Below are positions 1-32,269 of a stretch of 32,269 nucleotides of DNA, piece by piece. Position 1 is the first letter of the stretch; the number at the start of each line of letters is the position of its first letter. The notes under the pieces were generated by a model that was not told where the DNA came from, ran no database searches, and saw nothing but the letters and a program-made list of their open reading frames with translations. The position numbers and the translations under genes were made by a program. The DNA comes from Candidatus Woodwardiibium gallinarum. Lineage in GTDB: Bacteria > Bacillota > Clostridia > Oscillospirales > CAG-382. The stretch covers positions 1 through 32,269 of the forward strand of contig CAJFRY010000023.1 of NCBI GenBank assembly GCA_904419545.1, given 5' to 3'.

Positions 1-441
1 CTCACATCGAGTTCGGTCAGCTGATTGGAGTCGCAGGATAAATATTCCAGCGCAGTGTTTTTGCTCACATCGAGTTCGGTCAGCTGATTACCATCGCAGT
101 ATAAAAGTGTCAGAGCAGTGTTGTTGCTCACATCGAGCTCGGTCAGCTGATTGGAGCGGCAGTCTAAATATGTCAGAGCAGTGTTGTTGCTCACATCGAG
201 CTCGGTCAGCTGACTACCACCGCAACTTAAGGATGTCAGAGCAGTGTTGTTGCTCACATCGAGCTCGGTCAGCTGCTTACCACCGCAACTTAAGGATGTC
301 AGAGCAGTGTTGTTGCTCACATCGAGCTCGGTCAGCTGATTACCAGCGCAGCTTAAGGATGTCAGCGCAGTGTTTTTGCTCACATCGAGCTCGGTCAGCT
401 GATCGAAGTTGCAGTTTAAAGACGTCAATTTCGCAAAAAAT
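1..441 (-). repeat. 63-bp tandem repeats encoding 21-aa LRR units
   Basis: Units begin at about 1, 64, 127, 190, 253, 316 and 379, each starting CTCACATCGAG on the + strand. Units three to six are nearly identical at nucleotide level, including third codon positions, which suggests recent expansion by slippage or recombination. The period is exactly 63 bp, so changes in copy number keep the reading frame. Confidence 0.9.
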
Positions 442-803
442 TCAATCCCACGCAAGCTTTTAACGGGCCAAAATTCAACGTCTCTGCTTGAAACATCAAG
501 AGTAGTTGGATAATCTTCTTCATCAATATAACCGCCGACTCCGAAAACAAATATGGTAAGAATGACCCTGAAATTTTCATCCGGGAAGTTGTATACACAG
601 ATATGCAGCTCTCCGTTTTCGTTCACGCAGGCAGGGAGGCCGCTGAAGGTGCCGAGGGTATGCCCTTCGCAGGCCGCGGAGGCGCCAAGACCCTCGCCCG
701 TTCCCGCCGCCGAGGCGCGCAGGGCGGCAAAGGGTACGGCAAAGCCGGTCATTACAAAAACCAGCGACAGCGTCAGGGCGGTTGCCCTGAGAAAAGTTTT
801 CAT
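1..803 (-). CDS. secreted leucine-rich-repeat (LRR) surface protein, 3' end cut by window edge
   Basis: Reading from ATG 803 the protein opens with a typical signal peptide (MKTFLRATALTLSLVFVMTG, then small residues up to about residue 36). A roughly 85-residue linker follows, then at least seven tandem 21-residue LRR units of the form LTELDVSxNTALTxLxCxxN, continuing past the left edge. ATG 803 is chosen over the in-frame ATG 812 because AAGGAG lies only 1-2 nt from 812 but about 9 nt from 803. LRR proteins of this type are exported and usually act in adhesion or ligand binding. The C-terminus and any anchor are outside the window. No good promoter is seen between it and the upstream nuclease gene, which lies on the same strand, so read-through from that gene is possible. 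Confidence 0.85.
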   Translation of the reverse strand, partial: MKTFLRATALTLSLVFVMTGFAVPFAALRASAAGTGEGLGASAACEGHTLGTFSGLPACVNENGELHICVYNFPDENFRVILTIFVFGVGGYIDEEDYPTTLDVSSRDVEFWPVKSLRGIEFFAKLTSLNCNFDQLTELDVSKNTALTSLSCAGNQLTELDVSNNTALTSLSCGGKQLTELDVSNNTALTSLSCGGSQLTELDVSNNTALTYLDCRSNQLTELDVSNNTALTLLYCDGNQLTELDVSKNTALEYLSCDSNQLTELDV

Positions 804-1043
804 TCTGTACATTCTCCTTTTTATTTGATGTTCAAGGTTTGATATTCAAAGCCCGGGTTTTTGCCGATGGGCCGGCCGGAGGTCAAGGGCACTTCTCCGC
901 CGCGCCGGGCGGGGAAATCGGAAGCCGCCACCAGCGTCCGCTCTGCGGCGGCTTCGTCTTTCTTCGTCCGGCTGAATGTCCCGTCCCTGCGGCAGCCTGC
1001 GGAAGCGTTCGTACGAAGCCTCCGCAGGCGCCGGGACGCGGGT
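804..1043. other. intergenic stretch with strong stem-loop
   Basis: No gene is supported here. The Shine-Dalgarno AAGGAG of the LRR gene lies at about 814-819 (minus strand). A near-perfect 12-bp stem (GCCTGCGGAGGC / GCTTCCGCAGGC) lies at about 998-1032, just beyond the stop codon of the nuclease gene. It lacks a clear T-run, so calling it a terminator would be a guess. Confidence 0.4.
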
Positions 1044-1982
1044 TTACCGCTTCCAGCCGGCCCGCAGAAGCTCCAGCCAGGTTTTGATGCTGTCGGGCAG
1101 CAGCCGCGACGCGTCCTCCGACAGGGCAAACGCATACAGCTCCGCCGGTGCGGCAATGTGCATCTGCGGATATCGGCCTGCGTCTGCCACCGTTCCTTTT
1201 GTGGTCAAAAACCACACCTCGCCCGGCAGAGCGGCATATGGCGCGGCGTCGATGACATCGCCGCTGTTTTTGGCCTGCACGAAAATACGGCCGCCGTTTT
1301 CGGGGTTTATCAGTTCGCACTCGTACAGCTTGGTAGACATCTTGCAGGTAGAGGGAATGCAAACGTAACCGTAGGTTTTGTACAGCCACAGGCAGAGCAG
1401 GTCCTCACAGTCGCTGGGAGACAGCAGGGTATAAAAAGTCTCCTCGGCCTGCTCCACGGTCCTGCCGTCGGCGAAATGCGTCCCGGCCAGACGGTCATAC
1501 AGCAGAGCGGTGAAGGTTTCAATCCCGCTTTTTCCGATTCGCTGAACGGTTTTTCCCCTAATAAAAGCCGTATACAGCGCGCCGGGGATATCGCTTTCAA
1601 TCTTGCCGTAGGGATACCATCGAAGATTCGTCAGCTGGTTGCAGGAATCCAGACGGGTTGCTTCTTCATCCGGGCAGAATCTCCATTCCGACTGCTCGTC
1701 TACGCGTGCCAGATAAAAGGTCCGGCCGCTGCGCATCCAGATATAGTCGCCCGGCTTTATCCTGTCGTGCAGGGCCGTCACGCAGCTCAAGCATGTTTTC
1801 AACGAATCTCCTTTATAGATTTCCTTGGCTCGAGCAAGATAAACGGAAAAATCCCGGCATTCTTCCCGTTCCTCCCGCGATAGCTCTCCAAGGCTCCATC
1901 CTATCGCCGCAATCTGGTTTTTCAGGCAATAGTCGATGTTATTCCCCGAAGAAGGTTTTGTCTGCAAGCGCCATACCTGCAT
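1044..1982 (-). CDS. putative modification-dependent restriction nuclease: EVE/PUA-like domain + PD-(D/E)XK-like domain
   Basis: A 312-aa protein with ATG 1982 preceded by AAAGGATG. Residues 1-125 (VWRLQ at the start, IAAIGW at 24-29, KPGDYIWMR at 76-84, YLARV at 90-94) have the look of EVE/PUA-like base-reading domains found at the N-terminus of methyl-directed nucleases. Residues 180-275 resemble an Mrr-type endonuclease fold: a helix, then E223 in YECELI, then VQAKN at 235-239, which gives the (E/Q)xK half of a PD-(D/E)XK site in the QxK form used by Mrr. I infer a type IV-like restriction enzyme acting on modified DNA. No methyltransferase is adjacent, which fits. It lies directly downstream of an invertible-promoter-like segment. 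The assignment rests on motif resemblance; another EVE-nuclease family is possible. Confidence 0.55.
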   Translation of the reverse strand: MQVWRLQTKPSSGNNIDYCLKNQIAAIGWSLGELSREEREECRDFSVYLARAKEIYKGDSLKTCLSCVTALHDRIKPGDYIWMRSGRTFYLARVDEQSEWRFCPDEEATRLDSCNQLTNLRWYPYGKIESDIPGALYTAFIRGKTVQRIGKSGIETFTALLYDRLAGTHFADGRTVEQAEETFYTLLSPSDCEDLLCLWLYKTYGYVCIPSTCKMSTKLYECELINPENGGRIFVQAKNSGDVIDAAPYAALPGEVWFLTTKGTVADAGRYPQMHIAAPAELYAFALSEDASRLLPDSIKTWLELLRAGWKR

Positions 1983-2016
1983 AGTACTTCATCCTTTCTG
2001 TTTTCATTTTTCCGCG

Positions 2017-2046
2017 TTTGCAACAGAATCCGTATTCTGTTGCAAA
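2017..2046. repeat. left inverted repeat of putative inverton (13-bp-arm palindrome)
   Basis: A perfect palindrome with 13-bp arms TTTGCAACAGAAT / ATTCTGTTGCAAA around centre CCGT. Positions 2019-2046 are the exact reverse complement of 2312-2339. The asymmetric centre (CCGT here, ACGG there) shows the two sites lie in inverted orientation, as needed for inversion by a tyrosine recombinase. Confidence 0.85.
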
Positions 2047-2311
2047 GCGGTATGGGCACGAACGCTTCTTTTGCTCGATTTTAACATATAAGACAAGAAA
2101 TGTCAACCACTTTGCACATGAAAAGCGGGCATTTGGGCGGAAATGCGCGAAAAAGAGCACGACAAATAAGCCTCTTCCCGTGATTTTTTGAAAAAAATCG
2201 GAACAGGCTTGGTCTTTTGCGCCCTTTTTCGGGTTGTATCCCGCTTTCCGGCGGCTTCCGAGGCTGCGGAAGCGCCCCGCCGCTCCCGCAGCCGTTTCCT
2301 TCCGCCCTCTG
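2047..2311. mobile_element. putative 265-bp invertible promoter segment (inverton)
   Basis: The segment lies between two 28-bp inverted repeats, contains a near-consensus promoter aimed at the nuclease gene, has no convincing ORF, and is flanked on its other side by a tyrosine recombinase gene. This matches phase-variable promoter switches described in gut Firmicutes and Bacteroides. In the orientation shown the nuclease gene is ON; inverted, the promoter would read antisense into the 3' end of the recombinase gene. Inversion itself is inferred, not seen. Confidence 0.65.
2078..2106 (-). promoter_or_regulatory. sigma-A promoter inside the putative invertible segment, facing the nuclease gene
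   Basis: On the minus strand TTGACA (2106-2101), 17 nt, TAAAAT (2083-2078). The predicted start is near 2070, giving a leader of about 88 nt to ATG 1982 that includes palindrome 2017-2046. No comparable promoter faces the + strand within the segment. Confidence 0.8.
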
Positions 2312-2341
2312 TTTGCAACAGAATACGGATTCTGTTGCAGC
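2312..2341. repeat. right inverted repeat of putative inverton
   Basis: Second copy of the palindromic site, with arms TGCAACAGAAT / ATTCTGTTGCA around centre ACGG. The left 28 bp (2312-2339) match the left site exactly as reverse complement; identity ends sharply outside. It sits 33 bp beyond the recombinase stop codon. Without a T-run it does not look like a simple terminator. Confidence 0.85.
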
Positions 2342-2373
2342 CGCCGCCGAAAGCGGCTTTTTCTTTTCTCCCG

Positions 2374-3216
2374 CTAAAGGATCAGGTGCAGGTTCTCCAT
2401 CCGGCGGCGGTGTTCCCGGCCGGTGGAGAGGACGTAGACGCGGGTCGTCTCGATACTGCTGTGGCCGAGGATGTCGGCCAGCGCGGCGATGTCCTTCTCC
2501 TGCCGGTAGAACGTCAGCGCAAACAGGTGCCGCAGGTTATGCGGGAACACCTTCTGCGGCTCGACGCCCGCTTCCCCGCAGAGCGCCTTCATCTCCCGCC
2601 AGATGTTTGTTCGGTGCAGGGGACGTCCCGTCCGTGTGCGGAACACCGGTCCTTCGACAGCGCCGATGTCGGCGGCGTACCGCAGGAGCTTTTCCCGCAG
2701 CGCGCGGACCAGCAGCACCCGCCGCACCTTTCCCTTGCAGGAGACGGCCACCTCGCCGGCCCGGACGGCTTCGACCGTGACGAATGTCAGTTCACCGACG
2801 CGGATTCCGGTGCCGCATATCGTCTGCAGAAGCAGGCACAGCCGCCGGTTTCGTCTCCGCTCGGCGGCACGGCAGAGGCGTGCGTATTCCGCCTGCCCCA
2901 GCTCACGTTTTTCCGTGCGGAAAACGTCGCGCTGGGTGCGCACCGTTTTGAGCCTGCATTCGTGTCAGCCCAAAAAGCCGAACAGGCCGTTCAGCGCCGC
3001 CAGTCTGGCGTTGACGGTGCGCACCGCATAGCCGCCGGCGAGCAGCCGCCGCTTATATACGGCGGCCGACGCCTTCGTGACCGCGCCGGCGCTGTCTGCG
3101 AAGAACGCGAGCGCGGTGCGCATATATGCTTCCTGTGTGGCGGTGCTCTTTTCCTCCGCCTGCAGATGGCTTCGGTAGTCCTCCAGCTGCCGGCGCGTCA
3201 GGGAATGCACTTCCAT
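2374..3216 (-). pseudogene. tyrosine recombinase/integrase interrupted by in-frame TGA
   Basis: One reading frame of 280 codons, broken only by TGA at 2967-2965 (codon 84). The N-terminal part (1-83) is a core-binding SAM-like domain. The C-terminal part keeps every catalytic residue: Arg139 (GTGIRVGEL), Lys at 161/163 (CKGK), His226-x-x-Arg229 (HNLRH), His252 (GHSS) and Tyr261 (TTRVYV). ATG 3216 is chosen over an upstream in-frame codon because GGAGGT lies 7 nt before it. TGA sits at the link between the two domains and differs from TGG (Trp) by one base. Nothing else is broken, so the lesion is recent, is read through, or is a sequencing error. A GTG at 2943 could restart the catalytic domain alone. 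It is probably the dedicated invertase for the adjacent segment. Confidence 0.8.
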
Positions 3217-3260
3217 TGCTTTCACCTCCGTTCGCACTTTGATGCCTTTCCGGCGCGGAA

Positions 3261-3297
3261 CGGGAAAAAGGAGCAGTCCCTTGCGAGCTGCTCCTTT
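3261..3297 (-). terminator. terminator upstream of the recombinase gene (minus strand)
   Basis: Stem AAAGGAGCAG / CTGCTCCTTT (3267-3276 with 3288-3297), followed on the minus strand by TTTTT and CCCG. It would stop transcription from the DUF2130 side before the recombinase gene. Confidence 0.65.
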
Positions 3298-3341
3298 ATT
3301 CGGCGTGATCTGCTGCGCGCGGACAGCCGTTTGTATTGCGT

Positions 3342-3374
3342 AAAACAGGGGCGGATCGTCTCACGCCCCTGTTT
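3342..3374 (-). terminator. terminator downstream of the DUF2130 gene
   Basis: Perfect 11-bp stem AAACAGGGGCG / CGCCCCTGTTT (3343-3353 with 3364-3374), followed on the minus strand by a T-run. It is the first strong stem after the DUF2130 stop codon. Confidence 0.65.
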
Positions 3375-3593
3375 CGTCTGAAAGATGCGCAGCCTGCGTT
3401 TGAGCCGGCCGCTGTCCGCTGTCGCATTATTCTGCTTGTTTTTCTGTCCTTGTCAGCGTGCCGTCTGCAAAACAGCTCGGATAAAAAAACACGCTTTCCC
3501 CGTCAGCAAAGGCGGCGCGCAGGCAGCCCTGCGTTTCGTCGATTTGGCAGACCGTTCCCTGCTGTCCCTTCCACTATACGACGGCTCCGATTG
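3375..3593. other. intergenic, nothing recognised
   Basis: No ORF with a ribosome-binding site and no recognisable RNA were found between the DUF2130 stop codon and its terminator. It is probably an untranslated 3' tail. Confidence 0.4.
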
Positions 3594-5036
3594 TCATTTG
3601 TCATCCGCTGTACCTGCAGACGATTCCCGGATTTCCGCCGCAGGCGGTTCGGCGGGCGTGCAAGCCGCAGAGGGTGTTTCACGGGATGCGGCCGGGACGG
3701 CGCCGGCAGCGGAGGCGAACGTTTCGTGCGGTGCATTTGCGCCGCTTTTTTTCTGTTTGTCCGGCGAAGCGCTTTCCTGCGCCGCATACGCCTGCAGGAG
3801 AGAGGGCGCGTTTTTCGCCAGCTTTTTGATGCTCAAATCTTCCGCTTTATCATTGGCGAGGCGCAGTTGGTTTTCCGACGAGAGCAATTCTTCCTTGACC
3901 TTGTTCAAACGGGCGATGGCTTTATCGATTTCGTCAATCGCCGCGTTGAATTTTTGGCTGGCCAGCTTAAAATTCCGCGAAAATTTCTCTTTGAAGTCAT
4001 TCAAATTGCTTTGAAAATTTTCAATATCCACCTGCTGATGCCTCGCTTCCTGAAGCTCCTGACGGACGTCTAAGGTATTGCGTGCGGCATTGCGGAGCAG
4101 GGAGAGGATCGGAATAAAAAACTGCGGCCGTATGACATACATTTTTTCGTATCTGTGCGAAACGTCTACGATTCCGTTGTTATACAGCTCGCTGTCCGGC
4201 TCCAGCATGGAAACGAGGACGGCGTATTCGCATTGCTTTTCACGACGGTCCTTGTCCAGCTTTTGGAAAAAGTCTTCATTCTTATGTTTTGTAGCCGTCG
4301 TATCCGCCTCGTTTTTCATTTCGAACATAATGGAAATGAATTCGATACCGGATGGAGAGGATTCGCGGAAGATGAAATCGCCCTTGCTTCCGCTGCGTGC
4401 GTCGTTGTCCTTTTCGAAGTAAGCGTTCGGGAAAGCGACCGCCCGAAAGGTATTGAATTGATCCAGACAATGCTGCTCCAGGCTTTCGCCGATCATTTTG
4501 GTGGACAGACGGGCTTTGAAGTCCCGGTATTGCCCGATGGTTTCGTCCTTTGCCTTCAGCGTAATCTCAAATTGCTTTTGCTTTTCGGACATTGCCGTTT
4601 TCAGCTCGGTAATCTCGCTTTCTTTTTCGCGGACGGCTTCCGAAACGGCGAGCTTTTTATCCGTTTCGCTGTTGGAAAGCTGTGCTTCCAACTCCTTGAT
4701 CGTGAGCATTTTCTCCTGAAGAGCCGTGTTTTTCTCGTCAAGCGCTTTTTGGAGCTGTTCGTCTTTTTTCCGTTCCGTTTCGCTTACGGCGAGCTGCTTA
4801 TCTGTTTCGCTGTTGGAGAGCTGCAACTCTAAATCCTTGATTCTGTCGTCCTTTTCAAAGCGCAACTGCCGGTATTTCTGTTCCCATTCGAGGTCTTTCT
4901 GTTTGCTGATGGACTTTTCCCGATTGCTCAGCTCCGTATTGAATTCAATTGTTCGGACTTGCTGGACGATCTGCTCGTATTTGGATGCATCGATATGGAA
5001 CAGTTCACCGCAGTTCGGACATTTTATTTCCTGCAT
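3594..5036 (-). CDS. DUF2130 family protein (zinc-ribbon, coiled coil, nuclease-like)
   Basis: 480 aa. ATG 5036 is preferred over an in-frame TTG at 5042 because GGAGGG lies 8 nt upstream of the ATG. The N-terminus has a single CPNC knuckle (C6, C9). A long coiled coil (about 20-170) contains an internal repeat, QLSNSETDKQLAVSE / QLSNSETDKKLAVSE. The DUF2130 core (about 175-330) follows, with FEMKNEADTT resembling the ExK part of a PD-(D/E)XK fold, then a second coiled coil (about 330-420) and a Pro/Ala/Ser-rich tail. Family members have no firm function; a DNA-related role is inferred from RmuC-like architecture. It is the last gene of the minus-strand cluster starting at 8527 and is followed by two terminators. 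Confidence 0.8.
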   Translation of the reverse strand: MQEIKCPNCGELFHIDASKYEQIVQQVRTIEFNTELSNREKSISKQKDLEWEQKYRQLRFEKDDRIKDLELQLSNSETDKQLAVSETERKKDEQLQKALDEKNTALQEKMLTIKELEAQLSNSETDKKLAVSEAVREKESEITELKTAMSEKQKQFEITLKAKDETIGQYRDFKARLSTKMIGESLEQHCLDQFNTFRAVAFPNAYFEKDNDARSGSKGDFIFRESSPSGIEFISIMFEMKNEADTTATKHKNEDFFQKLDKDRREKQCEYAVLVSMLEPDSELYNNGIVDVSHRYEKMYVIRPQFFIPILSLLRNAARNTLDVRQELQEARHQQVDIENFQSNLNDFKEKFSRNFKLASQKFNAAIDEIDKAIARLNKVKEELLSSENQLRLANDKAEDLSIKKLAKNAPSLLQAYAAQESASPDKQKKSGANAPHETFASAAGAVPAASRETPSAACTPAEPPAAEIRESSAGTADDK

Positions 5037-5111
5037 ATTCAAATCCCTCCGAATTGGATTCGTATTTAAGCAAAACGGCGTCGCTGCCGTACGGACGCGG
5101 GAACGGTGTTT

Positions 5112-6092
5112 TCAGAGCGTGCCGAAGACGTACTCGGTTACGGACCGGCTGACTTCTCCGCCGCGCAGGAGCGGGACGGGGCCGAATTCCGTGTTGACTG
5201 CGTTCGGCGGGAATTGCGTTTCAAGGCAGACGCCGTCGCCCGGTTCGTAGGCGCCGTTCAGGAATCCGCCCGTGTAGAGCTGGAACGCCGGCCGGTCTGT
5301 CCGCGCCGTGAGCGTGACGCCGCTCTTTCGGCTTGTCAGGATGGCGAAGGTGCGCAGGCTGCCGTCATAGCCCTCGACATCAAAGCTGTTGTCATAGTCC
5401 CCTTCAATCGGGCGGTTTTGTGAAAAATCGAACCGCGTGCCGGCCGTTTGTGTGCGGGAGAGGGGCAGACAGTCGTCTCCGACCGGCAGATACGTCGGTG
5501 CGAAAAGACGCAGACGGTGGGCGTACGCCTTCTCGCGTCCGCCGGACAGGTTGAAATAACTGTGATTGGTCAGACAGCAGAGCGTGTCGCCGTCCGCGGC
5601 CGCTTCATAGGTGATGCGCAGCGCAGGACCATTGAGCGCGTAGGTCACGCGGACGTCCAACGCTGCGGGATAGCCCTCGTCGCCGTCCGGTGAATGCAGC
5701 GTAAAGGTCACGGCGGTGTCCGTGGCGGATATAACCGTCCACAGCTTGTCGTTGAAGCCCGATTTCCCGCCATGAAGATGGTTTTCGCCGTCGTTTGCGG
5801 ACAGCGTATACCGCCTGCTGCCGAGCGTAAAGGCTGCGCCGCCGATGCGGTTGGCACAGCGGCCGACCGTTGCGCCGAGGTATTTATCGTCCCGCTCGTA
5901 TTCTGCGGCCCCGCCGTAGCCGAGCAATACGTTGACCGGCGTTCCGTCGGGCGTGGGAACGGTCAGGCGCACGGCGGTTGCGCCGTAGTCGGTCACCGAC
6001 AGAGCGAGGACACCGTTGTCCAGTGTGAAAAGCTGCGCGGGACGTCCGTCCGCCAGTCTGCCGAAGGGAGTTTGTTTACACATATCGATCAT
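5112..6092 (-). CDS. galM: aldose 1-epimerase (galactose mutarotase)
   Basis: About 326 aa, normal for the family. It interconverts alpha and beta anomers of hexoses such as galactose in the cytoplasm. Seen: VGRCANRIGGAAF near the N-terminus, NHLHGG with the substrate-binding His, TNHSYFNLSG with the catalytic His, and VCLETQFPPNAVN near the C-terminus with the catalytic Glu. Start choice is unusual: AAGGAG lies at 6124-6119, but a stem-loop (6097-6115) separates it from GTG 6095, ATG 6092 and ATG 6083. If the stem folds, ATG 6092 has near-ideal spacing, so I chose it. It lies 125 bp after the ANT(6)-like gene and 75 bp before DUF2130, probably co-transcribed. No other galactose genes are nearby. 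Confidence 0.9.
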   Translation of the reverse strand: MIDMCKQTPFGRLADGRPAQLFTLDNGVLALSVTDYGATAVRLTVPTPDGTPVNVLLGYGGAAEYERDDKYLGATVGRCANRIGGAAFTLGSRRYTLSANDGENHLHGGKSGFNDKLWTVISATDTAVTFTLHSPDGDEGYPAALDVRVTYALNGPALRITYEAAADGDTLCCLTNHSYFNLSGGREKAYAHRLRLFAPTYLPVGDDCLPLSRTQTAGTRFDFSQNRPIEGDYDNSFDVEGYDGSLRTFAILTSRKSGVTLTARTDRPAFQLYTGGFLNGAYEPGDGVCLETQFPPNAVNTEFGPVPLLRGGEVSRSVTEYVFGTL

Positions 6093-6096
6093 CACA

Positions 6097-6115
6097 GCTT
6101 TCGCGCAGCGAAAGC
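6097..6115 (-). repeat. palindromic element between the galM Shine-Dalgarno and start
   Basis: On the minus strand GCTTTCGC-TGC-GCGAAAGC, an 8-bp stem with a 3-nt loop, directly after AAGGAGAAC and directly before TGTGATG. It is copy one of three of the same element (others at 11244-11265 and 23774-23792). Confidence 0.75.
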
Positions 6116-6217
6116 GTTCTCCTTATGAAATACAGGTTTGCAAAAAACGGATGGCCTCAACTTTTCCGGCAAAAACCAAAATGTATGGATTGGTCCTTGC
6201 TGATGTGCATTGCCGTC

Positions 6218-7072
6218 CTATGCTTCCGGCGCATATTTGCGACGCATATCCGTGACGTACCGCCGGATGTTCGCTTCATACCGCGGATACGCGCAGCCGA
6301 GGGCTTTGCTGCAGCGGAGCGCGGCGTCGGCAAACAGTGCCATGCAGCCGTCCAGCGCCTTCCAAAGCGCTTGGGGCGAGCCCTGCTCGTAGGTCGTGAG
6401 CAGGGCTTTCCACTCGTGCGGGTGAAGGTAATGGTCAATGAATTTATAATTTTTCCCAAGAGAAAACGTAAATCCGTGCGTAAAGCCAACCGTCCAGCCC
6501 AGCATCCGCAGCAGCTCACGCCGCAGCAGGTGCAGATGATCGGCTGCATACAGGAATTCACGGCGGCACAATCCTTTTGTAACGTAAACGGCGAGAGACC
6601 AGAACTCGTTGCAGCAATCATCAAACGCACGCGCGGACGGCTTCCGAATCCAATAATCGGCGTCGGTAGGCGGCGGGAGCGACCCAACCAGACCGCATTT
6701 GTCCAGCAGGATTGTGCGCAGCCGGTCCTGTGCCAGATACGCCGGCAGATCTGCCGGCTCGAGCAGCGTGAGGTCGAGCTTGCCGTAGTCGTCAAACAGC
6801 ATCAGATAGCTGTAGCCCGGTTCTTCAGCCGGATACAGCTCCATGTCTTCCGGTTTTTGTATCAGAAGCGGCTTGCCGAAGCGCGCCAGCCAGCCGTCAT
6901 CTCCCGTAAATGCGCTGATGGAGCGGACAAAATAGGTAATGTCGTAATCCTGAAATTCATCGGGCGGAATCCGGACGTTCACGCGCGAGCCTTCCATTCC
7001 CACGGCGAGGATACGGTCGTCAGCTCGCGCAAAGTCCAGCACCGCCTTGAATCGTTTATCCGGCGCCTGCAT
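6218..7072 (-). CDS. ANT(6)-like aminoglycoside 6-adenylyltransferase
   Basis: 284 aa, full family length (about 280-300). Members transfer AMP from ATP to the 6-OH of streptomycin. Seen: nucleotidyltransferase motif GSRVN at about 27-31, then DEFQDYDITYFV with the catalytic Asp pair, KLDLTLLEP, and the C-terminal half typical of ANT(6) (KFIDHYL, WKALLTTYE). ATG 7072 is only 3 nt after the stop codon of the surface protein gene and has no good Shine-Dalgarno, so translation is probably coupled. Base composition matches the neighbours, which suggests a resident chromosomal gene rather than a recent resistance import. Whether it modifies a drug cannot be told from sequence; many chromosomal relatives have unknown substrates. 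Confidence 0.85.
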   Translation of the reverse strand: MQAPDKRFKAVLDFARADDRILAVGMEGSRVNVRIPPDEFQDYDITYFVRSISAFTGDDGWLARFGKPLLIQKPEDMELYPAEEPGYSYLMLFDDYGKLDLTLLEPADLPAYLAQDRLRTILLDKCGLVGSLPPPTDADYWIRKPSARAFDDCCNEFWSLAVYVTKGLCRREFLYAADHLHLLRRELLRMLGWTVGFTHGFTFSLGKNYKFIDHYLHPHEWKALLTTYEQGSPQALWKALDGCMALFADAALRCSKALGCAYPRYEANIRRYVTDMRRKYAPEA

Positions 7073-7075
7073 CGG

Positions 7076-8527
7076 TTACGCCCGCTTTCTGTAGAAAAAG
7101 TAGCCCGCTGCAGCAAAAACAAGCACAATTGCGGCAATCATAATATAGTAGACGGCATTGCTGCCGCTTTCTCTTTCGAATGCAATCTCAATTGTCATAT
7201 CCTCAAGGATACCGTCGAGTGCGAGACGGCCTTCTGCATCGGCCGTCCGTTCCAATCCGTTGACGGTGATCATCGTAAGCGTATAGCCCTCGTCGGGCGT
7301 GACTGTCAGGATACGGCTGCCGCCTTCCTCAACCTCCGGCGGTCCGTTGAGCACGGCGCTGCCGCCGTCGGTGCAGTTGAGGGTGATCCGATATACGTCG
7401 CCTCCCGGTGCCGTCGAGCCGATTGCGGCAAACTCGACATGGATTTCAGCATCGGCGGAAACATTTTCGAACATATAACTGTCCGACGTCTCCACCGTTT
7501 CGCCGTTGACGGTCACCTTGCGTATCTCGTAACCTTCGTCGGGCAGAAATACAAAGACGCAGGTTCCTCCCTGCTGCACGGTCTGCGGGACGTTGGGGGA
7601 TATGCTGCCGCCGGCGCTGCAGGACGGCGTGATCGTATATTGCGCGTCGGTTCGGATCCAGACGGCGCGCAGCACCGTTTCGCTGCCGGAGCAGGTATAC
7701 GTGTCCCCGGGGTTGTAGCGGTTGCCGTTCTGGTCCACCCAATGCGAAAATGCGTATCCTTCTTTCGATTGGGTGTTTTCCGCGACAATGAATGTGGTCT
7801 TCTCGTACAGCTCGAATGAGGCGGGCAGTTCGCCGGTCAAACCCGGTTCGTCGGTCGTATAGGTCACGCGGTGGGTCACGACCGCCTCGTTGTCTTTGGC
7901 CCAGATGGGGAGCAGCGTGACGGTGACGCTGTCGGGCGTCAACTCATTTCCGGCCGGATAGACGCGGCCGTCCCCGTCTACCCACGCGGTGAATTCGTGC
8001 CCGTCCTTTTGGAAGGGACAGTCGGCCACCGTCAGCGGATGCCCGGTCGTATAGCGGACGGGGTCCGGCTCGGTGCCGTCGACGTTGATGTCGTCTTTTT
8101 TGTAATAAAGAAATCCGCCGATCTCCAGCGGCAGCTCGGCCGGACGCTTCCAGACCGCCTGCAGGACCATATTGGACGTGACGTTTTCGATCGTATCGCC
8201 GGGATTATAACGCTGCTTGACCGTTTTCTCCTCGCCGTCCTCCATGACGGTGTAGCTGTATTCCCACGCGACGAACTCGTAGTCACGGAAGCGGATTGTG
8301 TTTTCCGCGACCGTCACGCTGCCGCCGGATGCCACTGTTGCCGACGGAGGGATGCTGCCGGTGAAAATACCGGTTGCCTCCGCGCCGGTGAGCGGATTTT
8401 CAAAATAATAGCCCTTGCCGTAGCTGACGGTAAAGGTTTCCCCTTCCGCAGCCGGTGCGGCAGCCGGCAGGATGGCCGCAAGCAGAAGTGCGGCCGCCAG
8501 CAGACGGATTGTTTTGTATTTCTTCAT
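7076..8527 (-). CDS. secreted membrane-anchored InlB-type repeat protein
   Basis: 483 aa. ATG 8527 begins MKKYKTIRLLAAALLLAA, a clear signal peptide; upstream in-frame codons are extension only. The mature part has Listeria-Bacteroides (InlB B) repeats with signatures such as FVAWEY and YNPGDT, GHEFTAWVDGDGRVYPAG, and GYAFSHWVDQNGNRYNPGDT. Two 'bacterial repeat' units follow (YTITPSCSAGGSISP, then YRITLNCTDGGSAVLNG, each with DEGY and VNG). A C-terminal transmembrane helix (YYIMIAAIVLVFAAAGYFFY) ends in RKRA, so it is membrane anchored; there is no LPXTG. Such proteins sit at the cell surface and are thought to bind ligands. It is first gene of the minus-strand cluster with a promoter at 8578-8606. 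AAAGGA lies rather far from the start (about 15 nt). Confidence 0.85.
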   Translation of the reverse strand: MKKYKTIRLLAAALLLAAILPAAAPAAEGETFTVSYGKGYYFENPLTGAEATGIFTGSIPPSATVASGGSVTVAENTIRFRDYEFVAWEYSYTVMEDGEEKTVKQRYNPGDTIENVTSNMVLQAVWKRPAELPLEIGGFLYYKKDDINVDGTEPDPVRYTTGHPLTVADCPFQKDGHEFTAWVDGDGRVYPAGNELTPDSVTVTLLPIWAKDNEAVVTHRVTYTTDEPGLTGELPASFELYEKTTFIVAENTQSKEGYAFSHWVDQNGNRYNPGDTYTCSGSETVLRAVWIRTDAQYTITPSCSAGGSISPNVPQTVQQGGTCVFVFLPDEGYEIRKVTVNGETVETSDSYMFENVSADAEIHVEFAAIGSTAPGGDVYRITLNCTDGGSAVLNGPPEVEEGGSRILTVTPDEGYTLTMITVNGLERTADAEGRLALDGILEDMTIEIAFERESGSNAVYYIMIAAIVLVFAAAGYFFYRKRA

Positions 8528-8577
8528 TATTGAAACGCCTGTTCCTTTCTCCGCGGGGCGGAATGTCCTTATCACAT

Positions 8578-8606
8578 ATTTTACCACAAATCCTACGGTT
8601 TGTAAA
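8578..8606 (-). promoter_or_regulatory. promoter of the surface protein/ANT(6)/galM/DUF2130 cluster
   Basis: Minus strand TTTACA (8606-8601), 17 nt, TAAAAT (8583-8578). It is back-to-back with the polA promoter 27 bp away. Confidence 0.75.
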
Positions 8607-8632
8607 CACATAAATCCATAGCGGACTTTGCC

Positions 8633-8661
8633 TTGACAAAAGGGCGCGCCGGTAGTATACT
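8633..8661 (+). promoter_or_regulatory. polA promoter
   Basis: TTGACA (8633-8638), 17 nt, TATACT (8656-8661). The transcript would start near 8668, about 35 nt before the polA GTG. Confidence 0.85.
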
Positions 8662-8701
8662 GAAGTGTGAAAAATCAGAAGACTGCATAAGGGAGGCAAC
8701 C

Positions 8702-11212
8702 GTGGAAACCATACTCGTTTTTGACGGCAACAGCATATTGAACCGGGCCTTTTACGGTGTGCGGCCGCTTACCGCACCGGACGGAATGCCGACCAACGCG
8801 ATCTTCGGCTTCGTCAACATCCTTCTTAAAAATGTGGAGACGGTTTCACCGACGGCGGTCGCCGTCGCCTTCGATCTGCCCGCACCCACCTTCCGCCATA
8901 AGGCCTGCGAGACTTACAAGGCGAACCGGAAGGGGATGCCCGAGGAACTGGCCGTCCAGCTTCCGGTTGCGAAGGAAATTTGCGCGCACCTCGGCTATAC
9001 CGTCGTCACCTGCGAGGGCTACGAGGCCGACGACCTGCTCGGCACCATTGCTGCGGCCGCCGAACGGGACGGCGACGACTGTGTGCTCGTCACCGGCGAC
9101 CGCGACAGCTTTCAGCTTGTGTCTCCGCACGTGAAGGTATGCCTTGCCGCCAATAACGAGACGAAGGTATACGATTCCGCACGCATTGCGGATGAATACG
9201 GCGTGTCCCCCGCGCAGCTTGTGGATGTCAAGGCGATCATGGGCGATACGTCGGACAATATCAAGGGGGTCAGCGGTATCGGCGAAAAAGGCGCACTGTC
9301 GCTGATTGCGAAATACGGCTCGCTCGACGGCGTGTACGCCAACCTCGATTCGGAAAAGGGCGCGTTGAAAACCAAGCTCGAAAACGGGAAGGAAAGCGCC
9401 TATCAGTCCTATTTCCTTGCCAAAATCTGCACTGAGGCGCCCATTCCCGCTTCTGCGGCCGCATATCGCCTTCGCGAACGGGATGACGCGGGGCTGTTGC
9501 AAATCCTCGAACGGCTCGGCTTCCGTCAGCTCGTCTCCCGCTTATGGCCGGAGGGACCGCCTGCTGTAAAAGCGGAGCCGGCTGTCCCCGCAGAGGCTGA
9601 AACGGCCGGCGCCGACACGCTGCTTGCGCTGCCGCCGGAGGAGGCGCTGGGCGTCCTTCCGGCAGACGGTGAGGTGACCGTCTGTGCGGACGGCAGGCTG
9701 CTGCGCTGCCCGCTGGACGCGCGGCTGAAGCCCTTCTTTGAGGACCCCGCCCGCCGGCTGATCCTTTGGAGCATCAAAGATGCTGTCGGACTGCTGCGCA
9801 GGTACGGCGTCGAGCTGAAGGCCGACTGCCGTGACGTCTCGCTGGTCTGTTATCTTTTGTCGCCGACCGGCGGCGGCCGCACCTTCGCACAGGCTGCAGA
9901 GGAATACCTCGGCACGAGTACGCCGGCCGACGCGGCAGCGCTGCCGGCGCTGGACGAAAAGATCTGGCCGCTGCTTTTGCAGAACGAGCAGCTTTCTCTG
10001 TATGAAGAAATCGAAAAGCCGCTTTCCTATGTGCTGGCAGATATGGAGCGCGACGGGTTCGCCGTGGATGCGGACGGCCTGCGTGCCTTCGGCGCGCAGC
10101 TTGAGGAGGGTGTGCGCGAGGTGGAGGCGCGTATCTTCGACCTTGCGGGGGAGACTTTCAACGTCAACTCGCCCAAGCAGCTCGGCAGCGTGCTGTTCGA
10201 TAAGCTCGGTCTGCCGCATTATAAGAAGAACCGGAACGGCTACTCTACCGACGCGGATGTACTTGAGAGATTGCGGGACAAGCATCCCATCATCGATCTG
10301 ATCCTCTATTACCGTCAGCTTTCCAAGCTCAAAAGCACCTATGCCGATGGGCTGCTGAAGGTGATCGACCGGACCGACGGCCGTATCCACACCACCTTCC
10401 GTCAGACACTCACGCAGACGGGACGCCTGTCGTCGGTTGAGCCGAATCTGCAGAATATCCCCGTCCGCACGGGACTTGGCCGTACCTTTCGGAAATTCTT
10501 TGTCGCTTCTCCCGGCTGCCTGCTCGTGGACGCGGACTATTCGCAGATCGAGCTGCGTATTTTGGCGCACATCTCGGAGGATGAAACGCTCATCGCCGCT
10601 TTCAATGCCGGTGCCGACATCCATACCATCACGGCTTCGCAGGTGTTCGGCGTTTCACCCGAGCTGGTTACCGGCGAGATGCGCAAGCGTGCCAAGGCGG
10701 TCAATTTCGGCATCATTTACGGCATCGGCGACTATTCGCTTTCGGAGGATATCGGCGTGTCGATGCGCGAGGCGAAGGCGTATATCGAGAGCTATTTTGA
10801 AAAATACCCGCGTATCCGCGCGTATATGGATGCCGTCAAGGCCGGTGCGCGCAGGGACGGCTACGTGACCACACTGTTCGGGCGCCGGCGGTATATCCCC
10901 GAGCTGCATTCCAAGCGCAAGCAGCTTGAGGCGTTCGGCGAGCGTGTGGCGATGAACACCCCCATTCAGGGGACGGCAGCGGATATCATTAAGAAAGCAA
11001 TGATCGACACCGCAAAAGCCCTTCGCGAGAACGGGATGCAGAGCCGGCTGATTTTGCAGATTCACGATGAACTGATCGTCGAGTCGCCGCAGGCCGAGAC
11101 AGAGCGCGCCGCTGCGCTGCTGCAAACGTGCATGGAGCGCGCGTTTACTCTCCGTGTGCCGCTGGTCGCCGAGACGCATGTCGGGAAAACGTGGTACGAC
11201 GCGAAGGGCTGA
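8702..11212 (+). CDS. polA: DNA polymerase I
   Basis: 836 aa. GTG 8702 is chosen because GGGAGG lies 5 nt upstream and the protein then opens ETILVFDGNSILNRAFYG, the usual start of the 5'-nuclease domain. That domain spans about 1-290 (ADDLLGT, DRDSFQLV, GDTSDNIKG). The middle region (about 310-460) has the shape of the 3'-5' exonuclease domain but I see no DxE pair, so proofreading is probably lost, as in Bacillus Pol I. The polymerase domain has motif A DADYSQIEL (about 610), motif B RKRAKAVNFGIIYG (about 661) and motif C QIHDELIVE (about 786). It fills gaps in repair and removes RNA primers. It heads a + strand run with the radical SAM gene, rsmI and mutY. Confidence 0.97.
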   Translation: METILVFDGNSILNRAFYGVRPLTAPDGMPTNAIFGFVNILLKNVETVSPTAVAVAFDLPAPTFRHKACETYKANRKGMPEELAVQLPVAKEICAHLGYTVVTCEGYEADDLLGTIAAAAERDGDDCVLVTGDRDSFQLVSPHVKVCLAANNETKVYDSARIADEYGVSPAQLVDVKAIMGDTSDNIKGVSGIGEKGALSLIAKYGSLDGVYANLDSEKGALKTKLENGKESAYQSYFLAKICTEAPIPASAAAYRLRERDDAGLLQILERLGFRQLVSRLWPEGPPAVKAEPAVPAEAETAGADTLLALPPEEALGVLPADGEVTVCADGRLLRCPLDARLKPFFEDPARRLILWSIKDAVGLLRRYGVELKADCRDVSLVCYLLSPTGGGRTFAQAAEEYLGTSTPADAAALPALDEKIWPLLLQNEQLSLYEEIEKPLSYVLADMERDGFAVDADGLRAFGAQLEEGVREVEARIFDLAGETFNVNSPKQLGSVLFDKLGLPHYKKNRNGYSTDADVLERLRDKHPIIDLILYYRQLSKLKSTYADGLLKVIDRTDGRIHTTFRQTLTQTGRLSSVEPNLQNIPVRTGLGRTFRKFFVASPGCLLVDADYSQIELRILAHISEDETLIAAFNAGADIHTITASQVFGVSPELVTGEMRKRAKAVNFGIIYGIGDYSLSEDIGVSMREAKAYIESYFEKYPRIRAYMDAVKAGARRDGYVTTLFGRRRYIPELHSKRKQLEAFGERVAMNTPIQGTAADIIKKAMIDTAKALRENGMQSRLILQIHDELIVESPQAETERAAALLQTCMERAFTLRVPLVAETHVGKTWYDAKG

Positions 11213-11243
11213 GAACGCGTATGAATTGAATCGGAAAGGATGG

Positions 11244-11265
11244 AGCTTTCGCGGCAGCGAAAGCT
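11244..11265 (+). repeat. palindromic element between Shine-Dalgarno and start of the radical SAM gene
   Basis: AGCTTTCGC-GGCA-GCGAAAGCT, a 9-bp stem with a 4-nt loop, placed between GGAAAGG (11233-11239) and ATG 11279. Copy two of three. The ATG at 11266, right after the stem, opens an 8-codon ORF in another frame that overlaps the main start. Confidence 0.75.
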
Positions 11266-11278
11266 ATGGGTATACATT

Positions 11279-12820
11279 ATGGTAAATCTTAACGGACGCA
11301 AAGCGCGTATGCTGCTCGTCTACCCCGACTATACTGACCGCGACATGAAAGGGAAGGTTTCGGGCGGCAATTACAGCGAGGGTCTGGCCTCGATTTCCGC
11401 CGTGCTCAAGCAGGGCGGGCATCATGTGGAGCTGCTCCACCTGCTTTATCTGCACGAAGAGACGGAATTCAAAAATAAGCTGCGGGAGAAGGGCGAGTTC
11501 GACATCATCGGCTTCTCCATCCGCACCACCGCCTTCCCCGACGCGCAGCTCTATATCCGCTGGACGCGTGAGGTCTGGCCGGATGTGTTCATCATCTGCG
11601 GCAGCTATCATTGTACCCTCGTGCCCGGCGAAGTGCTCGCCGTGCCCGAGGTCGACTGCGTCTGCATCGGCGATGGGGAATACGCCGAGCTGGAGCTGTG
11701 CGACAAGATGAGCGCCGGGGAGGATTATACCTCTATTGAATCGCTCTGGTTCAAAAACGGGGACGGGTCGTTCATCAAAAACCCCGTGCGCCCGCTGTTC
11801 GCCGACCTCGACCGCATTCCCATTCCCGATTTCGATCTGTTCGATTACGACAACCTCGAGTCGTCCAAGGTCAACACGGCTATCGTGATGATGAGCCGCG
11901 GCTGCTTCTTCAACTGCACCTACTGCGGCAACTCGCAGTTCCGCAACGTGTATCCGAACAAGAAGATTTACGCGCGCTTCCGCAGCCCGCAGAACGGCAT
12001 CCTGTACCTGAAAACGCTGCTGGAAAAGCACCCGAACATTAAATTCATCAACTTCCGCGACGCGATTTTCAATATGTTCCCGAAGTGGTTCGATGAGTTC
12101 ATCGAGCTGTATAAACAGGAAATCCATCTGCCCTTCACCGGCAACATCCGCTTCGATATCCTCACCGAGGACACCGTCCGCCGGATGAAGGAGGCCGGCT
12201 GCTACACCATCGATATGGGATTGGAGAGCGGCGACCCTGAAATGCGCTTCAAATATCTGAAACGGAATATGACCGATGAGATGATCATCAATTGCAGCAA
12301 ATGGTTCCACAAATACGGTATTTCGCAGCTTACCTACAACATCATCGGCCTGCCGCACGAGGACATCCACCGCGCGCTCAAGACCATCAAGCTCAACGCG
12401 CGCATCAAGTCCGACCGCACCATCGCCAATATTTTTTACCCGTATCCCGGCACAAAGCTCTATGACATCGCCAAGGAGGCCGGCTATCTGCCGGACGTCA
12501 TCCCGCCCGACTGCCGCGTGCCGCTCAGGCAGGAGCAGTTCCCCGAGCACGAGGTGCTGTTCATTGAGGCGTACTTTATGCACTTCGTCAAGCGCTACAA
12601 GTGGGCCTTCGCCATGCCGCGCTGGCTCGGCAGGCCCTATGAAAGATTCCTTGATTTCCGCGTGACCTCGCGAATCGTGCCGCATAAATTCCTCGTCTGG
12701 GTGCATGACCGCTATATGGGCGGGCGGAATAAGCTGCGCGATTTCCTCGTCAACCATATGCCGTCGCTTTATCTCAAGCTGCGCATGCTGCGGCACCATA
12801 AGCGTGCGAAGAAGAATTGA
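11279..12820 (+). CDS. B12-binding-domain radical SAM protein (BchE-like family)
   Basis: About 513 aa from ATG 11279; the in-frame ATG 11240 abuts the Shine-Dalgarno and would translate through the palindromic element, so it is less likely. Residues 1-150 form a cobalamin-binding Rossmann-type domain (ARMLLVYPDY, IIGFSIRTTAFPDA, VCIGDGE). The [4Fe-4S] motif is C209-x3-C213-x2-C216 in SRGCFFNCTYCGN, followed by a radical SAM barrel (IDMGLESGDPEMR, YNIIGLPHED) and a basic C-terminal tail (HHKRAKKN). The family includes methylases and ring-forming enzymes; the substrate here cannot be inferred. It lies 66 bp after polA with no evident promoter between, and its stop codon is 2 nt before the rsmI ATG, so it is co-transcribed with rsmI. 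Confidence 0.85.
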   Translation: MVNLNGRKARMLLVYPDYTDRDMKGKVSGGNYSEGLASISAVLKQGGHHVELLHLLYLHEETEFKNKLREKGEFDIIGFSIRTTAFPDAQLYIRWTREVWPDVFIICGSYHCTLVPGEVLAVPEVDCVCIGDGEYAELELCDKMSAGEDYTSIESLWFKNGDGSFIKNPVRPLFADLDRIPIPDFDLFDYDNLESSKVNTAIVMMSRGCFFNCTYCGNSQFRNVYPNKKIYARFRSPQNGILYLKTLLEKHPNIKFINFRDAIFNMFPKWFDEFIELYKQEIHLPFTGNIRFDILTEDTVRRMKEAGCYTIDMGLESGDPEMRFKYLKRNMTDEMIINCSKWFHKYGISQLTYNIIGLPHEDIHRALKTIKLNARIKSDRTIANIFYPYPGTKLYDIAKEAGYLPDVIPPDCRVPLRQEQFPEHEVLFIEAYFMHFVKRYKWAFAMPRWLGRPYERFLDFRVTSRIVPHKFLVWVHDRYMGGRNKLRDFLVNHMPSLYLKLRMLRHHKRAKKN

Positions 12821-12822
12821 AG

Positions 12823-13689
12823 ATGGCGGAGGATACAAAAACAAAGACTTTCGTCGAGCCGGGCGTGCTCTACGTCGTCCCTACGCCGATCGGCAATTTG
12901 TCCGACATCACAGAGCGCGCCCGTATCGTGCTGGCGGGCGCGGACTTTGTTGCGGCTGAGGATACGCGGAACACGGCGCACCTCCTGACGCTGCTGGGAC
13001 TGAAAAAAACCTGTGTGCCCTATCACGAGCATAACGCGCGTGCCGCCGGAGCGCACATCGTGTCCGAGCTGAAGGCGGGCAAAAGCTGCGCACTCGTCAC
13101 CGACGCGGGTACGCCCGCCGTCTCCGACCCGGGCGAGCAGCTCGTCGCGCTCTGCGCGGCGGAAGGGGTGCGCGTGGTGCCGCTGCCCGGCGCCTGCGCC
13201 GCCGTCTGCGCGCTGTCCGGCGCGGGGCTGCCCAGCAGAAGGTTCGCGTTCGAAGGCTTCCTGCCGACGAAAAAGAGCGTCCGCGCGCGTTATCTTGAAA
13301 GTCTGCGCGGCGACACGCATACGCTCGTATTCTATATTGCGCCGCATGACGCGCCCCGTGACCTTGCCGATCTCTATGAAGCGCTCGGCGACCGCCGCGC
13401 CGCGCTCTGCCGCGAACTGACCAAGCTCAATGAGGAAATCCTGCGCGAGCGGCTGAGCGTCCTCAAGGACTGCCTGTTTACGGTCCGCGGGGAGATGGCG
13501 CTGGTCGTGGAGGGCGCTTCGGCGGCCGAATCGTGGGAGTCGCTGTCCGTGGAGGAGCACGTCGCGCTCTACGTCGGGCAGGGGATGCCCGAAATGGCGG
13601 CCATCAAGGCCGTCGCCGCCGATCGGGGACTGCCCAAGAGCGAGGTCTATGCGCGCGTCAAGATCAAAGAAGAAAAAGCGGATGGCTGA
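12823..13689 (+). CDS. rsmI: 16S rRNA (cytidine-1402 2'-O) methyltransferase
   Basis: 288 aa. It methylates the 2'-OH of C1402 in the decoding centre of 16S rRNA using SAM. Seen: PTPIGNLSDITERA at about 18-31, AAEDTRNTAHLL, LVTDAGTPAVSDPG, LPGACAAVCALSGAGL (the tetrapyrrole-methylase-like SAM pocket), RELTKLNEEI and GEMALVVEG. Length matches the family. ATG 12823 is preferred to an in-frame TTG at 12817, although its Shine-Dalgarno is weak (GAAG), consistent with coupling to the radical SAM gene ending at 12820. Confidence 0.95.
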   Translation: MAEDTKTKTFVEPGVLYVVPTPIGNLSDITERARIVLAGADFVAAEDTRNTAHLLTLLGLKKTCVPYHEHNARAAGAHIVSELKAGKSCALVTDAGTPAVSDPGEQLVALCAAEGVRVVPLPGACAAVCALSGAGLPSRRFAFEGFLPTKKSVRARYLESLRGDTHTLVFYIAPHDAPRDLADLYEALGDRRAALCRELTKLNEEILRERLSVLKDCLFTVRGEMALVVEGASAAESWESLSVEEHVALYVGQGMPEMAAIKAVAADRGLPKSEVYARVKIKEEKADG

Positions 13690-13763
13690 AAGCGAAAAGA
13701 AGTATCCGGAATCTGCTGTCTTCCGTTCGGAATCCTATTTTTGAATATCAAGTAAGAAATGTT

Positions 13764-13792
13764 TTTTGCGGGAGGACTCTCCTCCCGCAAAA
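13764..13792 (+). promoter_or_regulatory. 13-bp perfect stem-loop in front of mutY
   Basis: TTTTGCGGGAGGA / TCCTCCCGCAAAA around loop CTC, ending 14 nt before ATG 13807 and only 2 nt before the GGAAAGG Shine-Dalgarno. It has no T-run on either side, so it is not a classical terminator. It may affect translation initiation or processing between rsmI and mutY. Confidence 0.45.
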
Positions 13793-13806
13793 CGGAAAGG
13801 CGATTT

Positions 13807-14850
13807 ATGCAGCGGGAAGAAGTCTATGCGCGTCTCCCCGGCGCGCTGCTGCCATGGTATGCCATGTCCGCGCGCGACCTTCCGTGGCGGCGCGACCGCG
13901 AGCCGTATCACGTCTGGCTGTCGGAAATCATGCTCCAGCAGACCCGCGTCGAGGCGGCGCGGGGGTATTATCTGCGCTTTCTGGAGGCGTTCCCTGTGCT
14001 TTCCGACCTCGCCGCGGCGGATGAAGCCCGGCTGATGAAGCTCTGGGAGGGGCTGGGGTATTATTCCCGCGCACGCAACCTGCAAAAAACCGCGAGGCTG
14101 ATCTGCGATTCCTACGGCGGGTCATTCCCGACCACGCGGGAGGAGCTGGAAAAGCTGCCCGGCGTCGGTCCTTATACGGCGGGCGCCGTTGCGTCAATTT
14201 GTTTTGAGCAGCCCAGCGCCGCTGTGGACGGCAATGTGCTGCGCGTGCTTTCGCGCCTGACGGCCGACGATGCGCCGATCGACCTGCCCGCGACACGCGC
14301 GGAAATGGCAAAACGGCTGGAGAGCGTCTATCCGGCCGACGCCTGCGGGGACTTCACGCAGGCGCTGATGGAGCTGGGCGCGGTCGTCTGCACGCCCAAA
14401 TCGCCTAAGTGCGGCCTTTGTCCGGCGCGTTCCTTTTGCACCGCTGCGGAAAACGGCGAGACGGCGCGTTATCCCGTCCGCCTGCCCAAGCGGGAAAAGC
14501 GGGTCGAAGCGCGCACGGTCCTGCTGCTCGAATGCGACGGCCGCTTCGCTGTCGAACGGCGCGGTCCGACCGGACTGCTGGCCGGGCTGTGGCAGCTACC
14601 CAACCTTTCGGGCGCGCGCAGCGCGGACGAGGCGATGGATGAGGCCGCGGCGTTGGGAACGCAGCCCGCGCAGCTCTGCCGCGAGCTGCACCGCACGCAC
14701 ATTTTCACCCATATCCGCTGGGATATGGTCTGCTACCGCATCCGCTGCCGCTTCGCGCCGCCGCGCTTCGTCTGGGCGACGCCCGGCGAGCTGCGCGAGA
14801 CGTATGCGCTGCCCACGGCCTTCCGCATCTTTCTGGAGGGCGAAGTTTAG
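13807..14850 (+). CDS. mutY: A/G-specific adenine DNA glycosylase
   Basis: 347 aa. It removes adenine mispaired with 8-oxoguanine. ATG 13807 follows GGAAAGG by 7 nt. Seen: LPWRRDREPYHVWLSEIMLQ with the catalytic Glu, LPGVGPYTAGAVAS (helix-hairpin-helix), AVDGNVLRVLSR with the catalytic Asp, and the iron-sulfur cluster motif C-x6-C-x2-C-x5-C (CTPKSPKCGLCPARSFC). The C-terminal third is the NUDIX-like 8-oxoG recognition domain (LLAGLWQLPNL, HIFTHIRWDM). Length is normal. It lies downstream of rsmI on the same strand. Confidence 0.96.
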   Translation: MQREEVYARLPGALLPWYAMSARDLPWRRDREPYHVWLSEIMLQQTRVEAARGYYLRFLEAFPVLSDLAAADEARLMKLWEGLGYYSRARNLQKTARLICDSYGGSFPTTREELEKLPGVGPYTAGAVASICFEQPSAAVDGNVLRVLSRLTADDAPIDLPATRAEMAKRLESVYPADACGDFTQALMELGAVVCTPKSPKCGLCPARSFCTAAENGETARYPVRLPKREKRVEARTVLLLECDGRFAVERRGPTGLLAGLWQLPNLSGARSADEAMDEAAALGTQPAQLCRELHRTHIFTHIRWDMVCYRIRCRFAPPRFVWATPGELRETYALPTAFRIFLEGEV

Positions 14851-14890
14851 GCGGCGTCCCGCGCTCTTTTGTCTGGAAAGGAGAGAACCA

Positions 14891-15403
14891 ATGGTCATCC
14901 TTGTCACCGGCGCTTCCCATACGGGGAAAACGCTGCTCGCGCAGCGGCTTTTGGAACAGTACCGTTACCTCTGCGTGTCGATCGATCTGCTGAAGATGGG
15001 TCTCATCCGCAGCGGCTATACCGACCTAACGCCCGAGGACGACGGCAAGCTGACTGAATACCTCTGGCCGGTCCTGCGTGAGATGATTAAGACCGCCGTC
15101 GAAAACAACCAGAACCTCATCCTCGAGGGCGTCTATATCCCCCTGAACTGGGCGGAGGACTTCGGGCCGCGCTATCGGCAGTCGATCCGCTGCATCTGTC
15201 TGGTGATGACCGAGCGCTATATCCGCGCGCACTTCGACGACATCCGCGCCTACGCGAGCGTGATCGAGAACCGTATGGACGACAGCGGGCTGACCCTCGA
15301 CGGCGTGCTGGCCGACAACGCGGATTTCCTCGCCCGCTGCCGCGCAAACGGCGTCGAGCCGCTGCTGATCGACGGGAAGTACGACGTCCGTGTGACGCTG
15401 TGA
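14891..15403 (+). CDS. small P-loop kinase (zeta-toxin/nucleoside-kinase-like), unknown substrate
   Basis: 170 aa from ATG 14891, preceded by AAAGGAGAG. It has a Walker A P-loop GASHTGKT near residue 6, a probable acceptor-binding Asp in CVSIDLLKMGL, and NQNLILEGVYIP, which resembles the Walker B/lid approach of small-molecule kinases. The C-terminus ends VEPLLIDGKYDV. The fold is like 2-phosphoglycerate, chloramphenicol or zeta-type kinases; no antitoxin is nearby, so a metabolic kinase is more likely. It starts 40 bp after mutY and probably shares its transcript. A remnant of another kinase tail lies just downstream. Confidence 0.7.
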   Translation: MVILVTGASHTGKTLLAQRLLEQYRYLCVSIDLLKMGLIRSGYTDLTPEDDGKLTEYLWPVLREMIKTAVENNQNLILEGVYIPLNWAEDFGPRYRQSIRCICLVMTERYIRAHFDDIRAYASVIENRMDDSGLTLDGVLADNADFLARCRANGVEPLLIDGKYDVRVTL

Positions 15404-15445
15404 AGCGCGGCAGGGAAGGGCGAAAACAAATCGCCCTTTTTTACC

Positions 15446-15509
15446 GGAGGCTGCTGCGTGACGACGCGAATCATCGCTGCGAAAGCCTGGACGGCGAAGT
15501 TCCTTTTGA
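15446..15509 (+). repeat. inverted repeat, arm 1 of short block
   Basis: About 62 bp including CGACGCGAATCATCGCTGCG and ACGGCGAAGT. It recurs as reverse complement at 16124-16187 with only a few differences by eye. Confidence 0.75.
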
Positions 15510-15588
15510 GAATTATATCAAAATAGACAATTCGCATCTTGCGCCGGAGGCTGCGGCAGAAAAGATAAAAGAAGCGTTTGGCCTGTAA
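15500..15588 (+). pseudogene. fragment: C-terminal tail of a P-loop/nucleoside-kinase-like protein (copy A)
   Basis: The frame reads FENYIKIDNSHLAPEAAAEK then IKEAFGL and a stop, typical of the last 27 residues of small kinases. There is no P-loop or start codon with a Shine-Dalgarno before it. Just upstream (15446-15509) is a block that recurs inverted at 16124-16187. It is a decayed piece, not an expressed gene. A homologous tail (TAKTIKEAFDL, stop) lies on the minus strand at about 16640-16680. Confidence 0.5.
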
Positions 15589-15765
15589 TACGGGATTTGA
15601 TTGCTGCCTATTCGATATATGCTTTTGGAGGAAAGATGGTAAAGGAGGCTGTTCAGCCTCTTTTTTCTTTATGCAATTGTGCGGCACGGCTGGGGAAAAC
15701 AGATAGGGAACGGTGGCTTCTCCCGCATTTTTATACGATGGGCGCAGATGTTCGGCAGGGGTTCA
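15548..15765 (+). repeat. diverged inverted repeat, arm 1 (kinase tail + terminator + downstream)
   Basis: The block runs from the kinase-tail fragment through a GGAGG...CCTCTTTTTTCTTTATGC stretch and GCGGCACGGC to a TTCTCCCGCATTTTTATACGATGG-like segment. Its reverse complement at 16478-16680 has the same elements in the same order, with substitutions and small indels. Confidence 0.65.
15641..15667 (+). terminator. intrinsic terminator after the mutY/kinase transcript
   Basis: GGAGGCTG-TTC-AGCCTC followed by TTTTTTC. It is a compact stem with a six-T run on the + strand, about 240 bp beyond the small kinase stop codon. Confidence 0.75.
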
Positions 15766-15769
15766 GGCA

Positions 15770-16020
15770 AAAAGTACGACACGAAAGCCCGGCGGCGGGC
15801 GGCCTGAAACCGGGCAGACGTCTGGATATAAATAAGGATACGGCTCAGAGTGCGAATAGAAATACGGCTTCATAGCCGGACGGGCGCACGGCGCGAAGAG
15901 GGGGGAATCAATGTGTGTTGAAGACCGAGCGGCATTTCTCCTCCCGGAAGCCGGGCAGGACAAAACCTGCCAGAACGCGGCCCTGAAAACCGTGCAGAGG
16001 CTCGGCCCCTCAGATAAAAA
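15770..16020. other. gene-poor stretch, no supported feature
   Basis: Possible reading frames here are short, lack ribosome-binding sites and resemble nothing known. The stretch connects the two inverted-repeat arms. Confidence 0.4.
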
Positions 16021-16026
16021 CTGTTC

Positions 16027-16106
16027 GGAAGTTCGGCCTTTGGCCGAACTTCCATAGTTCGCGCTGTGCGCGAACTATGGCACAGCGCGAACTATGGGAC
16101 GCTGTG
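16027..16106. repeat. cluster of nested palindromes
   Basis: Three back-to-back structures: GGAAGTTCGGCC-TTT-GGCCGAACTTCC (16027-16053), CCATAGTTCGCGC-TGT-GCGCGAACTATGG (16052-16080), and CACAGCG...CGCTGTG (16081-16106). The 13-mer GCGCGAACTATGG occurs twice in tandem (16068-16080 and 16085-16097). A related stem TCCGGCC-TTTG-GGCCGGA lies at 16382-16399. Confidence 0.75.
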
Positions 16107-16123
16107 CGCGAACAATTAAATGT

Positions 16124-16187
16124 TCAAAAGGAGACTTCGCCGTCCGGGTTTTCGCAGCGATGATTCGCGTCGTTATGCAGCAGCCGT
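16124..16187 (-). repeat. inverted repeat, arm 2 of short block
   Basis: Reverse-complement copy of 15446-15509. It is next to the palindrome cluster at 16027-16106. Confidence 0.75.
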
Positions 16188-16477
16188 CGGTTCGGTTCCT
16201 CTATGTTCCGCTTTGAAACATTGTGAAGCAGACAGCTTTCGGTCGCGTTCCGTTCCAACCGGATCTCCTGCGAAGTCACGAACTCGGCAAAATAAAACGC
16301 AGCATCCGCGTTTCTCTGCCCGAAGATGTTCTGCATATGCGCGGCGTAGTCCCAATCCGACTGCATATCGGTCGTTTCCTATCCGGCCTTTGGGCCGGAC
16401 GCCGTTTGGCTTCAGAGCCAACTGCCCGGCATTCGGGCCTGACGCCGTCCGATTTTCGGGCCGTGCTTCCCCTCGGA
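16188..16477. other. gene-poor stretch between repeat blocks
   Basis: A minus-strand frame is open over about 16124-16366 but has no Shine-Dalgarno, and half of its tail is the repeated block at 16124-16187. I treat it as repeat-derived, non-coding sequence. Confidence 0.4.
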
Positions 16478-16680
16478 CTTTGCCGGATACCTGCCTTCCA
16501 TCGCATAAAAAACGCGGGAGAAACCGCCGCTTCCCGTCTGTTTTCTGCGGCCGTGCCGCAGATTCGCATAAAAGAAAAAAGGAGACGAGCAGCTTCCTTT
16601 TCCATCTATCGTCCCCCAATATATACTCCCAGCCGCATTACAGGTCAAACGCTTCTTTGATCGTTTTTGCCGTGGCTCTT
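16478..16680 (-). repeat. diverged inverted repeat, arm 2
   Basis: On the minus strand: TAKTIKEAFDL tail codons, stop, GGAAGCTGCTCGTCTCC, TTTTTTCTTTTATGCG, GCGGCACGGC, TTCTCCCGCG and TTTTTTATGCGATGG, matching 15548-15765 step by step. Shared order over about 200 bp argues for duplication rather than chance. Confidence 0.65.
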
Positions 16681-16800
16681 CTTTGTGTAACCGCGAACCC
16701 GGCTTCACCGGACAGCGCAAAGCATCCCGAAGCCTTTCGCCGTCTTGCGCGGTCGGCGGGCTTCGCTTACAAAGCCGCCGTCTGCTGTATGCAAACAGGT

Positions 16801-16847
16801 AACAAGAGCCGCCGCAGGTGATTCCTTCACCTGCGGCGGCTCTTGTT
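16801..16847 (-). terminator. strong stem-loop right after nrdD
   Basis: Perfect 21-bp stem (16801-16821 with 16827-16847) around a 5-nt loop, starting 5 bp beyond the nrdD stop codon. The T-run is poor (TTGTT), but position and strength support transcription termination or 3'-end protection. Confidence 0.7.
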
Positions 16848-16851
16848 TCGC

Positions 16852-19236
16852 TTATTTCTTGACGCTCTCGGCGTATTTGCTGATGTTTGAGGCGTTGGCG
16901 TATTTGGCGACGCCGTTTGCCCCGAGGACGACCAGCGTCGGCGCCTGCATCACGCCGTACTGCTCGGCGAGCGCGGCGTTCTCCTCCGCGTCGACCGTTT
17001 TGTAGCCGATTTCAGCCTCCGCCAGCATCCGTTTGGCGACGGCGCAGTTCGGGCAGGTCTTGGTCGTGAACAGCAGGACTTCGCCGCCGGCGGGCGCTTT
17101 GGCCGTGCTCTCGGCCTTCGCGGTGCGCGTATGGCCGTGGCCGCTCATATCTGCGTTGATCGCGTTGTCTATGTTGTACAGATTGCGGTCGCGGAATTCG
17201 GCGCGTTTGCCGTCGTTCCAATTCTGTACGGGACGGTAGTAACCCGTGATACGGGAATAGACCTCGCTTGCAGCTCCGCAGGTCGGGCAGGTGTAGTGCT
17301 CACCTTCGATGTAGCCGTGCGTGCGGCAGATCGAATAGGTCGGGGAGATGGTGTAGTAGGGCAGCTTGTAGTTTTCGGCGATCTTCCGGACCAGCTTCGC
17401 CGTAGACTTCCAGTCGGGCAGCTTTTCGCCGAGGAAGGCGTGGAACACCGTACCCGAGGTGTAGAGGGTTTGCAGTTCGTCCTGAATGTCGAGCGCTTCG
17501 AAGATGTCGTCCGTGTATCCGACGGGGAGGTGCGAACTGTTGGTATAATAGGGCGCGCCGTCGGTGCCGTCCGCAGCGGTGATAATGTCCGGATAGCGCT
17601 CCAGATCGTGCTTGGCGAGACGGTAGGCCGTCGATTCCGCAGGCGTCGCCTCGAGGTTATAAAGGTCTCCGTACTGCTCCTGATAGTCGGACAGCCGCTC
17701 GCGCATATGGTTGAGCACGTCCTTCGTGAACGCCTGCGCACGCTCATCGGTCATATCCGCGCGCAGCCACTTTGCGTTCAGGCAGGCTTCGTTCATGCCC
17801 ACCAGTCCGATGGTGGAAAAGTGGTTGTCAAAGGTGCCCAGATAGCGCTTGGTGTAGGGATACAGCCCTTCCTCCATCAGCTTGGAGATGACCGTGCGCT
17901 TGGTTTTCAGGCTGCGGGCGGACAAATCCATCATCTTGTCCAGCCGCTTATAGAAGTCAGCCTCGTTTTCGGAAAGATACGCGATACGCGGCATGTTGAT
18001 CGTGACCACGCCGACTGAACCCGTGCTCTCGCCGCTGCCGAAGAAGCCGCCGCTCTTTTTGCGCAGCTCGCGCAGGTCGAGACGCAGCCGGCAGCACATG
18101 CTGCGGATATCGGAAGGCTCCATATCGCTGTTGATGTAATTGGAGAAGTAGGGCGTGCCGTACTTGGCCGTCATTTCGAACAGCAGACGGTTGTTCTCGG
18201 TCTCCGACCAGTCGAAGTCCTTGGTGATCGAGTAGGTCGGGATCGGGTACTGGAAGCCGCGGCCGTTCGCGTCGCCCTCGATCATCGTCTCGATGAACGC
18301 CTTGTTGACCATCGCCATCTCTTCGACGCAGTCCTTGTACTTGAAATCCATTTCCTTGCCGCCGACAATCGCGGGCAGTTCGGCGAGGTCGTCCGGAACC
18401 GTCCAGTCAAGCGTGATGTTGGAGAACGGCGCCTGTGTACCCCAGCGCGACGGCGTGTTCACACCGAAGATGAAGGACTCGATGCATTTCTTGACCTCAC
18501 GATAGGAGAGGTGGTCGACCTTGACGAAGGGCGCCAGATAGGTATCGAAGGAGGAGAACGCCTGCGCGCCCGCCCACTCGTTCTGCATAATACCGAGGAA
18601 GTTGACCATCTGGTTGCAGAGCGTAGCCAGATGCGATGCCGGCGCCGACGTGATCTTGCCCGGAATGCCGCCGAGCCCCTCCTGAATGAGCTGCTTGAGC
18701 GACCAGCCCGCACAATAGCCCGTCAGCATCGACAGGTCGTGCAGATGGATGTCCGCATTGCGGTGTGCCTGCGCGATTTCCTCGTCGTAGACCTCCGAAA
18801 GCCAGTAGTTCGCCGTAATTGCGCCTGAGTTGGAGAGGATCAGGCCGCCGACTGAATAGGTGACGGTGGAATTTTCCTTCACGCGCCAGTCTGAAGCCTT
18901 GACGTAACTGTCGACCAGCTCCTTGTAGTCGAGGATGGTCGATTTCATATTGCGGATCTTCTCGCGCTGCTTGCGGTAGAGGATGTAGCCCTTGGCCACG
19001 TCCGCATAGCCGGCCTGCTCGAGCACCGTCTCTACGGAATCCTGAATGTCCTCGACGTGGACAAGTCCGTCCTTGATTTTCTTCTCGTAATCCGCCGTCG
19101 CCCGCAGCGCAAGCAGGTCGATGATGCTCTGCGTATACTGTCTGTTCTGCGCCTCGAACGCCTTCGTGATTGCGGCGCTGATCTTGGAAAGGTCAAATTC
19201 GACGATCTTGCCGTCTCTCTTTACCACCTGATACAT
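16852..19236 (-). CDS. nrdD: anaerobic (class III) ribonucleoside-triphosphate reductase with fused redoxin domain
   Basis: 794 aa from ATG 19236; AAGGAG is about 10 nt upstream of it but only 1 nt from the alternative ATG 19245. It reduces NTPs to dNTPs without oxygen. Seen: N-terminal ATP-cone (MYQVVKRDGKIVEF, residues 1-95), GYCAGWSLKQL and SMCCRLRLDL with the expected active-site cysteines, a zinc-ribbon (SICRTHGYIEG, then CPTCG), and the glycyl-radical motif RITGYYRP with Gly665. After a Thr/Ala-rich linker at about 700-716 comes a thioredoxin/glutaredoxin-like domain with C728-P-N-C731 and a cis-Pro motif APTLVV. Most NrdD proteins lack this domain; here it probably supplies reducing equivalents in cis. 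It is partner of nrdG upstream, activated by its radical SAM protein. Confidence 0.96.
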   Translation of the reverse strand: MYQVVKRDGKIVEFDLSKISAAITKAFEAQNRQYTQSIIDLLALRATADYEKKIKDGLVHVEDIQDSVETVLEQAGYADVAKGYILYRKQREKIRNMKSTILDYKELVDSYVKASDWRVKENSTVTYSVGGLILSNSGAITANYWLSEVYDEEIAQAHRNADIHLHDLSMLTGYCAGWSLKQLIQEGLGGIPGKITSAPASHLATLCNQMVNFLGIMQNEWAGAQAFSSFDTYLAPFVKVDHLSYREVKKCIESFIFGVNTPSRWGTQAPFSNITLDWTVPDDLAELPAIVGGKEMDFKYKDCVEEMAMVNKAFIETMIEGDANGRGFQYPIPTYSITKDFDWSETENNRLLFEMTAKYGTPYFSNYINSDMEPSDIRSMCCRLRLDLRELRKKSGGFFGSGESTGSVGVVTINMPRIAYLSENEADFYKRLDKMMDLSARSLKTKRTVISKLMEEGLYPYTKRYLGTFDNHFSTIGLVGMNEACLNAKWLRADMTDERAQAFTKDVLNHMRERLSDYQEQYGDLYNLEATPAESTAYRLAKHDLERYPDIITAADGTDGAPYYTNSSHLPVGYTDDIFEALDIQDELQTLYTSGTVFHAFLGEKLPDWKSTAKLVRKIAENYKLPYYTISPTYSICRTHGYIEGEHYTCPTCGAASEVYSRITGYYRPVQNWNDGKRAEFRDRNLYNIDNAINADMSGHGHTRTAKAESTAKAPAGGEVLLFTTKTCPNCAVAKRMLAEAEIGYKTVDAEENAALAEQYGVMQAPTLVVLGANGVAKYANASNISKYAESVKK

Positions 19237-19372
19237 TTCCTGCATTCTCCTTGCTTTTTTTGAAAAAGAGTCCTGCTCTCCTTCCGCTGTCCGCCCGCAC
19301 TCCTGAAACGGGCGCGCTTTCTATAACGCCGCCGCGCCTATGCGTGAGCGCGGCTGTTTTTGTTGCGTACAC

Positions 19373-19401
19373 AGTATACCACAATATATAGCGGTTGTCA
19401 A
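19373..19401 (-). promoter_or_regulatory. nrdD promoter
   Basis: Minus strand TTGACA (19401-19396), 17 nt, TATACT (19378-19373). It lies in the 255-bp gap between nrdG and nrdD, so nrdD is transcribed from its own promoter, leaving a leader of about 130 nt. Confidence 0.85.
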
Positions 19402-19426
19402 GACGAAGCGATACAATATTTTCTAA
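19379..19426 (-). promoter_or_regulatory. two NrdR-box-like sites over the nrdD promoter
   Basis: Minus strand box 2 (19394-19379, CCGCTATATATTGTGG) fills the promoter spacer, and box 1 (19426-19411, TTAGAAAATATTGTAT) lies upstream. They agree with the NrdR consensus ACACwATATaTwGTGT at about 13 and 11 of 16 positions. Their ATATTGT cores are exactly 32 bp apart, three helical turns, the usual NrdR arrangement. NrdR is an ATP/dATP-sensing repressor of nrd genes; its gene is not in the window. Confidence 0.6.
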
Positions 19427-19500
19427 ATTCGCCGCAATTTTGCGACTTTGGAGAACCTGCTGCAAAAGAAGAGGCGCTTTTGTGCAAACCGACGGTTTTG

Positions 19501-20193
19501 CTAAACGCCGCGGATGCCGACGATGCCGAAGCGCGGCGCCAGCAGCCTGCGGAAGGTCTCCAGCTCGGCTTTGCCGTATGCGGAAAAGCCGGGGACGAGC
19601 ACATCCTCCGAATCGACATAGCTTTGCAGATAGTAGGCGCGCGCGCCGTCCAGCCAGCGGCCGATGGCTTCGAAGTCGGAAAAGCCGTGCAGCTCGCGCA
19701 CGACCGTGGTGCGGAATTCGTAGGGGATGCGGCCTTCCATCAGGAATGCGGCGCTTTGTTCGATTTTGCCGATGTCCAGCTTATCCAGCCCGCAGGTCGA
19801 AGCGTATTTCGCGCGCGCGTTTTTGATGTCCATCGCCGCGTAATCGACAAGCCCCGCTTCGACCATCGTGCGAAGCACGTCGGGACGGGAGCCGTTGGTG
19901 TCCAGCTTGACGGCAAAACCGAGTGCGCGGATTTTTTCGGCGAACACAGGCAGGTCCTTATGCAGCGTCGGCTCGCCGCCGGTGATGCAGACGCCGTCAA
20001 GGATTCCGGCGCGCTTTTTCAAAAAGGCGAAAAATTCCTCCTCGTCTATCTGCGGCTCTCCGGCGCCGGGCAGGACGAGCGAGCCGTTCTGGCAGAAGGG
20101 ACAGCGGAAGTTGCAGCCTCCCAGAAAGACCGTGCAGGCCGTTTTTTCCGGAAAGTCGAGCAGGGAAAGCTTCTGAAGGCCGAATAGTTCCAT
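19501..20193 (-). CDS. nrdG: anaerobic ribonucleotide reductase activating protein (radical SAM)
   Basis: 230 aa, the longer Firmicute form. It uses SAM and a [4Fe-4S] cluster to place the glycyl radical on NrdD. Seen: FPEKTACTVFLGGCNFRCPF with C27-x3-C31-x2-C34, CITGGEPTLHKDL (SAM-binding GGE), KLDTNGSRPD and MDIKNARAKY, then a normal C-terminus. ATG 20193 follows GGAGATG. It lies upstream of nrdD on the same strand, separated by 255 bp holding the nrdD promoter. Confidence 0.93.
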   Translation of the reverse strand: MELFGLQKLSLLDFPEKTACTVFLGGCNFRCPFCQNGSLVLPGAGEPQIDEEEFFAFLKKRAGILDGVCITGGEPTLHKDLPVFAEKIRALGFAVKLDTNGSRPDVLRTMVEAGLVDYAAMDIKNARAKYASTCGLDKLDIGKIEQSAAFLMEGRIPYEFRTTVVRELHGFSDFEAIGRWLDGARAYYLQSYVDSEDVLVPGFSAYGKAELETFRRLLAPRFGIVGIRGV

Positions 20194-20372
20194 ATTTAGA
20201 AATCATCTCCGTATGATTTTCCGGGGCTGCCGGAACACAGCAGCCGTCGGGTGTGATTGTAATGCCGGCTGAACAAAGCCGCGGCTTTCAAAAAATGGTT
20301 TTATTCAGAGGTTGGGGATTGCGCGGTTTTGTGCTGCCCGTAAACCGCTTAGCTGTTTTTGCCGCAAACATC

Positions 20373-20401
20373 ATTATAGCATAACGGAAGCGAAATGAAA
20401 A
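20373..20401 (-). promoter_or_regulatory. probable nrdG promoter
   Basis: Minus strand TTTTCA (20401-20396), 17 nt, TATAAT (20378-20373). The -10 is perfect but the -35 is weak. The leader would be about 170 nt. Confidence 0.5.
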
Positions 20402-20522
20402 GAGGCAAACCGCTTTTCCGGTATTTTTGCATCGGACGGCGGTCTTCTTGCATTGACAAAGCGCTGCGCGGGTCTGACGGCGGCAGCCGGCTTGTGCGAC
20501 AACCATTTGTTTGCACACCGGC

Positions 20523-20552
20523 TTGACAAGGCGCGCCGCTCTGTGCTACAAT
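20523..20552 (+). promoter_or_regulatory. promoter of the SCP2-like/aminotransferase pair
   Basis: TTGACA (20523-20528), 18 nt, TACAAT (20547-20552), about 50 bp before ATG 20607. Confidence 0.75.
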
Positions 20553-20606
20553 ATCTGAAAACAGACGGGCGACCCGCGCCCGGCGTGAAAGGAACGCGTT
20601 TCTGCC

Positions 20607-21365
20607 ATGAAAGACCAGAAAACACTCGCTTACATAAATCTGTTCGGTATCCTCGGCGCGCTCGGCAAACTTGCGGAGCTGGATGCGGACGCCCGCGCGC
20701 TGCTGACCGGAATCAAGCCGGTTTCGCTTGGTATTGCCGTCAGCGGCGGCCCGTATGCCACCCTGCATTTTGCGGACGGCGGCTGCACCCAGACAGAGGG
20801 CGTTGACCGCTGCGATATCAAACTCGCTTTTTCCGCGCCCGAGAAGTTCAACGGAATGATCGACGGCACCGTCACGCCGATTCCGCGCAAGGGTTTTACG
20901 CGCATCGGGTTCCTGACGGGAACCTTTATCAAGCTGACCGATATCCTCACCCGCTACCTGCGCCCGTCGGCAGAGGACCTTGTGGATGAACACTTTTTTG
21001 AAGTCTCTACCACGCTGATGCTTTACGTCATTGCCGGCGCGGTCGCGCAGATCGGCAACTATGACGAGGTCGGCCGCTTCTCGGCTTCCAATATCGTCGA
21101 CGGCGACGTCCTGCTCTCGATCAAAGACGGACCGCAGGCGACCGTCTCGGCAAAGGACCACGTCCTTTCCTTCCGCCGCGAGGGGACGGCAAACCCGCGC
21201 GCGGTGATGGAATTTGCGTCCATACGCCTTGCGCGCGACCTGTTTGACGGCAATGTCAACTCGATGGCCTGCATCGGCCGTAAGGAAATCACCGTCGGCG
21301 GTATGATCTCGATGCTGGACAACGTCAACCGCATTCTCGACCGCGTGGCGTTCTATCTCGCGTGA
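20607..21365 (+). CDS. SCP2-like (sterol-carrier fold) protein of unknown function
   Basis: 252 aa from ATG 20607 (GAAAGGA about 13 nt upstream). There is no signal peptide or clear transmembrane helix. The stretch from about 38 to 120 (LGIAVSGGPYATLHFADGG, CDIKLAFSAPEKFNGMIDGT, TGTFIKLTDILTRYL) resembles the SCP2 fold, a hydrophobic-ligand pocket. The C-terminal half (RKEITVGGMISMLDNVNRIL) is not recognised. Its stop codon overlaps a possible GTG of the next gene, and the true next start is 20 bp on, so the two form an operon. I infer a carrier or partner role for the aminotransferase; this is not shown by motifs. Confidence 0.55.
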   Translation: MKDQKTLAYINLFGILGALGKLAELDADARALLTGIKPVSLGIAVSGGPYATLHFADGGCTQTEGVDRCDIKLAFSAPEKFNGMIDGTVTPIPRKGFTRIGFLTGTFIKLTDILTRYLRPSAEDLVDEHFFEVSTTLMLYVIAGAVAQIGNYDEVGRFSASNIVDGDVLLSIKDGPQATVSAKDHVLSFRREGTANPRAVMEFASIRLARDLFDGNVNSMACIGRKEITVGGMISMLDNVNRILDRVAFYLA

Positions 21366-21385
21366 AGGCAGATGGGGAAAAGGAA

Positions 21386-22624
21386 ATGGAACACAAAACC
21401 TATACATATGAAAACAGCCGCAAGCTCTTCGAGCGCGCGCTGCGGGTGATCCCTTCCGGCGTGTACGGCCATCAGGGCCCGGCGGAGGGCTGTTTTATCC
21501 CTGTGGACGCATTCCCGTTCTTTTCCGAGCGCGCGCAGGGGACTTACTTCTGGGACGTTGACGGCAACCGCTTCATTGACTATATGTGCGCCTACGGCCC
21601 GAATATCCTCGGCTACGGCGACCCCGATGTTGACGAGGCCGCCCGGAAGCAGCGCGAGAAGGAGGACTGCGTCACCGCGCCCTCGGCTGTGATGATCGAT
21701 TTTGCCGAGCTGCTCGTCGAAACCGTTAAAACCGCCGACTGGGCATTCTTTGCCAAAAACGGCAACGACGTCACCACACTTGCGGTGATGACCGCCCGCG
21801 CCTTTACCCGCCGCAAAAAAATCATCTTTTTTAAGGGCTATTACCATGGCGTTTCGCCCTGGACACAGAAGATCGACTACTCCGGCGTCCTCAAGGAGGA
21901 TGTCTGCAACAACCTGTACGCAGACTGGAACGATTTCGAGGGTCTGGAGGCGCTGTTCCATTCGCACAAGGGTGAGATTGCCGCAGTTATCTCTCAGCCG
22001 TATATGCACGGCAATTTTGCCGATAACCGGCTTCCGGCCGACGGCTTCTGGCAGAAGGTCCGCAAACTTTGCACCGAGCAGGGTGCATTGCTGATCGTTG
22101 ACGACGTGCGCGCCGGCTTCCGCCTGAGCCTTGCGGGCAGCGACAGCTATTTCGGCTTCGAGGCGGATCTGATCTGTTTCTGCAAGGCCATTGCCAACGG
22201 CTATAACGTTTCCGCGCTCTGCGGGAAGGACTTTCTGAAGAACACCGTCAGCGGCATCTCGTTTACGGGCAGCTATTGGCTCTCCGCCGTGCCCTTCGCC
22301 GCCGGCATCGCCTGTTTGGAGAAGATGAAAAAGCTCAGCCTGCCCGATCTTCTCATCGCCAAGGGCAAGCGCCTCACCGACGGCCTGACCGCCGCCGCGC
22401 AGAAGCACGGCTACGACCTGCGCGCGTCGGGCGTGCCCTCGCTTTTCTATCTCCGCATCGCCAATGACGACAATCTCTTAACGCACCAACGCTTTATTTC
22501 CGAGATGGTGCGCCGCGGGGTGTATATGACCAACCACCACAATCATTTTATCAACTATGCACTTTCCGATGCGGATATCGACGAAACCGTCGAAATTGCC
22601 GACGAGGTGCTGCGGCTGCTCTGA
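21386..22624 (+). CDS. class III PLP aminotransferase, glutamate-1-semialdehyde aminomutase-like
   Basis: 412 aa. ATG 21386 is preferred (GGGGAAAAGG just upstream); an in-frame GTG at 21362 overlaps the previous stop but has no Shine-Dalgarno. Seen: N-terminal IPSGVYGHQGP, YFWDVDGNRFIDYMCAYGPN, LLIVDDVRAGFRLS (PLP-binding Asp), and LICFCKAIANGYNVSALCG with the probable Schiff-base Lys. It looks like HemL relatives but no other haem genes are nearby, and the family also transaminates other amino acids, so it should not be called hemL. Follows the SCP2-like gene in one transcript. Confidence 0.85.
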   Translation: MEHKTYTYENSRKLFERALRVIPSGVYGHQGPAEGCFIPVDAFPFFSERAQGTYFWDVDGNRFIDYMCAYGPNILGYGDPDVDEAARKQREKEDCVTAPSAVMIDFAELLVETVKTADWAFFAKNGNDVTTLAVMTARAFTRRKKIIFFKGYYHGVSPWTQKIDYSGVLKEDVCNNLYADWNDFEGLEALFHSHKGEIAAVISQPYMHGNFADNRLPADGFWQKVRKLCTEQGALLIVDDVRAGFRLSLAGSDSYFGFEADLICFCKAIANGYNVSALCGKDFLKNTVSGISFTGSYWLSAVPFAAGIACLEKMKKLSLPDLLIAKGKRLTDGLTAAAQKHGYDLRASGVPSLFYLRIANDDNLLTHQRFISEMVRRGVYMTNHHNHFINYALSDADIDETVEIADEVLRLL

Positions 22625-22649
22625 GTATTGTGCTTGGCAAATCAAACGG

Positions 22650-22669
22650 CCTGCCGGTTAACCGGCAGG
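22650..22669. repeat. 20-bp perfect palindrome
   Basis: CCTGCCGGTTAACCGGCAGG, 26 bp after the aminotransferase stop codon. It has no T-run, so it may be a weak terminator or a processing site. Confidence 0.5.
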
Positions 22670-22752
22670 TCGTTCTGCATATCGTCTTGCTTCGGCTTCG
22701 GGGATATGCTTATATATTTTGCGCCGGGGAATATGCCGCACAAAATCTGTTT

Positions 22753-22824
22753 CCTGCAAATCCAAAAGGATTTGCAGGCTGCGGCATTTGCCGCGGTTGA
22801 TAAAACGGGTTCAAACCGTTTTGT
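22753..22824. terminator. stem-loops between two convergent genes
   Basis: CCTGCAAATCC-AAAA-GGATTTGCAGG (22753-22778), and AAAACGG...CCGTTTT (22802-22822) with T-runs on both strands. They lie between the aminotransferase and lactonase ends and could terminate both. Confidence 0.45.
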
Positions 22825-22836
22825 CAAGAAATCGTA

Positions 22837-23763
22837 TTACACCATCACACAGAGCGGTGCGGGAACAGAAATCTCGCTTTTTATCTCCCCGTAAAAATCC
22901 ATTGTACATACGTTTCCGCTGCGCTCGTTGGCTACCAGAAGCCGGTCGCCGCAGACGGCAAAGTCGCGCGGCCAGCATCCGCCGCAGGGGAAGCTGCGCA
23001 GCAGCCGGAGCCCCTTCTCCTCGCGTGCGTAGACGGCGATGGTATCGTCGCCACGCAGGGAGATGAACAGCAGATCGCCGTTCTCCGACAGCCGAACGGC
23101 GCCCGCGTAGCTTTTTCCTGCGCAGGGGAACGGCGTTGTCCGCAGCGCGGTCAGTTCGCCGTCCGACCAGCGGAATTCGGTGACCGAGCAGCCCAGCTCA
23201 TTGACCGCATAGACCTGCTTCCCGTCAGGCGCAAACACGAGGTGGCGAATGCCCTGTCCCTTCGGCGCATCGGCTTGGGAAACGAGTGTCAGTTCACGGT
23301 CGTAGACGAATACCCGATCCAGCCCCAGGTCGCAGACGAGCACATATCTGCCGTCGGGCGACAGCAGCGCCTGATGCGGATGGGGCGCCTCCTGACGGCT
23401 CGGGTCGGAACCGCAGCCGGTGTGCGTAACGGTTCTTGCGCCGTTCTTCGTCACGCCCGCGCTCGAATAATCGGCGGTGTAAAAGTCGCCGTCCCGCACG
23501 TCGATGAAGCAGCTTTCCCTGCCCGTGCGGATTCTGCCGCCGAACGTCCCGGGCCGCCCGTCCGTCAGCTTTGCTTGTACGACGAAGGAATCCAGACTGT
23601 CCGGCTCGAGAGAGACGGCGTAAATCGTGTCGCCCTCGCGTGCGGTGTACATCACGCGCCCGACCGGCGAAAAATCGCGCTTGGTCAGTGTTTCGCCGTC
23701 AAAGCCGCAGCGCCATACGCCGCCGTCGGGCACGCAGGAGGAAATGTAAATGCTTTTCATCAT
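22837..23763 (-). CDS. lactonase family beta-propeller (6-phosphogluconolactonase-like)
   Basis: 308 aa from ATG 23763 (ATG 23760 also possible). It has seven-bladed-propeller repeats: IYISSCVPDGGVW, MYTAREGDTIYAVS, then the family signature HPHQALLSPDGRYVLVCDLG with LDRVFVYD, GIRHLVFAPDGKQVYAVNEL and GDLLFISLRGDDTIAVY, and CWPRDFAVCGDRLLVANE. This is the YbhE/lactonase_7 family, whose known members hydrolyse 6-phosphogluconolactone; the family also holds enzymes with other substrates. No pentose-phosphate genes are adjacent. Translation start is odd: AAAGGTGG (23802-23795) is separated from the ATG by a palindromic element. The transcript has a long leader from a promoter at 23975-24003. Confidence 0.8.
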   Translation of the reverse strand: MMKSIYISSCVPDGGVWRCGFDGETLTKRDFSPVGRVMYTAREGDTIYAVSLEPDSLDSFVVQAKLTDGRPGTFGGRIRTGRESCFIDVRDGDFYTADYSSAGVTKNGARTVTHTGCGSDPSRQEAPHPHQALLSPDGRYVLVCDLGLDRVFVYDRELTLVSQADAPKGQGIRHLVFAPDGKQVYAVNELGCSVTEFRWSDGELTALRTTPFPCAGKSYAGAVRLSENGDLLFISLRGDDTIAVYAREEKGLRLLRSFPCGGCWPRDFAVCGDRLLVANERSGNVCTMDFYGEIKSEISVPAPLCVMV

Positions 23764-23773
23764 TTGAATGATC

Positions 23774-23792
23774 GCTTTCGCACAGTGAAAGC
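23774..23792 (-). repeat. palindromic element between the lactonase Shine-Dalgarno and start
   Basis: Minus strand GCTTTCAC-TGT-GCGAAAGC, the same element as at 6097 and 11244 with one mismatched pair. It lies 2 nt after AAAGGTGG and about 10 nt before ATG 23763. Copy three of three. Confidence 0.7.
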
Positions 23793-23802
23793 TGCCACCT
23801 TT

Positions 23803-23970
23803 CTAAATATTCGGGGGATTTGCGCTGTGCATGTCAGACCTGTTGTTCTCCTTCGAACCCTTGTCCGGCGACGAAAGGCCCGAAGTGTTGGGAAGGGACA
23901 GGCGTATCCCGGTATTACCGCAGCCTGTCCGCCGGAAAGGACGAAGCGGGCCCTTTATTAAATAATATGA
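23803..23970 (-). ncRNA. structured 5' leader of the lactonase gene, class unknown
   Basis: About 165 nt between the predicted start and the Shine-Dalgarno. It can fold: outer pairing AAAGGGCCCG with CGGGCCTTT, enclosing GGACAGGC...GCCTGTCC. It matches no riboswitch I can recognise. A structured leader is seen by pairing; any regulatory role is inference. Confidence 0.4.
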
Positions 23971-23974
23971 AAAA

Positions 23975-24003
23975 AGTATACCATTCCCGCATAAAAATTG
24001 CAA
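23975..24003 (-). promoter_or_regulatory. lactonase promoter
   Basis: Minus strand TTGCAA (24003-23998), 17 nt, TATACT (23980-23975). It is divergent from the oadB promoter on the + strand. Confidence 0.65.
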
Positions 24004-24010
24004 GAACCTC

Positions 24011-24039
24011 TTTACATTTTTGAACATTTCTGTTATACT
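24011..24039 (+). promoter_or_regulatory. promoter of the riboswitch/oadB/oadG transcript
   Basis: TTTACA (24011-24016), 17 nt, TATACT (24034-24039). The predicted start near 24046 gives a leader of about 365 nt. Confidence 0.75.
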
Positions 24040-24079
24040 GTTTCCCGAATAGGGGAGCGGGCTTTTCATCCCGCAGACC

Positions 24080-24193
24080 CGATAAGGGGGAGTAGCAGGC
24101 AGCCGGCCGCTTCTGTGTGCAGGCTGTGAGCCGCGCGTCATTACACGGCGCCGTATGCGTCCGCGCGGCTTTTGATTTGCAAGACTTTTATCG
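24080..24193 (+). ncRNA. yybP-ykoY-type (Mn2+) riboswitch-like leader
   Basis: Seen: CGATAAGGGGGAGTAGC at the 5' side, GCGTCATTACACGGC in the middle, a GCCGCGCG/CGCGCGGC stem, and GCAAGACTTTTATCG at the 3' side. The first and last pair to close the element (CGATAA with TTATCG plus G-U pairs). GGGGAGTAGC, the GTCA box and the closing GCAAGAC are hallmarks of the yybP-ykoY riboswitch family, which binds Mn2+ and usually controls Mn2+ exporters. Here it precedes a Na+-decarboxylase subunit. A covariance-model search would settle it. Confidence 0.7.
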
Positions 24194-24411
24194 TGGCTTT
24201 TTTTGCGCACGCTGAGAGTCTGCTTTTTTCAGAACGCGTTTACACGCTCCGAACGTCCTTTACCGAAAGGGCTCTTGCAGGCGGCCGGGTGTCGCAGCGT
24301 GCGTTTCGGCTTTGGGCCGGGCGCCGTTCGCTGCAAATGGCCGGAGGACGTGCAGACCGTGTGTATGCGTTCCGATCCCCGCAAAAAACGTGTAAAGGCG
24401 GTTTTTCTTTT
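24194..24411 (+). promoter_or_regulatory. expression platform/leader between riboswitch and oadB
   Basis: T-runs follow at about 24198-24204 and 24223-24228, as expected for regulated termination, though no textbook terminator hairpin is obvious. The rest up to AAAGGCGG before ATG 24412 holds no supported gene; the reading frame open over it is an upstream extension of oadB. Confidence 0.35.
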
Positions 24412-25521
24412 ATGGCTGAGCTGTTTTCCAACTTCGGCAACATCACATGGCAAATGGTTGTGATGTGGCTCATCGGTGCGCTGCTGATTTATCTGGCCAT
24501 CAAAAAGGATATGGAGCCGGCGCTGCTGCTGCCGATGGGCTTCGGCGCGATTCTGGTCAACATACCTGTTTCGGGCGCAGTAGAAACGCTGGAAACCTTG
24601 TACAACGCCGGTATCGCAAATGAACTGTTCCCGTTGATTTTGTTCATCGGTATCGGCGCGATGATCGACTTCGGACCGCTGCTGTCCAACCCGAAGATGA
24701 TGCTCTTCGGCGCGGCGGCGCAGTTCGGCATCTTCATCACCTTTTCGCTGGCACGGCTGTTTGGCTTCTCCTTGGAGGAAGCGGCTGCCACGGGCATTAT
24801 CGGCGCTGCGGACGGGCCGACGGCGATCTTTGTCGCCAACCATTTCGGTGAGGCGACGCGCGGCATTTCCTCCGCCATCATCGTTGCCGCCTATTCGTAT
24901 ATGGCGCTTGTTCCCATCGTGCAGCCTGCCGTTATCCGCTGCATCACCACGCGCAAGGAACGGCTCATTCGAATGGAGTACAAGCCTGCTGCGGTCTCCA
25001 AGGCTACGCGCATCTGCTTCCCGATCATCATTACCCTCCTTGCCGGTCTGGTTGCGCCCAAATCGGTGGCGCTGGTCGGCTTCCTGATGTTCGGCAACCT
25101 GCTGCGTGAGTGCGGCGTTCTCAATTCGCTTTCCGAGTCGGCGCAGAAGGAACTGGCCAATATCGTGACCATTCTTCTCGGTATTACCGTTGCCTTTACG
25201 ATGCAGGGCGAGGCCTTCCTGAGCGTGAATACGCTGCTGATTATGGGGTTGGGTCTGATTGCGTTCGTGTTCGATACCTTTGGCGGCGTGATGTTTGCAA
25301 AGCTGATCAACCTGTTTTCAAAAAAGAAAATCAACCCGATGGTCGGCGCGGCGGGCATATCCGCGTTCCCGATGTCTTCGCGCGTGATTCACAAAATGGG
25401 CCTCAAGGAGGATCCCTCCAACTTCCTGCTGATGCACGCGGCGGCGGCGAACGTTTCCGGACAGATCGCCTCGGTCATTGCGGGCGGTCTGATCATCACG
25501 ATCGTCGAAGGTATGCTTTGA
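24412..25521 (+). CDS. oadB: Na+-transporting (oxaloacetate/methylmalonyl-CoA-type) decarboxylase beta subunit
   Basis: 369 aa from ATG 24412. The start NFGNITWQMVVMWLIGALLI YLAIKK, then PALLLPMGFGAILVN, is the standard opening of the beta subunit, so the upstream in-frame extension is rejected. It is a polytopic inner-membrane protein with about nine to eleven helices; it couples decarboxylation of a biotin-bound carboxyl to Na+ export. Key motifs: MIDFGPLLSNPKM with the Na+-site Asp, GIIGAADGPTAIFVA and NPMVGAAGISAFPMSSRV. Followed 22 bp later by the gamma subunit. The alpha carboxyltransferase and the biotin carrier are not in this window, so the exact substrate cannot be named. Confidence 0.92.
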   Translation: MAELFSNFGNITWQMVVMWLIGALLIYLAIKKDMEPALLLPMGFGAILVNIPVSGAVETLETLYNAGIANELFPLILFIGIGAMIDFGPLLSNPKMMLFGAAAQFGIFITFSLARLFGFSLEEAAATGIIGAADGPTAIFVANHFGEATRGISSAIIVAAYSYMALVPIVQPAVIRCITTRKERLIRMEYKPAAVSKATRICFPIIITLLAGLVAPKSVALVGFLMFGNLLRECGVLNSLSESAQKELANIVTILLGITVAFTMQGEAFLSVNTLLIMGLGLIAFVFDTFGGVMFAKLINLFSKKKINPMVGAAGISAFPMSSRVIHKMGLKEDPSNFLLMHAAAANVSGQIASVIAGGLIITIVEGML

Positions 25522-25543
25522 TTGCGGAAAGGACGGATAGAGT

Positions 25544-25693
25544 ATGAATTTTGACGTCAATGCTTTTCTGGACAGTTTCAGAGTTATGGGACTGGGCATG
25601 CTCGGTATTTTTATGGTGATCATCGTGCTGATGGTGCTGCTCAAGATTATGACGCTGATATTTCCTGAAAAAAAGGATCGCGGCAACGACTGA
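25544..25693 (+). CDS. Na+-decarboxylase gamma subunit (OadG-like), 49 aa
   Basis: ATG 25544 follows AAAGGACGG. The 49-aa product has a short polar N-terminus, GLGMLGIFMVIIVLMVLLKI as the single membrane helix (about 17-36), and a charged tail FPEKKDRGND. The GLGMLGIF motif and single helix match OadG/gamma subunits, which stabilise the decarboxylase complex. It ends 30 bp before a terminator. It is unusually short: the Pro-rich linker and C-terminal zinc-binding tail of enteric OadG are absent. Confidence 0.8.
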   Translation: MNFDVNAFLDSFRVMGLGMLGIFMVIIVLMVLLKIMTLIFPEKKDRGND

Positions 25694-25722
25694 ACGGATT
25701 GGCTGCGGCTGTAAATCGTCTC

Positions 25723-25756
25723 AAAAAAGGAGAGATTGCGATCTCTCCTTTTTGTT
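25723..25756 (+). terminator. terminator after oadG
   Basis: AAAAAGGAGAGAT-TGCG-ATCTCTCCTTTTT, a 13-bp stem followed by TTTTTG and TTTTT on the + strand. Confidence 0.9.
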
Positions 25757-25786
25757 TTTGCCGGATGATTGAAAAGCGCTCTCTTG

Positions 25787-25815
25787 ACAATGCGATATAA
25801 ACGTGATATAATGAG
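25787..25815 (+). promoter_or_regulatory. near-perfect promoter of the GNAT transcript
   Basis: TTGACA, 17 nt, TATAAT (about 25787-25792 and 25810-25815), the best consensus match in the window. The downstream leader to the acetyltransferase start is about 440 nt. Confidence 0.85.
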
Positions 25816-25840
25816 CGAAATTTCAGGAGGGAAGCCGGCA

Positions 25841-25954
25841 ATGCTTTCCCGTACCGGCGGTTTGCGTCATAGGATTGTAAGCAGGCCCGTTTATGCCCCG
25901 AACGGGCATAAGTGCGGGTTTGTATTGTTGTTCTCTGAAAAAGGGATCGGGTAA
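25841..25954 (+). CDS. small ORF (37 aa) in the leader, unknown
   Basis: ATG 25841 has an ideal AGGAGGG 9 nt upstream and lies about 20 nt after the predicted transcript start. The peptide begins MLSRTGGLRHRIVSRPVYAP and ends FSEKGIG. Its middle is overlapped by a strong hairpin (TTATGCCC / GGGCATAA at about 25891-25911). It resembles no family I know. It could be a leader peptide or a chance ORF in a structured RNA. Confidence 0.35.
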   Translation: MLSRTGGLRHRIVSRPVYAPNGHKCGFVLLFSEKGIG

Positions 25955-26038
25955 TCTTTCGGACTGAGAGAAAGGCAGTGCAGGCTTGAACATTCAGCCG
26001 GCGTTGCTTTTGCTTTTCTGAGGAGAGAAACGGACGAG

Positions 26039-26101
26039 ATGGATACAAAAGCGTATATAGACGCTTGTTATGCGGACTATCCGGCTTGCTTGCAGATATG
26101 A
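26039..26101 (+). CDS. small ORF (20 aa) in the leader, unknown
   Basis: ATG 26039 follows GAGGAGAG. The product MDTKAYIDACYADYPACLQI ends in a TGA that overlaps the ATG of another short frame in an ATGA junction. It may be the start of a frameshifted gene or a coupled leader peptide; no family is recognised. Confidence 0.25.
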   Translation: MDTKAYIDACYADYPACLQI

Positions 26102-26265
26102 CGGGCAGGATTTGCAACGACATCGGCGCGGCAAGGGCTTTCGGGCAGATACAGTCGGGCCGGTTGAAAGCAATATGCTGCGCTGTCACCCGCCGGCCTG
26201 CGAGCGTTCGGATATGATCGGCTGTTCTTATCATATATTTGATATTACCGGAAAGGAGAAAGTTT

Positions 26266-26829
26266 ATGCACCACAAGGGAACGATTGAGCTTCGTACACC
26301 GCGGCTTCTTTTGCGCCGTTTCACGCCGGAGGATGCACAGGCTATGTTTGATAACTGGGCGAATGACAGCCGGGTTACGCGCTATTTGACCTGGCTGCCG
26401 CACGGATCTCCCGTTTTTACAAGGGAACTGCTGGAGAATTGGTGCGCTTCCTATGAGCGTCCGGAGGTTTACAACTGGGCTATCGAGTATAAAGGTATGC
26501 CGGTGGGAAACATCAGCGTTGTCCGTATGGATGAAACGGACGGCTATGCGGAATTGGGGTATTGTCTGGGCACAGCGTATTGGAATACGGGGATCATGAC
26601 CGAGGCCGTCTCAGCCGTGATTGACTTTCTGTTTTCCGAGGTCGGCGCCGGCCGCGTCGGTATTTCCCACGCGGTTGAAAATCCGGCCTCCGGTCGGGTC
26701 GCGCTGAAGTGCGGGCTGACCTTTGAGGGGACGCGGCAGGCGGCCTATCGGACGTCGGACGGCGCGCTTCATGATCTGAATGTTTATGGTATCCGAAGGG
26801 ACGCGTGGATGAGCGGAAGGTCGTTATAA
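26266..26829 (+). CDS. GNAT family N-acetyltransferase (RimJ/RimL-like)
   Basis: 187 aa; ATG 26266 with AAAGGAG upstream. Acetyl-CoA-dependent transfer to an amine, such as a protein N-terminus or small molecule. Seen: LRTPRLLLRRFTPEDAQAMF opening typical of the RimJ/RimL group, then ELGYCLGTAYWNTGIMTEAV (the acetyl-CoA loop, here lacking the usual RG), HAVENPASGRVALKCGLTFE and a C-terminal LNVYGI. Length is normal. It is the only full gene of the transcript starting near 25820. The substrate is unknown. Confidence 0.85.
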   Translation: MHHKGTIELRTPRLLLRRFTPEDAQAMFDNWANDSRVTRYLTWLPHGSPVFTRELLENWCASYERPEVYNWAIEYKGMPVGNISVVRMDETDGYAELGYCLGTAYWNTGIMTEAVSAVIDFLFSEVGAGRVGISHAVENPASGRVALKCGLTFEGTRQAAYRTSDGALHDLNVYGIRRDAWMSGRSL

Positions 26830-27183
26830 TCACTTCTATGCGGTATATCCCGGTTTCAAAAGCGTTATGCGGACAGCTTAGGAGAAAATTCTTACTCGCG
26901 CTGTAACGATGCCAGACTCTGCTCGCCTGCCGGCAAATCTTTTGTTTCCATAACAACTGCGGATTTGAGAAAAGCGTGCTCGCAGTGGAAAACGCGGGAC
27001 GCACTTGGCGGAATCCCTTTCCGAATCGGTTAAGCCGCTTATATACGCGGGTCTCGTCCGAACAGGCTTTATGCGACGGCTTCCGCATCGGACTGCGCAT
27101 TGTGTAGAAGCCGATTCCGAGGCGGCGCAGGATACTTAAGCCTTTCGCGCGCTCCAACGACTTCGCCAGTACAGCCGAAACCG
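26830..27183. other. intergenic, no supported gene
   Basis: Between the acetyltransferase and the tRNA terminator. A long minus-strand frame is open here and continues through both tRNA genes, which shows it is not a gene. Confidence 0.5.
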
Positions 27184-27218
27184 TTACGGGCAGCGCCGCA
27201 AAGCGGCGCTGCCCGTAA
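27184..27218. repeat. 16-bp perfect stem-loop
   Basis: TTACGGGCAGCGCCGC-AAA-GCGGCGCTGCCCGTAA. It is very stable but lacks a T-run on either strand. Placed between convergent units, it may act as a roadblock or 3'-end stabiliser. Confidence 0.6.
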
Positions 27219-27298
27219 AACACAATTGCCGAACGCGGATACGGCAAATCGCTCTGTATGTGATTTCCGCTTCGGACGGTAAGTTTCATATTCTGCAG

Positions 27299-27328
27299 AA
27301 AAAGAGGCTCCGCGATTGCAGAGCCTCT
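27299..27328 (-). terminator. terminator of the tRNA operon
   Basis: Minus strand stem AGAGGCTC / GAGCCTCT followed by TTTTTC. The stem starts within the encoded CCA of tRNA-Glu. Confidence 0.85.
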
Positions 27329-27402
27329 GGTGACCCGTACGAGAATCGAACTCGTGTTACCGCCGTGAAAGGGCGGTGTCTTAACCGCTTGACCAACGGG
27401 CC
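27328..27402 (-). tRNA. tRNA-Glu (anticodon TTC), CCA encoded
   Basis: The minus strand folds as a cloverleaf: acceptor GGCCCGT/ACGGGTC, D-loop TTGGTCAAGCGGTTAAGA, anticodon loop CTTTCAC, T-arm GAGTTCGATTCTC, then ACCA. Anticodon TTC specifies Glu. Confidence 0.95.
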
Positions 27403-27455
27403 GCATATACCGGCCGCCTGCCCCGAAAAAGAGGAGCGGGCGGCGCGGGCTTTTG

Positions 27456-27532
27456 TGGTAGCGGAAATAGGACTTGAACCTATGACCTGTCGGGTATGAA
27501 CCGAATGCTCTAGCCAACTGAGCTATTCCGCC
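27456..27532 (-). tRNA. tRNA-Met (anticodon CAT, elongator type), CCA encoded
   Basis: Minus strand: acceptor GGCGGAA/TTCCGCT, D-arm TAGCTCAGTTGGCTAGAGC, anticodon loop TTCATAC, T-arm AGGTTCAAGTCCT, then ACCA. The G1-U72 end and the absence of the three G-C pairs of initiator tRNA support an elongator tRNA; the lysidine-modified Ile (CAT) tRNA is less likely. Confidence 0.93.
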
Positions 27533-27579
27533 GTGAAAAAAGCCGATACCGCAAACACAATACCGTATATAGCTTTGCT

Positions 27580-27608
27580 ATTATACCAGTATTTTATCCG
27601 TTTGTCAA
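27580..27608 (-). promoter_or_regulatory. promoter of the tRNA-Met/tRNA-Glu operon
   Basis: Minus strand TTGACA (27608-27603), 17 nt, TATAAT (27585-27580), both perfect. Confidence 0.9.
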
Positions 27609-27673
27609 GAACAATGCGCGAAATTTGCAAAAAATGTTTGCGCACCCCTCTTGCCTGACGGCGTTTCGGATGC

Positions 27674-27679
27674 TATAAT
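27674..27679 (+). promoter_or_regulatory. -10 box of the pgeF promoter
   Basis: TATAAT at 27674-27679, with TTGCCT 17 nt upstream (4 of 6 matches). The leader to ATG 27720 is about 35 nt. Confidence 0.6.
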
Positions 27680-27719
27680 ACGATATATGCTTTTTCGCTG
27701 CATGCAGAAAGGAGCGTCT

Positions 27720-28553
27720 ATGACCGAAGCTTTTGTCCGGCATGACGCCGGTGTGCAATATCTCACTTCGCCGCTGCTGGCTTCATACGGCATCCCGCAT
27801 CTGTTCTCGCTGCGCGGCGGCGGTGTTTCGGACGGCGTGTTCGCCTCGCTCAATTTCGCGCAGGGCGGCGGCACGCTGCGCGATACGGCTGAAAACGTGT
27901 TTGAAAACCACGCCCGTGCCGCCGCCGTTCTCGGCCTGCCGCCGTCGCGCGTCTGCCGCTCGTATCAGACGCACAGCCTGACGGTGCGCCGCGCGGACGA
28001 CGCGGACGCCGGCCGCGGTCTGACAGCGCCGCCCTTCGCTGAAGGCGTGGACGGCCTGTATACCCAAACGCCCGCATTGCTGCTGTCCGTGCGCTATGCC
28101 GACTGTGTGCCCGTGCTGCTCTGTGACACCAAAAGCGGCGCCGTTGCAGCCGTACATTCGGGCTGGCGCGGTACGCTCGGCGGCATCACCGCCAATGCCG
28201 TTCGCGCGCTGCTCGGCTGCGGCGCTGATGCGCGGGACCTCGTGGCTGCCATCGGCCCCTGTGCGCGGCGCTGCTGCTATGAGGTCTCCGACGAGCTGTA
28301 CGGTACGTTCGTGCAGAAGGATCCGTCGCTGAGCGCGGCTTTTACACCCGCCGGCGCAGCAGGGAAGTACTTCCTTGATCTGCCGGCGGTCATCTGTGCG
28401 GACCTGCGCCGCCTCGGCGTGGCTGATGAACGGATTTCCGACTGCGGCGTTTGCACGATCTGCGGCGGCGGTGATTATTTTTCCCACCGCGTCATGGGCG
28501 GGAACCGCGGCACGATGGCCGCATTTATCCGCATGCCCGAGGGGAAGCGGTAA
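27720..28553 (+). CDS. pgeF: PgeF/YfiH family purine nucleoside phosphorylase (laccase domain)
   Basis: 277 aa; ATG 27720 follows AAAGGAG. Members cleave or deaminate purine nucleosides and are also called peptidoglycan-editing factor. Seen: LFSLRGGGVSDGVFASLNF near the start, SYQTHSLTV with the first metal-binding His, ADCVPVLLCD with the Cys, AVHSGWRGTLGG with the second His, and AIGPCARRCCYEVSDE. Length is typical (about 250-280). The metal-site residues are intact. It is followed 145 bp later by the nuclease gene on the same strand. Confidence 0.92.
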   Translation: MTEAFVRHDAGVQYLTSPLLASYGIPHLFSLRGGGVSDGVFASLNFAQGGGTLRDTAENVFENHARAAAVLGLPPSRVCRSYQTHSLTVRRADDADAGRGLTAPPFAEGVDGLYTQTPALLLSVRYADCVPVLLCDTKSGAVAAVHSGWRGTLGGITANAVRALLGCGADARDLVAAIGPCARRCCYEVSDELYGTFVQKDPSLSAAFTPAGAAGKYFLDLPAVICADLRRLGVADERISDCGVCTICGGGDYFSHRVMGGNRGTMAAFIRMPEGKR

Positions 28554-28698
28554 GCGTTCGGCGCGGCTTTGAATAAAGACGATATGTATGCGAAGCGGTA
28601 TTTCAGCCGCTCTGCCGCGCGTTTGGCCGAACGGCGGAAGCCGGGAAGGCGCGGGCGCCGCTGCACGCTTCCCCAACTCCGAAAGAAAGGATATTCCT

Positions 28699-29829
28699 AT
28701 GGCATTGAAGGTTTTCCACTGCGCCGACCTGCATCTTGACGCGCCATTTTCGCTCTTTACGCCCGGCGAGGCAGATCGCCGGCGCATCGAGCTGCGCAGC
28801 GCGTTCACATCCGCCGTCCTGTTCGCACGGTCAAACGGCGCGGATATTTTCCTCATCTCCGGCGACCTGTTCGACAGCGACTGCGTCACACGGGACACCT
28901 GCGAGCTGCTCGCCGGGCAGTTTGCTTCGTTTCCCACCTGCCGCTTTTTCATCTCTCCCGGCAATCATGACCCGTATAACGACGCGTCGGTGTATAAGCG
29001 GATGGAATGGCCGGACAACGTACATATTTTTACGGGCGAGAAGGAACGCGTGCGGCTCGATGAGCTGGGAGTCGATGTTTACGGCGTTGGTTTTACGGGC
29101 AAGACATGTCTTTCCTCACCGGTGGTCGGCTATCCGGCGCTTGACAAAAGCCGGCTCAACATCCTCGTCTGTCACGGCGAAGTCGGCGTTCCGCTGTCCG
29201 CAAACGGGCCGATCACCAAAGCCGAAATCGCCCAAAGCGGCTTTGACTATATTGCGCTCGGCCACATTCACGCGCCGAGCGGCCTGCTGCGCGAGGGCGA
29301 TACGCAGTACGCGTACCCGGGCTGTCTGGAAAGCCGCTCCTTCGATGAGCCGGGCTATCATGGCGCGCTGTTCGGCGAGCTGTCAAAGGAATCGAACGGG
29401 CTGCGCTTTGTTCGGTTCTCTAAACGCCGCTACGAGCGCACGGTTGTGGACATCGGCGGCTGCGCGGATAAGATCGAGGCGGTCGAGCGCATTCGTGCCG
29501 GCATCCGCCGTTATACCGAAGATACCGCGCTGCGCCTGACCCTGACGGGCGAGGTGGCCGACAGCTTTCTCATCACGCCTGCGGACATCGGCCGCGGCTG
29601 CGAATATCCGTGGCATATTGAAATCATCGATAAAACCCTGCCCACGCCCGACTATCTCGCTCTTGAACGGGAATCGACGCTGCGCGGCGTATTCTATTCC
29701 AAAATGAAGGCCTGCATCGAGGCCGCTGAGCCCGACAGCGAGGACTATATCATCGCGCTTAACGCATTGAAATACGGTTTGGGCGCGCTCAACGACCGCA
29801 GTATCAACGATTTCGGAGGTGAGGGCTGA
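28699..29829 (+). CDS. SbcD/Mre11-like DNA repair exonuclease (YhaO family)
   Basis: 376 aa; ATG 28699 follows GAAAGGAT. A calcineurin-like metallophosphoesterase with all metal motifs: FHCADLHLDAPF (D-x-H), ISGDLFDSD (GD), SPGNHDPYN (GNHD), VCHGEVG (H) and ALGHIHAP (GHxH). The second half is a DNA-capping domain. These enzymes are Mn2+-dependent exo/endonucleases that work with an SbcC/Rad50-like ATPase, here encoded directly downstream with no gap. The order matches the yhaO-yhaN pair of Firmicutes. Confidence 0.9.
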   Translation: MALKVFHCADLHLDAPFSLFTPGEADRRRIELRSAFTSAVLFARSNGADIFLISGDLFDSDCVTRDTCELLAGQFASFPTCRFFISPGNHDPYNDASVYKRMEWPDNVHIFTGEKERVRLDELGVDVYGVGFTGKTCLSSPVVGYPALDKSRLNILVCHGEVGVPLSANGPITKAEIAQSGFDYIALGHIHAPSGLLREGDTQYAYPGCLESRSFDEPGYHGALFGELSKESNGLRFVRFSKRRYERTVVDIGGCADKIEAVERIRAGIRRYTEDTALRLTLTGEVADSFLITPADIGRGCEYPWHIEIIDKTLPTPDYLALERESTLRGVFYSKMKACIEAAEPDSEDYIIALNALKYGLGALNDRSINDFGGEG

Positions 29830-32049
29830 ATGATGGCGACAAGAATCGAGCGCATCGAAATCGGTGCGTTCGGCTGCCTGTCCGACGTCGTGCTCACGCC
29901 CGCGACCGGCATCAATTTGATCGAGGCGCCGAACGAAGCGGGCAAGAGCACACTGGCGGCTTTCATCAAATTTGTGCTCTACGGCTTCTCGTCCACGCGC
30001 AGCCAGTCGGTTGCCGAGAATGAAAAGAAGCTCTATATGCCGTGGAACGGCACCCGTGCGTCGGGCAGCCTGGTCATCTCCTGCCCGAGCGGCTCGTTCC
30101 GGGTCGAGCGGACGTATGACCTGCCGTCCAAGGAGCACGTGGAGATCATCAATTTGCAGACCCGCAAGCCGGTGTTCCAGTCGCTCGTCCCCGGCGAGGT
30201 GCTGTTCGGCGCGCCGGAGGAGCTGTTCGTCAAGAGCGCTTATTTCCGCCAGCTTTTCCAGAACAAAAACGGTGACGACGCCCTCGCTGAGCAGGTGCAG
30301 AACATCCTGTTTTCGGCCGACGAGCGCATCAGCGCCGAGAAGGCGCAGAAGAAGCTGCGCGAGGCCAAGGCCGAGCTGCGAAACGCGCAGAACCGCGGCG
30401 TGATTCCCGATCTGGAGGGAAAGCTCGCTCGCTACAGGGACGAATGCGAGCGTGCCGCCGGTTTGCACGAGCGCATTCGGGCCTGCAACGAAACGCTTAC
30501 CAAGACCGCCGACGAGCTGGCGCGCGAGCGTGAAAAGCTCTCCCGCTTACAGGACGAACGGCGAAACGTGGAGAAATACGCCGCGCGGGCGCAGCTTGAG
30601 CGCCTGCAGGCCATCGACGCTGCCGAGGCCGAGGCCAAGCGGAGCTACGACCGCGCCGCCGCCGAGTTTTCCGGCGCGGACATCCCCGACACCTCCGCCG
30701 TCAGGGAGCTGATGAACGACAACGCGCAGTATATGGCGATGCTGCAGGAACGCGACCGCCTCGCCTACGAGAGCCGCGCGGCCACCGACGCGTACGAGAA
30801 AACCAGCGCCGTGTGCAGCCGCTGGGCGGGCGAGGAACCCGCCGTCCGTGCTGCGCTCGCGCGCGAAAGACGGCTGTTCCCCGCGTTCCTGATCGCCGGA
30901 TTGCTTCTGTGCGCCTTCGGCGTCTGCTGCCTGTTCCTGCCGCGGCTCGGCTGGGTCCCCGGCGCGGTCTCGTTCGGTGCCGGACTGCTCTGCGTCGGCG
31001 CCGCACTGGTCGTCAAGCGGCGCGCGGGCGCGCTGCCCGGCAGGCTCGGCTATAAGGATAAAAAGGAGCTGCTGTACGCGCTCAGCGAGCTGCCGCAGCT
31101 TCGAAAGCAGTGCGAGCTGGAGGAGCGCAGCGCTTATGAACTGAATGCCCGCTACGGCGAGAGCATCAGCCGCTGCGACCGGATGGAATCGAGCATCGCT
31201 TCCCGCATCCGCCGCTATCGGAACGAAAAGAGCGACGGCAGCACCGCCGAGCTGCTCGACCGGCTGCTCACTCTTTCCGGGGAGATCAGCACGCTTTCCG
31301 CCGCCTATGACAGCGCGCGCCGCGCGCGTGCCGAAGCGTTTGACGGAGTGGACGTCGAGGCTCTGCGTGCGCTGGCCGAAGGCGCGCAGCCGCCGTCGCG
31401 CCCGGCGTCCGAGGTCGACCGCGAAATCCAGTTTTACAGCAAAAAAATCGAAACGCACACCGAGGTCGAGCGCACGAATGAGCGTGAAAAGGCAGCGCTC
31501 GAGGCGCAGACGCCCGATCTGTCGATGCTGCGCGGAAAGATGACTGCCGTTGAAAACAGCCTTAAGACAGCCAATCGCCGTTTTGCGGCGCTGCAGCTCG
31601 CGCTGACGGTGATGGACGAAGCATCCACCTATATGCGCAGCACCATCGCGCCCAAGCTGACCGAATATGCATCCGAGTGTTTCTGCACGGCGACCATCGG
31701 CAAGTACGACCGTCTGCTGCTTGATACGCGGATGGGCATGACCGTCGAGACGCCTGCGCAGCAGAGTGTGGACTACCTCTCCTGCGGTACGAAGGACAGC
31801 GCCTACCTCTGTCTGCGGCTGGCGCTGCTGCGGCTGCTGTACGCGCAGTCCGCGCAGCCGCCGATGGTGCTGGACGACGTGTTCGCGCGGCTGGACGAAA
31901 AGCGCCTGCTGGCCTTGCTCTCGGTCCTCGCCCGCACGTCTGCGGAGAACGGCACGCAGATTTTCCTCTTCACGTGTACGCCGCGCGAACGGCTGCTGCT
32001 GGATAAGCTCGGCGAGCCCTACACGCGTCTGGACTGGAAGAAAGTATAG
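29830..32049 (+). CDS. SbcC/Rad50-like AAA ATPase with central membrane hairpin (YhaN family)
   Basis: 739 aa; ATG 29830 directly follows the TGA of the nuclease gene and has GGAGGT 9 nt upstream. The N-terminus has the Walker A motif EAPNEAGKSTLAAF. Two coiled-coil arms flank a central pair of hydrophobic helices (about 352-373 and 378-399: AFLIAGLLLCAFGVCCLFL, then VSFGAGLLCVGAALVV), a hallmark of YhaN compared with soluble SbcC. The C-terminus has the ABC signature-like DYLSCGTKDSAYLCLRLALL and Walker B MVLDDVFARLDE. It probably drives the partner nuclease in double-strand break or DNA-end processing at the membrane. The coiled coils lack an obvious zinc-hook CxxC. Confidence 0.88.
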   Translation: MMATRIERIEIGAFGCLSDVVLTPATGINLIEAPNEAGKSTLAAFIKFVLYGFSSTRSQSVAENEKKLYMPWNGTRASGSLVISCPSGSFRVERTYDLPSKEHVEIINLQTRKPVFQSLVPGEVLFGAPEELFVKSAYFRQLFQNKNGDDALAEQVQNILFSADERISAEKAQKKLREAKAELRNAQNRGVIPDLEGKLARYRDECERAAGLHERIRACNETLTKTADELAREREKLSRLQDERRNVEKYAARAQLERLQAIDAAEAEAKRSYDRAAAEFSGADIPDTSAVRELMNDNAQYMAMLQERDRLAYESRAATDAYEKTSAVCSRWAGEEPAVRAALARERRLFPAFLIAGLLLCAFGVCCLFLPRLGWVPGAVSFGAGLLCVGAALVVKRRAGALPGRLGYKDKKELLYALSELPQLRKQCELEERSAYELNARYGESISRCDRMESSIASRIRRYRNEKSDGSTAELLDRLLTLSGEISTLSAAYDSARRARAEAFDGVDVEALRALAEGAQPPSRPASEVDREIQFYSKKIETHTEVERTNEREKAALEAQTPDLSMLRGKMTAVENSLKTANRRFAALQLALTVMDEASTYMRSTIAPKLTEYASECFCTATIGKYDRLLLDTRMGMTVETPAQQSVDYLSCGTKDSAYLCLRLALLRLLYAQSAQPPMVLDDVFARLDEKRLLALLSVLARTSAENGTQIFLFTCTPRERLLLDKLGEPYTRLDWKKV

Positions 32050-32269
32050 GGCAGTCCGCTCGGAAAGCTGAATGCTTACACGCGGAAAATCGTCACCGCC
32101 GGCGGATATCCATGCCGGTTTTCGCACCTGTATCATTATATTGCTTACATATTATTATATTTTATTATATTTGCCAATTGTAAAAGTCAGCAATTTTAAA
32201 TAGAATCCGTTTTTTCGGAGGCTTTGCCTTCGAAAAAACACCTCTTTGACGAGCGAAGCGAGTCCGCGC
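32050..32269. other. AT-rich intergenic end of window with stem-loop
   Basis: About 32140-32190 is very AT-rich (TATTATTATATTTTATTATA) compared with the rest of the window. At about 32210-32240 a 14-bp stem GTTTTTTCGGAGGC / GCCTTCGAAAAAAC surrounds loop TTT, with one G-U pair, and could terminate the yhaN-like transcript. The last bases contain GACGAGCGAAGCGAGTC, a further palindrome. Confidence 0.5.

What the first reader, a model, noticed from the sequence alone, without database searches (positions are those of the whole stretch)
2017..3216. Putative phase-variable promoter switch in front of a restriction-like nuclease
Seen: two 28-bp sequences that are exact reverse complements (2019-2046 and 2312-2339), each a palindrome with an asymmetric centre (CCGT/ACGG), bound a 265-bp segment. 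That segment contains TTGACA-17-TAAAAT aimed at the nuclease gene. Beside it is a tyrosine recombinase gene. Known: this arrangement defines invertible promoters in gut Firmicutes and Bacteroides. Inference: the segment inverts and turns an EVE/PD-(D/E)XK-type restriction enzyme ON (as here) or OFF, a bet-hedging phage defence. I am not aware of a described switch on this type of single-gene, modification-dependent enzyme.
Basis: partly seen in the sequence, partly recalled or inferred. Interest (0 to 1): 0.9.

Follow-up and report, generated by a model that had tools for sequence, protein, structure and literature searches.

The report
Flippable promoter before a DNA-cutting enzyme
A short stretch of bacterial DNA with a promoter-like signal inside, bounded by exact mirror-image repeats, sits beside a recombinase gene and points at a gene predicted to encode an enzyme that cuts chemically marked (for example phage) DNA; it likely flips to turn that enzyme on and off, but here is likely stuck ON because the recombinase gene is interrupted.

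Summary
Exact 28-bp inverted repeats (2019-2046, 2312-2339) bound a 265-bp segment with a TTGACA-17-TAAAAT promoter aimed at a 312-aa gene; these are the only two copies in the genome. The element belongs to a common recombinase-linked module: 72 of 85 loci of this recombinase family (window included) have such a repeat pair just 3' (2 of 1700 shuffles). Five of 20 alignable pairs of sister segments are reversed, with the break at the repeats. A terminator-like site facing the segment, as in 18 of 42 modules, would stop OFF-state transcription.

The target gene is PADLOC candidate PDC-S02; its predicted fold (pLDDT 90.7) resembles an EVE/YTH modified-base reader joined to an MspJI-like nuclease, supporting a one-gene Type IV restriction enzyme.

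The recombinase has an in-frame stop, so this strain is probably frozen ON; and no inverted allele of this locus could be examined. None of 25 other PDC-S02 loci shows this recombinase in the DNA held, so the pairing looks lineage-specific. DNA inversion acting on restriction systems is known; my searches showed no invertible promoter on a Type IV enzyme. New variant of a known kind.

The parts
1044..1982 (-). Switched gene: 312-aa PDC-S02 protein, predicted EVE/YTH-like reader (residues 1-171) plus MspJI-like PD-(D/E)XK nuclease (175-301)
1992..1999 (-). Likely ribosome-binding site (AGAAAGGA) upstream of the ATG at 1982
   Evidence: sequence; not tested
2019..2046 (.). Left inverted repeat, 28 bp (palindrome 2017-2046, centre CCGT), predicted recombination site
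2047..2311 (.). 265-bp predicted invertible segment
   Evidence: sister segments found reversed
2078..2106 (-). Promoter-like TTGACA-17-TAAAAT pointing at the nuclease gene (ON orientation)
2312..2339 (.). Right inverted repeat, 28 bp (centre ACGG), predicted recombination site
2339..2368 (+). Terminator-like hairpin with T-run, facing the segment; would stop transcripts of the OFF orientation before the recombinase gene
2374..2943 (-). Tyrosine recombinase, downstream open piece (189 aa, catalytic domain)
2965..2967 (-). In-frame stop codon that interrupts the recombinase gene
2965..3237 (-). Tyrosine recombinase, upstream open piece (weak matches to N-terminal SAM-like domains; near-identical proteins start at the ATG at 3216)

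Best explanation
A 265-bp segment bounded by exact 28-bp inverted repeats carries a consensus-like promoter that points at a predicted modification-dependent nuclease gene, and it most likely inverts under the neighbouring tyrosine recombinase to switch that gene on and off, although in this strain it is likely frozen ON because the recombinase gene has an in-frame stop. In the orientation seen, transcription would start near 2071 and read into the nuclease (89-nt leader). In the inverted orientation the same promoter would fire towards the recombinase and meet, about 50 nt after its start, a one-way terminator at 2339-2368, so that neither the nuclease nor an antisense recombinase transcript would be made (inferred). 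The nuclease is predicted to bind a modified base with its EVE/YTH-like domain and to cut DNA with its PD-(D/E)XK domain, as Type IV restriction enzymes do; switching would let part of a population carry this guard while the rest avoids its cost (inferred). Shown: repeats, promoter match, gene order, module family, reversed sister segments, the stop codon. Predicted: fold and defence family. Untested: inversion at this locus, transcription, cleavage, phage resistance.
Confidence: 0.77

Rival explanations
1. The element is a dead relic: a former switch whose recombinase has been lost, leaving an ordinary constitutive promoter in front of the nuclease.
For: In-frame stop in the recombinase. A 189-aa form that differs from the window by one residue (P0057) points to the same truncation in another assembly; a 52-aa piece (P0180) ends at the same residue but may be this genome's own record. 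Further broken forms can be read in P0177 (internal deletion), P0178 and P0179 (frameshifts). No intact close paralogue in the genome.
Against: Both repeats are still exact; intact recombinase proteins that share most of their length with the window gene exist in other assemblies (P0058, P0059; P0059 stands for 84 sequences clustered at 90% identity), although both listed ones look mosaic. True for this strain does not mean true for the species.
Confidence: 0.3
2. The palindromes are operators or transcript hairpins for a regulator, not recombination sites.
For: Each repeat is itself a near-palindrome of 26 nt or more and could form a hairpin in the leader RNA (sequence; not folded).
Against: 72 of 85 loci of this recombinase family have the same paired layout immediately 3', and sister segments are reversed between the repeats.
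Confidence: 0.05
3. The switched gene is not a defence nuclease but a housekeeping or RNA-acting EVE protein.
For: YTH folds, among the best structural matches, bind modified RNA (entry titles); no Pfam match; sister modules drive varied other genes such as surface proteins, SPFH-domain and DUF4379 proteins.
Against: PDC-S02 match at 1.3e-81; nuclease-like half with invariant E-Q-K residues; rare accessory gene (4 of 394 genomes in the order, 2 of 391 in the class, own included).
Confidence: 0.2
4. The recombinase is an integrase of a mobile element and the repeats are its ends, so the unit moves rather than flips.
For: The same kind of module stands before many unrelated genes; recombinases of this kind are common (65 of 197 genomes at E 1e-60).
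Against: The repeats bound only the 265-bp segment, not the recombinase gene; reversed sister segments show inversion.
Confidence: 0.05

Closest known systems
Invertons (invertible promoters) of gut bacteria, in particular inverton group 139 with invertase group 35 (tyrosine recombinases; 32 of 33 invertons from Clostridia), PMC11892184 (section 8 and passages read)
   Same: Short segment between inverted repeats near a tyrosine recombinase; two published examples have, by their coordinates, about 206 and 228 bp between the repeats, within the range here (185-332 bp), and their orientation shifted over culture passages
   Different: I could not compare repeat or protein sequences, so identity of the group is inferred; the passages seen name no restriction nuclease as target of group 139; here the recombinase is interrupted
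Phase-variable restriction-modification systems (Type I specificity genes overlapping inverton group 145 in PMC11892184; Type I and III systems in PMC11868660 and PMC12707154; passages read. Invertible promoters on methyltransferases are suggested in the discussion of PMC10333322, passage read. Titles seen in reference lists only: a phase-variable system of Bacteroides fragilis, 2020, and DNA inversion of a system in Mycoplasma pulmonis, 1994)
   Same: A restriction function under reversible DNA change, in some cases DNA inversion
   Different: Those described in the passages change specificity or methyltransferase expression; here a promoter in front of a single nuclease with no methyltransferase among the neighbours tested
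VcaM4I, EVE-HNH modification-dependent restriction enzyme (PMC7897488, passages read)
   Different: VcaM4I has an HNH nuclease; here a PD-(D/E)XK-like nuclease
MspJI and AspBHI, modification-dependent restriction enzymes
   Different: Reader half aligns with EVE/YTH structures; MspJI and AspBHI are recalled to use SRA-like readers (from memory)
fimS/FimB switch of E. coli type 1 fimbriae (PMC9993118, start of abstract seen in a search listing)
   Same: Tyrosine recombinase inverts a short segment (314 bp) that connects or disconnects the operon
   Different: Different target; FimB is recalled to be shorter than the full recombinase here; the terminator facing the segment was not compared with fimS
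PinQ inversion in E. coli that blocks phage T2 (PMC12529663, passages read)
   Same: DNA inversion linked to phage defence
   Different: Serine recombinase that makes a chimeric protein blocking adsorption, not a promoter switch

Membership tests
Recombinase-linked inverton module | Paired inverted repeats around a short intergenic segment | tested here: met
Recombinase-linked inverton module | Promoter inside the segment, aimed at the neighbouring gene in one orientation | tested here: met
   Sequence level only
Recombinase-linked inverton module | Gene of the same tyrosine recombinase family just upstream, repeats just 3' of it, target gene on the same strand | tested here: met
Recombinase-linked inverton module | Intact recombinase (needed for activity, not used here to define the family) | tested here: not met
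   In-frame stop at 2967-2965
Recombinase-linked inverton module | Both orientations exist | tested here: inconclusive
   Met for sister modules (5 reversed of 20 alignable pairs); not examined for this locus, no reads or second strain available
Inverton group 139 / invertase group 35 (PMC11892184) | Shared repeat motif and invertase homology | tested here: inconclusive
   Sizes and class fit the text; three short site strings searched in its main text gave no hit, and repeat sequences are not printed in the parts seen
Type IV (modification-dependent) restriction endonuclease | Modified-base reader domain | tested here: inconclusive
Type IV (modification-dependent) restriction endonuclease | Nuclease domain with catalytic motif | tested here: inconclusive
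Type IV (modification-dependent) restriction endonuclease | No partner methyltransferase | tested here: inconclusive
   No methyltransferase among the six further ORFs (five neighbouring genes) between 2374 and 8611 scanned with Pfam; 1-1043 and genes further away were not scanned
Type IV (modification-dependent) restriction endonuclease | Cuts modified DNA only | not testable with these tools
   Needs an assay
PADLOC PDC-S02 (candidate phage defence) | Match to the family profile over its length | tested here: met
   1.3e-81, residues 1-307 to profile 1-295 of 299

The most novel reading that the evidence does not exclude
A portable promoter-flipping module with its own one-way terminator has captured a single-gene Type IV restriction enzyme, making a nuclease that needs no methylase a stochastic, population-level phage defence; the recombinase is repeatedly lost in the population, which locks some lineages in the defended state.
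Probability: 0.35. Interest if true: 0.78.

Novelty: new variant of a known kind. Interest (0 to 1): 0.6.

Why it matters
Modification-dependent nucleases endanger any DNA that carries the wrong mark, so reversible silencing would explain how a bacterium can keep one and still take up, or itself make, modified DNA. If the switch works, it extends promoter inversion from surface structures, antibiotic resistance and restriction specificity genes to a methylase-free restriction nuclease, and it gives a direct test of bet-hedging in phage defence: count ON and OFF cells before and after phage attack. The recombinase module itself is general (72 of 85 loci examined) and offers a ready way to list switchable genes in related genomes, including one HerA-like ATPase gene beside a TIR gene.

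Tried and rejected
Inverted allele of this locus: not obtainable. The genus holds only this genome in the collection, 0 of 62 other family genomes have the gene, the palindrome had no exact match in viral contigs and no relative of the nuclease was confirmed there. A palindrome-like hit with 3 mismatches in a family genome (L006) had no matching partner nearby.

Operator or hairpin reading: rejected. Conserved pairing of the switch with PDC-S02 elsewhere: not found, 0 of 22 loci with repeat arms of 13 bp or more, 0 of 25 with this recombinase in the DNA held (L015, L023 and L026 were left out of the repeat test because the gene is partial).

Other defence targets of the module: PADLOC scans covered at least one target-side protein in 63 of the 71 other modules, plus one locus without repeats (coverage counted). 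Hits were few and mostly weak or generic: two helicase-like proteins (L097, with HA repeats by Pfam, and L178), a partial match to PDC-S02 (L075, 4.6e-07) and a HerA-like ATPase (L145). The member behind the mad3 match (4.9e-27) was not among the 17 members of A3 scanned again on their own. The second mad8 member and the matches to AriA, NsnB, AbiLi, HEC-02A, ATPase-Toprim and PDC-M01B were not traced.

PDB by sequence: no credible relative of the nuclease (best E 0.045, judged chance) and none of the L145 ATPase at E 0.01.

Literature: ten searches (one search asked only for PDC-S02, one search returned nothing) listed no title or abstract start about an invertible promoter in front of a Type IV or EVE-type nuclease. 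I saw listings, and passages of PMC10333322, PMC10939037, PMC5729914, PMC11868660, PMC12707154, PMC7897488, PMC11892184 and PMC12529663; a term search in the EVE-domain survey PMC7641849 found no mention of phase variation or inversion. Many subscription papers, including the 2019 invertible-promoter paper, are not held, so this is weak evidence of absence.

Shuffles keep base composition only, not dinucleotides.

Full report
Observation. Positions 2019-2046 and 2312-2339 are exact 28-bp reverse complements with 265 bp between them. Each is a near-palindrome with an asymmetric 4-nt centre. Shuffling the bases of the first 5 kb 300 times gave no arm above 15 bp. In the whole genome (2.3 Mb, 69 contigs, 98.6% complete) the motif occurs only at these two places. 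A promoter-like TTGACA-17-TAAAAT with TG before the -10 lies on the minus strand at 2106-2078 and points at an ATG at 1982, 89 nt after the expected start site. The recombinase gene lies upstream on the same strand. Gene order in the direction of transcription is recombinase, segment, nuclease.

The recombinase frame 3237-2374 holds one in-frame stop at 2967-2965 (also flagged). The downstream piece (189 aa) has the Phage_integrase domain (7.9e-22); the upstream piece matches SAM-like domains weakly (best 1.3e-05, below the curated cut-off). In the list only this place and G146:C60 have a stop inside. Other database records: P0057 (189 aa, one residue different from the window) points to the same truncation in another assembly; P0180 ends at the same residue but may be this genome's own record; P0177 reads as an internal deletion, P0178 and P0179 as frameshifts; P0058 and P0059 are intact (the latter stands for 84 sequences clustered at 90%). 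P0058 and P0059 each share only part of their length with the window gene at near identity, so they may be mosaics or assembly chimeras, and some broken forms may be assembly errors. No intact close paralogue was found in the genome: contig C68 has two remnant pieces (51% and 47% identical), and two further matches are about 30% identical. This strain is therefore probably fixed in the ON orientation.

Is it really an inversion module? I searched the order with an intact relative, P0061 (70% identical to the 189-aa piece): 65 of 197 genomes match at E 1e-60, 95 of 394 at 1e-80. I fetched 100 of the listed places, the best-scoring 60 and 40 more, with up to 4.5 kb downstream. With the window, 85 had enough downstream sequence. 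72 of 85 (window included) have an inverted repeat pair with arms of at least 14 bp starting 2-96 bp (one 262 bp) after the recombinase, with 185-332 bp between. Twenty base shuffles of each downstream region gave 2 of 1700. The sites commonly read ACATAAT-4 nt-ATTATGT. Thirteen of 85 have no such pair.

Does it invert? A simple consensus score inside the 72 segments points away from the recombinase in 17 (the window among them), towards it in 41, and is unclear in 14. Twenty pairs of segments align at E 1e-8; five, involving eight loci, align on opposite strands. Where both promoters are clear, same-strand pairs agree (5 of 5) and opposite-strand pairs disagree (5 of 5). Full-locus alignments show collinear recombinase sides followed by a reversed segment: L100/L153 85% over 1460 bp then 81% over 266 bp reversed; L100/L154 (same genus) 82% over 968 bp then 87% over 215 bp reversed; L123/L128 and L123/L129 (paralogues in one genome); L090/L146. 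L153 comes from the window's own family. Contigs end within 400 bp of the recombinase 3' end in 16 of 100 cases and of its 5' end in 5 of 100. Of the first 13 such 3' ends, 11 carry a site-like palindrome and 5 stop in the site or within 3 nt of it. This fits mixed orientations in the sequenced populations. It is evidence for the family, not for this locus.

A one-way terminator. Between recombinase and proximal repeat the window has a hairpin followed by a T-run on the plus strand (2339-2368), so it faces the segment (the hairpin alone is not unusually stable, z -1.1). Among 42 modules with 18-110 bp of room (window included), 18 have a terminator-like site facing the segment and 1 has one in the other direction; base shuffles give 2.7% and 0%. 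In the OFF orientation the promoter would meet it about 50 nt after its start. I infer that it protects the recombinase gene from antisense transcription.

How special is the pairing? PDC-S02 is rare: 4 of 394 genomes of the order and 2 of 391 of the class, own genome included in both, and 21 loci in the genome collection. Of 25 other loci none shows this recombinase within the DNA held (3.9-11 kb each; a weak 0.0015 match in L016), and of 22 tested none has repeat arms of 13 bp or more around the gene. The switch was thus probably joined to this gene in this lineage. Sister modules drive varied genes: in 63 of 71 the first ORF after the distal repeat is on the expected strand. Pfam matches among target-side proteins include DUF4379, SPFH, S-layer, cohesin, lectin and polysaccharide genes. 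The clearest other defence-like target is a HerA-like ATPase in L145 (mad8 3.6e-18, HerA 2.3e-12), whose module lies beside a TIR-TM gene (8.2e-83).

Known or new. Invertible promoters are well known. A 2025 study (PMC11892184; section 8 and passages read) describes Clostridia inverton group 139 tied to tyrosine invertase group 35; two examples have about 206 and 228 bp between the repeats and shift orientation over culture passages. This is probably the same kind of module, but I could not compare sequences. The same study reports Type I specificity genes overlapping other invertons, and another paper suggests invertible promoters on methyltransferases (PMC10333322, passage). Ten literature searches listed nothing on an invertible promoter for a Type IV or EVE nuclease, within an incomplete library.

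Conclusion. The comparative evidence for inversion of the module family is strong. The evidence for switching in this strain is negative because the recombinase is interrupted, and the defence role remains predicted.

Noticed in passing
window 6218-7072 (-): Gene matching streptomycin adenylyltransferase (Pfam 4.5e-95), about 3 kb from the recombinase gene; possible aminoglycoside-resistance gene.
   Followed up: no
window 1-403: 6.4 copies of a 63-bp tandem repeat, apparently the leucine-rich-repeat part of a secreted surface protein read on the minus strand (family not tested).
   Followed up: no
window 3594-5042 (-): DUF2130 protein (4.2e-87) directly upstream of the recombinase; function unknown, possibly part of the same neighbourhood.
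   Followed up: no
protein P0056 (unnamed contig, 8461 bp): First 27 residues identical to the nuclease, then a dockerin protein whose C-terminal part is at the start of own contig C10; a rearrangement or an assembly chimera.
   Followed up: partly
proteins P0057, P0177-P0180, P0058, P0059: Several different broken forms of the same recombinase, and intact ones, occur in database records; suggests repeated loss in the population, if not assembly error.
   Followed up: partly
L180 (G036 contig C40) 8261-12700: Sister module in the same family stands before a HerA-like ATPase gene and lies next to a TIR-TM gene; a second candidate for switchable defence.
   Followed up: partly
L043 (own contig C68): 3.5-kb contig with a recombinase remnant split by what looks like an IS21-type element (from reading, not tested), a small cysteine-rich peptide ORF, and inverted ends of about 97 bp (from reading).
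   Followed up: partly
L117, L127, L131, L132, L134: Modules with sites around CAGAAT/CAAAAT and target genes of similar size (376-390 aa); six target-side proteins of A2 match DUF4379 treble-clef repeats (confirmed singly for L117 and L131 only).
   Followed up: partly
L089, L091, L093: Contig ends that carry two same-direction copies of the site 39-94 bp apart, perhaps extra copies that could allow deletion as well as inversion.
   Followed up: no
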